Below are positions 1-64,000 of a DNA stretch of 64,000 bases, piece by piece. Below the pieces are notes generated by a model. It saw nothing but the letters and a program-made list of their open reading frames with translations. It had not been told where the DNA came from and ran no database searches. Every line of letters starts with the position of its first letter. Position 1 is the first letter of the stretch. The stretch is taken from the NCBI RefSeq assembly GCF_000421765.1, contig NZ_ATXQ01000003.1, positions 62,001 to 126,000 on the forward strand, in the 5' to 3' direction. A program made the translations under genes and the position numbers. The stretch is from Denitrificimonas caeni DSM 24390. GTDB taxonomy: Bacteria; Pseudomonadota; Gammaproteobacteria; Pseudomonadales; Pseudomonadaceae.

Positions 1-313
1 TGCTAATTTTTTGCTGCAAACTCTCGATGCGCTGCTCTAAATCGTCCGTTGCTCCACCTTGGCCAATAACAGCATTGATCCGCACCAAATCATGCCAATC
101 TTCTAGCTGCGCAGTGGTTTTCAAGCTTAAATCAAGCAATTGCAAACCATTAATTTCAGTTTGCGTGTGAACAAAATCCTGATAAGAATCACGCACCAAA
201 TAAAAATTCGTGACCAGCATTGGTATAAAAAACAATGCACTGATCAAGCTAAATTTCATGCCAAAACTTAAGCGATTCATCAGTTTGATAGCTGGGTACA
301 GTAAAATTCTCAC
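1..313 (-). CDS. Methyl-accepting chemotaxis protein, N-terminal part (runs off left edge)
   Basis: About 104 residues are visible, read from a GTG at 311-313. An AGGGGA ribosome site lies just upstream on the minus strand. The protein opens with a short basic stretch, then MNRLSFGMKFSLI and a hydrophobic segment (about residues 18-36, ISALFFIPMLV), followed by a polar periplasmic start (NFYLVRDSYQDF). This opening is very like that of a common family of Pseudomonas chemoreceptors. The ligand-binding remainder, HAMP and signalling domains lie outside the window, so the ligand cannot be inferred. Family call is from recognition of the N-terminus only. Confidence 0.7.
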   Translation of the reverse strand, partial: MRILLYPAIKLMNRLSFGMKFSLISALFFIPMLVTNFYLVRDSYQDFVHTQTEINGLQLLDLSLKTTAQLEDWHDLVRINAVIGQGGATDDLEQRIESLQQKIS

Positions 314-610
314 AGCAGTTCCCCTAAGTATTTCTTATTATCCTTTACTGTTTCGATTGACTGCATGTCATGCCCAGTAAATATTATTTATTTCTAATCT
401 TGCGGCTTTCATCCCTATAAGTCGAGCATTTCAATTTATCATTTTGTTAGACTATCTATCGACTGAGTCACAAACAACTTAAGGTAAAAAATGAAAGCTC
501 AGTGCCTTTAACTCTAGAGCTTAGCGCAATGCGCTTAAATGTAGCTGTCTGGCGCGCCGTTCGATGCAGTATCATTTATCACTTTACGCTTTGACGCAGG
601 CTTAATAATC
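314..610. other. Intergenic region between divergent MCP and acylase genes
   Basis: AT-rich spacer of about 300 bases holding the divergent promoters of the chemoreceptor and the acylase gene. I see no convincing ORF, RNA gene or strong inverted repeat in it. Confidence 0.5.
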
Positions 611-3001
611 ATGAAACGCTTTTTTGTTTTTTGCATCGTATTGCTCGGTTGCGGTGCTTTAGCTACGACCTGGTACATCCAAGATAAACTTCCACAACGT
701 TCTGGCAATCTACAACTCACAGCACTGACTGCTGCCGTTGACGTGCGCTATGACGAGCGTGGTGTGCCGCATATTCAGGCACAAAACCAACTGGATGCCT
801 ACCGTGCCTTAGGCTATGTGCACGCACAAGACCGCCTATTCCAGATGGAAATCATGCGTCGTTTAGCCCGTGGTGAGCTATCAGAAATACTCGGTGCAAA
901 GACCATTAAGCTTGATCGCTTATTTCGCACGTTGCGTTTACATGAGCACGCACAAAAATATGCACAGAAAGTCGATCAGAGCAGTGCACCAGCACAAGCG
1001 TTACTGGCTTACTTAGACGGAATTAACCAATACCAAGAAAAGGGCGCGAAGCCTTTGGAGTTTGATCTGCTGGGCATCACTCCACGCCCTTTTACTATGG
1101 AAGACACCATGAGCATTGCTGGCTATTTGGCCTATAGCTTTGCTGCAGCTTTTCGTACCGAGCCGACCCTCAGCTATATTCGCCAAGAACTGGGTGATGA
1201 CTATTTAAAGATTTTTGATCTCACCACCCCTAGCGCCGGCGCTATACCAACAGCTGCGCAACCAGTACTGAGCAATAGCGACTGGAGTCATCTAAATGCT
1301 GTAGCGCAGCTCAGCCAAGAAGCTTTATTAGATGTGGGCCTGCCACAATTTGAAGGCAGTAATGCTTGGGTAATGAACGGCGCAAAAACCGCCAGTGGTA
1401 AGCCTCTGTTAGCCGGTGATCCACACATTACATTCTCTGTTCCTGCAGTGTGGTACGAAGCCCACTTACAAGCTCCAGATTTTGAATTGTACGGCCATTT
1501 TCAAGCGCTCAATCCTTTTGCGTTACTGGGACACAACCAAGAGTTTGGTTGGTCAGTTACCATGTTCCAAAATGATGACTTGGATTTAATTGCCTTAAAA
1601 ACCAATCCCGAGGACCCACAGCAGGTCTGGGAAAATGGCCAATGGCAAGCTCTCACGAGCCAAACTCAGTGGATTGTGGTTAAAGATCAAGAGCCAGAGC
1701 AATTGATTCTGCGTAACTCAAGTCATGGCCCCATCATCAATGACATTATTAAAGGTCAAACCAGTGATACACCGGTTGCCATGTGGTGGGCTTTTTTAGA
1801 AACAGAAAACCCGATTCTAGATGCCTTCTATGAACTGAATCGTGCCAATACGTTAGACAAAGCACGCCACGCGGCCAGTCAAATTCATGCGCCCGGACTC
1901 AACGTGGTATGGGCCAATACACAAGGTGATATTGCCTGGTGGGCGGCGGCTAAAATGCCGATTCGCGATAAAAGCGCAGAGCCCTCATTTATTCTCGACA
2001 GCCAATCAGCGACCAGTAAAAAATATGGCTTCTATCCTTTCAAAGATAATCCGCAAGAAGAAAACCCCGCGCGCGGCTTCATTGTCTCGGCTAACTTTCT
2101 ACCTGCATCACCCAAGCAAGTACCTTTACCGGGCTACTATAATTTAGCCGATCGTGGCGCGCAGTTGATCGAACAATTGAGCCAAGCTGACATTAAATGG
2201 GATACACAAAACAGCCAAGCTGTGCAATTAGGCGAGCGTACTAGTTACGCGCAACGCTTACTCAAGCCTTTATTAGCCGACTTAAATGCGATTGCTCGCG
2301 GCAATGAAGAGAAGAAGCTGATTAAGCAACTCAGCACATGGCAGGGCAATTATCCAATCGACAGCTATTTGCCGACTCTGTTTACTGAGTTCAGCTACCA
2401 ATTGCTCAAAGCTTCGATGCTCGATGAGCTCGGCGAAACGGTGTTCAAGAACTTACTGCGCACCCGCATTATCGACAGCGCCCTGCCCTTATTAGCGTCA
2501 GATGCAGAATCGGTGTGGTGGAACGATCATCGTAATGGTGAGCAGCAGACGCGCCAGCAAGTCGTAGCGCAAGCTTGGCAAGCCACGCTGATGCATTTAC
2601 GCACCACTTTAGGCTCAGATCCCAATGACTGGTTTTGGGGTAAAGCACATACGCTGACCCATAAGCATCCGCTCGGCCAGCAATCACCGCTCGACAAACT
2701 ATTGAATATTGGTAGCTTTGCCGCACCCGGTGGACATGAGATACCTAATAACTTATCCAGTGGTTACGGTACTGCGCCGTGGTCAGTAGTCTACGGTCCA
2801 TCAACCCGCCGTATTATCGACTTTGCTGCACCGGAAAAATCCCTCGGCATTAATCCGGTTGGTCAAAGCGGTATACGTTTTGATAAGCACTATGCCGATC
2901 AAGCCGAAGCTTATATGCAAGGCCAGTATTTTCCTCAGCACCTCGGTACGAAAGATGTTGAGCAAAATACGCAAAGCACCTTACGCCTACTGCCGCAATA
3001 A
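611..3001 (+). CDS. Penicillin acylase family Ntn hydrolase, possible HacB-type AHL acylase
   Basis: A 796-residue precursor of the penicillin/acyl-homoserine-lactone acylase family. These enzymes are exported, self-cleave into alpha and beta chains, and hydrolyse amide bonds with the new N-terminal serine. A hydrophobic export/anchor segment covers residues 4-22. The autocleavage site is seen as EGSNAWV, with Ser250 as predicted nucleophile. The early GVPHI...RALGYVHAQDRLFQME region is typical of the alpha chain. Length is close to that of P. aeruginosa HacB (PA0305), which as I remember lies next to spuH; here the spu genes lie 9 kb downstream, so orthology is plausible but unproven. The substrate (AHL or other amides) cannot be read from sequence. 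Confidence 0.85.
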   Translation: MKRFFVFCIVLLGCGALATTWYIQDKLPQRSGNLQLTALTAAVDVRYDERGVPHIQAQNQLDAYRALGYVHAQDRLFQMEIMRRLARGELSEILGAKTIKLDRLFRTLRLHEHAQKYAQKVDQSSAPAQALLAYLDGINQYQEKGAKPLEFDLLGITPRPFTMEDTMSIAGYLAYSFAAAFRTEPTLSYIRQELGDDYLKIFDLTTPSAGAIPTAAQPVLSNSDWSHLNAVAQLSQEALLDVGLPQFEGSNAWVMNGAKTASGKPLLAGDPHITFSVPAVWYEAHLQAPDFELYGHFQALNPFALLGHNQEFGWSVTMFQNDDLDLIALKTNPEDPQQVWENGQWQALTSQTQWIVVKDQEPEQLILRNSSHGPIINDIIKGQTSDTPVAMWWAFLETENPILDAFYELNRANTLDKARHAASQIHAPGLNVVWANTQGDIAWWAAAKMPIRDKSAEPSFILDSQSATSKKYGFYPFKDNPQEENPARGFIVSANFLPASPKQVPLPGYYNLADRGAQLIEQLSQADIKWDTQNSQAVQLGERTSYAQRLLKPLLADLNAIARGNEEKKLIKQLSTWQGNYPIDSYLPTLFTEFSYQLLKASMLDELGETVFKNLLRTRIIDSALPLLASDAESVWWNDHRNGEQQTRQQVVAQAWQATLMHLRTTLGSDPNDWFWGKAHTLTHKHPLGQQSPLDKLLNIGSFAAPGGHEIPNNLSSGYGTAPWSVVYGPSTRRIIDFAAPEKSLGINPVGQSGIRFDKHYADQAEAYMQGQYFPQHLGTKDVEQNTQSTLRLLPQ

Positions 3002-3011
3002 GCATCAAGTT

Positions 3012-3042
3012 AATCACGCTAAGCTCATCTCTTAGCGTGATT
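3012..3042. terminator. Perfect 12-bp hairpin between convergent genes
   Basis: Arms 3012-3023 (AATCACGCTAAG) and 3031-3042 are exact inverted complements with a 7-base loop, between the ends of the acylase and the phosphatase genes. Only short T runs follow, so it may end transcription in both directions weakly or protect 3' ends. Confidence 0.6.
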
Positions 3043-3046
3043 CCCA

Positions 3047-3793
3047 CTAAATGCCTGCGGGAGTCAGCACTCTCTCCCTCTGCTCGACCCATCTAGAGCT
3101 GTGTTTTGCACTGCCATTGAACATATCAGTGGCATGCTTTTCAACCCACTGCGCGACCTGACACCAAGCCAAAGTCTGAGTGCTACAGGCACCACTGGCT
3201 AACGCCTGTTTAATCGTTTCTACATCGACATTTTCTAGATAACGAGTTGCATCTGCCATCCGCGCTTCACCACCAAAGCCTTGCTCCATTTCAGCCATGG
3301 CATCGGCTTTACTCCAATCCTCAAAGACGATGCGATACATCGCGGCAATCAGGCCGGTACGGTTTTGCCCATGCTTACAATGCATCAGCACTTTACCTTT
3401 TTGTTCAGCACTGGCAATGCTACGCAGCACCCGCAATACATCGGCATCATCGATACGGTCCGTGCGTAGCGGAATTTGTATTTGCTCAATACCCGTATCG
3501 CGCAACCAAAGACTGTCCGGCTTTTGATAAAAATTAATCACAGTTTGTATCTTGTTCTGCTGTAACCACTCAACATCTTGCACGCGCGGTAAAGCGCTAC
3601 GATAGAGTGAGTCGCTCATTTTGTACAAAACAAAATCAGGATCAACCGGTTGCGCCCAACTCGCAGGGCGCGATTTCAGTTTGACTGTTGTCACGGCCAA
3701 TTTCGGCGCAGCTGTGAAGGTGTATTTTTGCCATAACACTGTAGCAAGCACGCCCAATATAAGCCCTGCAGCAATATAGACATAACGCTTCAT
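3047..3793 (-). CDS. Membrane-anchored tyrosine/dual-specificity phosphatase-like protein
   Basis: 248 residues with one N-terminal membrane or signal segment (residues 4-21). The cysteine phosphatase signature HCKHGQNRTG is present, giving the Cys139-x5-Arg145 P-loop, so catalysis by a phosphocysteine intermediate is likely. The upstream region (LYRSALPRVQDVEWLQ) is typical of periplasmic DSP-like proteins in bacteria. Its start overlaps the end of the PAP2 gene by 4 bases, so it is the third gene of an operon with the sulfatase and PAP2 proteins. Two unrelated phosphatases in one operon suggest removal of phosphate from a modified lipid or phosphorylated envelope intermediate; the substrate is unknown. 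Confidence 0.85.
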   Translation of the reverse strand: MKRYVYIAAGLILGVLATVLWQKYTFTAAPKLAVTTVKLKSRPASWAQPVDPDFVLYKMSDSLYRSALPRVQDVEWLQQNKIQTVINFYQKPDSLWLRDTGIEQIQIPLRTDRIDDADVLRVLRSIASAEQKGKVLMHCKHGQNRTGLIAAMYRIVFEDWSKADAMAEMEQGFGGEARMADATRYLENVDVETIKQALASGACSTQTLAWCQVAQWVEKHATDMFNGSAKHSSRWVEQRERVLTPAGI

Positions 3794-4515
3794 CGCGCCA
3801 CCTGCATAGCTGCGCAGCTCTGTACTGGAGTGTTTTTTCTATAGAGGACCAACCAATAGAAAAAAACGCAGATCAGCCAGTCAAATAAGAAGGTCCACAG
3901 GTTATGGGAGAAAAAGTGTGCGCCCTGTAGCATACGGCCCAGCGAGAAAACTGTGCCTAAGCCAATGGCAAAGACCAAGCAAGCACGCGCCGCACGCGGT
4001 TTAAGATCACGCAAAGCAAAAAACAAGGCCAGCAGAGAGAAGCCCGCCGAAGCATGACCACCCGGCCAGCAACGACCTGGTTTATTTGTGGCTGGACGCG
4101 GCTCGAGCAAACCAGAGTAGACTTCTTGCCCGCCAAACTCTTGCAAGTCCCATGGACACTGCACCGCGGTGAGGATTTTCACCGGAGTGACCAAAGCGGT
4201 CGATACCGCTAGGGCTAAAACCAAATAACCTAATTGCGGACGCCACCGCTGCAGTTTTTGCCAAACAAAACTTAAAGCAAAGCCAATAATGGCAAGCACA
4301 GCAAACACAATCACCAGTTGCTTGGCACGGTCATGCAAAATATCTTCTAAAAAGAAGCTTTTGCCTCCGATAAATCCGCTTTCAGGTACATACATCAAGC
4401 GTGCCAAGCCGAGATCTAAAGCGCTGGGCTCAAATATCAACAAACTTGCCATTAGCACTAATGGCAGAATAAAAGCAGCCTTAAAATTAAACGCTCGTAC
4501 TGCATAAGTCACCAT
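3790..4515 (-). CDS. PAP2-family membrane phosphatase
   Basis: 241 residues, about six membrane segments. PAP2 motifs are seen in modified form: K-x6-CP (KILTAVQCP, the usual Arg replaced by Cys), PGGHAS (PSGH motif) and GRMLQGAHFFSH (SR-x5-H-x3-D motif with Asp replaced by His). I recall this CPWDL...GGH variant from many Pseudomonas PAP2 proteins, so it is probably a genuine subfamily acting on lipid phosphates such as undecaprenyl- or lipid-A-linked groups. The start is one base after the sulfatase stop (translational coupling). As I recall, a PAP2 gene (PP_0900) also lies divergent to colR in P. putida and belongs to the ColR regulon. Confidence 0.85.
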   Translation of the reverse strand: MVTYAVRAFNFKAAFILPLVLMASLLIFEPSALDLGLARLMYVPESGFIGGKSFFLEDILHDRAKQLVIVFAVLAIIGFALSFVWQKLQRWRPQLGYLVLALAVSTALVTPVKILTAVQCPWDLQEFGGQEVYSGLLEPRPATNKPGRCWPGGHASAGFSLLALFFALRDLKPRAARACLVFAIGLGTVFSLGRMLQGAHFFSHNLWTFLFDWLICVFFYWLVLYRKNTPVQSCAAMQVAR

Positions 4516-4516
4516 A

Positions 4517-6493
4517 TCAATGCTGCCCCTGCAGATGAGCTAAGGCCGATTTCTTCAACGCGGCATTGTCTTGCCACTTCAGTAGCCCTTGGCTAATCGC
4601 TTGGCTCGCACCTTGGTAATAGGCAATATCACGCTGGACCAATTCGCTACTTTTATCCGCTCGACGCTCGTAGCTCACACCTAAGGCATCATCATGGCGA
4701 CGCATCATTTTACGTGGACTAAGGATGGCCAAATCACCACCGTCAAACAGTCCTAAGTGTTGATAGTTTCCTAATAACGCACGTCCTCGCTCTGCCGCTT
4801 CAGGCCGCAGCACGTCACGACCAAAGAAGGTGCTCTCATAGGATTGATTGAGTAGTCCAAGCAAGGTTGGGGCAATATCAATTTGACTGGCCAGAGTGTC
4901 AATTTCGCGCGGCTGAATATGCTGCGGCGCATAAATAAACATCGGAATATGATAGTTACTGACTGGCAAATCTTCTTTACCAGCACTGCCTGCAGTGTGG
5001 TCAGCGACAAAGACAAACACTGTGTCGTTAAACCAAGGCTTTGCTTTAGCTTGGCGTAAAAACTCACCAATCGCATAGTCGGTGTACTTGACGGCCCCTT
5101 CACGGCCTTCACCTGAGGGAATATCAATACGTCCATCAGGATAGCTATAAGGTCGATGATTAGAGGTGGTCATCAACTGTAATAAAAACGGCTTACCTTG
5201 CGAATAATCAGCATCAGCTAGTTTTATGGTTTGCGCGTATAAATCCTCATCGGCCATACCCCACGCATTGGTAAAACTCATCTCACTGTCGGGCACACTG
5301 CTTTGATCAACAATGCGATAACCATTGCCGGAAAAAAACGCATTCATATTGTCAAAGTAGCCACGGCCACCGTAGACAAAGACACTGTCGTAGCCTTGCG
5401 CCTTCAGCTGTTGGCCTAAGCTGGCAAAACCACTTTCACGCCCAATGCGCTTAACCAAAGAGCGACCTGGAGTCGGCGGTACCGATAAAGTAATCGCCTC
5501 TAAACCTCGATCGGTGCGAGTGCCGGTGGCATACAGATGAGTAAAAGCTAAACTTTCGCTGCGTAATTTATCTAAGTTGGGCGTGAGTCCACGCGTGTCA
5601 CCAAAGCTGCCTAAGTACTTCGCCGACAGGCTTTCAATAGTGACCAGCACGACATTCAAAGGACGCGGCGCACCCTCACTGATAATTTCACGACGAATAT
5701 TTAACGGGTTATCGCTAACAAAGCGCGCATTTTTTTCTGCGACTTCAGCGCGCAATAAACCACCCATTTGCGCTTCATCTAAGGTGGCGTAAAAACTGGG
5801 GTAATCCAGCTCATTATTACGAAAGGCGGCAAAAAACTGATAAGGACCATTGGCAGCCAGTTCACGCTGATAGCTATTACCACCGGCGCCACTGGGAAAA
5901 TCTTGGCTGAGCAACAATCCGCAAGCAATGGCAAAAACAGCCAGCAAAGCAAAGCCTGACAGCCTTGTCGTCAAAGCACTAGCCGGCACCGCTAAGGCAT
6001 GGTGCAAGGGTTTTCTGAGGATAAATGTCAACACAATCGCCAGCAGCGCTAAACCAGCCAGTAATGGATATACCGGATAGGACTCAAGGATATTGTCAAT
6101 CACCTCTTTGGAATACACCAAGTAGTCAACCGCAATAAAGTTGAAGCGTACCGAGAATTCATCCCAAAATAGCCACTCAGACACGGCAACAAATAGCATG
6201 GCAAACAGACTTACGGCAAACAGTCCTTGTAGAAATAGTTGATGCCTTTTTTTTGCCCAAAGCCATTGCGGACACAGGACCAGATACGCTGCTAAAGGCA
6301 GACTGACAAAGCTTAAAAACCCTAAATCATAGATTGCACCTTGGCCGAAGACTAAAAACAATTGCCAGATATTAACCTCAGCCGCAGAAAAACTAGCGCA
6401 CAATAAGACTGCGCGAGTCAGGGTAAAGAATGTCAGCCATGCGATACTGAGCAGCACTAAATAGCGCCAGCGCGAAGAATTAAGCAGTAACAT
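4517..6493 (-). CDS. LTA synthase-like membrane sulfatase/phosphotransferase
   Basis: 658 residues: about five membrane segments in residues 10-200, then a periplasmic alkaline-phosphatase-superfamily (sulfatase) domain from about 278. Visible active-site features are VTIESLS (metal-ligand Glu287), ATGTRTDRG (nucleophile probably Thr327) and VADHTAG (metal-binding Asp-His) in the C-terminal half. This family moves phosphoglycerol or phosphoethanolamine groups onto envelope glycans or lipids (LtaS, OpgB, EptA relatives). First gene of the operon with the PAP2 and DSP-type phosphatases, divergent from colR, with a ColR-box match in the shared promoter region. The exact group transferred is unknown. 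Confidence 0.88.
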   Translation of the reverse strand: MLLLNSSRWRYLVLLSIAWLTFFTLTRAVLLCASFSAAEVNIWQLFLVFGQGAIYDLGFLSFVSLPLAAYLVLCPQWLWAKKRHQLFLQGLFAVSLFAMLFVAVSEWLFWDEFSVRFNFIAVDYLVYSKEVIDNILESYPVYPLLAGLALLAIVLTFILRKPLHHALAVPASALTTRLSGFALLAVFAIACGLLLSQDFPSGAGGNSYQRELAANGPYQFFAAFRNNELDYPSFYATLDEAQMGGLLRAEVAEKNARFVSDNPLNIRREIISEGAPRPLNVVLVTIESLSAKYLGSFGDTRGLTPNLDKLRSESLAFTHLYATGTRTDRGLEAITLSVPPTPGRSLVKRIGRESGFASLGQQLKAQGYDSVFVYGGRGYFDNMNAFFSGNGYRIVDQSSVPDSEMSFTNAWGMADEDLYAQTIKLADADYSQGKPFLLQLMTTSNHRPYSYPDGRIDIPSGEGREGAVKYTDYAIGEFLRQAKAKPWFNDTVFVFVADHTAGSAGKEDLPVSNYHIPMFIYAPQHIQPREIDTLASQIDIAPTLLGLLNQSYESTFFGRDVLRPEAAERGRALLGNYQHLGLFDGGDLAILSPRKMMRRHDDALGVSYERRADKSSELVQRDIAYYQGASQAISQGLLKWQDNAALKKSALAHLQGQH

Positions 6494-6564
6494 AAGACAA
6501 CTCTCAGTTAGATCAATGAGCGGTCAGTGTGATCAAGGCGTTGTGAGGCATTTGTTAACCTAAT

Positions 6565-6580
6565 GTGAAAAAACTGTTAA
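6565..6580 (-). promoter_or_regulatory. Predicted ColR-binding box in the colR/sulfatase divergent promoter
   Basis: Read on the minus strand the 16-mer is TTAACAGTTTTTTCAC. This fits every position of the ColR consensus that I remember from P. putida, YYNASNNYTTTTTCAC. It sits about 72 bases upstream of the sulfatase start and 27 bases upstream of colR, oriented toward the sulfatase operon. The match is observed; the consensus is from memory; binding is inferred. Confidence 0.72.
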
Positions 6581-6606
6581 ATACGTCATTTATCAAGTGA
6601 GTGTGT

Positions 6607-7287
6607 ATGCGCATTTTAGTCATCGAAGACAATCGAGATATTCTTGCCAATATTTTGGACTACCTAGAGCTCAAGGGTTTTACCGTTGACTGTGCTCAAG
6701 ATGGTCTCAGCGGCATGCATCTGGCGCTGACCCAACCTTATGACTTGATTGTTTTAGATATAATGCTGCCGGGTATGGACGGCTATCAGCTCTGTCAAAA
6801 GCTGCGTCAAGAGGCGGATAACAACACACCCATTATTATGCTGACTGCCCGTGATGCGCTCGATGATCGCCTCAAAGGCCTGCATGCTGGTGCAGATGAT
6901 TACCTGGTAAAGCCCTTTGCTTTATCAGAGCTGGTGGCGCGCATTGAAGCGGTATTGCGCCGCAGTTCCGGTGCAAATAAGCGCGTGCTTGAAGTGGCCG
7001 ACTTGCGCTACGACCTTGAAACTCTGGAGGTCAGCCGGGCTGGCCAGTTGCTGAAACTCAATCCGATTGGATTAAAATTGCTCGCTATTTTAATGCAGCG
7101 CAGTCCTGCAGTGGTGCGCCGCGAAACATTGGAAGAAGCGCTTTGGGGTGATGATATTCCCGATAGCGACAGCTTGCGCAGTCACATCCACCAGCTTCGT
7201 CAATCCATTGACAAACCCTTCGCCATCACTCTTTTACACACAGTGCATGGTGTTGGTTTTCGTTTAGCGGATCTTCATCATGAATAA
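6607..7287 (+). CDS. colR: Response regulator ColR (OmpR family)
   Basis: 226 residues: receiver domain 1-115 with acidic pocket (VIEDN) and phospho-acceptor Asp51 in VLDIMLPGMDGY, Lys in VKPFAL, then a winged-helix DNA-binding domain (about 125-222, ending HTVHGVGFRL). I prefer the ATG at 6607 to the GTG at 6601 because it gives the usual MRILVIEDN start. It overlaps colS by 8 bases. ColR regulates envelope-modification genes in Pseudomonas in response to excess metals and membrane stress. The identification rests on sequence plus the full colR-colS-warA-warB gene order. Confidence 0.93.
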   Translation: MRILVIEDNRDILANILDYLELKGFTVDCAQDGLSGMHLALTQPYDLIVLDIMLPGMDGYQLCQKLRQEADNNTPIIMLTARDALDDRLKGLHAGADDYLVKPFALSELVARIEAVLRRSSGANKRVLEVADLRYDLETLEVSRAGQLLKLNPIGLKLLAILMQRSPAVVRRETLEEALWGDDIPDSDSLRSHIHQLRQSIDKPFAITLLHTVHGVGFRLADLHHE

Positions 7288-8557
7288 TAAACAGCCATTA
7301 GAACGGCGGATTATTATCGCCTTCACCTTAATGACATTACTGGTTAGCGGCACGTTTTCCTTAGGAATTGTCGCCATCGTCCACTTTATTGAAGAGCATT
7401 TAGTATCACAGGAACTCGACCGCCAACTACACGTTGTCGTGCATGAAGACTTACGCAATGGCCGCTCACCGCGCTTAGATCCAGAAACCCATTTTTACGC
7501 CAGCAATCTTGACGAGTTCGCCATTCCCAAACAGTTTGATCGCAAAGAATTAGGCTTTGCTGAAGTTGTCGATGGTGACGAAGCATTTTATGTCTATATT
7601 CAAGAAATCAACGGTGTGCGTTATGCACTGGTGCAAGAGCAACATGAGTTTGAACAGCGTGAACAAGCTCTATTTAATGTGGTGTTGGCAGGTTTTCTTT
7701 TAAGCATCATAGGCGCGTGGGGCTTAGGTCGCTTAATGGCGCGCAAAATCATGCAACCGGTCAGCCGCCTCGCTCAACAAGTACGTCACCGTGACCAACT
7801 GTTACCACTAGCGCCACCTTTAGCGCTCGAATATGCCAATGATGAAATTGGTCACCTAGCCGCGGCTTTTGATAGCACTTTAAGTAAATTACGCAACAGT
7901 TTAGAGCGGGAAAAACTCTTTACCAGCGACGTCAGCCATGAGCTACGCACCCCCTTGATGATCATTGCGAGCTCCTGTGAGCTACTGGCTGAAGCCCATT
8001 TGGCAGAAAAAGAAGTCGCGCATTTACAACGCATTAAGCGCGCCAGCGAAGAGATGCATGACCTCGTACAAACATTTTTAATTCTTGCGCGTAGCAAGCC
8101 TGAAGAAGCTTTTTTAGGTGGGCAAGCCACACTACAAAGTATCGCTGACGCCCAAGTAGAGCTTTGGCAAACCATGTTTACTGATAAACAGATTGAGTTT
8201 CAGTGCGCTGTTGCTGAGACGCCAAAAGAAACTTTGTACAATGCCACTTTTCTGCGCACTGTGTTTTCCAATCTGTTACGTAATGCTTTGCACTACACTG
8301 AGCACGGCAAAGTTAAATTAACCTTGTATACGGATCACTTTACTGTTGAAGACACTGGTATTGGCATTCCTGAGAATTTTCAAGAGAGCATTTTTGAACC
8401 TTTTGTCCGCGGACACAATGCTCGCGGCGAAGGCTTGGGCCTAGGCTTATCTTTGGTACGTCGGATTTGTACTCACCAAGGTTGGACTATCGAGGTCAGT
8501 ACCCACAGTCCACATGGTAGTTGTTTTAGCGTCTTTTTAAAGCCGAAAAAACAATAA
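7280..8557 (+). CDS. colS: Sensor histidine kinase ColS
   Basis: 425 residues. Membrane segments at about 10-35 and 130-150 enclose a short periplasmic sensor of about 95 residues; HAMP follows, then the phosphoacceptor His220 in VSHELRTPLM, and an ATPase domain with NLLRNALHYT, VEDTGIGIP and GLGLGLSLV boxes. P. putida ColS senses Zn, Fe and other metals through periplasmic ExxE motifs (remembered literature). Here ExxE is seen at residues 120-123 (EQHE) and 125-128 (EQRE), while the earlier site reads EVVD (95-98). Translation is coupled to colR by an 8-base overlap. Confidence 0.93.
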   Translation: MNNKQPLERRIIIAFTLMTLLVSGTFSLGIVAIVHFIEEHLVSQELDRQLHVVVHEDLRNGRSPRLDPETHFYASNLDEFAIPKQFDRKELGFAEVVDGDEAFYVYIQEINGVRYALVQEQHEFEQREQALFNVVLAGFLLSIIGAWGLGRLMARKIMQPVSRLAQQVRHRDQLLPLAPPLALEYANDEIGHLAAAFDSTLSKLRNSLEREKLFTSDVSHELRTPLMIIASSCELLAEAHLAEKEVAHLQRIKRASEEMHDLVQTFLILARSKPEEAFLGGQATLQSIADAQVELWQTMFTDKQIEFQCAVAETPKETLYNATFLRTVFSNLLRNALHYTEHGKVKLTLYTDHFTVEDTGIGIPENFQESIFEPFVRGHNARGEGLGLGLSLVRRICTHQGWTIEVSTHSPHGSCFSVFLKPKKQ

Positions 8558-8571
8558 CAAATCAATAGCAC

Positions 8572-8587
8572 ATCACATATTTTTCAC
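8572..8587 (+). promoter_or_regulatory. Predicted ColR box upstream of warA
   Basis: ATCACATATTTTTCAC matches 14 of 16 positions of the remembered ColR consensus, including the full TTTTTCAC core; positions 1 and 8 deviate. It lies 73 bases before the warA start, on the coding strand, in the only real gap (about 100 bases) of the colRS-warAB cluster. This suggests warAB and the gene after it have their own ColR-dependent promoter. Confidence 0.6.
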
Positions 8588-8660
8588 ATTTACTTAACAC
8601 TCGCTTGATGGCGTCTTACCTAAGCTATGCAGTATTCCTTATCTGGACAGGACTACTGCA

Positions 8661-9347
8661 ATGTCTAAAGCATCCATCAAGCTGGCTTTTTCTGACAAAT
8701 ATGACCAAGAACATTCCCAGCAGTATTTAGAAAAACATCACAAGGGGTTAGCCCGAAAACTTTCCAACTACCGTGATCAACAACTGGCTCGCCGTGCTCT
8801 CGCACTTGCCGACCAACCTAATCTAGTGCTGGACTTGCCCTGCGGCGCCGGTCGCTTCTGGTCAACCTTAGCTGAGCAACCCAATCGCATTATTTTGGCA
8901 GCAGATAACTCTGCGGATATGCTAGCAACTGCGATGGCTGCACAGCCTAAACATATCACCGAGCATGTACGCACTCTACAAACCTCAGCCTTTGATATTA
9001 ATTTGCCAGATAACTCGGTCGACAGCATCTTCTGTATGCGTTTATTGCACCATATTGAGGAGTCCGAACATCGTTTAGCTCTTCTCAAAGAGTTTCACCG
9101 CACCACACGCGATAGCGTTATTATTTCCTTATGGGTGGATGGCAACTACAAAGCCCTGCGTCGTAAAGCATTAGAAAAAAAGCGTGCGCAAAGAGGTAAA
9201 GCACAAGAAAACAGCAACCGTTTTGTCATCAACCGTGCAACTGTCGAGCAAGAGTTTATTCAGGCAGGATTTAGCATTCAAACCCATCTAGATTTCCTAA
9301 CCGGTTATTCGATGTGGCGGGTCTATGTTTTACGAAAAAACAACTAA
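8661..9347 (+). CDS. warA: WarA-like SAM-dependent methyltransferase
   Basis: 228 residues of the class I methyltransferase fold. The SAM-binding glycine loop is LVLDLPCGAGRFW (residues 55-67), with an acidic residue after strand two (LAADNS) and a later MRLLHHIEES motif. In Pseudomonas the gene right after colS encodes WarA, which works with the kinase WarB in modifying the LPS core (remembered). Position, size and the following kinase gene match that arrangement. No membrane segments, so it acts in the cytoplasm on LPS precursors. The methylated group is inferred from the family only. Confidence 0.82.
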   Translation: MSKASIKLAFSDKYDQEHSQQYLEKHHKGLARKLSNYRDQQLARRALALADQPNLVLDLPCGAGRFWSTLAEQPNRIILAADNSADMLATAMAAQPKHITEHVRTLQTSAFDINLPDNSVDSIFCMRLLHHIEESEHRLALLKEFHRTTRDSVIISLWVDGNYKALRRKALEKKRAQRGKAQENSNRFVINRATVEQEFIQAGFSIQTHLDFLTGYSMWRVYVLRKNN

Positions 9348-9364
9348 GTCATAAGAGGTATGGC

Positions 9365-10063
9365 ATGAGCGCAACAGGGCAAAGTAGCTATAAGGACTTT
9401 AATGATTGGTGGCAACGCACTGGAGAGTGGGTCGAAGCTCCCAATCAGCGCCGTGGCGGAGAAAGTGGTGTGCAACGGCTTGCTCCGGTAACTGCTGGAC
9501 AGCCTTGGTTATACAGTAAACGTCAAATTGGTCATCGCTTTATCTCTTGGCGTTACCCTCTCGGCCGGCCTACAGTCTTGCGTGAGAAAAATGCAATGCA
9601 AGCCTTGGAGCGCTTAGGTGTGCAAGTGCCCAACTTGGTCTTTTACGCTGCAAAAAAACGCGGTAAAGACTGGCATGCGCTATTGGTCACTGAAGCACTG
9701 ACTGATTTTATCAGTTTAGACAACTGGTATGACAAACAGCAGTCACAACCTGTTGATCCAGCCATCACTGCAAGCGTATTGCAGCAAGTAGCAAGCACCC
9801 TGCATAAAATGCATGCCGCCGGTTGGCAACACAGCTGTTGTTATGGCAAACATATTTTTATTAAGATTAATCCTCAACACCTCCCAACAGTGGCCTTACT
9901 CGATTTAGAAAAAGCCCGCCGTCGTTGGCCTGCTCATCGAGCAGCTCTGCACGATATCAAACAATTCGGTCGTCATCGTGGCGATATGCCAGATGCTGAT
10001 TGGCAAATTTTTTTGCAGTATTACTGCAACCTAAACCCAAAGCTACGCACTAAGCTTGCATGA
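9365..10063 (+). CDS. warB: WarB/InaA-family LPS core kinase-like protein
   Basis: 232 residues from the ATG at 9365, which has an AAGAGGT ribosome site; earlier in-frame starts would overlap warA and lack one. It resembles the InaA/lipopolysaccharide kinase (protein-kinase-like) family: phosphate-loop region near YSKRQIGHRF, a catalytic-loop-like AAGWQHSCCYGKHIF with HIF instead of the classic HxD-N, and DLEKARRRWP in place of the DFG metal site. Follows warA by 17 bases. Expected to phosphorylate LPS core sugar in the cytoplasm. Name by synteny and similarity. Confidence 0.82.
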   Translation: MSATGQSSYKDFNDWWQRTGEWVEAPNQRRGGESGVQRLAPVTAGQPWLYSKRQIGHRFISWRYPLGRPTVLREKNAMQALERLGVQVPNLVFYAAKKRGKDWHALLVTEALTDFISLDNWYDKQQSQPVDPAITASVLQQVASTLHKMHAAGWQHSCCYGKHIFIKINPQHLPTVALLDLEKARRRWPAHRAALHDIKQFGRHRGDMPDADWQIFLQYYCNLNPKLRTKLA

Positions 10064-10124
10064 TTTAATCCTGTCGTGCACTGTACGATGCCCCCTTCAT
10101 TTTTCAGTTACATAGGCGTTACCC

Positions 10125-12173
10125 ATGGCTTCTAGCACTGCTTGCGTGCCCACACAAAAAACCACCCTCACGTCTCACTTATATTTTACCGCTGCCAGCA
10201 TTGTGCTGTGGTTGCTGCTATTGACCGCTTTGCGTGGCTTACTCCTAGCCTACAACCATGAAATGCTTGGCAGCACTAGTACAGCAGATCTTGTTGAAGC
10301 CTTTAGCAACGGGCTGCGTTTTGATTTGCGCTTAATCGTTTATGTCAGTATTCCATTAGTACTGAGCATGCTCATGCCTTGGCTAATGAATCAGCGCCGA
10401 CTACTGGTGGTGTGGCTGACCTTTAGTGCGGCAGTCAGTATTCTACTTGGCATTGTTGAACTTGATTTTTACCGTGAATTCCACCAGCGCCTCAACAGTT
10501 TAGTCTTTCAATACTTGAATGAAGACCCAGCCACCGTGATCAGTATGCTGTGGCATGGATTCCCAGTCGTCACCTTACTCAGCACCTGGCTGGTGTGTAC
10601 CTTAGTGATGTACTTCCTGTTCTCTTGGGCAGAACGCAAAACTCGTATTTACCAAACATCCCAAGCAGGCTATAGCTATCTTATCCAAGGCATTGCATTC
10701 TCAATTTGTTTGGTTATTTGTGTGGTTGCCGCGCGCGGCACTTTACGCCAAGGCCCACCGTTGCGCTGGGGTGACGCCTATACCACGCATTCGATGTTTG
10801 CTAATCACCTTGGTTTAAACCCTGTATTGAGCTTGTATAGTGCAGCAAAAACCACTTTCTCTGATCATCGCGACAATGTTTGGAAAGCCACATTGCCCGT
10901 CAGTGAAGCGCAAGAGATCACGCGTGACCTTGTGTTCACAGCGAATGACCAGCTCATCGATGCCGACAGCGCAGCCATTCGCCGTATTAACTCGCCCATT
11001 GCGGAAACACAACTGAAGGTACGCAATGTTGTGGTGATTCTGATGGAAAGTTTTGCAGGACGCTATGTCGGTGCGCTCGGCAGCCAAGATCAAATCACTC
11101 CAGAGTTTGATAAGTTAAGCAAAGAGGGTCTGTTGTTCACCCGTTTCTTTGCCAACGGCACCCACACTCACCAAGGCATGTTCGCCAGTATGGCCTGCTT
11201 TCCAAATCTGCCAGCTTTTGAATACTTAATGCAGAGTCCAGAAGGTGGTAATCATTTCTCCGGTTTGCCACAATTATTAAGCACCCGCGGCTTTCAAGAC
11301 GCCTATGTATATAACGGTGATTTTGCCTGGGATAACCAGCAAGGCTTTTTTAGTAACCAAGGTATGACCCACTTTATTGGCCGCAATGACTACATCAATC
11401 CTGTGGTCTCCGATCCGACCTGGGGCGTATCTGATCAGGATATGTTTGATCGCGGCATTGCTGAACTCAATCAGTTGAAAGATGACAAACCCTTTTATGC
11501 CTTACTGCAAACCTTATCGAATCACACCCCGTACGCCTTGCCTGATGTGTTGCCAACAGAGTCGGTCAAAGGACACGGCAGTTTAGACTTACACCTGACC
11601 GCCATGCGCTATTCAGACTGGGCGCTGGGTCAATTTTTTAAAAAAGCTAAACAACAGCCTTGGTATAACGACACACTGTTTGTCGTATTAGGTGATCATG
11701 GTTTTGCTGCACCTGAACCAATGACCGAGATGGATCTGTACCGTTTTCATGTACCCATGTTACTGATTGCCCCAGGTATTCAACAGCTATTCGGCACTGA
11801 GAACACCACTGTTGCTAGCCAAGTAGATATGGTCCCGACCATTATGGGGCGTCTCGGCGATGACGTGCAGCACCAGTGTTGGGGACGTGATTTGCTTACT
11901 TTGCCCAAGGAGGATCAAGGCTTTGCAATGATCAAACCATCAGGTAGTGATCAAACTGTGGCGCTGATTAAAGGTGATCGTATTTTAATTCAGCCTAAAG
12001 ATGTCAGTGCACGCGCTTGGAATTACCAACTAGGGACTAGCCCTCAGAGCTCACCAGCGCCAGAGCATGCTGATGATGCGCAGTTGCTTAAACAACTGAA
12101 TTCCTACATCCAAACCGCCACCAGTAGCCTTTTAGATAACACTGCTGGTGCACAGGCGAGCCCTGCAGAGTAA
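10125..12173 (+). CDS. Second LTA synthase-like membrane sulfatase/phosphotransferase
   Basis: 682 residues, about five membrane segments in residues 20-205, then a periplasmic sulfatase domain from about 300. Active-site features: VVVILMESF (metal-ligand Glu308), NGTHTHQG (nucleophile probably Thr348) and VVLGDHGF. It is a distant paralogue of the protein at 4517-6493. It lies 61 bases after warB and ends at a strong bidirectional terminator. Probably transfers a phospho-alcohol group to an envelope acceptor; the substrate is not readable from sequence. In P. putida the ColR-controlled unit after colS includes a third gene (PP_0905, remembered), which may correspond. Confidence 0.85.
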   Translation: MASSTACVPTQKTTLTSHLYFTAASIVLWLLLLTALRGLLLAYNHEMLGSTSTADLVEAFSNGLRFDLRLIVYVSIPLVLSMLMPWLMNQRRLLVVWLTFSAAVSILLGIVELDFYREFHQRLNSLVFQYLNEDPATVISMLWHGFPVVTLLSTWLVCTLVMYFLFSWAERKTRIYQTSQAGYSYLIQGIAFSICLVICVVAARGTLRQGPPLRWGDAYTTHSMFANHLGLNPVLSLYSAAKTTFSDHRDNVWKATLPVSEAQEITRDLVFTANDQLIDADSAAIRRINSPIAETQLKVRNVVVILMESFAGRYVGALGSQDQITPEFDKLSKEGLLFTRFFANGTHTHQGMFASMACFPNLPAFEYLMQSPEGGNHFSGLPQLLSTRGFQDAYVYNGDFAWDNQQGFFSNQGMTHFIGRNDYINPVVSDPTWGVSDQDMFDRGIAELNQLKDDKPFYALLQTLSNHTPYALPDVLPTESVKGHGSLDLHLTAMRYSDWALGQFFKKAKQQPWYNDTLFVVLGDHGFAAPEPMTEMDLYRFHVPMLLIAPGIQQLFGTENTTVASQVDMVPTIMGRLGDDVQHQCWGRDLLTLPKEDQGFAMIKPSGSDQTVALIKGDRILIQPKDVSARAWNYQLGTSPQSSPAPEHADDAQLLKQLNSYIQTATSSLLDNTAGAQASPAE

Positions 12174-12201
12174 GCCACTTGACGCACATTCTCAGCAACA
12201 A

Positions 12202-12239
12202 AAAACGGCGCAGCCTACTGATGTAAGCTGCGCCGTTTT
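12202..12239. terminator. Bidirectional intrinsic terminator
   Basis: A 13-bp perfect stem (arms 12202-12214 and 12227-12239, AAAACGGCGCAGC and complement) flanked by A and T runs, between the convergent sulfatase and spuH genes. Confidence 0.92.
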
Positions 12240-12254
12240 CTATCTCATTAACTT

Positions 12255-13103
12255 TTATGCCTGATTAGCGCGCTCTTGCTCTTTAATCTGCAGCATGGCT
12301 TTCTTACGGTTTTTCTCAGCACGCCGAGTAAAGAACCACAATAAGAAAGTCGCAATAGAAATAAACAACAGAATCAAGCTGGCAATCGCATTGATCTCAG
12401 GCTTAACCCCCATCCGTACTGCCGAGAAAATCTCCATCGGCAAAGTGGTTGAGCCTGGGCCTGAGACAAAGCTTGCAAGAACCAAGTCATCCAAAGACAA
12501 AGCAAAGGACATCATCGCCCCTGCTGCTAAGGATGGGGCAATCATCGGCACAGTAATCAGAAAGAATACTTTCCAAGGTTTAGCCCCCAGATCCATCGCT
12601 GCCTCTTCCATAGAGCGATCAATTTCGCGCAAGCGTGACGACACCACCACCGAAACATAAGCGGTACAGAACGTGGTGTGGGCGATCCAAATGGTCACCA
12701 CGCCGCGTTCCATCGGCCAGCCAATCAACTGCGCCATTGCCACAAACAACAGCAGCAAGGATAAACCGGTAATCACTTCTGGCATTACCAAAGGTGCAGT
12801 GACCATTCCGCCAAACAGCGTGCGGCCACGAAAACGCCCAATACGGGTTAACACCAATGCCGCCAAGGTGCCCAATGCGGTGGCGGCAATTGCGGTGTAA
12901 GTGGCGATCTCTAAAGAGCGCAGCACCGCGTTCATCAGCTGCGTGTTGTCTAATAAACCCGCATACCACTTGGTTGACCACCCGCCCCACACGGTCACTA
13001 AACGTGAAGCGTTGAAGGAGTAGATCACCAAAATCAGCATCGGCAGATAAATAAACAGCAAGCCAGCAATCAACATAAAGCGCGAGAAGTTAAATTTCTT
13101 CAT
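12255..13103 (-). CDS. spuH: Polyamine ABC transporter permease SpuH (PotI type)
   Basis: 282 residues, six predicted membrane helices. The EAA loop that contacts the ATPase reads MEEAAMDLGAKPWKVFF (about residues 166-182). It is the last gene of the spuDEFGH transporter operon and overlaps spuG by 4 bases. It forms the inner-membrane channel together with SpuG for putrescine/spermidine import. Family assignment is firm; substrate is by gene order with SpuD/SpuE. Confidence 0.93.
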   Translation of the reverse strand: MKKFNFSRFMLIAGLLFIYLPMLILVIYSFNASRLVTVWGGWSTKWYAGLLDNTQLMNAVLRSLEIATYTAIAATALGTLAALVLTRIGRFRGRTLFGGMVTAPLVMPEVITGLSLLLLFVAMAQLIGWPMERGVVTIWIAHTTFCTAYVSVVVSSRLREIDRSMEEAAMDLGAKPWKVFFLITVPMIAPSLAAGAMMSFALSLDDLVLASFVSGPGSTTLPMEIFSAVRMGVKPEINAIASLILLFISIATFLLWFFTRRAEKNRKKAMLQIKEQERANQA

Positions 13104-14011
13104 GCCTTACCCTCCAACTCACTGGCTTGGTTGCGATTAAATAAGATAATCGGAATCATCAGCAGCAATAGCATAATCACCGCCAGCGAAGCAGCGACCG
13201 GCCAATCGCGGTTATTAAAGAACTCCTGCCACAGCACCTTACCAATCATTAGTGTTTCTGGACCGCCTAGCAGTTCTGGAATAACAAACTCACCCACCAC
13301 TGGAATAAATACCAGCATGCAGCCAGCAATCACGCCACTTTTTGACAGCGGTACGGTGATTTTCCAAAACGCGGTATAGCCTTTCGCGCCAAGATCAGAG
13401 GCCGCTTCTAGCAGCGACAGATCATGCTTAACCAGATTGGCATACAGCGGCAATACCATAAACGGCAGATAGGCGTAGACAATGCCGATATACACCGCAA
13501 TATTGGTATTGAGGATTTGTAGCGGCTCATTAATCACGCCCAGCCACAGCAAGGCATTATTGAGTAAACCGTTATTACTGAGAATCCCCATCCAGGCATA
13601 CACGCGAATCAATAACGCCGTCCAAGTCGGCATCATAATCAGCAGCAACCACACCGGCTGCATCTGCTTGCTCGAGCGCGCAATGGCATAGGCCATCGGA
13701 TAACCAACCAATAAACACAAAATAGTGCTGACCAGCGCTATTTTTAACGAGCCCAAGTAGGCTGCGATATACAGCTGATCCTCACTGAGCAAGACGTAGT
13801 TACCAAAATTCAGCAACACCGTCAGCTGACTATCAGCCCATTCTGTCAGGCTGGTATACGGCGGAATCGCAATATCTGCCTCAGCAAAACTGATCTTGAT
13901 GATGATGGCAAAAGGCAATAGGAAAAACAGCAGCATCCAGAAAAACGGCACGCCAATCACTGCATGGCGGCCCTTGGGCAACATCCCGAGTAATTTATCG
14001 CGTACGGTCAT
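13100..14011 (-). CDS. spuG: Polyamine ABC transporter permease SpuG (PotH type)
   Basis: 303 residues with six membrane helices, EAA loop LLEAASDLGAKGYTAFW near residue 210, and conserved GEFVIPELLGG after it as in PotB/PotH proteins. Overlaps spuF and spuH by 4 bases each, implying coupled translation of the two permeases and the ATPase. Confidence 0.93.
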   Translation of the reverse strand: MTVRDKLLGMLPKGRHAVIGVPFFWMLLFFLLPFAIIIKISFAEADIAIPPYTSLTEWADSQLTVLLNFGNYVLLSEDQLYIAAYLGSLKIALVSTILCLLVGYPMAYAIARSSKQMQPVWLLLIMMPTWTALLIRVYAWMGILSNNGLLNNALLWLGVINEPLQILNTNIAVYIGIVYAYLPFMVLPLYANLVKHDLSLLEAASDLGAKGYTAFWKITVPLSKSGVIAGCMLVFIPVVGEFVIPELLGGPETLMIGKVLWQEFFNNRDWPVAASLAVIMLLLLMIPIILFNRNQASELEGKA

Positions 14012-15162
14012 GATTGGAATACCACGCCACTGTCATCGACCCAGTGCACATAGACTTCATCATCCCAAGTTGGACGTTTCACGTTACGCTCTGAGTTGGC
14101 AATAAAAGCCTGCACAATGGTGCCTGAGGCAAGCTCAACGTGGTACACCGAGTGCCCGCCTAAATAGGCAATATCATGCACAATACCTTTGGCCCAGTTG
14201 TAATCCTCATGCTCAAGGTCATCCGGTTTACCACTGCACAGCAGAAGTTTTTCTGGACGCAACGCAAAGGTCACCCGCTTATTTTCCGCCAAACTGGTAA
14301 TACCATGGCCGATGTAAATCGGACGCTCCAGCTTAGGACAAATAATCACCGCGTGATCCGAGTCATCGGTAATGATTTCGCCATCAAATAAATTGACGTT
14401 ACCAATAAATTCGCAAACTAAACGGCTGGCTGGCGTCTCATAAATATCCATTGGACTACCCACTTGGGCAATCCAGCCTTGGTGCATAATGGCGATGCGC
14501 TCGGCCATGGTCATGGCTTCTTCTTGATCGTGGGTCACCATTACACAGGTCACACCAACGCGCTCAATGATCTCTACTAATTCCAACTGCATTTGCGAAC
14601 GCAGTTTTTTATCTAAAGCACCCATCGGTTCGTCGAGCAACAAGAGCTTTGGACGCTTCGCTAACGAGCGGGCTAAAGCTACACGTTGGCGCTGACCACC
14701 GGAGAGTTGATGTGGTTTGCGTTTGGCATATTTGGTCATATGCACCAGCTTCAGCATTTCTTCAACGCGCCCTGCAATTTCTTCTTTGCTTAGACTGTCT
14801 TGCTTTAAGCCAAAGGCAATATTTTGTTCAACCGTCATGTGCGGAAATAATGCATAGGACTGGAACATCATATTAATTGGGCGCTCGTAGGCTGGCATAT
14901 GAGTAATATCCACACCATCAAGCAAAATACGGCCTTCAGTCGGCGTTTCAAAACCAGCCAACATGCGTAGCAATGTCGACTTACCTGAACCTGAACCACC
15001 TAGCAGAGCAAAAATTTCGCCTTTATTAATTTTCAGCGAGACTTCATCCACCGCCAAGGTGTCATCAAAGTACTTGGTAACGCGTTCAATTTTAACTAAC
15101 ACGTCTTTGGGCTTTTGCAAGTTAGCGAGTGCTTTCTTGTACGCGCCTGAGGCTATTGCCAT
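14008..15162 (-). CDS. spuF: Polyamine ABC transporter ATPase SpuF (PotG type)
   Basis: 384 residues from the ATG at 15162. A TTG four codons upstream is in frame, but its bases TTGGAG are the ribosome site, so ATG is preferred. Walker A GGSGSGKST, ABC signature LSGGQRQRVALARSL, Walker B LLLLDEPMGALD and switch His in VMVTHD are all present, followed by a C-terminal TOBE-like regulatory domain (about 290-384). Energises polyamine import with SpuG and SpuH. Confidence 0.94.
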   Translation of the reverse strand: MAIASGAYKKALANLQKPKDVLVKIERVTKYFDDTLAVDEVSLKINKGEIFALLGGSGSGKSTLLRMLAGFETPTEGRILLDGVDITHMPAYERPINMMFQSYALFPHMTVEQNIAFGLKQDSLSKEEIAGRVEEMLKLVHMTKYAKRKPHQLSGGQRQRVALARSLAKRPKLLLLDEPMGALDKKLRSQMQLELVEIIERVGVTCVMVTHDQEEAMTMAERIAIMHQGWIAQVGSPMDIYETPASRLVCEFIGNVNLFDGEIITDDSDHAVIICPKLERPIYIGHGITSLAENKRVTFALRPEKLLLCSGKPDDLEHEDYNWAKGIVHDIAYLGGHSVYHVELASGTIVQAFIANSERNVKRPTWDDEVYVHWVDDSGVVFQS

Positions 15163-15180
15163 AGAGTTCTCCAAATGCAG

Positions 15181-15206
15181 AAAGCCCAGTCTTGCGACTG
15201 AGCTTT
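15181..15206 (-). promoter_or_regulatory. GCAA-tetraloop hairpin between spuE and spuF
   Basis: In the minus-strand RNA, arms 15206-15196 and 15191-15181 form an 11-bp stem with one G-U pair, closed by the stable loop GCAA. It ends in UUU, 19 bases before the spuF start. It may act as a partial terminator or protect the 3' end of spuE mRNA. Confidence 0.65.
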
Positions 15207-15226
15207 ACAACTTATAAAACAGATGA

Positions 15227-16333
<1,107 letters not shown>

Positions 16334-16341
16334 CTAATGAT

Positions 16342-16367
16342 AAAAATGGGCTGCATCAAGCAACCCA
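16342..16367 (-). terminator. Putative attenuator hairpin between spuD and spuE
   Basis: On the minus strand TGGGTTGC (16367-16360) pairs with GCAGCCCA (16354-16347), 8 bp with one G-U, loop of 5, followed directly by UUUUU (16346-16342). It has the form of an intrinsic terminator placed inside the operon, just upstream of the spuE ribosome site. Confidence 0.7.
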
Positions 16368-16439
16368 CTATTTGAAATTCGTCAGAACAGGCACTGGCAA
16401 TTCGTCATTAACGCCAAATCGCCAGTACAGTCAGTGCAA

Positions 16440-17534
16440 TTACTTACCTGACTTGATTTTAGTCCAACTGCGCGTCATTAAGCGCTGAGTTTTTGCTGGC
16501 AAGTCTGGAAAAGTATACAACTTGCTCATCACATCTGCAGGCGGGTAAATGCCTGGGTCAGTGCGGATCGACTCTTCAACTAAGGCAGTAGCCTTCTCGT
16601 TGGCGTTAGGGAACTGCAAGTAGTCGGTCAAATCGGCCATCACTTGCGGCTGTAACAAGTAGTTAATGAACTCATGGGCTTCTTTAACATTTTTAGAGTC
16701 GCGTGGAATCGCGACCATATCAAAGAACGTACCCGCACCTTCTTTCGGGATTTGGTAAGCAATTTTCACTTTGCCGCCCGCTTCTTCTGCACGGGATTTA
16801 CTTTGGTACAAATCACCCGAGTAACCAATCGCCATACAAATATTGCCGCTGGCTAAGTCGGAGATGTACTTAGATGAGTGAAAATAAGTGACATAAGGTC
16901 GAATTTTCAGCAGCAACTCTTCTGCTTGCTTTAAATCGTCCGGCTTTTCACTGTCGGCTGGTAAGCCTAAGTAATGCAGTGCCGCAGGAATGATTTCAGT
17001 CGGCGAATCTAACAACGCCACACCGCACTCATGCAGTTTGCTGATATTTTCTGGTTTAAAAATGATGTCCCATGAGTCAATTGGCTGATCGCCCATAACC
17101 GCTTTGACCTTGTCAACGTTGTAACCCATACCAATCGAACCCCACATATAAGGGATTGAGTACTGGTTACCTGGGTCGCTGACTTCCAAGGTATTTAATA
17201 AATCTTTGTTGAGGTTGTCCCACTGTGGCAACTGCGCCTTATCAAGCTTTTGATAAACGCCTGCTTTAATCTGCTTGGCCAGAAACGGGTTGGATGGCAC
17301 AACGATATCGTAGCCAGAGCCGCCAGAGAGTAATTTAGCTTCTAGCACTTCGTTGCTGTCATAAACATCAAACACAACTTTAATGCCGCTTTGCTTCTCA
17401 AAGTTACTGATGGTGTTGGGCGCTACATAGTCAGACCAGTGATACACCTTCAACACACGCTCTTCAGCTTGCACTGAAGCTACAACAGCCATGCCTACAG
17501 CGGCGGCCAATAACATTTGCTTAGTTCTTTTCAC
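16440..17534 (-). CDS. spuD: Periplasmic polyamine-binding protein SpuD
   Basis: 364 residues from the GTG at 17534, which has AGGAG at 8 bases; the in-frame GTG at 17540 is too close to that site. Signal peptide (KRTKQM then a hydrophobic core, cleavage after VQA). Mature protein begins [11 protein letters not shown] and is clearly homologous to SpuE in the next gene. First gene of the transporter operon; SpuD of P. aeruginosa binds putrescine (remembered). A TATAAT-like element about 30 bases upstream suggests a short leader. Confidence 0.9.
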
Positions 17535-17847
17535 GCGCACAGCTCCTTTCGTTCATTATATTTAAAGTTACATGCGCGTTACCGCCGCGCTATGCGAAGT
17601 CTGGCAAGGTCTGCCGCAGGACTCAAGATGCAAAGGTACATTTAGTGCTTTTATTGTGCTGTTATCGGCGAAATAAAGCAGATAACCGACCAGCAGCATA
17701 GATAACCTATCACATTCCAACATTCTCATCTTTAAGCGCCCTTTAGGATACGATAAACGGTGGATAAATCAGTCGGTAAACTTGGGTTACCAGCCGTTAT
17801 CAGTTAGCCTAGATTGCAGTTATTTATTCGTCGCTCGGAGTGTTTCT
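17535..17847. other. Divergent control region between spuD and aguB
   Basis: About 310 bases with no convincing gene. It holds a minus-strand TATAAT-like element near spuD, three phased GATAAC words (17661-17706), a fourth GTTATC at 17796-17801, and GGTAA-N7-TTACC at 17775-17791. Confidence 0.6.
17661..17706. promoter_or_regulatory. Three GATAAC elements spaced exactly 20 bp
   Basis: GTTATC at 17661-17666 (complement of GATAAC), GATAAC at 17681-17686 and GATAAC at 17701-17706. The 20-bp steps place them on the same face of the helix in the spuD/aguB divergent promoter. A candidate operator array; the regulator is not known. Confidence 0.5.
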
Positions 17848-18726
17848 ATGTCACGCATTGTCAGTGTTGCCATTACGCAAATGGCCTGTTCTTGGGATGT
17901 ATCCGCCAATATTGCTAAAGCTGAGCAACTGGTACGCGAAGCAGCCAAACAAGGTGCGCAAATTATTCTGCTGCAAGAGTTGTTTGAGACTCCCTATTTC
18001 TGTAAAAAACCTAATCCTGACTATTTGCAATTGGCGACAACAGTGGCAGACAACCCCGCCATTGTGCACTTTCAGAAAATTGCTAAAGAATTAAAAGTGG
18101 TTTTACCGATTAGCTTTTTTGAGCGCGCGGGCCAAGCGCGCTTTAACAGTATCGCCATCATTGATGCCGATGGCAGCGTGCTCGGCGTGTACCGTAAAAG
18201 TCATATTCCAGATGGCCCGGGCTATCATGAAAAGTATTACTTCAACCCAGGCGATACTGGCTTTAAAGTTTGGCAAACCCGTTATGCAAAAATTGGCGTG
18301 GGTATTTGTTGGGATCAATGGTTTCCAGAGTGCGCCCGCGCCATGGCTTTGCAAGGTGCTGAACTACTGTTCTACCCCACGGCGATTGGCAGTGAGCCGC
18401 ATGATCCAACCATCACCTCCGCTGCTCACTGGCAACGCGTACAACAAGGCCATGCTGGCGCTAACTTAATTCCCGTGATCGCTTCTAACCGCATTGGCAG
18501 TGAAGAGCAAGACGGTTACGACATCACCTTTTATGGTGTGTCTTTTATTGCTGACCAGTTTGGCGAAAAAGTTGCCGAGCTTAATCAAACTGAACAAAGT
18601 GTCGCGGTACACAGCTTTGATCTCGATAAGCTTGAACATACACGAACGGCTTGGGGCGTGTTCCGCGATCGTAGGCCGAATTTGTACGGTGCTTTGAAAA
18701 CCCTTGATGGCCACTTGGAATCTTAA
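17848..18726 (+). CDS. aguB: N-carbamoylputrescine amidase AguB
   Basis: 292 residues from the ATG at 17848 (CGGAG upstream), the same length as I recall for P. aeruginosa AguB; the longer ORF start at 17782 has no support. Nitrilase-superfamily Glu-Lys-Cys triad: Glu44 in LLQELFETP, Lys117 in [18 protein letters not shown], Cys154 in [12 protein letters not shown]. Converts N-carbamoylputrescine to putrescine, CO2 and ammonia in the cytoplasm. Followed after one base by aguA. Confidence 0.96.
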
Positions 18727-18727
18727 T

Positions 18728-19828
18728 ATGTCGCCAAGCACGATTTTGAGCACACCGCGCGCCGATGGGTTTCGCATGCCGGCAGAATGGGAGACGCAGC
18801 AGCAGGTTTGGATGGTCTGGCCCGAGCGCCCGGACAACTGGCGCCTAGGCGGCAAACCTGCACAGGCGGCATTTTGCCAAGTTGCTCTAGCCATTGCCCA
18901 ATACCAGCAGGTCAGTATTGGCGTCAGTGCGGGCCAGTATGACAATGCCCAGGCGCGTCTTAGCCACATTAATATCCGTGTACTTGAAATCAGCAATGAT
19001 GATGCCTGGATGCGTGATACTGGACCGACGTTCGTGATCAACGATCAAGGCCAAACCCGCGGCATCGACTGGACGTTCAACGCTTGGGGCGGTTTACACA
19101 GCGGCCTGTATTGGCCATGGCTACGCGATGATCAAGTTGCTCGCAAAGTATTGGCAATCGAACACCTTCCACGCTATCGCACCGAAGGATTTGTTTTAGA
19201 GGGCGGCGCCATTCATGTCGATGGAGAAGGCACTCTATTAACAACCGCAGAATGTTTACTTAATAGCAATCGCAATCCTCATCTGAGTCAGAACGAGGTT
19301 GAGCACTATCTACGTGAATACCTGAATGTCAGCACCATCATCTGGTTACCTGAAGGTTTGTATAACGACGAAACCGATGGTCATATTGATAATTTCTGCT
19401 GCTTCGTACGCCCTGGCGAAGTGGTTTTGGCTTGGACAGATGATGCTGATGATCCTAATTATCAACGCTGCCGTGCGGCTTTAGAGGTGCTAACCCAGGC
19501 AAAAGATGCACAGGGCCGTTCCTTGACAGTGCATAAAATGCCACTGCCCAGCCCTATTTATGCCACTGAACAAGAATGCGCAGGCGTCGATATCGTAGCA
19601 GGCTCACAACCGCGCACCCCCGACATTCGTCTAGCCGGATCATATATAAACTTTTTAATCATCAATTGCGCTATTATTGCACCGAGTTTTGATGACCCCA
19701 TGGATGCCGTTGCCAAAAAAATACTGCGAGAAATATTTCCTGATCGCGATATTGTCATGGTGCCAGGACGAGAAATTTTACTTGGCGGTGGGAACATTCA
19801 CTGCATTACCCAGCAGCAACCTAAATAA
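18728..19828 (+). CDS. aguA: Agmatine deiminase AguA
   Basis: 366 residues from the ATG at 18728, right after the aguB stop, so translation is probably coupled. Guanidine-modifying-enzyme fold: substrate-binding [10 protein letters not shown], catalytic His in [11 protein letters not shown], and nucleophile Cys359 in [10 protein letters not shown] near the end. Hydrolyses agmatine to N-carbamoylputrescine plus ammonia, feeding AguB. The regulator gene aguR is not in this window. Confidence 0.96.
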
Positions 19829-19862
19829 CATAGGACTATGTTGCTAATAAGGAGAGAGCCTG

Positions 19863-20330
19863 ATGAAGAACCTGATGATTGGCAGCCTAGCTGCACTATT
19901 TTTAACCGCCAGCCTCAGCGCTAGCGCTCAAGTTGATCCAGAAGATCAAATCCACTACCGCAAAGCCGGCTACAGCTTTATGAGCTGGAACATGGGCAAG
20001 ATCAAAGCAATGGCGATTGATGAAAGCGTGGCTTGGGATCCTGCTCAAGTACAAGCAGCTGCTAACAGCATCGCGGCAACTGCAAACTCAGGTATGGGCG
20101 CGTTGTTTGGCCCTGGCACTGAAAAAAGCATTGGCGACACGAAAACCCGCGTCAAGCCTGAAATGTTTACTGACCGTGAAGGTGTGACTAAAGTTGGCAT
20201 GGCTTTCAATAAAGCCGCTAACGAACTCGCAGCTGCTGCCGCGACTGGCGATAAAGCGACTGTTGCTAAAGCATTCGCGGCAACTGGCGATAGCTGTAAA
20301 GGTTGCCACGACAAATACCGCAACGATTAA
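19863..20330 (+). CDS. Cytochrome c' (class II c-type cytochrome)
   Basis: 155 residues with a signal peptide (cleavage after ASA-QV). The single haem site CKGCH (Cys145, Cys148, His149) sits at the extreme C-terminus, as in four-helix-bundle cytochromes c'. These periplasmic proteins bind NO or CO at five-coordinate haem and guard against nitrosative stress. Strong ribosome site AAGGAGA. It ends at a bidirectional terminator, facing a cytochrome b561 gene. Confidence 0.9.
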   Translation: MKNLMIGSLAALFLTASLSASAQVDPEDQIHYRKAGYSFMSWNMGKIKAMAIDESVAWDPAQVQAAANSIAATANSGMGALFGPGTEKSIGDTKTRVKPEMFTDREGVTKVGMAFNKAANELAAAAATGDKATVAKAFAATGDSCKGCHDKYRND

Positions 20331-20358
20331 GTTTTGCAACTTACTCGATGTGTTATGC

Positions 20359-20388
20359 AAAAAAGGTCGCCAATTGGCGACCTTTTTT
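20359..20388. terminator. Bidirectional intrinsic terminator
   Basis: Stem GGTCGCC/GGCGACC (20365-20371, 20376-20382) with an AATT loop, flanked by six A and six T, between convergent cytochrome genes. Confidence 0.93.
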
Positions 20389-20409
20389 ATGCAACTTGAA
20401 TACTCAGCT

Positions 20410-21099
20410 TTACCAAGCTGGAGCAACTGCTGGTGCTGGCGGCGGCGCACTTTGCCATTCACCTGAAGCCAAATACACGGCACCGCAAGCAATCAGCAAA
20501 GCACAGATAAAGGCTCGCCAATGACCACCTTGAGCTGCTTTTTGTTCAGGATACTGTTGCTCGGTTTGCCCAGTAATCATTGATTTAACTAAGTTATGCT
20601 TTTTGAGCACTGCGTGAAGAACAATAGCCAACACATGCACAACGATTAAACCAATAATAATCCACATACCCAATTTATGCAGGCGGGTTAAATCACTGCT
20701 TAAACTACTACTGACTAATTTGTATAGGGGTCCAGTAAAGGCTATATCGTCATTGGTAAATAAACCGCTTACCGCTTGCCAGCTAAGCATACCCAGCATG
20801 GCAAAAACCGACAAAACACCTAACGGATTATGCCCAAGCTGCCGCCATTCGCCACGCAAATATTGCGGTAACGCCAGCAACGAGCAAAGCAACGTCGATA
20901 AACGCGCATAGGTCGAACCAAGTAACAGCCAAGCCACACGAAAGCTTAACAGACCGAGAATGCTGAGCCCTGCTCGAGCATGCCAATCAATCCAACCACC
21001 CCCAAGCCAGCCAGTGAATAACGCTGTACATACACTCAACACCAATAACCAATGGAATACTCTTAAAGGAGCATCCCATACGCGCAATTGTTTACTCAT
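20410..21099 (-). CDS. Cytochrome b561 family di-haem membrane protein
   Basis: 229 residues, four core membrane helices plus a further C-terminal one. Probable haem ligands are His16 (VFHWLL), His40 (DWHARAG), His141 (LHKLGM) and His155 (VVHVLA), the layout of the Ni-Fe-hydrogenase/cytochrome b561 superfamily. Such proteins pass quinol electrons to periplasmic cytochromes; the facing cytochrome c' gene is a natural partner. It starts 12 bases after pilU and is probably transcribed with pilTU. Confidence 0.88.
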   Translation of the reverse strand: MSKQLRVWDAPLRVFHWLLVLSVCTALFTGWLGGGWIDWHARAGLSILGLLSFRVAWLLLGSTYARLSTLLCSLLALPQYLRGEWRQLGHNPLGVLSVFAMLGMLSWQAVSGLFTNDDIAFTGPLYKLVSSSLSSDLTRLHKLGMWIIIGLIVVHVLAIVLHAVLKKHNLVKSMITGQTEQQYPEQKAAQGGHWRAFICALLIACGAVYLASGEWQSAPPPAPAVAPAW

Positions 21100-21111
21100 C
21101 TGCTTGCTCTC

Positions 21112-22257
21112 TTAACGCATTTGTCGCCCTGGGTTCTCATCACTTATCTCCAAAGATAGACCAGATGGCATACTGCTAAAGCTATCACCGCCAGACTCTG
21201 AGCCAAGCTTAATCATCAGACGTAAATCGTTCGCCGAGTCAGCATGTGCAAGAGCATCTTCATAGGTGATTTCACCTTGTGAATAAAGATCATACAACGC
21301 TTGATCAAAGGTTTGCATACCGAGCTCAGTAGAGCGCTTCATCAAAGGCTTTAATTCGTGAACTTCGCCTTTCCGAATTAAGTCCGCAGCTAGCGGCGTA
21401 TTAATCAAAACCTCAATTACTGCACGACGACCTTTACCGTCAGGTGTAGGCACCAATTGTTGGGCAACAATAGCGCGTAAGTTCAGCGACAAATCCATCC
21501 ACACCTGCTGCTGACGATCTGCTGGGAAGAAGTTAATAATTCGATCCAAGGCTTGGTTAGCGTTGTTGGCGTGCAAGGTTGCCAGACACAAGTGTCCGGT
21601 TTCCGCAAAGGTCACCGCATAATCCATGGTTTCGCGAGTACGCACTTCACCAATCAAAATCACATCCGGTGCTTGTCGCAGCGTGTTTTTCAATGCCACT
21701 TCAAACGACTCAGTATCAATACCCACTTCACGCTGAGTAACGATGCAATTGTTATGCTGGTGAATAAATTCAATCGGATCTTCAATCGAAATAATATGCC
21801 CAGAGCTGTGCTTATTTCGGTGGCCAATCATGGCCGCCAACGAAGTTGATTTACCCGTACCGGTTGCTCCCACAAACAGCACCAAACCACGCTTGGTCAT
21901 GGCTATTTTTTTCAAAATCTCAGGTAGTTTTAAATCATCTAAGCTTGGGATATTGGTTTCAATCCGGCGCAGCACCATGCCAATCAGGTTACGCTGATAA
22001 AATGCACTGACTCGAAAACGGCCAATACCACGCGCACTGATCGCAAAGTTGCACTCAAGGTTTTCAGCGAAGTCACGACGCTGTTGTTCGTTCATCACGC
22101 CCAATACCGTTTCACGGGTCATTTCCGGCGATAACGGGGTTTTTGTGACCGGCATAATCTTGCCGTTAATTTTCATTGAGGGGGCCACACCTGTTGTAAT
22201 AAACAAGTCAGAGCCACCCTTTTCAACCATTAAGCGTAAAAGCTTTTCAAATTCCAT
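21112..22257 (-). CDS. pilU: Type IV pilus retraction ATPase PilU
   Basis: 381 residues of the PilT/VirB11-type ATPase family. Walker A VGATGTGKST, Asp box ISIEDPIEFIHQ, Walker B DVILIGEVRTRETM, His box TGHLCLATLHANN. The C-terminal tail is longer than that of PilT, as expected for PilU. Works with PilT in pilus retraction and twitching on the cytoplasmic face of the pilus base. 37 bases separate it from pilT. Confidence 0.96.
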   Translation of the reverse strand: MEFEKLLRLMVEKGGSDLFITTGVAPSMKINGKIMPVTKTPLSPEMTRETVLGVMNEQQRRDFAENLECNFAISARGIGRFRVSAFYQRNLIGMVLRRIETNIPSLDDLKLPEILKKIAMTKRGLVLFVGATGTGKSTSLAAMIGHRNKHSSGHIISIEDPIEFIHQHNNCIVTQREVGIDTESFEVALKNTLRQAPDVILIGEVRTRETMDYAVTFAETGHLCLATLHANNANQALDRIINFFPADRQQQVWMDLSLNLRAIVAQQLVPTPDGKGRRAVIEVLINTPLAADLIRKGEVHELKPLMKRSTELGMQTFDQALYDLYSQGEITYEDALAHADSANDLRLMIKLGSESGGDSFSSMPSGLSLEISDENPGRQMR

Positions 22258-22294
22258 TACATATCCTATTTCACCGCAAGGGTGAGCTTAAAGC

Positions 22295-23329
22295 TTAAAA
22301 ATTCTCTGGCGTTTTGGCTTTTTCACGCGCACTGTCACGGCTGATTAAGCCTTTCGCAAGCAGGCCTTTTAAGCAACTGTCTAACGTCTGCATGCCTAAT
22401 GAGCCACCGGTTTGAATCGCCGAATACATTTGCGCAACCTTATCTTCACGAATCAGGTTACGAATCGCCGGCGTACCGAGCATGATTTCATGCGCAGCCA
22501 CACGGCCACCACCAATTTTCTTTAACAGTGTTTGCGAGATTACCGCTTGTAACGACTCAGACAACATCGAACGCACCATGGATTTTTCTTCACCGGGGAA
22601 TACGTCAACCACACGGTCAATCGTTTTGGCTGCGGACGTGGTGTGCAAGGTGCCAAACACTAAGTGGCCGGTTTCTGCAGCAGTCAATGCTAAGCGTATG
22701 GTTTCTAAGTCACGTAACTCACCAACCAGAATAATATCCGGGTCTTCACGCAAAGCAGAACGCAGAGCCTCGTTAAAACCATGGGTATCACGATGCACTT
22801 CTCGCTGGTTAATCAAGCATTTTTTCGATTCATGAACAAACTCAATTGGGTCTTCCACAGTCAAAATATGCTGGTACTTGGTGCTGTTTAAATAATCCAT
22901 CATTGCGGCCAGCGTGGTTGACTTACCCGAACCGGTAGGTCCAGTGACTAACACTAAGCCGCGTGGTACATCGGCAATACTGCGAAAGACTTCGCCCAAA
23001 CCAAGGTCTTCCATCGACAGAACTTTGGAAGGGATGGTACGAAACACCGCTGCAGCACCACGATTTTGATTGAATGCGTTCACCCGGAAACGGGCAACAC
23101 CTGGCACTTCAAAGGAGAAGTCGGTCTCTAAAAACTCTTCGTAATCTTTACGCTGTTTATCATTCATGATGTCATAAATGAGCGCATGAACTTGCTTGTG
23201 TTCCATGGCGGGTAAGTTTATTCGACGCACATCGCCATCGACTCGTATCATTGGCGGCAGGCCTGATGATAAGTGCAAATCCGATGCACCTTGTTTTGCA
23301 CTAAAAGCCAGCAGTTCTGTAATATCCAT
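22295..23329 (-). CDS. pilT: Type IV pilus retraction ATPase PilT
   Basis: 344 residues from the ATG at 23329, with GAGG ribosome site; an in-frame TTG four codons earlier lies within that site. Walker A TGPTGSGKST, LTVEDPIEFVHES, Walker B DIILVGELRDLET, TGHLVFGTLHTTSAAKTIDR, and the PilT C-terminal AIRNL motif (TPAIRNLIRE). Drives pilus depolymerisation. Divergent from the proC cluster. Confidence 0.97.
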   Translation of the reverse strand: MDITELLAFSAKQGASDLHLSSGLPPMIRVDGDVRRINLPAMEHKQVHALIYDIMNDKQRKDYEEFLETDFSFEVPGVARFRVNAFNQNRGAAAVFRTIPSKVLSMEDLGLGEVFRSIADVPRGLVLVTGPTGSGKSTTLAAMMDYLNSTKYQHILTVEDPIEFVHESKKCLINQREVHRDTHGFNEALRSALREDPDIILVGELRDLETIRLALTAAETGHLVFGTLHTTSAAKTIDRVVDVFPGEEKSMVRSMLSESLQAVISQTLLKKIGGGRVAAHEIMLGTPAIRNLIREDKVAQMYSAIQTGGSLGMQTLDSCLKGLLAKGLISRDSAREKAKTPENF

Positions 23330-23469
23330 GAAAGTCCTCAATCACAAGCAAGCAGTTAAAATACCGTTTGATTATTGTACGATGCCATTGACCATAAATA
23401 ATATCTACGATAGCAGAGAATAATATAAAGGCTGCGATTGCTAAGCCGCATACCCAAGGGGCTTAGGGT

Positions 23470-23658
23470 ATGAATTCATTATCCCTATCTTTAATAATAA
23501 CTTCAGAGCCTACCGCAGATGACTCAGAACAAAAGCGACCTTTTGCGCAAATTCGCGAATTGCAGCACAATCTGCAGCGGTCTTTAGTAATGTCACGCCA
23601 TACCAATGCCTTGGGTGGACAATTTACCCCAAGACTATTAGAGGAGTTTTACCTTTGA
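23470..23658 (+). CDS. Small ORF of unknown function overlapping the proC start
   Basis: 62 codons from ATG 23470 with AAGGGG/AGGG ribosome-site-like sequence before it. Its TGA overlaps the proposed TTG of proC, so translation would be coupled. No signal or membrane segment; the C-terminal half is basic and polar (IRELQHNLQRSLVMSRHTN). I do not recognise it. In P. aeruginosa this position holds yggS (remembered), and this ORF does not resemble YggS. It could be a real small gene, a leader peptide, or the relic of a deletion. Confidence 0.45.
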   Translation: MNSLSLSLIITSEPTADDSEQKRPFAQIRELQHNLQRSLVMSRHTNALGGQFTPRLLEEFYL

Positions 23659-24473
23659 ATGATACCCAAATCACCTTTATTGGCGCGGGCAATATGGCCG
23701 CCAGCCTAATCGGCGGCTTACGCAAACAAGGTATCGCGGCCGAACACATTCGTGCCAGCGATCCAGGCGCAACACAGTTGCAAGCCATACAACAAGCTTT
23801 TGCCATTAGCACTTATAGCGATAACAGCCTGGCGATTGCCAATGCTGACGTAATCGTCTTGGCCGTAAAACCCCAAGTGATGCGCACTGTTTGTGAACAA
23901 CTGGCTCCGCATTTAACTGCTAGCCAGTTAATCATCTCAATTGCCGCTGGCATTACTAGCGCCAGCTTAAGACAATGGCTCGGTGAGCGCGCGATTGTAC
24001 GCTGCATGCCCAACACTCCAGCGTTAATCCAGCAAGGGGTTAGCGGCTTATATGCTAACGCGCAAGTCAGCGCAGAGCAGCGCCAGCAAGCCCAACACTT
24101 ACTCTCTGCAGTCGGTTTAGCGCTATGGCTAGATGAAGAATCATTAATCGACGCAGTAACAGCCGTTTCAGGCAGTGGCCCTGCGTATTTTTTCTTACTG
24201 ATTGAGGCCATGACCGAGGCCGGAATCAAACTAGGCTTGCCTGCGCAAACCTCGGCACAATTAGCCAAATACACAGCCCAAGGCGCCGCCAATATGGCCT
24301 GCCAAAGCTCGCACGATGCAGCACAATTACGCCAACAAGTGACCTCACCAAACGGCACGACTGAAGCGGCAATTCAGGCCTTCCTAAACGGTGGTTTTAT
24401 GCAGCTAGTCGATACAGCTGTGCAAAGTGCGGCATCACGCTCACAAGAACTCGCTCAACAACTGAGTAACTAA
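23655..24473 (+). CDS. proC: Pyrroline-5-carboxylate reductase ProC
   Basis: 272 residues starting at TTG 23655, with GAGGAG 8 bases upstream. N-terminal Rossmann motif FIGAGNMAASLIGGL (residues 8-22), then AVKPQ, RCMPNTPALIQQGVSGLY, and the C-terminal dimer domain with VTAVSGSGPAYFF and QVTSPNGTTEAAI. Last step of proline synthesis in the cytoplasm. The rare start codon and the stop overlap with the preceding small ORF suggest its translation depends on that ORF. Confidence 0.96.
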   Translation: MNDTQITFIGAGNMAASLIGGLRKQGIAAEHIRASDPGATQLQAIQQAFAISTYSDNSLAIANADVIVLAVKPQVMRTVCEQLAPHLTASQLIISIAAGITSASLRQWLGERAIVRCMPNTPALIQQGVSGLYANAQVSAEQRQQAQHLLSAVGLALWLDEESLIDAVTAVSGSGPAYFFLLIEAMTEAGIKLGLPAQTSAQLAKYTAQGAANMACQSSHDAAQLRQQVTSPNGTTEAAIQAFLNGGFMQLVDTAVQSAASRSQELAQQLSN

Positions 24474-24482
24474 GAGGACTTT

Positions 24483-25088
24483 ATGTCAGGACTCACCGAA
24501 GCATTCATCTACATCATCCAAACTTTAGGCCAGCTGTATCTATTGATTGCTCTGCTGCGCTTTATCTTACAGTTGGTACGCGCCGACTTTTACAACCCGC
24601 TCTGCCAGTTCACCGTTAAAGCAACACAGCCCTTGCTCGCACCTTTACGCCGCATCATTCCTAGCGTCGCGGGCATTGATCTAGCCGGATTAGTATTAGT
24701 GCTGGCCTTACAGTTTCTGCTGATTGTTGTATTGCTAAGTTTGACAGGTTTTCCTGTTGTGCAACTGCTGCCACAAATACTGCTATGGACACTGATTATT
24801 GTCGCAGGGCTCGTGCTGAAGATTTTCTTCTTTGCGCTGATTGTCAGCGTGATTTTATCTTGGATTGCACCTGGTAGTCACAACCCTGGCGCACAACTGA
24901 CGCAGCAAATCTGCGAACCGTTGCTTGCTCCTATCCGCAACCTGCTACCCAATTTAGGTGGTTTAGACATCTCACCGATTTTTGCCTTCATCACTATCAA
25001 TCTACTGGAACGCTTGGTGATTGATAATTTAGCTATGAGCACTGGCTTGGTCGGCCCACTACGCGCTTTAATCAGTCCATTTCTATGA
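24483..25088 (+). CDS. yggT: YggT family membrane protein
   Basis: 201 residues with two repeats of the YggT domain (about 5-90 and 100-195), each with a pair of membrane helices and a short conserved NPLCQFTVKATQPLLAPLRRIIP-like segment (the second copy is NPGAQLTQQICEPLLAPIR). Function is unclear; the family is tied to osmotic/ion balance and to division-site SepF/YlmG relatives. Ten bases after proC, overlapping yggU by 4. Confidence 0.92.
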   Translation: MSGLTEAFIYIIQTLGQLYLLIALLRFILQLVRADFYNPLCQFTVKATQPLLAPLRRIIPSVAGIDLAGLVLVLALQFLLIVVLLSLTGFPVVQLLPQILLWTLIIVAGLVLKIFFFALIVSVILSWIAPGSHNPGAQLTQQICEPLLAPIRNLLPNLGGLDISPIFAFITINLLERLVIDNLAMSTGLVGPLRALISPFL

Positions 25089-25390
25089 CCGCACATGCGC
25101 GCTGGGAGGCCAATAACATAGTCTTATTCTGTCATTTGCAGCCTGGTGCGAAACGCAGTGAATTTGCCGGTCTGCATGGTGAGCGTATCAAAATACGCTT
25201 ACATGCACCGCCGGTGGATGGAAAAGCCAATAGCCAGTTGATTGCGTTTTTAAGCACAGCCTTTGCTGTACCCAAAAACGCTGTACAGATTGAAAGCGGC
25301 GAACTGAGTCGACAAAAACGCGTACGTATTCAAGAGCCAAAGAAAATCCCGGACTTAGCCGAGTTCGCTCACCTGCACGGAAAACATTAA
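25085..25390 (+). CDS. DUF167 (YggU) family protein
   Basis: 101 residues, one compact DUF167 domain: HLQPGAKRSEFAG, IRLHAPPVDGKANSQL and a later IESGELSRQKRVRI. Small cytoplasmic alpha/beta protein of unknown function, regularly found after yggT. Overlaps yggT by 4 bases. Confidence 0.9.
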   Translation: MTAHARWEANNIVLFCHLQPGAKRSEFAGLHGERIKIRLHAPPVDGKANSQLIAFLSTAFAVPKNAVQIESGELSRQKRVRIQEPKKIPDLAEFAHLHGKH

Positions 25391-25490
25391 TCCTGTGATG
25401 CAGTTTGCTATGCAACAAGCTTGATCACGACATACTAATCGCAGTTTTAACTGTAACTTAAGCCTGTTATGCCTTAACTAGGGGTGTCCG

Positions 25491-27473
25491 ATGAGCATGC
25501 AACGCCTGCACCAACACATTGATGAGTACGTGCTATGGAAGCGTGAGCTGATTCGAGAAATTATGCGTTACCACAGTTGGTTGACTAAAAACCGCTTGGA
25601 CTCTCCTGCGTTAATCACTCAGCTCGAACATTATATTAAGTCTTTACGTGCTGACCAGATCACTTTGGCCTTTATTGGCGAGTACTCGCGCGGCAAAACC
25701 GAGCTGATTAATAGCTTATTTTTCTCTAACTTTGGTCAACGTTTATTGCCTTCGCGCGCAGGGCGTACCACCATGTGCCCAACCGAAGTTTTCTTTGATA
25801 GCCAGCAAGCCCCAGCTACGCTGCGCTTACTGCCTATAGAAACACGCAACTTGGAAAACAGCTTAACCGATCTCAAAAAACAGTCGCAACACTGGCTCGA
25901 GATTGCTCTAGATCAAACCGATGCCGACAGCTTAATTAGTGCGTTTGCCCATGTTGCGCAAAACAAAAGCGTCGCCATTGAAGAAGCCATCGCTTTAGGA
26001 TTTTTACCAGAAGCACTGGAAGCAGCCGAGCAAGCGGATCATGTTTTAGTCCCAGCTTGGCGCCATGCCCTGATCAATATTGACCACCCCTTGTTGCGTC
26101 AAGGCTTGCGCATTATCGACACACCAGGACTCAATGCATTAGGCAGCGAGCCTGAGCTCACGTTATCGTTATTACCCAGCGCCCAAGCTGTATTGTTTTT
26201 GCTGTCTGCCGACACAGGGGTGACAGCCAGTGATATGGCAACTTGGCAACAATACGTCAGCTCCCAGCAATCAGCACAACACTCCATTCAATTTGCTGTG
26301 CTCAATAAAATAGATGTGCTGTGGGATACCCTGAATCATGACATCTTTGCTGAGCACAGCATTCAAACTATTCAAGCGCAGACCGCTCAACAGTTGGGTT
26401 TGCCTGTCACTCATGTTTTGCCAGTCTCTGCAAAGAGCGCATTACAAGCTAAAGTAACTAACAATCACGAGCTATTAGCGCGCAGCCGCATTGATACGCT
26501 AGAAAATTTTCTCTGTGAACATGTTATCGCGCAAAAAGAGCATTTCATTGAGCGCAGCGTGGTGCAACCACTACTCACCCTACTCAACTCAAACCAGCAG
26601 CTGATGAGTCAACGCTTGCAATCAATGCAGGCTGAACAAAAACAACTTAATCAACAACAACACAGTAGTTCACACGTGTTGCGCAGTGTACTTGAACAAG
26701 CAAAAGCTGAGCATCAAACCTATCACCGTCGCTTACTTAATCTAAAAACCAATCAGCGTTTACTGCATCGGCAAGGCGAGATCCTCTGCACTTACGTTAA
26801 TCCTGAACAATTGCAGGAAAACATCTCTAAAGTGCAGAACAAATTAATCAATAGTTGGACAACATTTGGCATTAACCGCGCCATCGCTGATTTTTTTGCA
26901 ACTTTAGAAAACAACCTCCACGCCTTTGAAATCGAAGCACAGATGGCTAATAAGATGGTTCGCGCTATTTACCTACGCCATAGTGCAGAAAACCCTATGT
27001 TTGCAGTAGAAGCTAGCATATTACCCATTCAGCGTTATCGTCGTGAACAAGACGGCCTACAGTGCAAAGCAGATCAATTCCGTCTTAATTTAAAAACCCT
27101 ACTGACTGAGCAAAAACAACTTAGCCGCCGTTTCCTTGCCACGCTGGCGCAAGAAGCGATCAGTCTGCAAGAGCGCTTACGTCATGACACCTTACTCTGG
27201 ACTAACGAAGCACTAACACCACTTATTCAGCATAATCTGGAGCAAAAACAGCTTCTAGAAAACCACATATTGCGCCTCAGAACTCTCACCCAATCTGCAC
27301 ATAGCAGCCTGCAGCGTAACCAACTACTGAGCCAGTCCAGCAACGAACTCAACACACAACTGGCGCAAGCCAGCGACATTTTGCGCGCGATGCGTCGACC
27401 CGCACCACAACGCCGTCAAGCCAAAGTTGTACAACTGGCAACAACCCTCAGCGTAGTGAATAGTAAAGATTAA
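25491..27473 (+). CDS. Dynamin-like large GTPase
   Basis: 660 residues. GTPase motifs: G1 GEYSRGKT (63-70), a likely G2 threonine in GRTTMCPTEV (91-100), G3 DTPG (210-213) and G4 NKID (272-275). An N-terminal helix of about 55 residues precedes the GTPase. The C-terminal half is almost all charged helix and coiled coil (about 365-430 and 540-640), as in dynamin stalks. I see no membrane-spanning paddle. Bacterial relatives act in membrane fusion, chromosome positioning or phage/stress tolerance. It stands alone between yggU and metX, without the second dynamin gene common in other loci. The job is unknown. Confidence 0.85.
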   Translation: MSMQRLHQHIDEYVLWKRELIREIMRYHSWLTKNRLDSPALITQLEHYIKSLRADQITLAFIGEYSRGKTELINSLFFSNFGQRLLPSRAGRTTMCPTEVFFDSQQAPATLRLLPIETRNLENSLTDLKKQSQHWLEIALDQTDADSLISAFAHVAQNKSVAIEEAIALGFLPEALEAAEQADHVLVPAWRHALINIDHPLLRQGLRIIDTPGLNALGSEPELTLSLLPSAQAVLFLLSADTGVTASDMATWQQYVSSQQSAQHSIQFAVLNKIDVLWDTLNHDIFAEHSIQTIQAQTAQQLGLPVTHVLPVSAKSALQAKVTNNHELLARSRIDTLENFLCEHVIAQKEHFIERSVVQPLLTLLNSNQQLMSQRLQSMQAEQKQLNQQQHSSSHVLRSVLEQAKAEHQTYHRRLLNLKTNQRLLHRQGEILCTYVNPEQLQENISKVQNKLINSWTTFGINRAIADFFATLENNLHAFEIEAQMANKMVRAIYLRHSAENPMFAVEASILPIQRYRREQDGLQCKADQFRLNLKTLLTEQKQLSRRFLATLAQEAISLQERLRHDTLLWTNEALTPLIQHNLEQKQLLENHILRLRTLTQSAHSSLQRNQLLSQSSNELNTQLAQASDILRAMRRPAPQRRQAKVVQLATTLSVVNSKD

Positions 27474-27524
27474 ATCGTTGAATCTCGCTTACGACTTGCC
27501 GCAACTGGCTAGGCTCTTTAGACT

Positions 27525-27550
27525 GCATCTCTTCCTTTAGAGAGAGATGC
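27525..27550 (+). promoter_or_regulatory. Hairpin covering the metX ribosome-binding site
   Basis: Perfect 8-bp inverted repeat GCATCTCT (27525-27532) and AGAGATGC (27543-27550), loop of 10. The right arm contains the AGAGAG purine run serving as the metX ribosome site and ends one base before the GTG start. When folded it would hide the site. Confidence 0.6.
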
Positions 27551-27551
27551 C

Positions 27552-28691
27552 GTGTCTTCTGTATTCCCTGCAGATTCAGTCGGTTTAGTCAGTCCTAAGG
27601 TGGCTCATTTTGATGAGCCATTAAGCTTAGCCTGCGGCCGCACGCTGAATAATTACGAACTGATTTATGAAACCTATGGCGAACTTAACGCCACGGCCAG
27701 CAATGCAGTATTAATCTGCCATGCCTTATCAGGCACGCATCACGCTGCTGGTTATCATCATGCCGATGATCGTAAGCCAGGCTGGTGGGATACCTGTATT
27801 GGTCCAGGCAAACCCATTGATACCAATAAGTTTTTTGTCGTCAGTTTAAATAATCTTGGCGGCTGTCATGGTTCTACCGGCCCAAGCAGCCGTAACCCGG
27901 CTACGGGACGCACTTACGGTGCAGACTTTCCTGTGGTGACTGTTGAAGACTGGGTGCACAGTCAAGCACGCTTAGCTGATCGCTTAGGCATCCAGCAATG
28001 GGCTGCTGTGGTCGGTGGCAGCTTGGGTGGCATGCAAGCCTTGCAGTGGACCATCAGCTACCCAGAACGTGTCCGTCATTGTGTATCAATTGCTGCGGCA
28101 CCTCGCTTGTCCGCACAGAACATCGCATTTAACGAAGTTGCGCGCCAAGCGATTTTGACTGACCCAGAATTCCATGCTGGACATTTTGTGGAAGAAGGCC
28201 AGATACCCAAACGCGGCTTGATGCTAGCGCGCATGGTCGGGCACATCACTTATTTGTCTGACGATGCCATGGGACAGAAATTTGGTCGCGAACTAAAAAC
28301 AGACCACCTTAACTACGATTTTCACAGCGTTGAGTTCCAAGTCGAAAGTTATTTACGTTACCAAGGTGAAGAGTTTTCTACGCGATTTGATGCCAACACT
28401 TACTTGTTGATGACCAAAGCGCTCGATTACTTTGATCCAGCTGCCGCCCATGGCGGTGATTTAGCACGCACCTTTAGCGAGGCGCAAGCTAGCTTTTATT
28501 TAATCTCATTCACCACCGACTGGCGCTTCTCTCCAGCGCGCTCACGCGAGATTGCTGATGCGTTGATGGATGCGAAAAAGAACGTGTCGTACTTAGAGAT
28601 TGATGCCCCGCAAGGTCATGATGCATTTCTCATACCGATTCCACGCTACTTGCAAGCTTTTGGCGGTTACATGAACCGCATTAGCGTTTGA
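27552..28691 (+). CDS. metX: Homoserine O-succinyl/acetyltransferase MetX
   Basis: 379 residues from GTG 27552; N-terminus [12 protein letters not shown] and length equal the Pseudomonas enzyme. Alpha/beta hydrolase with nucleophile Ser157 in [11 protein letters not shown], Asp in FTTDWRFSP and His in APQGHDAFL. First committed step of methionine synthesis. Pseudomonas MetX proteins are reported to use succinyl-CoA despite the name (remembered). metW follows after 7 bases, forming the usual metXW pair. Confidence 0.96.
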
Positions 28692-28698
28692 GGCAAAA

Positions 28699-29301
28699 AT
28701 GAGAGCAGATTTAGAAATTATCCAAGAGTGGATCCCTGCCAATAGCCGTGTGCTTGATTTAGGTTGTGGCGACGGTGAGCTCTTGTCTTGGCTACAAAAG
28801 AATAAAAATGTCACCGGCTACGGCTTAGAAATTGATCCTGACAACATTGCTGCCTGCATCGACAAAGGCGTTAACGTCATCGAGCAAAACCTTGATTTAG
28901 GTTTAGGCAACTTTGCCAGCAACAGCTTTGATGTCGTGGTGATGACTCAAGCTCTACAGGCCGTGCATTATCCCGATAAAATCCTGCAAGAAATGCTGCG
29001 CGTGGGTCGCACCTGCATCATCACTTTTCCGAACTTCGGCCATTGGCGCTGTCGCTGGTATTTAGCCCATAAAGGTCGCATGCCAGTCTCGGATTTTTTA
29101 CCCTACACGTGGTACAACACACCTAACATTCACTTTTGTACCTTTGCTGACTTCGAGGCTTTATGCCGTGATATGCAAATGACCGTACTTGATCGCCTCG
29201 CGGTAGACCGCCTGCATCGCCACAACTTTGGCAGCCGCAACTGGCCCAACTTGTTTGGTGAAATTGGTATTTATCGTGTGACAGGTGCCAATGCCCGTTA
29301 A
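28699..29301 (+). CDS. metW: MetW, partner of MetX in methionine synthesis
   Basis: 200 residues, class I methyltransferase-like fold with VLDLGCGDGELLSWL (about residues 18-32) and VVMTQALQAVHYPDKIL. MetW is required with MetX in several proteobacteria and raises its activity; no methyl-transfer substrate is established. Ends 17 bases before the DUF4426 gene. Confidence 0.95.
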   Translation: MRADLEIIQEWIPANSRVLDLGCGDGELLSWLQKNKNVTGYGLEIDPDNIAACIDKGVNVIEQNLDLGLGNFASNSFDVVVMTQALQAVHYPDKILQEMLRVGRTCIITFPNFGHWRCRWYLAHKGRMPVSDFLPYTWYNTPNIHFCTFADFEALCRDMQMTVLDRLAVDRLHRHNFGSRNWPNLFGEIGIYRVTGANAR

Positions 29302-29318
29302 CTTTAGGAGTTACCACT

Positions 29319-29744
29319 ATGCGTTATTTACTGGCTCTAAGTTTAAGCTTTTTTATGGTCTTTACTGTACACGCCGAGGTTGTGCGTAAACAAAGCTTTG
29401 GCGCTTTAGATGTGCATTACAATATTTTCAGCTCAACCTTTTTACAACCTGAGACTGCAAAAGCTGTGGGATTAAACCGCAGTAAAAACCAAGCAGTATT
29501 GAATGTATCAATGGTCAAAGATGCTAAAGGTCAAAAAGGCGCCGTCACAGGCCACTTCAAAAACCTACTCAGCCAAATTGAAACATTGACCTTCACCGAA
29601 GTCGACGAGGGTGATGCGGTATATTATTTGGCCCAATTTGCTATTACTGGCCAAGAAATCTTGCGCTTTGAGTTGCAAGTGACTGACAGCGAAGGCAAAA
29701 CCCATCTATTAAAGTTTACTCAAGAAGTGTTTCCTGACCTATGA
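29319..29744 (+). CDS. DUF4426 family exported protein
   Basis: 141 residues with a clear signal peptide (cleavage near VHA-EVVRK). Mature part contains [22 protein letters not shown], typical of DUF4426 proteins encoded after metW in Pseudomonas. Predicted periplasmic beta-rich protein of unknown function. Overlaps rdgB by 4 bases. Confidence 0.85.
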
Positions 29745-30325
29745 AAGAGCTCGTCCTCGCCAGTCATAACGCAGGTAAGCTGCGCGAACTGCAAGCCTTA
29801 TTAGGTGATAGCGTGGTGATTCGCTCAATTAGCGAATTTACTGATATTGAGCCAGAAGAAACAGGCTTAAGCTTTATTGAAAACGCCATCTTAAAAGCCC
29901 GCAACGCTTGTCAAGTGTCAGGCTTACCGGCGCTGGCCGATGACTCAGGCTTAACTGTTGATTACTTACAGGGCGCGCCAGGTATTTACTCGGCGCGCTA
30001 CAGCGCAACAGGTGGAGATGCAGGCAATAATCAAAAGCTACTAAGTGCCCTACAAGGTGTGCCGGATCAGCAGCGCGGCGCTCAGTTTATCTGCGTATTA
30101 GCTCTGTTACAGCATGCCAATGACCCGCTACCGATTATCTGCCAAGGTCGCTGGCAGGGTCGTATATTGCACGCTGCGCAAGGCGAGCACGGCTTTGGTT
30201 ACGACCCTTTATTCTATGTTGCCGAGCAACAATGCAGCAGCGCCGAGTTACCAAGCACACTGAAAAACCAACTCAGTCATCGTGCGCAAGCAATGCAGCT
30301 ACTCAAGCAACAGCTGTCATTATGA
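29741..30325 (+). CDS. rdgB: dITP/XTP pyrophosphatase RdgB
   Basis: 194 residues of the HAM1/Itpa family: substrate site [11 protein letters not shown] near the N-terminus, [26 protein letters not shown], and HGFGYDPLF with SHRAQAM near the end. Removes dITP, XTP and related non-canonical nucleotides to prevent their use in DNA. Overlaps its neighbours on both sides by 4 bases. Confidence 0.96.
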
Positions 30326-31518
30326 GTTTGATTGCCTCAGATTTAAGCGTACAACACCCGCTCGAAAATGGTTTTAAGCTACCACCGCTAGCCTTGTACG
30401 TGCATATTCCTTGGTGCATTCGCAAATGCCCCTACTGCGATTTCAACTCACATGCGGCCACCCCTGAACTCCCTGAGCAAGACTACGTTGCAGCGCTACT
30501 CGCTGATTTAGACTTGGATTTAGTGCATGTGCATGGCCGCCAACTGGAGTCGATTTTCTTTGGCGGCGGCACGCCCAGCTTGTTTTCCGCGCAGGCTTTG
30601 CAAATCCTGTTATTGGGCATTGAACAACGCATCCGCTTTAGTCCAACCATTGAAATCACTCTGGAAGCGAACCCTGGCACCTTTGAGCAGGAAAAGTTTG
30701 CTGCTTACCGCAAGCTCGGTATTAATCGCCTCTCAATTGGTATCCAGAGTTTTCAAGACAGTAAATTACAAGCCTTGGGTCGCGTACACTCAGCCGCAGA
30801 AGCCTCTCGTGCGGTAGAGATGGCACGCCAAGCCGGCTTTGATAATTTCAACCTGGACTTAATGCATGGCTTGCCGGATCAATCAGCCGAGGAAGCCTTA
30901 AGCGACTTACAAATCGCGATTGATCTAGCACCAACCCACCTATCTTGGTATCAACTGACCATGGAACCCAATACAGTCTTTTGGAGCAAGCCGCCGCTGC
31001 TGCCTGAAGATGATGTGCTTTGGGATATTCAAGAAGCAGGTCAAGCCTTACTGGCGCAGCATGGTTTTCATCAATATGAAGTCTCCGCCTATGCTCGTGA
31101 AAAAGCGATAGCGCAGCATAATCTTAACTATTGGTCCTTCGGTGATTTTATTGGCATTGGCGCGGGGGCTCATGGCAAAGTCAGCGACCCACAGGGGCGT
31201 ATTCAGCGCACGTGGAAAACCCGTCAACCGAGCGACTACCTAAATTCTGAGAAACCCTTCTTAGCAGGCAACTCTACACTGGCCGCAGCAGACCTGCCAT
31301 TTGAGTTCTTAATGAATGCCTTACGTCTGACTGACGGCGTCGCCCTCACCCTCTTTAGTGAGCGTACAGGCTTACCCGTGACTGTGTTGCAGTCAGGTCT
31401 AAACGAAGCGCGTCAACGGGGTTTACTCAGCACTGATCCCAAGCTTTTAGTAGCCAGTGCACAAGGGCAGTTATTTCTTAATGATTTATTACAAATTTTT
31501 CTGACGCCTGAGCGTTAA
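30322..31518 (+). CDS. hemW: Radical SAM haem chaperone HemW
   Basis: 398 residues from the ATG at 30322, overlapping the rdgB stop. Iron-sulfur motif CIRKCPYC (Cys32, Cys36, Cys39), GGGTPS, and the C-terminal HemN-like domain. It lacks the extra N-terminal residues of true HemN, and position after rdgB matches HemW (often misnamed hemN). HemW inserts haem into target proteins such as respiratory cytochromes. Confidence 0.94.
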
Positions 31519-31543
31519 ACCATAAGACAGATAGAGGACTTAT

Positions 31544-31867
31544 ATGGACATATTGATCGATTTAATTGTAGCGCTATCAAAATGGACACGCCTGCACCTT
31601 AGTGACATCTCCCTTGGCATCATGGCAACTGCTTTAGTGCTCTTTGGCCCCGCAATTAATGCTTGGGTGCGTCGCTCCATTGGTCATTTAAACTTTGCCA
31701 TCCGCACTCTTATTTTTGTCTTAGTCTGCGCAGTGGGTTACGGCTTAAGCATTATCTACATCACACCGTTATTGACTAGCGCACTCGCGCACCTTAACAA
31801 CTACACACTTTCGCCAGTTTTGCTGATGTCTTTTATTCTGATCGGAATTTTAGCGGATAGAAACTAA
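31544..31867 (+). CDS. DUF3392 family membrane protein
   Basis: 107 residues, three predicted membrane helices (about 22-40, 48-72, 85-104). Matches the small DUF3392 protein that I remember following hemW in Pseudomonas. Function unknown. Ends at a strong terminator. Confidence 0.85.
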   Translation: MDILIDLIVALSKWTRLHLSDISLGIMATALVLFGPAINAWVRRSIGHLNFAIRTLIFVLVCAVGYGLSIIYITPLLTSALAHLNNYTLSPVLLMSFILIGILADRN

Positions 31868-31897
31868 AAAGCCGCCATAACAAGTATGGCGGCTTTT
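31867..31897. terminator. Bidirectional intrinsic terminator
   Basis: 13-bp stem AAAAGCCGCCATA (31867-31879) and its complement (31885-31897), loop ACAAG, flanked by A and T runs, between convergent genes. Confidence 0.93.
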
Positions 31898-31914
31898 GTT
31901 TGACTCAAGAGTCT

Positions 31915-33258
31915 CTAGTTACCTTCACGACGCAATGCTTGCGGAGTGAAGTCACGTGGATGCAATGTTGCATTAAAGTCATACATTGGTTCGTTGTTGT
32001 CTAAACCATCTACAAAGTAACGACTGTTTTTAAAGTCATAGATGGTCTCTAGCGTACTTAAGAACGATAAAATATCGTAATAGTTAATTGGATGACTTTC
32101 TTGCAGACCGATCAGCTCGCCTTTTTTATCATACAAATCAACTGCTAGGATTTGCCAGCTGTCTTCATCGATGTAAAAACGTCTTTTCGCATAAGGATGA
32201 CTATAACCAACGCGCAAATTGGCTTCAACTACCCACACCCGATGTAATTCATAACGCAGCAACTCTGGGTTAATCGTTTTATTTTGTAAAATCGTTTCGT
32301 AAGGAATGCCTTTTTGATGCACTTCATAACTGTTGTATGGCACTAGCATTTCCTGCTTGCCAGACAAGGTCCAGTCGTAACGATCAGGCGCACCATTATA
32401 AGCATCGACTACGTCAGCAGTCGCCATACCACTGGTATCCGGCTGCAATGATTCGTAAGCGAGCATTGGCAAACGACGCACACGGCGCTCACCACGGCTG
32501 AAGCGCCACGCTTTACGAATAGCTAAAACCTGATCGAGGGTTTCTTGTACAACCAAAGCTGAGCCAGACAAACTAGACGGCGCAACTACGCGGTACTTGT
32601 AATAGAACAAGGTATTGTCTAACTCTTTCTCTGTCATACCTTCACGGCCATACACAAAAAACAAGTCACGCTCACGCTTAACCAGGCTGTAGTTACCACT
32701 GCTCAGCACCGCAGCATGATTCACTACTGAGTGCATTTGCTCGCCACGGTAACGCATGATGTGGTTCCAAATCGCTTCAACACCACTTTGCGGCAATGGA
32801 AATGGAATACCTGCAACCGCACCTTGCACACCATTACCACCAGAGATTGATTCAGCATGCTCAGCATTCATTCGTGTTGCTTCGTAGATGCGCTCAGGCG
32901 CTGAAGCACTACGACGCGTCGGGAATACACGTAAAAAATAATTCGGATTAGACTCAATAAGAGTCTGTGTACCTACTGGCAACTGTGCACGGTACTGATC
33001 AAGATTCTGCTGGTTAACAGTGAATAACGGCTTATCAGCTGCATAGGGATCTAAATGATGCATGCCTGACTGATAGCCGGCAGGTGGCGTAGTAATGCCG
33101 CCCCTCCACTCTGGAATGGTGCCTGCAGTATTGCCCGCACGTTCAGCACCTAAAGGTGTCAGATCTTGCCCTAAGCGCGCAGCCTGCACAGAGTCAACTT
33201 TCGCGTAAGCGTTTAGAGCTAATGCGCTAAGCATTAAGAGCGTGAGCCGTTTAATCAT
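31915..33258 (-). CDS. DUF1329 family outer-membrane-associated protein
   Basis: 447 residues from the ATG at 33258; an in-frame ATG four codons upstream is part of the GGAGAG ribosome site. Signal peptide (MIKRLTLLMLSALALNAYA). Typical DUF1329 features: ARLGQDLTPLGAERAGN at the mature start, IPEWRGG, then FPLP and a long beta-rich body (LolA/LppX-like fold in this family). Usually found beside DUF1302 proteins and RND transporters; here it stands alone. Function unknown, perhaps lipid handling. Confidence 0.88.
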   Translation of the reverse strand: MIKRLTLLMLSALALNAYAKVDSVQAARLGQDLTPLGAERAGNTAGTIPEWRGGITTPPAGYQSGMHHLDPYAADKPLFTVNQQNLDQYRAQLPVGTQTLIESNPNYFLRVFPTRRSASAPERIYEATRMNAEHAESISGGNGVQGAVAGIPFPLPQSGVEAIWNHIMRYRGEQMHSVVNHAAVLSSGNYSLVKRERDLFFVYGREGMTEKELDNTLFYYKYRVVAPSSLSGSALVVQETLDQVLAIRKAWRFSRGERRVRRLPMLAYESLQPDTSGMATADVVDAYNGAPDRYDWTLSGKQEMLVPYNSYEVHQKGIPYETILQNKTINPELLRYELHRVWVVEANLRVGYSHPYAKRRFYIDEDSWQILAVDLYDKKGELIGLQESHPINYYDILSFLSTLETIYDFKNSRYFVDGLDNNEPMYDFNATLHPRDFTPQALRREGN

Positions 33259-33439
33259 AAAACTCTCCATTTGGAATATGCAGATCTACACACCAAGTTC
33301 ACAGCGTAGGAGCTTAGGCTTGCCTATCTCAGCAATTTTAAGCAACTAGCACTACAAGCAATAACTATAATTGTAGTTTTCATCCTACTTGCATGCACGC
33401 AAAAAGACCATAACAATTATTTAAGAACTCAGCGTTATA

Positions 33440-34156
33440 TTAATCATCTACGCGGATAAACTTTAAATCCCAAACACCATGCCCTAATCGTTCTCCACGA
33501 CGCTCAAACTTGGTGACTGGCCGCTCTTCTGGTCGCGCCACCCAAGTCTGATCCTCGGACAAGTTCTGTAAGCCCGGTGCAACATTTAACACCTCCAACA
33601 TATGCTCAGCATACTGCTCCCAGTCGGTCGCCAAATGAAAGACACCGCCAACCTTTAACTTGCTGCGTACCAACTGAGCAAACTCTGGCTGAACAATACG
33701 GCGCTTATGATGGCGACTCTTGTGCCACGGGTCTGGAAAAAACAGCATTAAGCGATCAAGACTGGCATCCGCTACACAGCTTTTCAGCACTTCCAGCGCA
33801 TCGCAACTGTACACTCGCACATTGCTAATATTCTCAGTTAGCAAACCATTGAGCAACGCACCAACCCCTGGGCGATGCACTTCAATGCCAATAAAGTCTT
33901 GTTCTGGAGCGGCTTGCGCCATCTCCAGCAGCGATTGCCCCATCCCAAAGCCGATTTCTAAGGTGCGCGGTGCTTGGCGACCAAATACACTGTCAAAATC
34001 TTGCGGACCGTCAGCCAACAATAAGCCAAATTTTGGCCAGCCTTCATCTAAACCACGCTGCTGCCCATCCGTCATACGACCAGCACGCATTACATAGCTT
34101 TTAATTTCACGGCGGCGCACAGGCAATGCTTCACCTGTGATCAGATCGTCTGTCAT
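33440..34156 (-). CDS. trmB: tRNA (guanine-N7)-methyltransferase TrmB
   Basis: 238 residues from the ATG at 34156 with AGGAT ribosome site; the longer ORF start lacks one. SAM loop [27 protein letters not shown], and the family signature [16 protein letters not shown]. Adds m7G46 to tRNAs. First gene downstream of thiG on the minus strand. Confidence 0.96.
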
Positions 34157-34222
34157 GGGAATCCTATTTAAATATGCACAATGGCACTGCAACCCGCAGC
34201 ACCATTGACTGAAATATTGTAT

Positions 34223-35017
34223 TTAACCAATCATGCCATCAAGTGGCGAAGAAGCGCTGGCATAAAGTTTTTTCGGCATACGCCCAGCCAAGTAGGCTAA
34301 ACGACCTGCCTCAATGGCATGACGCATCGCTTGCGCCATTAAAATCGGTTGTTGCGCATTAGCAATGGCACTGTTCATCAAGACTGCAGCACAGCCCATT
34401 TCCATCGCAATAGTGGCATCAGAGGCTGTGCCGACACCGGCATCGACCAGCACTGGAATCTTAGCTTCTTCCAAAATAATGCGCAGATTATATGGATTAC
34501 AAATCCCCAAGCCTGTACCAATCAAACCCGCTAACGGCATCACTGCGATGCAACCAATCGCCTCCAATTCACGCGCAATAATTGGATCATCACTGGTGTA
34601 GACCATCACGTCAAAACCTTCATCGACCAACACTTTAGCGGCCTTTAGGGTTTCCACGACATTAGGGAATAAGGTTTTTTGGTCAGCTAGAATTTCCAAT
34701 TTAACCAGGGTGTGATCACCCAGCAGCTCTCGTGCTAAACGGCAGGTGCGAATGGCTGACTCAGCATCGTAGCAACCTGCTGTATTCGGTAAAATCGTAT
34801 AGCGATCAGGGCTGATGACGTCCAATAAGTTGGGTTCATCTTTATTCTGGCCAATATTAGTACGGCGCACCGCCACAGTGACAATTTCAGCACCCGAAGC
34901 TTCGATCGCTAAACGAGTTTCTTCCATGTCTTTGTATTTACCCGTACCCACGAGCAAACGCGATGAGTAGGTCTTTCCCGCAATAGTAAAGGGGTGGTCT
35001 GTACGCGCAAGATTCAT
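34223..35017 (-). CDS. thiG: Thiazole synthase ThiG
   Basis: 264 residues, TIM-barrel. Schiff-base lysine Lys106 in LVKLEIL, plus [26 protein letters not shown]-like LGICNPYN and [13 protein letters not shown]. Forms the thiazole ring of thiamine from deoxyxylulose phosphate, ThiS-thiocarboxylate and dehydroglycine. It follows thiS by 40 bases. Confidence 0.97.
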
Positions 35018-35057
35018 CTAGAGTCTCTCTTAGTTAAGTAAAGACGATCAGCTTTGA

Positions 35058-35258
35058 CTAACCGCCGCCAATCGCATGTACGACTTCAAGCGCATCACCA
35101 TCTTTAAGATGCGTTGTCTCGTACTGGCTGCGTGGCACAATTTCGAAGTTTAACTCGACGGCAACGCGGCGCCCTGCTAACTGCAGATGCTCAAGCAAAC
35201 CTGCGACACTGAGCGGTCCGCTTAATGCGTAGGTCTCACCATTCAACTGAATATGCAT
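35058..35258 (-). CDS. thiS: Sulfur carrier ThiS
   Basis: 66 residues, ubiquitin-like beta-grasp with the required C-terminal Gly-Gly (ends VVHAIGGG). Carries sulfur as a thiocarboxylate to ThiG, its downstream neighbour. Confidence 0.95.
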   Translation of the reverse strand: MHIQLNGETYALSGPLSVAGLLEHLQLAGRRVAVELNFEIVPRSQYETTHLKDGDALEVVHAIGGG

Positions 35259-35321
35259 AACACAACCGTGAAATTCCGAAGGACTATTATTTTAACGGGT
35301 TCACCCCGCAATAACCAAGTT

Positions 35322-35696
35322 TTACCCTTTATGCCAAGCAGAGCAAGCCAAACTGACCCAACCCAACACCAGCAAACCACCACCCACAGGCGTAATCAAG
35401 CCAGGCTTAAAGGGCGTTAAAACCAGCACATATAAACTGCCTGAAAACAAAACCACGCCTAGAGTGAAAAAAACAGTGGCGAGCAATAACGCCCGCGAAG
35501 GACGGCTTTGCGCCAATACCGCAACCAGCAACAAAGCCAAAGCATGAATAAATTGATAATGCACTCCCGTCTGTAAAACAGCTAAGTGCTCGGTACTAAG
35601 CGTGCTTTTTAAACCATGCGCAGCAAATGCGCCGAGTAATACTGCTAAACAACCAAAAACTGCTGCGATCAATATCCCATAGCGCACGATCAACAC
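35322..35696 (-). CDS. DUF423 family membrane protein
   Basis: 124 residues with four membrane helices. GAFAAHGLK near the N-terminus and HYQFIHALALL and LFSGSLYVL further on are characteristic of DUF423. Unknown function. Divergent from mtgA with a gap of about 50 bases. Confidence 0.9.
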   Translation of the reverse strand: MLIVRYGILIAAVFGCLAVLLGAFAAHGLKSTLSTEHLAVLQTGVHYQFIHALALLLVAVLAQSRPSRALLLATVFFTLGVVLFSGSLYVLVLTPFKPGLITPVGGGLLVLGWVSLACSAWHKG

Positions 35697-35749
35697 TCCA
35701 CAAAATTAAAACGCTGGTTATACTGCTGTTTACATATTTGCAGGCTCAC

Positions 35750-36508
35750 ATGATGCTACGTAAACTATTTCGTACTCTATTACTCACGCTAATCTGCGCG
35801 ATGGCGTTAAGTATCTTTCTAGTATTGATCATGCGCTGGGTGAATGTACCCTACAGCGCGCTCATGTTAGAAAGACAACTCGAAGCTCATTTCGCAGGAG
35901 AGGATTACAGTGCTAAACGCATCTGGCAACCCTGGAACATCTTACCCGACCATCTAAAAATGGCCGTGATTGCCGCAGAAGACCAACAGTTCTCTAACCA
36001 TTACGGCTTTGATATCGAAGCTATTCGTGCGGCTTTAGCCTTTAACCAGCAAGGCAACAGTATACGAGGCGCCAGTACAATTTCACAGCAGGTGGCCAAG
36101 AACACATTCTTATGGTCCTCGCGTAGCTGGCCGCGCAAAGCACTAGAAGCGTGGTTCACTTTGTGGATTGAGTTGCTATGGAGTAAAGAGCGGATTCTTG
36201 AAGTGTATTTAAACAGCGCAGAATGGGGGCCTGGAATTTTTGGAGCGCAGGCAGCGGCGCAATACCATTTCAATACAAGTGCTGCTTACCTAAGCAATCA
36301 GCAGGCTTATCTACTCGCTGCAGTCTTGCCAAATCCCTTGCAACGCAGTGCAAGCAAGCCCTCCTCAGCAACCCAGCAACGTGCACGCTGGATCGGTCAG
36401 CAAGTACGCCAGCTCGGCGGTAGTCATTATCTCAACAGCCTTAAACCTGTCTATCCTGAATGGTTTCAAAACGCATCAAATAAGTTCGAAACTTGGCTTG
36501 AGTTTTAA
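35750..36508 (+). CDS. mtgA: Monofunctional peptidoglycan glycosyltransferase MtgA
   Basis: 252 residues from the ATG at 35750; upstream in-frame codons overlap the divergent DUF423 gene. One N-terminal membrane anchor (about 9-30), then GT51 motifs: AAEDQQFSNHYGFD with catalytic Glu, RGASTISQQVAKN, SKERILEVYLN and a second acidic site in NSAEWGPGIFG. Polymerises lipid II in the periplasm. Its end is 3 bases from the convergent bifA stop. Confidence 0.95.
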   Translation: MMLRKLFRTLLLTLICAMALSIFLVLIMRWVNVPYSALMLERQLEAHFAGEDYSAKRIWQPWNILPDHLKMAVIAAEDQQFSNHYGFDIEAIRAALAFNQQGNSIRGASTISQQVAKNTFLWSSRSWPRKALEAWFTLWIELLWSKERILEVYLNSAEWGPGIFGAQAAAQYHFNTSAAYLSNQQAYLLAAVLPNPLQRSASKPSSATQQRARWIGQQVRQLGGSHYLNSLKPVYPEWFQNASNKFETWLEF

Positions 36509-36511
36509 TAA

Positions 36512-38599
36512 CTACCCAGTGGCTCTGCGTATCAAAGCGCTAATCTCGTTAGCTGAAGCTGGCTTACTGTACAAATACCCTTGGCCCTCATCGCAACCCA
36601 GTTCGATAATAAAGCGTTCTTGCTCAAGGGTTTCAACTCCTTCTGCAATGACTTGCATACCTAAGCTTTTACTCAGCTGAATAATAGTTTTTACAATAAT
36701 TGCGTTATCTTCACTATCAAGCATGTCTTGCACAAAGCTTTTATCAATTTTGATTTTATCCAGCGACAGAGTTTTTAAATAACTCAACGATGAGTAACCC
36801 GTACCAAAATCATCAATCGCAACCAGCACGCCCATACGACGTAAACCACGTAAATTGCTTGCCGCCGCTTTAATATCTTCCATTAAGCCTGTTTCTGTAA
36901 TTTCTAACTCTAAACTGCCTGCATCTAAGTTGTAAGTCGTCAGCTTCTCTTGCACGACACGCAGTAAATCAGCATGGTGCAATTGCGCAGCAGACAAATT
37001 AACAGCCATCCTTAGCTCTCTGATCCCTTCATCATTCCAAGCTCGTAGCTGCTGACAGGCTTTCTCTAAAACCCACTCACCAATTTCAATAATATTACTG
37101 CTTTGCTCTGCCAACGGAATAAACACATCTGGTGGAACCGCCCCCAACTCAGGATGTTGCCAACGTAATAAAGCTTCTACGCCAATAATCCCCTGAGTGC
37201 TATAGCTCATTTGTGGCTGATACACCAAATACAATTGATTACTAGCAATTGCATCTTTCAGCTCTTTTTTAAGACGCCTGCGCTTACGCATTTCCATATC
37301 AATACTGGCGATAAAAAACTGGTAACGATTACGCGCACCTTTTTTAGCCAACTGCATCGTTTGTTCAGCTTGCTGCAACAAAACCTCAGTATTATCGCCG
37401 TCATCAGGATATAAAGTAATGCCGATGGTGACATTTAAGCGCACTGATAAAAACTCGGGGCTGTACGCTTGAGTCATGACTAATGGTTCTTTTAGACTAT
37501 CAATAATATTTTGTGCTAATGCTGCTGCCTGTTCGGGTTCATCAATACCCGCTTGCACAATAACAAACTGATCTCCCCCTAAACGAGCCAAGCAACCATC
37601 ATGCCCTATATATTTACGTAAACGCTGAGCCATCCCTTGCAACAGCCAATCGCCCACTTGATAGTTATGCTGTTCGTTAATATTTTTAAAATCATCCAAA
37701 CCTAAACAAAGCACAGCCACGCCGTGTTGTTTGTCACTAGCATCGTCAATAATTTTATCTAACTGTAACTGCAGCTCTTGGCGGTTGGGTAAACCGGTCA
37801 AAAAATCAACTTGGGACATCAATAACAAACTGTCTTCAGCTTCTCTGCGCAAATGAGTATTACGCTCAATGGAGGCTAGCAACTGATTCACTTTGCGCGT
37901 CCATACACCCAGCTCATTTTTTTCATGCCCAGACAGCACAGGCAGTTGATATTCTGCTGGCCGATCAGGATTAATCCGTCCTAAATGCCGAATTATTTTA
38001 GCCAGAGGGCGAGTCAATAGCGCATGATAAATCAAGTAAAGCACCAGACCGAGAAGCAATGCCCGCAAGATTCCTGATATCAGAATCACTACAGAGTTCT
38101 TTAGAAAACGCTCACCATAGCTCGCAGTATCTAAAACGATGCGAAGATCGCCATAGTATTCCTCAGACTCGTTACCACCTACTAAGGCGACCTCATAAGT
38201 ACGCTCTGGCATAAAAAACAAATCAGTCACACTGCGACAAGAAAGAATACTTAATTCTCGTGAGCCAAACGCCAAATCGGGTTCACCTAGGTGACCTATT
38301 ACGGCTTCACGAACAGCCTCATGCTGCAGTAAGCCTTCAATAACTTGCTGCCCCACATCTTGATCTAGACTGTAAATTGCTTGCGTTGAAGGGTCTTTAA
38401 ACATCGATAAAATACGTTTTGCATCACTGTCTATTAGCTGACGCGTAACAAACACATCGTAAGCAATTTGCATAAAGCTTAATGCAACACCGACTAACAG
38501 TGCAGCGCCCAGTACCCAGCGCAGCAACTTGAAAGATAAGCTGTGTTTACGTTCTATGCTCAAACCATCTGCCTTTAATTTATTCTTGAGGGCAACCAT
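36512..38599 (-). CDS. bifA: BifA-like c-di-GMP phosphodiesterase (degenerate GGDEF plus EAL)
   Basis: 695 residues: membrane helix about 28-46, periplasmic region to about 168, second helix 169-192, linker, degenerate cyclase domain with GGDQF at 341-345, and EAL domain with EALLRW (475-480), LEITET and DDFGTGYSSL (596-605). The Glu-to-Gln change in GGDEF with an intact EAL matches P. aeruginosa BifA, which lowers c-di-GMP and promotes swarming over biofilm. The neighbour sodB is also as remembered for bifA (PA4366-PA4367). Confidence 0.88.
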   Translation of the reverse strand: MVALKNKLKADGLSIERKHSLSFKLLRWVLGAALLVGVALSFMQIAYDVFVTRQLIDSDAKRILSMFKDPSTQAIYSLDQDVGQQVIEGLLQHEAVREAVIGHLGEPDLAFGSRELSILSCRSVTDLFFMPERTYEVALVGGNESEEYYGDLRIVLDTASYGERFLKNSVVILISGILRALLLGLVLYLIYHALLTRPLAKIIRHLGRINPDRPAEYQLPVLSGHEKNELGVWTRKVNQLLASIERNTHLRREAEDSLLLMSQVDFLTGLPNRQELQLQLDKIIDDASDKQHGVAVLCLGLDDFKNINEQHNYQVGDWLLQGMAQRLRKYIGHDGCLARLGGDQFVIVQAGIDEPEQAAALAQNIIDSLKEPLVMTQAYSPEFLSVRLNVTIGITLYPDDGDNTEVLLQQAEQTMQLAKKGARNRYQFFIASIDMEMRKRRRLKKELKDAIASNQLYLVYQPQMSYSTQGIIGVEALLRWQHPELGAVPPDVFIPLAEQSSNIIEIGEWVLEKACQQLRAWNDEGIRELRMAVNLSAAQLHHADLLRVVQEKLTTYNLDAGSLELEITETGLMEDIKAAASNLRGLRRMGVLVAIDDFGTGYSSLSYLKTLSLDKIKIDKSFVQDMLDSEDNAIIVKTIIQLSKSLGMQVIAEGVETLEQERFIIELGCDEGQGYLYSKPASANEISALIRRATG

Positions 38600-38689
38600 C
38601 TTAAGTTAAGACTATATCTTAATTAGCTGTTCACACGCTCCATAAACCATAAAAAAAAAGCCTTGTCAAAAATCAAATCTGTACAAACA

Positions 38690-38728
38690 AAAAGCCCCCT
38701 ATCTTAGCTATCAAGATAGGGGGCTTTT
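38690..38728 (-). terminator. Strong terminator after sodB
   Basis: 16-bp stem with arms 38690-38705 and 38713-38728 (AAAAGCCCCCTATCTT and complement), loop of 7, with A/T runs on both sides. Serves sodB; may also block readthrough into bifA. Confidence 0.92.
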
Positions 38729-38756
38729 GTGAAGCAATTGCTAAAATTTTAGAAAC

Positions 38757-39338
38757 TTAGCCTGCGAAATTTTTCGCAACGAAGTCCCAGTTAACTAGAT
38801 TCCAGAACGCTTCAACGTACTTAGGACGCGCATTACGGTAATCAATGTAGTAAGCGTGCTCCCAAACATCACAAGTCAACAATGGCTTATCGTTGCTGGT
38901 CAGTGGGCAGCCAGCACCAATGGTGCTTGCTAACGCTAAAGAGCCGTCAGTTTTTTTCACTAACCAAGCCCAACCTGAACCGAATGTACCGATTGCAGTT
39001 TTGGTGAACTCTTCTTTAAATGCGTCAAATGAACCAAACTTTGCATTGATTGCATCAGCTAAAGCGCCAGTCGGTGCTCCGCCGGCATTAGCTGCCAAGC
39101 AATTCCAGTAAAATGTATGATTCCAAACTTGTGCAGCGTTGTTAAATACGCCGCCGCTTGAAGTTTTAATGATTTCTTCTAAGCTTTTACCTTCAAACTC
39201 AGTACCTGGAACCAAGTTATTCAAGTTCACGACATAAGCGTTGTGGTGCTTGCCATGGTGAAAATCTAGGGTTTCTGCAGAGATATGCGGTTCTAGGGCA
39301 TTTTTTTCGTAAGGAAGTGCAGGTAATTCAAAAGCCAT
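38757..39338 (-). CDS. sodB: Iron superoxide dismutase SodB
   Basis: 193 residues. Metal ligands His27 (FHHGKHH), His74 (WNHTFYW), Asp157 and His161 (DVWEHAYY). [14 protein letters not shown] and [14 protein letters not shown] are typical of the Fe form. Cytoplasmic superoxide detoxification. A plain ribosome site (GGAGAAT) precedes ATG 39338. Own terminator follows. Confidence 0.96.
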
Positions 39339-39483
39339 GATTATTCTCCAATTACATCAGACGAGGCACAATCAGCAAGCCTATTAACGGACAGCTGATT
39401 CAATTGCCAGCGGTTCCGACTTGCTTTAAGTCATTCATCATAGCATTCAAAGTGCGGCTTATCCACGCAGTATCTATAAGGCT

Positions 39484-40086
39484 TTAGCCATTGAGCAGTA
39501 ATTGCAGTGCAACACTAAACATCATCAGCGCCACTAAAAAATCAATCACACGCCAAGTAATAGGCCGCGCCAACCAGGGTGCCAGCTTTGCTGCACCAAG
39601 CGCTAAACTAAAAAACCACAACACTGAACTGCTCGCAGCACCAAGCACATAAGCGCCAGGATAATCTTGCTGGGCACCCAAAGAGCCAATCAGCAAAACC
39701 GTATCTAAATACACATGTGGGTTAAGCAGGGTCACAGCCAAAGTGGTCATAACTACCGCTTGCAATGACTGAGCAGGTCGTATTGCTGCAACCTCTAATG
39801 TGTTTTTACGAAAAGCACGGCGTAGTGCTAACGCACCATAACAAGATAAAAACAGCACACCACCCCAGCGTGCAATCAATAGCAGCACGGGACTGCTGAT
39901 TAATAGCTGCGCGAGCCCATAAACGCCGCAAGCAACCAGTAGCACATCAAAGAACACACAAACGCCGGCAACCCACAGATGATGTTCGCGGCGTAGCGCT
40001 TGCGACAGTACAAATGCATTTTGTGCACCAATAGCCATAATTAGGCCAAGTGCAATAACTAAACCATTACCGTAACTGTGCAGCAC
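39484..40086 (-). CDS. LysE/ArgO family amino-acid exporter
   Basis: 200 residues, about six membrane helices. GLIMAIGAQNAFVLSQAL near the N-terminus and LLNPHVYLDTVLLIGSL in the middle are LysE/ArgO signatures. Probably exports basic amino acids such as arginine or lysine. Its usual LysR-type regulator is not next to it. The same neighbour order with sodB is remembered from P. aeruginosa (PA4365). Confidence 0.9.
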   Translation of the reverse strand: MLHSYGNGLVIALGLIMAIGAQNAFVLSQALRREHHLWVAGVCVFFDVLLVACGVYGLAQLLISSPVLLLIARWGGVLFLSCYGALALRRAFRKNTLEVAAIRPAQSLQAVVMTTLAVTLLNPHVYLDTVLLIGSLGAQQDYPGAYVLGAASSSVLWFFSLALGAAKLAPWLARPITWRVIDFLVALMMFSVALQLLLNG

Positions 40087-40126
40087 GTACTCATCTCCAA
40101 GATAATTAAGTATTCGCTGTAGCGAT

Positions 40127-40154
40127 AAAAAAACCGCCGTACGGCGGTTTTTTT
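40127..40154. terminator. Bidirectional intrinsic terminator
   Basis: Perfect palindrome centred at 40140/40141 (CCGCCGTACGGCGG) with seven A before and seven T after, downstream of the cytochrome c5 gene and upstream of the exporter gene. Confidence 0.92.
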
Positions 40155-40169
40155 AAACAAGCGGGGGAA

Positions 40170-40631
40170 TTACAAGCCAGACATAGACTTGATTGCGCCC
40201 AGCAACTCGTCATCGGTGCAATCACTGCAAGTGCCTTTTGGCGGCATTGCATTGATACCGCTGATAGCGGTTTTCAGGATACCATCGAGGCCGCCTTTAG
40301 CATCGGCACGGGCTTGCCAATCAGCAGAGTCGCCTGTTTTAGGCGCGTTCATTAATCCTGTGCCATGACAGACTGTGCAATATTTGCTGTAAATTTCATC
40401 ACCACTACGGCCTGCAGAAGCAGTCGCTGCAGCACCCGCATCAGCAACATCGGCAACATCGGCAACCGCCGCTGGAGCTGGTGCATTCGCACATTCTTGG
40501 CCTTGTACACAAACTTCACCAACAGGCTTGATGCGTTGTGCAATATCTTCATCAGTCGTAGCTTGTGCGCTGGCTGCCCATAAGGCTAAAACCGTTGCTT
40601 GAGCCAGCAGAATTTTTTTAATCAGGTTCAC
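40170..40631 (-). CDS. Cytochrome c5-type mono-haem protein
   Basis: 153 residues from a GTG at 40631 with AGAGGG upstream; this gives a signal peptide (cleavage after AQA). Then an Ala/Pro/Val linker with imperfect ADV repeats (ADVADVADAG), then a class I haem domain with CTVCH (Cys85, Cys88, His89), MPPKG as distal Met ligand and a second Cys pair (CSDCTDDEL) typical of cytochrome c5. Small periplasmic electron carrier. Confidence 0.88.
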   Translation of the reverse strand: MNLIKKILLAQATVLALWAASAQATTDEDIAQRIKPVGEVCVQGQECANAPAPAAVADVADVADAGAAATASAGRSGDEIYSKYCTVCHGTGLMNAPKTGDSADWQARADAKGGLDGILKTAISGINAMPPKGTCSDCTDDELLGAIKSMSGL

Positions 40632-40754
40632 GGTACACCCTCTATTATCATTACAATTCATTCTCGCATGCGATCTTTAGCGAGCTCAGCACAGTATAAC
40701 CACTCCCTGCCCTCACGCAAACAGCACAACATGTCGCAGCAAGGTTTTTCTGCA

Positions 40755-41819
40755 TTAATATGGTGAATATTCGCGCACAACGCGCTTTACATTGCACAGC
40801 AGTTGATAAGAAATGGTTCCTGCACAGGCGGCAACCTCATCAATCGAGACGCTTTGTCCCCATAACTCAACTGCACTGCCAACGTCCGCATGCGGCAAAT
40901 CAGTTAGATCGACCGCTAACATATCCATCGACACACGCCCCAGCAACTGGGTTCTACAACCCTCTACCGAGACCGGAGTACCCGTAGGAGCATGTCGCGG
41001 GTAGCCATCGGCATAGCCCATCGCAACAATCCCAACTCGAGTCGCACGACTGGTCACACATTGCGCGCCATAGCCAATCGCCTCACCTAGCGGCAATTCT
41101 CGCACCGCAATAATTTTTGATTGCAGACTCATCACCGGTAAAAACTGCTGCTCACTGCCAGGCACGGGTTGACTGCCATATAAAATAATTCCAGGCCGCG
41201 ACCAATCGCTGCGAATATGCGGCCAGGCCACCAATGCTGGAGAATTACAAATGCTAATCGGTGCATCAATACCCGCAGAGGCGTCTTGAAACAACTGATA
41301 CTGCTCATCAGTACTTGTGCAATCGAGTTCATCAGCGCGTGCAAAATGGCTCATCAAGACGATCGAGGCGACATTGTTACTGTCCTGTAAACGCTGCCAA
41401 GCGGCGCGGTACTCATGTGCAAAGAAACCGACGCGGTGCATTCCTGAGTCCATTTTCAACCATACCGTTAGCGGTCGAGTTAAATGAGCTTGCTCGATAA
41501 TTGCCAACTGCCACTCTGCATGTACCACGCACCACAAATCATTCGCTTCAATCAGCGCCAACTCATCAGCACTAAAAAAACCTTCAAGCAAAACAATCGG
41601 CTGCGCAATGCCTGCCATGCGCAATTCAAGCGCTTCCTCTAAGCAGGCCACAGCAAAACCATCAGCCAAATCCACTAATGCCTTAGCACACGCCACTGCA
41701 CCATGCCCATAGGCATCCGCCTTCACCACAGCCAAGGCTTTATCGGCACTGAGTTGTTTGGCAACTTGATAGTTATGTCGCAATGCTTGCAAATCAATTA
41801 ACGCGCGCGCTGGACGCAT
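40755..41819 (-). CDS. Alanine racemase (Alr/DadX)
   Basis: 354 residues, fold-type III PLP enzyme. PLP lysine Lys33 in VVKADAYGHG, catalytic Tyr250 in AIGYGA, VGIVAMGYADGYPR and GRVSMDMLAVDL. It lies 97 bases downstream of dadA on the same strand, which suggests the catabolic DadX role (L- to D-alanine for DadA), though it could also serve cell-wall synthesis if it is the only racemase. Confidence 0.94.
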   Translation of the reverse strand: MRPARALIDLQALRHNYQVAKQLSADKALAVVKADAYGHGAVACAKALVDLADGFAVACLEEALELRMAGIAQPIVLLEGFFSADELALIEANDLWCVVHAEWQLAIIEQAHLTRPLTVWLKMDSGMHRVGFFAHEYRAAWQRLQDSNNVASIVLMSHFARADELDCTSTDEQYQLFQDASAGIDAPISICNSPALVAWPHIRSDWSRPGIILYGSQPVPGSEQQFLPVMSLQSKIIAVRELPLGEAIGYGAQCVTSRATRVGIVAMGYADGYPRHAPTGTPVSVEGCRTQLLGRVSMDMLAVDLTDLPHADVGSAVELWGQSVSIDEVAACAGTISYQLLCNVKRVVREYSPY

Positions 41820-41849
41820 GACCTATTACTCTTCTAAAAAACCATTGAC

Positions 41850-41869
41850 GCAAAACCTCTAGGTTTTGC
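41850..41869. repeat. Inverted repeat between dadA and the racemase gene
   Basis: GCAAAACCT (41850-41858) and its exact complement (41861-41869). In the minus-strand RNA the stem is followed 8 bases later by a run of T, so it may be a weak attenuator or an mRNA-stabilising hairpin. Confidence 0.5.
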
Positions 41870-41916
41870 CCCGCATACCGCTTATTCACGACTTAACAGC
41901 AACACCCTGAAACAGA

Positions 41917-43170
41917 TCAAGCGTAACGAAACACATCGAAACCTTCAGTGCTAATTTGCGGCGTTTTTTGACTGATAATATCGGCCAAATAACTCGCAGA
42001 ACCACAAGACATGGTCCAACCTAAAGTGCCGTGCCCCGTGTTTAAAAATAAATTCCGGTAGGCTGTTTTACCAACGATAGGCGTGCCGTCTGGAGTTGCC
42101 GGGCGCAATCCCGTCCAAAATTGTGCCTGACTGAGATCGCCACCTTCGGGATAAAGCAAGTTCGCCACATACTCAAGCGTTTCACGACGACGTGGATTCA
42201 GATCAAGATTAAAACCACCAATCTCGGCCATGCCGGCGACACGAATACGTTGATCCAAGCGAGTAATCGCTACTTTGTAGCTTTCATCAAGAATGGTTGA
42301 TTGCGGCGCCATACTCGGCTCAGTGATCGGCACTGTCAGCGAGTAACCTTTTAAAGGATAGACAGGTATTTTAATCCCCAGCGGCGCCAGCATATTGGTG
42401 GAATAACTGCCCATCGCCATCACATAGTAATCGGCGGTTTCCAATTGCCCGTCAATCTGTACACCGGTGATTTGATCGGCACTGCTTTGCAAATGATGAA
42501 CCGTACTGCCAAAGCGAAACTCAACCCCAAGATCTTGGGCCATACGCGCTAAATTGCGGGTAAACATATTGCAGTCGCCGGTTTGATCATTAGGCAAATG
42601 CAAAGCACCCACCAAGGTATCAGCAACGGCCGCCAAAGCAGGTTCTACGCTAGCAATGCCTGCCGACTCCAATAGCAAGTACGGCACGCCACTGCGCTCT
42701 AAAACTGCAATGTCTTGCGCAGCGTTATCAAACTGCTGCTGGGTACGAAACAATTGCGTGGTGCCTTTTTGTCGGCCTTCATACTCAACGCCAGTTTCTA
42801 GGCGCAACGCATCGAGGCAATCGCGACTATATTCGGCCATGCGTACCATGCGTTCTTTATTTACAGCATAAGGCGCGGCGCGACAATTGCGCAGCATCTG
42901 CAACATCCAGTTGTACTGACGGGGATCGGTAGTAAAGCGCAAGGAAAAAGGCGAGTGACGCTGCAGCAACCACTTCACGGCTTTTAGCGGTATACCAGGT
43001 GCAGCCCAAGGTGAAGCGATACCAGGAGAAACCTGTCCCGCATTGGCAAAACTGGTCTCTTCAGCCACATTGGGCTGTCGATCAACCACCACCACTTCAT
43101 AACCTTGTCGCGCTAAATAATAGGCCGTTGTCACCCCTACTACGCCTGCACCTAACACTAGAACCCGCAT
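41917..43170 (-). CDS. dadA: D-amino acid dehydrogenase DadA (small subunit type)
   Basis: 417 residues. N-terminal FAD motif [18 protein letters not shown] (3-20), [13 protein letters not shown], and C-terminal [17 protein letters not shown] and [15 protein letters not shown]. Oxidises D-alanine and other D-amino acids, passing electrons to the respiratory chain at the inner membrane. Followed by an alanine racemase gene; the ridA-type gene I remember between dadA and dadX in P. aeruginosa is absent. Confidence 0.95.
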
Positions 43171-43227
43171 ATTGCCCCCACTGGTGGCTGTTTGATTAGT
43201 CTTGGTTAATTGGCAAATAACTCAGCA

Positions 43228-43761
43228 TTACACCGCACTAGCTTTTAACAAAGCAGGTGGCGTAAGTGCCTGCCCATGCCAGCTAAAGGCTGTCGGCCAC
43301 AACTGCTGAGAAATGTGCGCCTGCTGCCATAACTCTGCAAAGGAAAGCTGCGCCACAGGATGCTGCACCCGTCCGGCCAATAAGGCGAGCGGCCACAGCA
43401 CAAAAGCATTTTTTAAGATTTCTGCACGCGGCAAGGTGATACTGCCATACACGCCTACTTGCTGACCGTAGAGCAACACATCAATATCCAGCGGCAGACC
43501 TTTACGCGGCAACGCATAACGACCATTGAGCGCTTCAATCTGCTTAAGGCGTTGATCCAACTCTTGCAGCGGCATACTGGTTTTAACCTGCACCACCATA
43601 TTCAAGAAACAATCACTGCGAATACCAACTGGCTCGCTTTCAAACACTGGCGAGCAGTTCAGGTTGCCAAACAACTCATGCAAAGCATCAAGTCCAGCAC
43701 ACAAATGCGTTTCTCGCTCAATATTGCTGCCTAAACCTAAATACACATCGATTAACGGCAT
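43228..43761 (-). CDS. folK: HPPK, 2-amino-4-hydroxy-6-hydroxymethyldihydropteridine pyrophosphokinase
   Basis: 177 residues: YLGLGSNIERE at the N-terminus, NMVVQVKT, and the signature RKGLPLDIDVLLYG. Folate pathway enzyme acting right after FolB, whose gene it overlaps by 10 bases. Confidence 0.95.
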   Translation of the reverse strand: MPLIDVYLGLGSNIERETHLCAGLDALHELFGNLNCSPVFESEPVGIRSDCFLNMVVQVKTSMPLQELDQRLKQIEALNGRYALPRKGLPLDIDVLLYGQQVGVYGSITLPRAEILKNAFVLWPLALLAGRVQHPVAQLSFAELWQQAHISQQLWPTAFSWHGQALTPPALLKASAV

Positions 43762-44105
43762 CCGCGTTCAATCTCCACGCCAACCCCACGCGCACTGGCG
43801 ACGGCTCCAGGTTTAGTGATTCTTAAACGCAGCCAAGGAATATTGAAATCAGCCATTAACAAAGCGGCCAAGCGCTCAGCAAAAGTCTCAACCAACTCAA
43901 AGTTACTGTTTTGTGCAAAATCATGAATTTTTTCAGACACAGCTGCGTAATCTAACGCTAAATGCAGTGCATCATCTGCAGCACAAGGGCGGTTATCCCA
44001 GCCCATTTGCACATCCACCAATAAGTTTTGGCGAATCGTGCGCTCCCAGTCATAGGCACCAATAACAGTGTCCACTTCTAGACTTTCGATAAATACCGTG
44101 TCCAC
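43752..44105 (-). CDS. folB: Dihydroneopterin aldolase FolB
   Basis: 117 residues: [38 protein letters not shown] and LRITKPGAV are the standard FolB motifs, including the catalytic Tyr/Glu region. Makes 6-hydroxymethyldihydropterin for FolK. Confidence 0.95.
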
Positions 44106-44155
44106 TTTGCTCCTGCCTCGTTAGAATCAAGACTCGATTGCCTTGGATCATGCAA

Positions 44156-44731
44156 ATGTTTGAGTTATTACTGGTGTGCGCTTATCTGCTTGGCTCGCTC
44201 TCATTTGCCATAATGTTGAGCCGTTATTACGGCAATAGCGACCCGCGCTCGCAAGGTTCTGGTAATCCCGGTGCCACCAATATGCTGCGTGTTGCTGGTA
44301 AACGTCTGGCTATTCTGACCCTGCTCGGCGATCTGAGCAAAGGTTTACTGCCAATTTTATTAGCCGGCTACCTAGGTTTCGGGAAACAGCAGCAAGCTTG
44401 GATCGGTTTAGCCGCAGTGCTTGGTCATCTTTATCCGCTGTATTTTAATTTTCGCGGAGGCAAAGGCGTTGCCACTACGGCTGGCATGTTGATCGGTTTA
44501 TATCCACCAGCAGCACTCTTGGCAGTGGCTGTTTGGCTGCTAACCTTTAGCCTTACCCGCATCAGTTCACTGGCCGCATTAGCCAGCGTACCGTTATGTT
44601 TGCCGCTCTTGGCTTGGCAGCAACCACACGCCTTACTGCCCGTTAGCGTGCTCAGCTTACTCTTGGTCTGGCGTCACCGCCGCAATCTAAAAGACTTACT
44701 AGCGGGTAATGAACGCAGCTTTAAAGATTAG
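44156..44731 (+). CDS. plsY: Acyl-phosphate:glycerol-3-phosphate acyltransferase PlsY
   Basis: 191 residues from the ATG at 44156, which aligns best with Pseudomonas PlsY ([11 protein letters not shown] near the start); starts at 44138 (TTG) and 44150 are possible. Five to six membrane helices. PlsY motifs [33 protein letters not shown] and [15 protein letters not shown]. First acyl transfer of phospholipid synthesis in the inner membrane. Confidence 0.94.
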
Positions 44732-44735
44732 ATTA

Positions 44736-45764
44736 TTAGACCAGCGCTGGCAGCTCTTCCATCGGCCAGCGGGCTCGTGCATTGATCGCATCACCTTCTT
44801 TTTGCCCAGCCATTAAGCGCTGACAACCGGCATAGGCAATCATTGCGCCATTATCTGTACAAAATTCTGGCCGCGCATAAAACACCTGCCCCTGGCGTTT
44901 CGCTAGCATACTTTCCAGCGAGCGACGCAAGGCTTGGTTGGCACTCACCCCACCGGCGATCACTAAAGTTTTTAAATTTTCTTGCTCAAGCGCACGCTGG
45001 CATTTAATCGTCAGCGTGGCCACGACTGCAAGCTGAAAGGCATGGGCTAGATCGGCACGGGTTTGCTCGCCGTCATCACCTGCGGCAACGCATTTCTGCC
45101 ACGCCGTCAGCGTCGCGGTTTTTAAACCACTGAAGCTAAACTGCAACCCTGGTCGATCAGTCATTGGTTTAGGCAAAACAAAACGACCGGCCTGTCCTTG
45201 CTCAGCAATACGTGCGATTTCAGGACCACCAGGGTATCTCAGGCCCATTAACTTCGCAGTCTTATCAAACGCCTCACCTGCTGCATCATCAATCGACTCA
45301 CCGAGCAAACGGTACTGACCAATACCATCGACACGCACCAACTGAGTGTGACCACCTGAGACCAAGAGCGCGACAAAAGGAAATTGTGGAGGATTATCTT
45401 CCAGCATTGGTGCCAACAAGTGGCCTTCCATGTGGTGCACGCCAATCGAAGGAATATCCCAAGCAAAGGCTAACGCTTGCGCACAAGATGCCCCTACCAA
45501 CAAGGCTCCAACCAAGCCTGGGCCTGCTGTATAGGCAATTCCTTCAATGTCGTCTGGCTTGCATTGCGCATCAGCCAGCACCTGTTCAATCAACGGCAAC
45601 ATGCGTTTGATATGATCACGCGAAGCCAATTCAGGCACAACGCCGCCATACAGACGATGTAGCTCAATTTGACTAAATAATGCATCCGCCAAAAGACCGC
45701 GCTCACTGTCGTATAAGGCCACGCCTGTTTCATCGCACGATGTTTCTAAACCTAAGACCAGCAT
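44736..45764 (-). CDS. tsaD: tRNA t6A synthesis protein TsaD
   Basis: 342 residues of the Kae1/TsaD family: [15 protein letters not shown] at the start, metal-binding His111 and His115 in [28 protein letters not shown] and [11 protein letters not shown]. Transfers threonylcarbamoyl to A37 of ANN-reading tRNAs. Convergent with plsY, divergent from rpsU. Confidence 0.97.
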
Positions 45765-45962
45765 TTAATCTGTCCGTCCAACTTTACAATAAAAGAATAT
45801 GGACGCATCATAAGCGGCTTGGTTGCGATGTTCTATGCTTTTATAGCAACGCCTTTGCTTTTCCTGATAAAAGCAGGTAATATCCGCAACCCTTGAAAAC
45901 CGATATGTATTTTTGTTGAATACATATCAAACCACCCGGTCATTGATGAAGGTACGAATCGG

Positions 45963-46178
45963 ATGCCAACTGTCAAACTTAAAGACAACGAACCATTTGA
46001 CGTTGCTCTGCGTCGCTTCAAGCGCTCCTGCGAAAAAGCCGGTGTTCTTGCTGATGTACGCAGTCGCGAATTTTATGAAAAGCCTACTGCTGAGCGTAAG
46101 CGTAAAGCCGCAGCTGCAGTAAAGCGTCATGCAAAAAAAGTTCAACGCGAACAACGTCGTCACGAACGCCTGTATTAA
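45963..46178 (+). CDS. rpsU: 30S ribosomal protein S21
   Basis: 71 residues, highly basic C-terminus, N-terminus [20 protein letters not shown]. Matches S21 in full. First gene of the rpsU-dnaG-rpoD macromolecular synthesis block, divergent from tsaD. A terminator hairpin follows, allowing more rpsU than dnaG mRNA. Confidence 0.98.
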
Positions 46179-46200
46179 GTTCCACAGGTTTAGTGCATAA

Positions 46201-46226
46201 CAAAGCCCGGATTCGTCCGGGTTTTG
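46201..46226 (+). terminator. Partial terminator between rpsU and dnaG
   Basis: 10-bp stem with one G-T pair (arms 46201-46210 and 46217-46226), loop ATTCGT, followed by TCGTTTT. Fits the known internal terminator of this operon in enterobacteria. Confidence 0.75.
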
Positions 46227-46451
46227 TCGTTTTACCAGAATAATTCCAACACCCTATTTTTCCCGATGAAATATGCGTTAAATAACACATGGATTCACGG
46301 AATCAAGCACACCAGCGTGCACTGCCGCAAGATTGCATAGAAATGCGATAAAACTTGCAGCGCAGTCAACAGTCACATGGATAAGTGCTCTTCAACGCAG
46401 TCGCTGGCACACTCTGCCGCCCTGCATGATCACAGTCTTTTTCGAGGCTCC

Positions 46452-48389
46452 ATGGCCGGATTAATTGCGCAAGGCTTTATTGATGACTTACTGAACCGCA
46501 CCGACATTGTCGAAGTGGTCAGTTCGCGCGTGCAATTAAAAAAGTCCGGCAAGAACTACACCGCTTGCTGCCCTTTTCACCAAGAGAAAACCCCCTCTTT
46601 CAGCGTCAACCATGAAAAACAGTTCTATTACTGCTTTGGCTGTGGCGCAGGCGGTAACGCTCTTGGCTTTATCATGGATCACGATCATCTTGATTTTCCT
46701 GAAGCCATCGAAGAGCTGGCCAAGCGTGCAGGTGTCGAAGTCGAACGCGAAGCCAGCAACGCTCCACAAAAGCCGCGCCAAGCGGTTGATTCACCACTGT
46801 ATGCATTACTAACCGCCGCCAGTGATTATTACCGCAGCGCTCTGAAAAGCCATCCGCAACGTGATGCAGCGGTAAGTTACTTAAAAAAACGCGGCGTCTC
46901 TGGTGTGATTGCACGCGATTTTGCTTTAGGTTTCGCCCCACCTGGCTGGGACAATCTAAGCAAACACCTAGGCGGCGACAGCATGCAGCAAAAAGCACTG
47001 ATTGATGCTGGCCTGCTGGTTGAAAATGCTGAAAGCCAGCGTCGTTATGACCGTTTTCGTGATCGGATTATTTTCCCCATCCATGACTCGCGCGGGCGTA
47101 TTATTGGTTTTGGTGGGCGCGTTTTAGGTGATGACAAACCCAAATATTTGAACTCGCCGGAAACTCCCGTTTTCCACAAAGGCCAAGAACTATACGGCTT
47201 ATATGAGGCGCGCAAATACAACCGACAACTCAATGAAATTATTGTTGTTGAAGGTTATATGGATGTGATTGCCCTCGCCCAGCAAGGCCTGCGTAACGCT
47301 GTTGCAACCTTAGGCACCGCCACCAGCGAAGAACACATCAAGCGTTTATTTCGCGTAGTGCCTTCGATTTTGTTTTGCTTTGACGGCGATAACGCCGGCC
47401 GTAAAGCGGCTTGGCGCGCACTGGAAGCGACCCTCAGTAATTTAAAAGACGGCCAGCAAGCGCGCTTCCTGTTTGTACCGGATGGCGAAGATCCTGACAG
47501 CTTGATTCGTAGCGAAGGCTTAGAAGCTTTTCAGGCGCGCATGACCCAACAAGCGGTGCCGCTAACCGAATACTTCTTTACTCACTTAGCTGAAGAAGTA
47601 AATCTTGAGTCACTGGAAGGCAAAGCGCACATGGCGACCTTAGCAGCGCCGCTGATCGAACGCATTCCTGGTGCAAATTTACGCGCCTTAATGCGTCAAA
47701 AGCTTACACAAATGACAGGACTGGCCAACACTCCAAGCGCAGACAGCAATGTGCCGCCCGCTCATGACTGGGCAGCAAGCAGTGACTATGATCGCGAGCC
47801 AGCCGACTTTGACTCTTACAACCCATTTCACGCAAACGATTATCCAGAGCCTTCACATCAGGCAACCTCTCAATCGTTTAAGAAAAACAGCCACAGTAAA
47901 AACTCGTGGCAACCTAAAAGCGCTCCAGCACGTCAATCAAACCGTGCTAAAGCTGCTGTAGAAACCCCGCACTTGGCCGCTCTGCGCACCTTGTTGCATC
48001 ATCCACACTTAGCTCTAAAAGTTGACACCGCAAGTAAACTTGCTGCAGAAGATGACCTCTATGCACAATTGCTCGTCTCATTACTCGAAGCCTTACAAAA
48101 AAGCCCCAACCTCAGCCCACTACAATTGATTGCACGATGGCATGGCACCGAACAGGGCCTCCTTTTACGTGCGTTGGCTGAAAAAGAATGGCTTATTGAT
48201 GCTGATAACCTTGAACAGCAATTTTTCGACACCATAACTCGTTTAGCATCGCGTCAACGTGAGCGCTTGATTGAACAATTACTCAACAAGGCTCGCTCTG
48301 ACCAACTTTCTAGCGAAGAAAAACAACGCTTGCGTGAATTGTTTGAACAGCATAACAATGCACCAAGTACCGCCGAAACTGGCAATTAA
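46452..48389 (+). CDS. dnaG: DNA primase DnaG
   Basis: 645 residues from the ATG at 46452 (GAGGC upstream); the ORF extends upstream but the family start is MAGLIAQGFI. Zinc site Cys40, His43, Cys61, Cys64; TOPRIM region VVEGYMDVIALAQ and FCFDGDNAGRKAAWRAL; a variable linker about 455-520 and a C-terminal DnaB-interaction domain. Makes RNA primers at the replication fork. Confidence 0.97.
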   Translation: MAGLIAQGFIDDLLNRTDIVEVVSSRVQLKKSGKNYTACCPFHQEKTPSFSVNHEKQFYYCFGCGAGGNALGFIMDHDHLDFPEAIEELAKRAGVEVEREASNAPQKPRQAVDSPLYALLTAASDYYRSALKSHPQRDAAVSYLKKRGVSGVIARDFALGFAPPGWDNLSKHLGGDSMQQKALIDAGLLVENAESQRRYDRFRDRIIFPIHDSRGRIIGFGGRVLGDDKPKYLNSPETPVFHKGQELYGLYEARKYNRQLNEIIVVEGYMDVIALAQQGLRNAVATLGTATSEEHIKRLFRVVPSILFCFDGDNAGRKAAWRALEATLSNLKDGQQARFLFVPDGEDPDSLIRSEGLEAFQARMTQQAVPLTEYFFTHLAEEVNLESLEGKAHMATLAAPLIERIPGANLRALMRQKLTQMTGLANTPSADSNVPPAHDWAASSDYDREPADFDSYNPFHANDYPEPSHQATSQSFKKNSHSKNSWQPKSAPARQSNRAKAAVETPHLAALRTLLHHPHLALKVDTASKLAAEDDLYAQLLVSLLEALQKSPNLSPLQLIARWHGTEQGLLLRALAEKEWLIDADNLEQQFFDTITRLASRQRERLIEQLLNKARSDQLSSEEKQRLRELFEQHNNAPSTAETGN

Positions 48390-48457
48390 GCTATTATATG
48401 CAGTATAATATGCCTCTTTCTTGCCGTTCGGCCCAGACCTTTCATGGATAGGGTGAT

Positions 48458-50311
48458 ATGTCCGCAAAAGCACAACAATCTCGTTTAAAAGAATTAATCG
48501 CCCTCGGCCGCGAGCAGGGATACCTGACTTACGCCGAGGTCAACGACCACCTTCCTGAAGATATTTCTGACCCAGAACAGGTCGAAGATATTATTCGCAT
48601 GATCAATGACATGGGAATTAATGTCTCCGAAGCAGCCCCAGATGCTGACGCACTGCTATTGGCAGGCTCAGACACTGATGAGTCCGCCGCTGAAGAAGCT
48701 GCTGCTGCATTAGCTGCAGTCGAAACTGACATTGGCCGCACCACTGACCCAGTGCGCATGTATATGCGTGAAATGGGTACAGTTGAGCTGTTGACACGTG
48801 AAGGCGAAATTGAAATCGCCAAGCGTATCGAAGAAGGTATCCGTGAAGTAATGGGCGCCATTGCTCACTTCCCAGGTACTGTGGCTGACATTCTCACTAG
48901 TTTCGATCGTGCTATCACTGACGGCACTCGTTTAACCGACATCTTTAATGGTTACATCGATCCTGATGACGGCATTGCTGAGCAACCTGCCCCGCCTGCA
49001 GTAAAAGCTACAGCAGCCGATGCTAAAAAAGCAGCCGATGATGATGACGAAGAAGAAGAAACTGAAGAAGCCGAAGAGGAAGAAGAAGCTGGCGACGGCG
49101 GACCTGATCCTGAAGTTGCTAAGCAACGCTTCGGTGCTGTCGCTGAACAGCTGGCTAAAGTCGAAAAGATTTTGCTCAAGCACAAGCGCAATAGCAAACA
49201 AGCGATTGCCGCACAGCAAGAATTGGCTGAACTGTTTATGCCAATTAAGCTCGTGCCCAAGCAGTATGATGCACTGGTTCTGCATGTGCGTGATGCATTA
49301 CAGCGTGTACGTGCACAAGAGCGCGCGATCATGCAACTCTGCGTTCGTGATGCGCGCATGCCTCGTGCTGACTTTTTAAAGCACTTCCCGGGTAATGAAA
49401 TAAACCTCGAGTGGGCAACCAAACTCAGCGAAGGCAAAGCTCGTTACGCCGCAGCACTTGCGCCATTGGTTGAAGAAATTCAGCGCAATCAGCAGATTTT
49501 GATTGATTTAGAAGAATCGACTTCTCTAACCATCGCAGAAATCAAAGACATCAACCGTCGCATGTCGATCGGTGAAGCAAAAGCCGGCCGCGCCAAAAAA
49601 GAAATGGTCGAAGCCAACCTGCGCTTAGTGATCTCGATTGCGAAAAAGTACACCAACCGTGGTTTGCAGTTCCTCGACTTAATCCAAGAAGGCAACATTG
49701 GTTTGATGAAGGCCGTTGACAAGTTTGAATACCGTCGTGGTTACAAGTTCTCAACCTATGCAACTTGGTGGATTCGTCAGGCGATTACCCGTTCGATTGC
49801 TGACCAAGCACGCACCATCCGTATTCCTGTGCACATGATTGAGACCATCAACAAACTCAATCGCATCTCTCGTCAAATGCTCCAAGAGATGGGCCGTGAG
49901 CCTACCCCTGAAGAGCTTGGCGAACGCATGGAAATGTCCGAAGATCGCGTGCGCAAGGTACTGAAAATCGCCAAAGAGCCAATCTCTATGGAGACGCCAA
50001 TTGGTGATGATGAAGACTCGCATTTAGGTGATTTTATCGAAGACTCGACGATGCAGTCGCCAATCGATATCGCCACAGTAGAGAGCCTCAAAGAAGCCAC
50101 GCGCGACGTACTTGGTGGTCTCACCGAGCGCGAAGCCAAGGTGCTACGTATGCGTTTCGGTATTGATATGAATACTGACCATACTCTTGAAGAAGTCGGC
50201 AAACAGTTTGATGTAACCCGTGAGCGGATTCGTCAAATCGAAGCCAAGGCGCTGCGTAAATTGCGCCACCCATCACGCAGTGAGCACTTGCGCTCATTCC
50301 TAGATGAGTAA
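48458..50311 (+). CDS. rpoD: Primary sigma factor RpoD (sigma-70)
   Basis: 617 residues: region 1.1 at the N-terminus, [11 protein letters not shown] (1.2), a long acidic low-complexity insert around residues 185-215 (runs of Asp and Glu), region 2 with [33 protein letters not shown] and [17 protein letters not shown], region 3, and region 4 with [20 protein letters not shown]. Full length, as in Pseudomonas. Strong terminator and a tRNA gene follow. Confidence 0.98.
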
Positions 50312-50321
50312 AACCAACAAC

Positions 50322-50344
50322 CCCCCGATAATTCGGGGGTTTTT
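50322..50344 (+). terminator. Terminator after rpoD
   Basis: Stem CCCCCG (50322-50327) and CGGGGG (50334-50339), loop ATAATT, followed by TTTTT. Confidence 0.9.
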
Positions 50345-50346
50345 GT

Positions 50347-50374
50347 TTGCGTCTTGATAACACATCGGTATAAT
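50347..50374 (+). promoter_or_regulatory. Likely sigma-70 promoter of the tRNA gene
   Basis: TATAAT at 50369-50374 is a perfect -10 box; TTGCGT at 50347-50352 is a fair -35 at 16-bp spacing. The tRNA begins 16 bases after the -10 box. Confidence 0.65.
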
Positions 50375-50389
50375 CAGCCGCTGCAACTG

Positions 50390-50466
<77 letters not shown>

Positions 50467-50684
50467 CCTTCAAAGACTCTGCTCATGCGAGATGTAAGAA
50501 AAACTTCTTCTTAACCAGTCGATCCACTTCCAATATTTAAAGCTAGTCTACTTCTGCAATCATCTCCCTATGCTTGGCTCCAGGCAATCCTAAATAATCT
50601 ACTCATCAGCCCCCGAAAATAAAAACGCTTTTTATGCCTGTTTAATACCCTGAAAGCAAATTAAGCCAACCGTTACATATTCAA

Positions 50685-50702
50685 CAAACAAAATATTGTT
50701 TG
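50685..50702. repeat. AT-rich palindrome CAAACAA-N4-TTGTTTG
   Basis: Perfect 7-bp arms around AATA, about 135 bases upstream of the PepSY gene. Could be an operator; no regulator is suggested by the sequence. Confidence 0.4.
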
Positions 50703-50773
50703 TACTCTCTGCCGCGCTGTCGGCCGATCAAAAGCTCAAAAGCTTTCTCTTATACTCACATTCAACCCAGCCA

Positions 50774-50790
50774 ATTAAGGTTAACTTAAG
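50774..50790 (+). promoter_or_regulatory. PmrA/OmpR-type direct repeat upstream of the PepSY operon
   Basis: ATTAAG-N5-CTTAAG, two half sites with 11-bp spacing. It matches 11 of 12 positions of the PmrA-type box YTTAAK-N5-YTTAAK that I remember. It lies 46 bases before the ATG of the first gene, a usual place for an activator box overlapping -35. Confidence 0.6.
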
Positions 50791-50835
50791 GTGTTCAGCC
50801 TAAGGTAAAAGCGTAAGCCTCATTGGGGAAACGCC

Positions 50836-51192
50836 ATGAAAAAATCACCGCTAAGCATCGTTCTAGTTGTTACCACACTTATGACAGGCACAGCCTTGGC
50901 TGATGACGACTGCAATGATCCAGTCGCCGACTGGCAGTCTAGGGAAACTCTACGCCAGATGCTTGAAGCTAAAGGCTGGACAGTCAACCGCATCAAAGTC
51001 GATGAAGGCTGCTATGAAGTCAAAGGCTTAGATCAAAACGGCAATAAAGTCAAAGCCGAGTATTTTCCTGCATCACTGCAGCTGCGCAAATTAGAAACCA
51101 AATTCGGCAAAAATGCGCTGGTCCCAGAGCAGATTTATCAACGCAACACGCCACAACACAATAAGCAACGCAACATCGGAGAAAAGCCATGA
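50836..51192 (+). CDS. PepSY domain periplasmic protein
   Basis: 118 residues: signal peptide (cleavage after ALA-DDD), then a single PepSY_2-like domain with WQSRETLRQMLEAKGWTVNRIKVDEGCYEVKG in two parts around residues 35-66, and a polar tail. Two cysteines (CNDP and GCYEV) could form a disulfide. Overlaps the DUF2271 gene by 4 bases. Small proteins of this type are often under two-component control; the direct repeat upstream agrees. Function unknown. Confidence 0.8.
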   Translation: MKKSPLSIVLVVTTLMTGTALADDDCNDPVADWQSRETLRQMLEAKGWTVNRIKVDEGCYEVKGLDQNGNKVKAEYFPASLQLRKLETKFGKNALVPEQIYQRNTPQHNKQRNIGEKP

Positions 51193-51659
51193 AAAAGCTC
51201 GCTATTATTCTGGGCATGGCAGCGATTATCGCCTTGCCAACCCTCGCTCAAGCTCGCGAAGTAACCTTCACCACACAACTGCAAAACTACCGTGGTGACG
51301 GTGCTTATCTCGCACTCTACTTAGTCGATGCCAACGGCACATACCAACGCACACTGTGGGTCGCAGGCAAAAAAGCCAAATACTACAAACACTTACCGGA
51401 CTGGGCCCGCGGCAGTGGATTGCGCAGCAGTGAATACGATGGCGTAACCGGCGCTAGCGTTATGAGTGGTAAAGCCCTCGATGTCACCCTTGATATTCCC
51501 GATGCGCTGATTGATGCCGGCTATGAAGTGCGGGTGGACACGGCAGTTGAGGACATGCGCGATAACCGTGCTGATGCCAGCGCGCCACTCACCAGTGATG
51601 GTGTAGGCAAGTCCTTTCCCGGTCGCGGTTATGTGAAATCACTGAGCTACAGCTTTTGA
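51189..51659 (+). CDS. DUF2271 family periplasmic protein
   Basis: 156 residues with signal peptide (cleavage after AQA-REV). FTTQLQNYRGDGAYLALYLVDANG and GVTGASVMSG are typical of DUF2271, a beta-rich periplasmic family usually encoded beside PepSY-TM flavoreductases. It may be a partner or substrate of the reductase. In some operons such proteins occur with FMN-flavinylated extracytoplasmic redox systems; the phrase GVTGASVMSG resembles flavin-attachment D/S-G-A-T/S motifs, but this is only suggestive. Confidence 0.8.
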   Translation: MKKLAIILGMAAIIALPTLAQAREVTFTTQLQNYRGDGAYLALYLVDANGTYQRTLWVAGKKAKYYKHLPDWARGSGLRSSEYDGVTGASVMSGKALDVTLDIPDALIDAGYEVRVDTAVEDMRDNRADASAPLTSDGVGKSFPGRGYVKSLSYSF

Positions 51660-51686
51660 TCCTGAAGACTCAAGGAGACGATTGAG

Positions 51687-53912
51687 ATGCTACGCCAACT
51701 TCACTCATTACCCGGCCTGATTGCCGCGGTGTTTGCCATAGTGCTGGGTGTTACTGGAGCGATTTTATCGCTTGATCCAGCGCTGGAGCGCGTCAACACG
51801 ACCGTGCCAGCAGCAGGGACGCTCAGTGTCGCCGAGTTAACAGCGAAGTTGGCGCTGCATTATCCAGACGCTGAACAGATTGTTCGCACCCCTTCAGGCA
51901 CGCTTGTTGTCTACTTCAGTCGTGACGGACAAGTGGGTATTGATCAAGCAGACCCTCTCACTGGCGCTAGTATTGCACCCTATCAACCTTCAGCATTCTC
52001 ACGTTGGATAAAAAACCTGCATCGCGCACTGCTGCTTGACACCACAGGCCGGGCGCTTGTAGGGATCACTGCATTATTGATGATTCTCTTAGCGGTTTCT
52101 GGAGCAATGCTATTGGCCGCACGGATGGGTGGATGGCGTCAGTTGCTGCAACCGGTGCGCGGCACGCTGAGTCAGCGCCTGCATATCGACTTTGCCCGCG
52201 TGGCGATTGTGGGCTTGCTGCTCTCAGCACTGACTGGCGCTTATCTGTCGGCCAGCACTTTCGAGCTGGTCTCCGAAGGTGTCGAGGCCGATCCAGAATT
52301 ACCGCTAGAGGTTGCCGAAGGTGTGCCTACCGCTATTGAGACATTAGCAGTCTTAAAGGCGACCGACTTTAACGATTTACGTGAACTGGTTTACCCCTAC
52401 CCTAACGATCCTGCTGGCATGTACTCAATGACCACTGAGCAAGGTGCTGGCTATATCGATCAGGTGAGCGGCGTTTGGCTGTCATATCAGCCCCATGACG
52501 CAACACATGCATTCTATGAGTTTATGTATATGCTGCACACAGGTGAAGGGCTGTGGTGGCTGGGGTTGCTGCTAGGACTGTCTGCTCTAAGCGTGCCGCT
52601 ACTGACGGTTACTGGCACTATCATCTGGTGGAAACGTCAGAGTTCAAAGCCCAAGTTAGCCAACAACAGTAGTGCAGACTCGGCTGACAGCGTGCTTCTC
52701 GTCGGTAGCGAAAGCAATACAACCTGGGCCTTTGCTAAAACCTTACACGACGCTTTAGTTCAAGCAGGCCATCGCGTGCATACCGCGCCAATGGATCAAC
52801 TGGCCAGCCATTATCGTGCGGCACAACGGTTGTTCATTTTAACCGCAACCTACGGTGACGGCGACGCCCCCGCTTCGGCTAAGCACTTTCTAAAACGACT
52901 GGAAAAGATTACCCAGCAACCGACCTTTGCCACTGCCATCCTGGGCTTTGGTGAGCGCCAATACCCCAATTTCTGCGGCTTTGCCAAACAGGTTGAAAGC
53001 GCATTACACGCCAAAGACTGGCCACAGCTGTTGCCACTCGACACCATCAACCGACAGTCTCCGCAAGAATTCAATCGCTGGGGGCATTCCCTCGGAACAG
53101 CGCTGGGTGCAGAGCTAAATCTATTGCATACCCCAGTGCGACCTAAAACCACCACCCTGGAATTGGTTGAGCGTGCAGATTACGGCATTGCCGTGCAAGC
53201 GCCAACCGCAGTGCTGCGTTTTAAATTACCTGCAGAACTGCACAGCAGCACAGCACTTAAGCGCTTATGCAAACGCACCGGCATGCCTTATTTTGAGGCG
53301 GGTGACCTCGTGGGTATTTTTCCGCCCGACAGCTCAATAGCGCGTTTTTACTCGCTAGCGTCTGCCTCTATCGACGGCACTCTTGAAATCTGCGTACGTC
53401 AGCACCTTGGTGGAGTCTGCTCAAACTTTCTTTACACTCTGCCCATTGGCGGCCGCATGGAAGCCTTTATTCAGCCCAATCCAAACTTTCGCCCTGCCAC
53501 TGGCAAAGCACCTGTCATATTGATCGGCGCAGGCACTGGCATTGGCCCATTGGTCGGCTTTATTCGCCACAATCAAACGCTGCGTCCGATGTACCTGTAT
53601 TGGGGCGGTCGCTCATCTGAGTCAGACTTCCTCTATGAGCCAGAGCTTAACGCTTATCTCAAGGATCGGCGCTTGACCGAGCTCAACGCCGTGTTCTCCC
53701 GTAGCGATGAGCGCGCCTACGTACAAGATAAAGTTGCTCTAGATAGTGAAAAACTGCGCAAATTAATCGAAGGCAATGCGCAGATTCTAGTCTGCGGCGG
53801 TCGAGATATGGCCAATAGCGTGTCAACTACTATCAATGCAATCATCTCCCCTTTAGGTATAGACCTCGCCACTCTGAAAGCCCAAGGCCGCTATCTAGAG
53901 GATGTGTATTGA
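51687..53912 (+). CDS. PepSY-TM / flavodoxin / ferredoxin-NADP reductase fusion protein
   Basis: 741 residues. N-terminal PepSY-TM module with helices at about 9-29, 122-146, 172-192 and 289-315 and histidines His6, His112, His166 and His284 that may bind haem. Cytoplasmic flavodoxin domain about 335-475 (LLVGSESNTTWAFA, LTATYGDGDAPASA). Reductase domain 490-741 with FAD site RFYSLAS (553-559) and NAD(P) site IGAGTGIGPL (613-622). This is a full route for electrons from NADPH through FAD and FMN across the membrane to a periplasmic acceptor, as in bacterial sulfite-reductase-like flavoreductases and ferric reductases. Confidence 0.88.
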   Translation: MLRQLHSLPGLIAAVFAIVLGVTGAILSLDPALERVNTTVPAAGTLSVAELTAKLALHYPDAEQIVRTPSGTLVVYFSRDGQVGIDQADPLTGASIAPYQPSAFSRWIKNLHRALLLDTTGRALVGITALLMILLAVSGAMLLAARMGGWRQLLQPVRGTLSQRLHIDFARVAIVGLLLSALTGAYLSASTFELVSEGVEADPELPLEVAEGVPTAIETLAVLKATDFNDLRELVYPYPNDPAGMYSMTTEQGAGYIDQVSGVWLSYQPHDATHAFYEFMYMLHTGEGLWWLGLLLGLSALSVPLLTVTGTIIWWKRQSSKPKLANNSSADSADSVLLVGSESNTTWAFAKTLHDALVQAGHRVHTAPMDQLASHYRAAQRLFILTATYGDGDAPASAKHFLKRLEKITQQPTFATAILGFGERQYPNFCGFAKQVESALHAKDWPQLLPLDTINRQSPQEFNRWGHSLGTALGAELNLLHTPVRPKTTTLELVERADYGIAVQAPTAVLRFKLPAELHSSTALKRLCKRTGMPYFEAGDLVGIFPPDSSIARFYSLASASIDGTLEICVRQHLGGVCSNFLYTLPIGGRMEAFIQPNPNFRPATGKAPVILIGAGTGIGPLVGFIRHNQTLRPMYLYWGGRSSESDFLYEPELNAYLKDRRLTELNAVFSRSDERAYVQDKVALDSEKLRKLIEGNAQILVCGGRDMANSVSTTINAIISPLGIDLATLKAQGRYLEDVY

Positions 53913-54000
53913 GCCTGGATACACTGTTCGCGCCACTCTTAAGTTAAAAAGACACAAAACATGCCCGGAGCTCTATGCCTTGTTACTTTTACAACACTCG

Positions 54001-54132
54001 CTAGACCAGCGACTTACCCTCTTTCTTCGCTTTACGTATATCAAAGACTAAAGCGCTACACAGCGTTATCAGTACCAAGGTTGATAGCACCGGCCAAATC
54101 AGTACATACACAGTCAATCCAAATGTAGTCAT
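54001..54132 (-). CDS. Small membrane protein, putative transporter small subunit
   Basis: 43 codons from ATG 54132 with AAGGA ribosome site 8 bases upstream, ending TAG at 54001-54003. Sequence starts MTTFGLTVYVLIWPVLSTLV, has one membrane helix (about 6-28) and a basic tail (DIRKAKKEGKSLV). It lies 11 bases after the symporter stop on the same strand. I recall very similar short proteins annotated as putative transporter small subunit after sodium:solute symporters in Pseudomonas. Confidence 0.75.
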   Translation of the reverse strand: MTTFGLTVYVLIWPVLSTLVLITLCSALVFDIRKAKKEGKSLV

Positions 54133-54143
54133 CTTAATTTTCC

Positions 54144-55799
54144 TTAAGCTTTTGCTTCAGCTTCGGCTTCGGCTTCGGCTTCTTTATGGAATTTAATCAC
54201 TTGTTGATTAATACTATCAAAGTTGAAGTCAGGGGCTTTGCTGCGCAAAGTGATCAAGGTGCAGATAATTGTGCTGGCACCATAAGCCGTTAATGAACTG
54301 AGCAATACAGCATACTCACGTAAAAAACCTACCGTAAAGAACACTAAAATGCTGGCGGCCATGACACCGACAATTAAGCCCGCTATTCGGCCAAAGAAGC
54401 CAAAGGTCATCAAACCAATCACGACACCACCGCCGACAGCAGCAATAATCTCAAAGAAGACGGCGACTGCACCTTCAATTGGTAACCAACTAAAACGCAC
54501 GACTAAGAACAAGATGAACGACAGCGCAACCGACAGAGTAAATGCCGCATTAGTTACGCGGTTCCAATACAGACTGGCAATCACAGGAAATACGATCGAA
54601 CCCCATAACGCACCGACAAAAATCAGCATGGACAAAATATCCAGCTTTAAGCTGGCAAAAACCACGCCCAGTGCAGCAGCGACAACCATGGTCATGCGAC
54701 CAACCCACAGCATCTTTAGCGGGTCTGGCTTATTCTTGGCTATGTGCTTGCCATAGACATCGGTCATCACAATGGCCGACAGAGCAGATAAGTCAGAGTC
54801 GGCAGTGGAAGACAAAGAGCCGATCACCATCACAAACAACATTGCCACCATAAAGGGCGGCAAGTAGGTTGCAGCCATCTGCGGAATCAAGTTATTAAGA
54901 TCGCCATCAATCGGGGTAACACCAGCCAGTAATGCGAGCAGCCCCAGCATTCCTAAACCAATAACAATCGAACCATAACCAATGGTCGCCGTAATAAAGC
55001 TGGATTTAATTAAGTCTTCACGCACAGCAAATAAGCGCTGAGCAATGGTTTGGTTACCGATGGCATAGGCCAATACTGCAACAAAAAACGGTGCGCCCTG
55101 CTCTAATATCGCGGTCGTGGAAAAGAAGTCTTGCTGCTCTAAAGTAAGGTTCGCCATGCCTGTTTCAAACAACGTCGGCCCGCCGAGCTGAAAGAAGATC
55201 ATCGGAATAATAATCACCGCAGCTAAAATCATCGCAACTAACTGGCCAAAATCAGTGAAGACCGATGCTCTAAAACCTGACCATAAGGTATAAGACAAGA
55301 CCCCGACACCAGCAATCACCACCCCTTGGACAAAACTCAACGGCGAGAGAATACTGACCAGTGCGCCCGCCGCTGTGAAGTTCACCATCAAACTGATCAC
55401 ACTGCCCACCACATTGGAGCCGGCTAAAATCATCTGACTGGAAGTGCCGTGGCGCGCATGCATAATTTCTGCAAGGGTGTGCGCGTCAGGAGCGAGCTTG
55501 CGAAAGCGTCGACCAAAAGGATAGATAAAGAGAATCATCAGCGCGCCCCAGAAACCGTAATGAATCGCACCAGAAAGACCGTACTTATAGCCGGAGCTGG
55601 CGGCCGCATAAAAGGATGCAGCCCAAATCCAAGTCGCGGTCATGCTGGCTGCCGACATGCCATAGCCTACAGAACCATTGGCTGTCATATAACCATCGGC
55701 GTTTTCTTGTTTTTTTCCGATACGCAGGGTCAAGAGAAAGGTTGCACCGTAAAACCCTAGTAGGATCAACAGCGCCGAACTCGTCGTAAACTGAAACAT
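54144..55799 (-). CDS. Sodium:solute symporter (SSS family)
   Basis: 551 residues with 13-14 membrane helices. SSS features: GYMTANGSVGYGMSAASMTATW near the N-terminus (about 35-56), AEIMHARHG, TLWSGFRASVFTDFGQ, and SSTADSDLSALSAIVMTDVYGK (Na-site region). Substrate not identifiable; relatives carry carboxylates, urea or amino acids. C-terminus is an Ala-Glu repeat. A 43-residue protein follows. An inverted repeat at 56000-56015 lies in its upstream region. Confidence 0.88.
   Translation of the reverse strand: MFQFTTSSALLILLGFYGATFLLTLRIGKKQENADGYMTANGSVGYGMSAASMTATWIWAASFYAAASSGYKYGLSGAIHYGFWGALMILFIYPFGRRFRKLAPDAHTLAEIMHARHGTSSQMILAGSNVVGSVISLMVNFTAAGALVSILSPLSFVQGVVIAGVGVLSYTLWSGFRASVFTDFGQLVAMILAAVIIIPMIFFQLGGPTLFETGMANLTLEQQDFFSTTAILEQGAPFFVAVLAYAIGNQTIAQRLFAVREDLIKSSFITATIGYGSIVIGLGMLGLLALLAGVTPIDGDLNNLIPQMAATYLPPFMVAMLFVMVIGSLSSTADSDLSALSAIVMTDVYGKHIAKNKPDPLKMLWVGRMTMVVAAALGVVFASLKLDILSMLIFVGALWGSIVFPVIASLYWNRVTNAAFTLSVALSFILFLVVRFSWLPIEGAVAVFFEIIAAVGGGVVIGLMTFGFFGRIAGLIVGVMAASILVFFTVGFLREYAVLLSSLTAYGASTIICTLITLRSKAPDFNFDSINQQVIKFHKEAEAEAEAEAKA
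54154..54183. repeat. 6-bp tandem repeat (GCTTCG)n in the symporter C-terminus
   Basis: Five units of a GCTTCG-type hexamer (three exact, two with one change), encoding (EA)n at the end of the symporter. Being a multiple of 3, copy-number change would lengthen the tail without a frameshift. Confidence 0.85.
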
Positions 55800-56141
55800 T
55801 CTTACTCCTTAATGCCGCCAACGTCACAAGCAGGACGTGTTTTTGTGCACGGCGATGTCGCGCGACTCAACAAGGCCAGCAAGATTGACCCTGAGAGTGC
55901 ATAAAAAGAATTGCTGCTAAGGCATGCAGAGCGCAGCACTTTAGGTGCTCGCTACAAGTCGCCAAAATGATTGAGGAAGTAAAATCCCGCAGCGATAAGC
56001 CGGTCAAATGACCGGAAGAGGCGCAAATACTGCCTGTTTATTGTATTTGCGGCAGCTAGAAACAATAACATCAATCAGACTAATAACAAAATCCTCGTAC
56101 AGGCAGAGACGCGCAGCTAAACAGTACGGGGCATCCGAGTG
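55800..56141. other. Intergenic region upstream of the symporter
   Basis: About 340 bases without a convincing gene. Contains the palindrome at 56000-56015 and the probable symporter promoter. Short ORFs here have no ribosome site or recognisable product. Confidence 0.6.
56000..56015. promoter_or_regulatory. Operator-like inverted repeat CCGGTCA-N2-TGACCGG
   Basis: Perfect 7-bp arms separated by AA, 200 bases upstream of the symporter start. Short, GC-rich and tightly spaced, as for a dimeric repressor such as GntR or TetR type; no T run follows, so it is not a terminator. The end of the EamA gene is 127 bases away. Confidence 0.5.
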
Positions 56142-57050
56142 TTACTTGCCCGCCCAGACAGGGCGCGTCCAGCGCTCAGAGAGAAGCACCCCAAATAAGG
56201 TCAAACCGCCACCCAAGGCATGGTAAAGGGCAAGTTGCTCAGACAGCACTAACGCGGCAATGATGATTGTAAGGATCGGCATCAAATTAAAAAACACTGC
56301 CGTGCGACTCGGCCCTAAGGAACGCACCGCACGCATCCACGCCAAAGGCGCTGCGATTGAAGCAAAAACGCAAGCAAATAACACCAGCGGTAGATTTGCA
56401 CTGTTTAAACCCGTTTTTTCCGAAAAATAGAACAGCGGAAACAATACGACAATCGCCACTAATATCTGTAAATAGAGTAGCTGCAACGCAGGAATTTCCA
56501 TCTGCCAGTACTTCAACAAAGTGCTGTACAGCGCATAGGCTAGGGTCGCTATCAACATCATCGCATCGCCCATGTTAATGCCTTGTTGCAGGAGACTGGC
56601 CAAATTGCCATGACTAACCACCAACAGCACGCCTAAAAACGAACATATTGCGCCAACTATTGCCCCCATGGTTAGGCGTTGCCCTAAAGCAATAATGGCC
56701 ATACCTAAAGACATCATCGGCATCAGCGATAAAATAATGCCCATATTGGTCGCTGAGGTTTTTGGCGCAGCAAAGTAGGCAAGGCTTTGATAAATCGCCA
56801 TGCCCAACACACCCAGCACACCTATTTTCAACAGATGTGGACGAATACTGGCCCAGTTGCGGATCACCGAACGCAATATAAACGGCGTAAACAACACCCC
56901 AGCAAACAACCAGCGATAAAATCCGACCTCAGCAGGAAAAATCACGCCAACGGTCATTTTATTCACCACGGTATTGGCCGACCAAAACAATACTGCCAGC
57001 AATGGGAAAGCGTACTGCACGTTAAGCATCCTTTTAAATGGGTGCGCCAT
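56142..57050 (-). CDS. EamA/DMT family transporter
   Basis: 302 residues (start taken at ATG 57050; a GTG two codons earlier is in frame, and ATG 57029 is possible). Ten membrane helices in two EamA repeats: WSANTVVNKMTVGVIFPAEVGFYRW in the first, ALYSTLLKYWQMEIPALQLLYLQ in the second. Likely exports amino acids or metabolites. Divergent from an araC-type gene that probably regulates it. Confidence 0.88.
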   Translation of the reverse strand: MAHPFKRMLNVQYAFPLLAVLFWSANTVVNKMTVGVIFPAEVGFYRWLFAGVLFTPFILRSVIRNWASIRPHLLKIGVLGVLGMAIYQSLAYFAAPKTSATNMGIILSLMPMMSLGMAIIALGQRLTMGAIVGAICSFLGVLLVVSHGNLASLLQQGINMGDAMMLIATLAYALYSTLLKYWQMEIPALQLLYLQILVAIVVLFPLFYFSEKTGLNSANLPLVLFACVFASIAAPLAWMRAVRSLGPSRTAVFFNLMPILTIIIAALVLSEQLALYHALGGGLTLFGVLLSERWTRPVWAGK

Positions 57051-57117
57051 TATCACCCTGTCTGAATAAATGACTATACTGATTTTCAGTCACTCAACCA
57101 CAGATCGCAGACAACCG

Positions 57118-57915
57118 ATGAGCCAAAGCACAAAAAACTATCTGAGCATCCCAGAGTTTGCTGAACTGCCAGCACCCTTGTTCTTTCGCTACGATGAGTT
57201 TGCTGCGCACAGCCATGCCCATCCCCATCGCCATCCTTGGGGTCAACTCAATTACAGTGCGCACGGGGTAATGCAGCTAGAAGTTGCAGGTCAGCGTTTT
57301 ATCTCGCCACCCAGCTATGGCATTTGGATACCACCACACGCTATACACAGCGCTTATAATCGCCACAGTATCGTGTATCGCTCGGTCTATCTTGATCTAA
57401 GCTTGTGCGCTGACTTACCGCAGCAAGCCTGTAGCGTGGTGATGAATGATATTTTAAAAGCCATTCTCAACAACTTCGCTGAGCGTGATGTGCAAATTCC
57501 ACAGAGTGCGGCTGACCTGCGCTTAGGTGAGGTCCTGGTTGATCAGTTGCACGCTGCAGCGATTGAACACAGCTACCTGCCCTATGCCAGCAGTACGCAA
57601 ACCTCTTTTGTCGTAGATAGCTTACGTGCCGAACCCGGCAATGCAGACACCCTCGCACAATGGGCTGAACGTGTGTTTGTTAGCGAGCGCACTTTAGCCC
57701 GTCAGTTTATCCGTGAAACCGGTATCAGCTTCGGCGAATGGCGCCAGCGTTTACGCTTTTTGGCGGCTATTGAGCAACTGGAGACGCAGCAATCAATTAA
57801 AGAAATTGCTTTTTATTTGGGCTACAGCAGCCCTAGTGCTTTTATCAGTATGTTCCAGCGTCATGCGCAGTGCACGCCAGAGCAGTATCGCCGCCAACGT
57901 CATAGCGAGCACTAG
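57118..57915 (+). CDS. AraC family transcriptional regulator with cupin sensor domain
   Basis: 265 residues from ATG 57118 (an upstream ATG at 57070 is in frame; neither has a good ribosome site). N-terminal cupin with HSHAHPHRHPWGQL, YGIWIPPHAIHSAY; C-terminal double helix-turn-helix with SERTLARQFIRETGISFGEWRQRLRF and IAFYLGYSSPSAFISMFQR. Likely controls the divergent EamA gene in response to a small ligand bound by the cupin. Confidence 0.9.
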   Translation: MSQSTKNYLSIPEFAELPAPLFFRYDEFAAHSHAHPHRHPWGQLNYSAHGVMQLEVAGQRFISPPSYGIWIPPHAIHSAYNRHSIVYRSVYLDLSLCADLPQQACSVVMNDILKAILNNFAERDVQIPQSAADLRLGEVLVDQLHAAAIEHSYLPYASSTQTSFVVDSLRAEPGNADTLAQWAERVFVSERTLARQFIRETGISFGEWRQRLRFLAAIEQLETQQSIKEIAFYLGYSSPSAFISMFQRHAQCTPEQYRRQRHSEH

Positions 57916-57971
57916 CCATCCTTATTATTGGCAGCGTCCTGCAGTTCCAAACTACAAAACCTAGCCAATAA

Positions 57972-58005
57972 AAAACGGCTGGAGCAGCGCGCTACCAGCC
58001 GTTTT
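57972..58005. terminator. Bidirectional intrinsic terminator
   Basis: 11-bp stem AAAACGGCTGG (57972-57982) and complement (57995-58005), 12-base loop, A and T flanks, between convergent araC and dctM genes. Confidence 0.92.
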
Positions 58006-58037
58006 ATTAACATGACCGAGTCCAGTGACCGCAGCGC

Positions 58038-59318
58038 TTACATGCCTAGCAAGTTTGGTAAGCCCATCGAGATACTCGGCACATAAGTTATCAGTACCAA
58101 GAAGCCCAGCAAGATCATCAACCACGGCATTGCCGCTTTAATTACTTCCGACAAGGGCATACCGGTTACTGCGGAGGTGACAAACAAGTTGAGCCCCACC
58201 GGCGGTGTGATCAATCCGATCTCCATATTCACCACCATGATGATACCGAGGTGAATTGGATCAATGCCTAACTGCACAGCAATAGGGAAGAGAATCGGCG
58301 CCAAAATCAAGATAATGGCCGAAGGTTCCATAAAGGCACCGGCAATCAGCAGAACAATATTGACCACTAGCAGGAACATCCACGGCTGCAGACCTGCTTC
58401 CAAGACCATTGCGGTAATTTGTTGCGGTATTTGCTCTGTCGTTAACACGTGCGCAAACAGCATGGCGTTGGCGATAATGAACATCAGCATAATAGTGAGC
58501 TTGGCTGACTCCAGAATCACTTTTGGTGCTTCTGTGATGCGCATGTCTTTATAGACAAATAAGGCAATAAAAGCTGAATACACTGCGGCCACTGCCGCCG
58601 CCTCTGTGGGGGTAAACATGCCTGAGTAAATACCACCCAAGATGATCACCATCAGCAACAAGCCCCACACCGCTTTACGTGCAGCACTTAACCATTCACG
58701 AAAGCTTGCACGTGGCAATGCCGGCAAGTTTTTCTTCACTGCAATGATGTAAATAGCCACCATCAATACCAATCCGAGCAAGATACCTGGCACAACACCG
58801 GCCATAAACAAGGTGCCAACCGAGGTTTCCGTCGCGGCGGCATAGACAACCATCACCACCGATGGCGGAATCAAAATACCTAGCGTACCGGCATTGGTGA
58901 CAATCCCTGCAGCAAAGGCTTGCGGATAACCTGAGCGAACCATACCGGCAATCGCAATCGAGCCAACAGCCGCGACTGTAGCAGGGCTAGAACCTGATAA
59001 TGCCGCGAACAGCATGCACGCCAATACCGCACCAATCGCCAAGCCACCACGGATATGTCCAACCGAGGCATTAGCAAAGTCAATTAAGCGCCGCGCTACT
59101 CCGCCGGTAGTCATAAAAGAGCCGGCCAGTAGGAAGAATGGAATCGCCAGCAAGGTGTAATGCTCACTGGTTTCAAACAACTTAATTGCTAACGAGCGTA
59201 CCGAGTCAGGGCTGAATAAAATAATGGTCACCGAGCCGGCTAAACCCAGTGATGCGGCAACCGGAACCCCGATAAACATTAAGAGAAACAAAGCTAGAAA
59301 CAAAAATAGAATAGTCAT
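58038..59318 (-). CDS. dctM: C4-dicarboxylate TRAP transporter large permease DctM
   Basis: 426 residues, about 12 membrane helices, with family motifs GVPVAASLGLAGS, ALSGSSPATVAAVGS and NMEIGLITPPVGLNLFV. Forms the elevator-type channel with DctQ. Its start overlaps the dctQ stop by one base (TAATG). Confidence 0.95.
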   Translation of the reverse strand: MTILFLFLALFLLMFIGVPVAASLGLAGSVTIILFSPDSVRSLAIKLFETSEHYTLLAIPFFLLAGSFMTTGGVARRLIDFANASVGHIRGGLAIGAVLACMLFAALSGSSPATVAAVGSIAIAGMVRSGYPQAFAAGIVTNAGTLGILIPPSVVMVVYAAATETSVGTLFMAGVVPGILLGLVLMVAIYIIAVKKNLPALPRASFREWLSAARKAVWGLLLMVIILGGIYSGMFTPTEAAAVAAVYSAFIALFVYKDMRITEAPKVILESAKLTIMLMFIIANAMLFAHVLTTEQIPQQITAMVLEAGLQPWMFLLVVNIVLLIAGAFMEPSAIILILAPILFPIAVQLGIDPIHLGIIMVVNMEIGLITPPVGLNLFVTSAVTGMPLSEVIKAAMPWLMILLGFLVLITYVPSISMGLPNLLGM

Positions 59319-59959
59319 TATTTAGACTCCTCTGTTTCTGTCAGCTTCATCGCATCAGCAGCTTCATCAGCCAAGCCTAAGCCAACTTGTTGGTGACGAA
59401 TAATTCTCACGAAAATCTCAGCAAAACGAATAAATACCATGGTAAAACCAATCGGCACAATCACACCGATATGCCATTGCTTAACGCCAAAATGGCCTAA
59501 ATCATCGGCACCAATCGAAGCCTGCATTAAAGTGCTGATCCACTCAAAACTAGCCACACTTAATAGCGCTGCATAGCCAAGGCAGAAGAGGCAAGCGATG
59601 ATTGCAATAATGCGCTGCGTTGGCCGCGAGGTAAGTTTAACTAACGCGTCAACACCGATATGCCCACCAATACGCACGCCGTAAGCTAAACCAAAGAAAA
59701 TCAACCAAGCGAACAATGCTTTAGTTAAGGCATTACTCCAAGTCATGGTTTGCACGATATCTAAAACAAAATCGCCAATACTGTAAAAAAACTCAGACAC
59801 GCCTTCTGAGCGTTCTGAAAAATACGCAGCCACACTGTAAAACAAGGTGTAAAGGTTATTCAAAATCACATAAACAAAGGTTACTAACGTCATCGCCGTT
59901 AGCAGAAAAACTATAAAACCTTCCTCAAAGCGATCCCAAATCAGGCGTATAGCGTTCAT
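59318..59959 (-). CDS. dctQ: C4-dicarboxylate TRAP transporter small permease DctQ
   Basis: 213 residues from ATG 59959 with GGGGGA ribosome site; the ORF is open further upstream to the dctP stop but has no support there. Four membrane helices; RIGGHIGVDALVKL and FIRFAEIFVRI. At 213 residues it is within the larger DctQ sizes. Bridges DctP docking and DctM. Confidence 0.93.
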   Translation of the reverse strand: MNAIRLIWDRFEEGFIVFLLTAMTLVTFVYVILNNLYTLFYSVAAYFSERSEGVSEFFYSIGDFVLDIVQTMTWSNALTKALFAWLIFFGLAYGVRIGGHIGVDALVKLTSRPTQRIIAIIACLFCLGYAALLSVASFEWISTLMQASIGADDLGHFGVKQWHIGVIVPIGFTMVFIRFAEIFVRIIRHQQVGLGLADEAADAMKLTETEESK

Positions 59960-60011
59960 AAATATTTCCCCCGAAACGGATAGCAAAACATCAGCCTGCA
60001 AGGTCGTGTCG

Positions 60012-60043
60012 ATCTCCGTACAACTCTTAGGCTGTACGGAGAT
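60012..60043 (-). promoter_or_regulatory. Stable hairpin between dctP and dctQ
   Basis: Perfect 11-bp stem (60012-60022 ATCTCCGTACA and 60033-60043), loop of 10, starting a few bases after the dctP stop. No T run follows on the minus strand, so it is more likely a 3'-end protector of dctP mRNA than a terminator. Confidence 0.65.
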
Positions 60044-60051
60044 GCACGGCA

Positions 60052-61056
<1,005 letters not shown>

Positions 61057-61136
61057 TTACTTTGAATAGTCAGTGCCGCACAGTGCGACATATAGGGTTT
61101 TACCGTACGAGTCAGCCTCATACGTCCCATACATAA

Positions 61137-61152
61137 CGCAAATTACATACCT
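61137..61152 (-). promoter_or_regulatory. Putative sigma-54 promoter of dctP
   Basis: On the minus strand AGGTATG-TAAT-TTGCG, with the essential GG (61151-61150) and GC (61139-61138) exactly 10 bases apart and TTGC complete; the -24 block departs from TGGCACG at three positions. Predicted start near 61126, giving a leader of about 80 bases. DctD, encoded just upstream, is a sigma-54 activator. Confidence 0.6.
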
Positions 61153-61166
61153 AAACATAGCGTTCA

Positions 61167-61178
61167 CGACTAAAGTCG
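61167..61178. repeat. Inverted repeat CGACT-AA-AGTCG near the dctP promoter
   Basis: Perfect 5-bp arms, 15 bases upstream of the proposed -24 box. Could be part of an activator site, though DctD sites are usually farther away. Confidence 0.35.
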
Positions 61179-61244
61179 ATGATCCACAGGGAAATGAGCT
61201 TTAAATAGCAGTGTCAGACAGGCGGTAAAAATATATTTACACAG

Positions 61245-61268
61245 GCTCTGGCGGAAAGCCGCCAGAGC
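61245..61268 (-). terminator. Hairpin ending the dctBD transcript
   Basis: 10-bp stem GCTCTGGCGG (61245-61254) and complement (61259-61268), touching the dctD stop codon, followed on the minus strand by a U-rich stretch (TATATTTTT about 14 bases on). Probably separates dctBD from dctPQM transcription. Confidence 0.6.
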
Positions 61269-62647
61269 TATTCGCTGAGCGGCGAGTTTTCGCCAGCACC
61301 AGAAAAACTTAAACCATATTTGCGCAACTTATCGTGCAAGGTTTTGCGCGGTAGCTGTAAAGCTTCTGCGACTTCACGCAGAGACTGATGTGGATTGAGC
61401 AGTTCTCTGGCGATCAAACTGCGCTCATAGGCGTCTACCTGCTCATTTAAAGGCAGATCATCTGCTGCGATGCCTGCAGTTGCGAGCGCCGGACTGATTG
61501 CCAAATCCAGCCCTAGAGCAAAACGCTCTGCAGCATTCTGCAATTCACGCACATTGCCCGGCCACTCATGGCCTAATAATAATGCTCGTGTGACTGGGGT
61601 TAATGTCGGTTCAGGAATAGCGTGTTTGTCACTGGCAGCACTAACAAAGTACTGAAACAGCGGCAAAACATCCTCGCTACGCTGGCGTAAAGGGGGAATA
61701 TTAATCTGTGCGACATTCAACCGATAATACAAATCGGCACGAAAACGTCCTGCATCAGCCGCGTCTAATAAGTTTTCTTTACTTGCAGCAATGACACGGA
61801 TATCCAAGGGAATCAGTTGATTCGAGCCAACACGTTCAACCACCCGCTCTTGCAGTAAGCGCAGTAATTTAACCTGTATATCGAGGCTCATGCTCTCTAT
61901 TTCATCAAGAAACAGCGTCCCACCATTGGCATATTCAAACTTACCAATACGGCGCTTTTGCGCGCCGGTAAAAGCGCCGCTTTCATGGCCAAATAATTCA
62001 CTTTCAATCACTGACTCTGCCAACGCCCCAGCATTGATCGCTACAAAAGGAGCATCGCGACGTGCTGATAAATCATGCAAAGCACGCGCCACGACTTCTT
62101 TCCCACTACCAGTTTCACCTAAAATAAGCACGTCAGCTTGGATCGTTGCCAATGCACTCACCTGTTCACGCAAACGCTGCACGCTCGGTGAATGCCCCAA
62201 CAAGCGCTCTCCCAATACACGCTGTTCGCTCAAAGCCAAGCGTAGTGAGCGGTTTTCCAGAACTAAACGCCGCACTGCCAAGGCTCGTCGTACACTATCA
62301 AGCAGCAACTCGCTGGCAAAAGGCTTTTGTAAAAAATCATAGGCGCCAATGCGCATTGCTTGTACTGCTAACGGCACATCCGCGTGCCCCGTAATCAGAA
62401 TCACCGGCAATTGCCCATCCAGATTCTGCAGCTGCTCTAAGAGCGCCAGCCCATTCATACCAGGCATACGAATATCAGTGACTAATACGCCGGGCCACTG
62501 CGCCGGCACAGCTTCAACTATACCTTCAGCGCTGTCGTATGCTTGCACGCGCAAGCCTGCCAAATCAAAGGTTTGCGACAATGCCGTGCGCAAATGGATG
62601 TCATCATCCAGCAGTAGCACATCGGTTTCATGACTGATCTGTATCAT
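61268..62647 (-). CDS. dctD: Sigma-54-dependent response regulator DctD
   Basis: 459 residues. Receiver with DDD near 14-16 and phospho-acceptor Asp58 (VTDIRMPGMNG), AAA+ domain with Walker A GETGSGKE, sigma-54 contact motif GAFTGAQ, Walker B GGTLFLDEI, and a Fis-type HTH at the end (LREVAEALQLPRKTLHDKL). Activates the dctP promoter when C4-dicarboxylates are sensed. Overlaps dctB by 4 bases. Confidence 0.94.
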   Translation of the reverse strand: MIQISHETDVLLLDDDIHLRTALSQTFDLAGLRVQAYDSAEGIVEAVPAQWPGVLVTDIRMPGMNGLALLEQLQNLDGQLPVILITGHADVPLAVQAMRIGAYDFLQKPFASELLLDSVRRALAVRRLVLENRSLRLALSEQRVLGERLLGHSPSVQRLREQVSALATIQADVLILGETGSGKEVVARALHDLSARRDAPFVAINAGALAESVIESELFGHESGAFTGAQKRRIGKFEYANGGTLFLDEIESMSLDIQVKLLRLLQERVVERVGSNQLIPLDIRVIAASKENLLDAADAGRFRADLYYRLNVAQINIPPLRQRSEDVLPLFQYFVSAASDKHAIPEPTLTPVTRALLLGHEWPGNVRELQNAAERFALGLDLAISPALATAGIAADDLPLNEQVDAYERSLIARELLNPHQSLREVAEALQLPRKTLHDKLRKYGLSFSGAGENSPLSE

Positions 62648-64000
62648 TCAAAACGATCCTCGTTCGAGCGCAAATTCACCGATGATGGAATCTCGCGTAA
62701 ATAGAGCGTGACTTGCGCACCGCCGTCAGGGTGATTGGCTAGCAGTAAACGTCCTTGTAAGGCTTTCATCAAGGTTGCACAAATTGCCAAACCAAGTCCT
62801 AATCCGCGGGCACTGGTCTTTGTGGTGTAAAAAGGCTCACAGGCTTGCGGCAAAGCCTCGGCACTAAAGCCCGGGCCATTATCATGTAAAACCAAGACCA
62901 CCCAACCATCTTGCACCTGGGTGTTAAGCCAAATCCGCCGTGGTGTCGCCCTTTCACTGAGGGCATCCAAGGCATTACTGATGAGATTACTCAAAACTTG
63001 GCGCAAACGCGTTTCTCCCGCCTCAACCCATAAAGTCGCGTCAGGAATATCGCGAATAATTTCCACCTGCAAGCTGCGTTGCCGGTTCGCAGTGAGCGCC
63101 AAGGCATCATCGATCGCTGGCTGTAACGCCACATGCTCAGAGGCTAAACGGTCACGGCGAGCAAATGCGCGTAAATGACTAATGATCGAGGCCATCCGCT
63201 CAGTCAACTGTGCAATTAAATCTAAATTATTGCGCACCTCAAGCGTGCGCTGCTGATCCAGTAAGATTTTTGCGTTATCGGTGTAGCTACGAATGGCTGC
63301 CAAAGGCTGATTCAACTCATGACTGATACTGGCCGACATCACCCCCAAAGCAGACAGTTTTCCCGCCTGTACCAGCTCATCCTGGGCGCGCACTAAGTCT
63401 TGCTGAGCAGACTCGCGCTCTAACACCTCTTGTTTAAGACGGCTATTAAGGGTTTGTAAGTCTTGGGTACGGGTGCGCACACTCTCTTCCAGCACCGCTT
63501 TGGCATGTGTATCCATCGCAATGCGCTCAAGGTAATGCCTGCGCCGCTGCATTAATAAGCCCAAAACTAATAACACAGCGAGCAACGAAGCCGTCACTAC
63601 CGCCATAGCGGTGCGCACGGGCTCATTGATTAAGCTTTGCGGAGTTAAAACGCTAACCTTCCAGCCGATTTCATCCAGCGGCTTTTCTAAAACCAGCCAG
63701 TCTTGCGGTTTGAGGCTGATCCTGTTGGGATGAATAGAGGTATAGGGTTGATGCTCGGCAACGCTCCGTTGTTCTTGTTCAGTCAGTTGACGCGTCGCTG
63801 TGAAGCGCCAATCCGCGTGGGAAGTTAGAATCACCACGCCATTCTTATCAGTCACCACTAACTGCTCAGGAGTCTGCCCCCATAGTCTTTCAGTAAAATC
63901 CAGATCAACTTTCACCACAATTACGCCAATCACTACACCATCGGCATACACCGCGCTGCCAAAGTAATAACCGCGTTTAAATGAGGTATTACCTAAACCA
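62644..64000 (-). CDS. dctB: Sensor histidine kinase DctB, C-terminal part (runs off right edge)
   Basis: About 452 residues are visible; the frame stays open to the window end (GNTSFKRGYYFGSAVYADG at the edge), so the N-terminal membrane helix and most of the first sensor lobe lie outside. Visible: second part of the periplasmic double-PAS sensor, membrane helix (VRTAMAVVTASLLAVLLVLGLL), coiled coil, phosphoacceptor His in SISHELNQPLAAIRSY, and ATPase boxes NLISNALDAL, LHDNGPGFS and GLGLGLAI. Partner of DctD. Confidence 0.93.
   Translation of the reverse strand, partial: GLGNTSFKRGYYFGSAVYADGVVIGVIVVKVDLDFTERLWGQTPEQLVVTDKNGVVILTSHADWRFTATRQLTEQEQRSVAEHQPYTSIHPNRISLKPQDWLVLEKPLDEIGWKVSVLTPQSLINEPVRTAMAVVTASLLAVLLVLGLLMQRRRHYLERIAMDTHAKAVLEESVRTRTQDLQTLNSRLKQEVLERESAQQDLVRAQDELVQAGKLSALGVMSASISHELNQPLAAIRSYTDNAKILLDQQRTLEVRNNLDLIAQLTERMASIISHLRAFARRDRLASEHVALQPAIDDALALTANRQRSLQVEIIRDIPDATLWVEAGETRLRQVLSNLISNALDALSERATPRRIWLNTQVQDGWVVLVLHDNGPGFSAEALPQACEPFYTTKTSARGLGLGLAICATLMKALQGRLLLANHPDGGAQVTLYLREIPSSVNLRSNEDRFE

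Follow-up and report, generated by a model that had tools for sequence, protein, structure and literature searches.

Which regulator controls a three-gene redox operon that lies behind a direct repeat, and how did the operon come to carry this repeat? The question arises in the 64-kb stretch of Denitrificimonas caeni DSM 24390 analysed here (the window). With a probability of about 0.65 we read the locus as an electron exporter behind a BqsR/CarR-type activator site, which was transferred into the genus and underwent a change of its operator.

The operon and its upstream repeat

The repeat reads TTAAG-GTTAAC-TTAAG and occupies positions 50775-50790 of the plus strand (half-sites at 50775-50779 and 50786-50790). 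The original prediction had noted it as ATTAAG-N5-CTTAAG (50774-50790) before a three-gene operon, which is one and the same element and was found as described. It starts 61 nt upstream of the ATG at 50836; 45 bases separate repeat and ATG, where 46 had been counted. TTAAG(N)6TTAAG is the published operator of BqsR (CarR) from Pseudomonas aeruginosa (PMC4682146; this and all other papers are cited from parts of their text), and the promoter of the window operon carries this sequence exactly. We therefore treat the element as a candidate BqsR-type activator site.

Three tightly packed genes follow on the plus strand, and Pfam matches support all three reading frames. The first encodes a PepSY_2 protein of 118 aa (50836..51192; E 4e-27), the second a DUF2271 protein of 156 aa (51189..51659; E 3e-35). 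Both have signal-like N-termini by eye and are likely exported. The third gene (51687..53912) encodes a 741-aa fusion of PepSY_TM (residues 4-317), Flavodoxin_1 (338-442) and a FAD/NAD reductase part with NAD_binding_1 at residues 612-713. The Pfam matches thus bear out the earlier description as a PepSY/DUF2271/transmembrane flavoreductase operon. In NCBIfam no model scored above its cut-off for any of the three proteins; CysJ-type models matched the reductase half of the fusion below cut-off. A sigma-70 scan that covered positions 50600-54150 returned no sites, against a shuffle mean of 2.9. This agrees with an activator-dependent promoter and proves nothing.

The exact repeat is present once in the window. 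When one mismatch was allowed, 7 matches were counted against 5.4 expected, and at least 7 were reached in 34 of 100 shuffles; the window is thus not enriched in this looser form of the pattern. The whole genome (3.02 Mb, 24 contigs) contained 14 exact matches at 13 places, one of them palindromic, and the reversed control gave 2. The surrounding open reading frames were read at all 13 places. Four repeats sit at the expected promoter position: before the window operon, before a PepSY-PepSY-response regulator-histidine kinase operon, before a lone PepSY gene which resembles the first gene of the latter, and before a gene with Ferric_reduct and FAD/NAD domains. No gene start was tied to the other nine. 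Three further genomes of the genus have the redox operon. The repeat is exact in two of them, its position unchanged and its flanks different; the promoter of the third is a run of N.

A divergent two-component system accompanies the operon in most relatives

Named genomes were scanned for relatives of the DUF2271 protein. Among 419 of these the best 80 were analysed, three of which belong to this genus. A fusion homologue was encoded at all 80 loci. A response regulator gene was divergent and directly adjacent in 42 and one gene away in 27 (together 69). No regulator was found at 11 loci, which include the three of this genus and two with little upstream sequence. The 80 loci have 49 distinct promoters. 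TTCAG-N6-NTCAG was present in 35 of the 38 distinct promoters of regulator-linked loci (21/24 with adjacent regulators, 14/14 with regulators one gene away) and in 0/11 of the remaining ones. When spacers of 2-12 were compared, the TTCAG-NTCAG pair appeared at spacer 6 only, and 500 shuffles gave a mean of 0.016 sites and a maximum of 1. TTAAG-N6-TTAAG was found in two of the 49 promoters, both from this genus. The original prediction had overlooked that the operon normally has a two-component system of its own next to it, and an operator that differs from the repeat.

A ferric-reductase homologue is encoded between regulator and PepSY_2 in 26 of the 80 loci; three of these were compared and are 43-45% identical to the ferric-reductase protein of the source genome. 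A TTCAG site preceded 26 of 29 plus-strand copies of this in-between gene (near-identical copies included). In each of the two settings a single operator type is thus common to the same two redox modules.

In the tree of regulators the divergent ones make up a single clade (60 rows, 100/99), and none of the 13 regulators of the source genome falls inside; the tree has long branches and its deeper joins are unsure. Two genomes of this genus, G009 and G011, possess a divergent regulator (76% identity), a kinase and PepSY_2 with TTCAG-N6-GTCAG sites; DUF2271 was not found in either. The redox operon is present in G000, G003, G007 and G008, and there the matches to the divergent regulator do not exceed 45% identity among the matches listed. 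In the source genome TTCAG-N6-GTCAG had 9 matches, its control 2. Taken together, the comparison of loci lends good support to the earlier proposal of a periplasmic redox system under two-component control. A literature search that reached few subscription papers returned no report of such control for this operon among the papers listed.

Another genus, outside the best 80, is represented by G035. Here TTAAG-N6-TTAAG and a TTCAG-N6-TTCAG pair both precede the DUF2271 gene, and ApbE is present. Neither regulator query and no PepSY_2 query had a match within the 14 kb taken. Perhaps this is a second, independent case of rewiring.

Two candidate regulators in the same genome

One of the repeat-bearing loci encodes a regulator. 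The PepSY-PepSY-response regulator-histidine kinase operon, with TTAAG(N)6TTAAG upstream, has the gene order bqsP-bqsQ-bqsR-bqsS. The best PDB match of its response regulator was P. aeruginosa CarR (= BqsR) with 202 bits over 123 receiver residues; the entry for the CarR DNA-binding domain gave 158 bits over 97 residues, and BasR 158 bits over the full length. The genome-wide scan for the repeat, which the original prediction had proposed as a way to the regulator, thus led to a BqsR/CarR-like candidate. Within the genus 16 bqsP-type promoters were compared, excluding nine weaker bqsQ-type matches. The repeat was exact in 13, one mismatch off in one and absent from the 160 bases read in two; at the bqs operon proper it was exact in 8 of 9 copies. 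The ferric-reductase orthologues of the genus had the exact repeat in 9/10 cases, the tenth being one mismatch off, and all these sites lie 58-63 nt upstream of the matched gene start. Two ferric-reductase paralogues have TTAAG-N6-TTCAG. The Fe2+ site of the kinase BqsS, R44-E45-x-x-E48-N49, was aligned by eye. The kinase of the source genome keeps only E48, which is the essential ligand in BqsS (PMC12666569). In eight kinases of the genus, again by eye, E48 is present in 8/8, E45 in 0/8 and N49 in 2/8. Two genomes diverge from this picture: in G010 (82% complete) the exact repeat precedes the ferric-reductase gene and in G009 (99% complete, one contig) a one-mismatch site does so, and no bqsP homologue was found in either.

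Probably, then, a response regulator of BqsR/CarR type, whose gene lies elsewhere in the genome, uses the direct repeat as its activator site. This regulator would also drive its own bqsPQRS-like operon, the bqsP-like copies and the separate ferric-reductase-like flavocytochrome.

A second candidate is encoded on contig C7. This regulator is PmrA/BasR-like (best PDB match BasR, 177 bits), and its divergent promoter contains TTAAG-N6-TTAAC on the minus strand (by eye). Accordingly, the term 'PmrA-like', which the repeat had been given at first, was imprecise: such a regulator does exist in the genome, but the sequence agrees exactly with the BqsR operator as published, and the operon of a BqsR/CarR-like regulator carries the repeat, too. 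Might the repeat nevertheless belong to the C7 regulator, the operon being a PmrA target or common to both regulators? The sites of BqsR and PmrA are nearly identical, the C7 regulator is the best own match of 73 of 76 divergent regulators (about 43% identity), and the ferric-reductase sites are kept in G010 and G009 though bqsP was not found there. However, its own promoter is devoid of the exact repeat that the bqs operon has in nearly all copies of the genus, and no TT[AC]AG-N6-NT[AC]AG site was seen at the C7 locus among the matches listed. We consider such an assignment unlikely, though it deserves to be kept in mind. That the repeat arose by chance in a promoter rich in AT and plays no regulatory role is hardly credible. 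This idea would account for one-mismatch matches that are no commoner in the window than in shuffles and for the many exact genomic matches away from gene starts; yet the exact repeat recurs at the equivalent place in two further genomes with different flanks, its position is that of the TTCAG operator in the relatives, and the operator is specific for one spacer.

A probable transfer of the operon and change of its operator

The promoters of the window and of Halomonadaceae align from the operator through to the ATG. The distance from the start of the operator to the ATG is 61 nt in both the window and Modicisalibacter, and 59 to 71 nt in the other matching promoters. From Halomonas to the window the half-sites differ by three changes, TTCAG to TTAAG and GTCAG to TTAAG; two Halomonas promoters have GTCAG-N6-GTCAG instead. 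In the tree of the fusion protein the four sequences of the genus group with Marinospirillum and Halomonadaceae, not with Pseudomonas. A clade of the genus with Pseudomonas was rejected (p-AU 5e-9; 33 of 76 sequences used in the test). The flanks of the operon differ across the four genomes of the genus. This favours movement of the operon and, by the same token, a single transfer may be too simple an account of its history.

From these alignments and trees we read the operon as transferred and rewired to a BqsR-type regulator. It would have entered this Pseudomonadaceae genus from what was probably a Halomonadaceae-like donor, leaving the original divergent two-component system behind, and TTCAG-N6-GTCAG would have been altered in place to TTAAG-N6-TTAAG. 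The alternative is vertical inheritance of the operon: some members of the genus would have lost the two-component system, and drift or selection would have brought the operator to TTAAG. The divergent regulator, kinase, PepSY_2 and TTCAG-N6-GTCAG sites kept by G009 and G011 speak for such descent, whereas the grouping of the fusion with Halomonadaceae and Marinospirillum, the rejected Pseudomonas clade and the different flanking genes in the four genomes with the operon speak against it. Vertical descent is thus rather improbable, and transfer with rewiring is preferred.

A wider statement joins these points. A two-component family, undescribed in the literature searched, may be dedicated to the control of operons for flavin/haem electron export via TTCAG-N6-GTCAG in gamma- and some betaproteobacteria, with PepSY_2 as periplasmic sensing partner; three half-site changes would have handed the operon over to the paralogous BqsR, and some species of the genus would keep the regulator without the redox genes. 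For this statement as a whole the odds appear even.

The predicted electron path

In the fusion H6, H112, H166 and H284 are invariant in 76/76 sequences, i.e. the window protein and 75 relatives; 5 of the best 80 loci were dropped as they had no fusion of accepted length. Because a structure search with the whole fusion returned only reductases among the first 50 matches listed, the PepSY_TM membrane half was predicted on its own (pLDDT 83.5). With this model FoxB was the sole PDB match in Foldseek with E < 0.001 (E 6e-9, probability 1.00, TM about 0.5). VIA gave Z 13.5 over 297 aligned residues at a large rmsd of 7.2, and Z 7.0 for the next PDB entry. A sequence profile of the membrane half against the PDB likewise retrieved FoxB alone (E 3.7e-9) when matches up to E 0.1 were admitted. 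FoxB is a two-haem ferrisiderophore reductase (PMC13038864). The reductase half matched CysJ, P450 reductase and NOS reductase. By sequence and model, the protein is probably of a known kind, a FoxB-like haem core joined to a diflavin-type reductase, and the 'possibly haem' of the original prediction gains strength from the four histidines and the fold match. The PepSY_TM domain also contains a TGAS. We discarded it as a second flavin site, as the relatives mostly have TGE or TGQ in the alignment columns read.

The DUF2271 protein contains the predicted flavinylation motif [ST]GA[ST] as TGAS (T87-G88-A89-S90, codons at 51447..51458, plus strand). The motif is present in 80/80 of the best relatives (of 419), as TGAS in 51 and as SGAS in 29. 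Flavinylation of this DUF2271 motif by ApbE was demonstrated in one other species (PMC8238504). The genome search gave a single ApbE, which follows nqrF in the nqr operon; none is encoded in the window operon. ApbE is within the locus in 24 of the best 80 relatives. In PepSY-like flavinylation systems ApbE is 'frequently' in the cluster and not strictly defining (PMC8238504). A PepSY_TM (PF03929) protein encoded with DUF2271 is characteristic, and the window operon has this pair. The redox part thus appears to belong with the known PepSY-like flavinylation systems.

In the proposed path NAD(P)H electrons would pass via FAD to FMN in the cytoplasm, then cross the membrane via two b-type haems of the PepSY_TM domain and reach the periplasmic DUF2271 protein. 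The FMN on the latter would be attached in trans by the one ApbE found, and a metal, ferric or cupric, is the likeliest final acceptor.

The small PepSY protein DbfQ of Vibrio cholerae is periplasmic and binds its kinase, and gene pairs of a small PepSY protein and a two-component system are reported to be widespread (PMC12714742). A DbfQ-like role would, by analogy, agree with G009 and G011, where PepSY_2 has been kept together with the kinase; that the window has kept it together with the redox genes may mean that it serves these, too. The original prediction, which left the function of the two small exported proteins undefined, was too vague here: DUF2271 is an established ApbE substrate in another bacterium, and DbfQ binds a sensor kinase.

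Significance and comparison with known systems

The regulator of PepSY/DUF2271 electron-export systems is the best clue to their signal. With defined operators, TTCAG-N6-GTCAG for a dedicated two-component system and TTAAG-N6-TTAAG for a BqsR-type regulator, signal and acceptor become accessible to simple reporters. The promoters of Halomonas and of this genus, taken as a pair, amount to a small experiment of nature on the number of base changes needed to shift an operon from one response regulator to a paralogue. If our reading is true, this would be a natural two-component rewiring that can be read base by base.

BqsRS/CarRS of P. aeruginosa (PMC4682146, PMC12666569) is alike in regulator sequence, in PepSY-PepSY-response regulator-histidine kinase order and in TTAAG(N)6TTAAG; it differs in that the Fe2+ site is kept only in part in the kinase of the source genome. 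A DUF2271 redox operon as target was not found in the accessible text of the two papers and would be an inferred target here. SbiTRS of Stenotrophomonas was dropped as a model, the accessible part of its source mentioning neither PepSY nor DUF2271. DbfQRS of V. cholerae likewise pairs a two-component system with a small periplasmic PepSY protein; in the window, however, the PepSY_2 gene belongs to an operon that also holds redox genes, and in this genome it is separated from its kinase.

FoxB of P. aeruginosa (PDB 7abw) resembles the membrane half in its fold and in the invariant histidines. Its electron donor is given as unknown in the accessible text of PMC13038864, whereas in the window protein the donor is fused on; and FoxB, unlike the fusion, is encoded beside a TonB receptor (PMC13038864). 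The diflavin reductases CysJ and P450 reductase correspond in their FMN and FAD/NADPH halves, yet the window protein has a membrane haem domain fused on. Finally, like the operon, the PepSY-like flavinylation systems (PMC8238504) combine a PepSY_TM protein that bears an NAD-binding domain with a DUF2271 protein in which [ST]GA[ST] occurs. The window operon differs from them in that it encodes neither ApbE nor DUF4198, contains an extra PepSY_2 gene, and adds a fused flavodoxin domain and a two-component operator in front.

Other occurrences of the repeat in the genome

The direct repeat TTAAG-N6-TTAAG was located 61 nt before the ATG of a Ferric_reduct-FAD-NAD flavocytochrome gene (L012; G000:C9:20627-21922, minus strand; G000 being the genome which contains the window, C9 one of its contigs), and it was conserved there across the genus. 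The gene divergent from it was, by eye, ligB-like. The same repeat was present upstream of a lone bqsP-like PepSY gene (L001; G000:C1:1903-2293); its neighbour carries an SdiA-regulated domain. Genes for a BasR/PmrA-like regulator and kinase (L024; G000:C7:146047-149262) lie divergently to a gene that was, by eye, dsbD-like, and a near-match, TTAAG-N6-TTAAC, was found in the stretch separating them.

Related clusters

At loci L164, L165, L174 and L175 of the same-genus genomes G011 and G009, regulator, kinase and PepSY_2 were retained, yet DUF2271 and the fusion were absent. The whole cluster was nearly identical at L090, L094-L096, L101-L103 and L105-L107, on contigs named Marinobacter, Vibrio, Alteromonas, Halomonas, Rheinheimera, Arsukibacterium and Citrobacter. 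This suggests recent transfer or contamination.

The genome contains a second DUF2271 cluster (L051; G000:C3:36000-48000), separated from the left end of the window by roughly 20 kb. The order is TonB receptor, PepSY_TM_like_2, DUF2271, DUF4198-like and flavodoxin/FNR-like, followed on the other strand by a probable hydroxylase of the Fe(II)/2-oxoglutarate type and a further TonB receptor; several of these names were assigned by eye. This cluster resembles the PepSY cluster of Caulobacter, which is under Fur control (PMC12004947).
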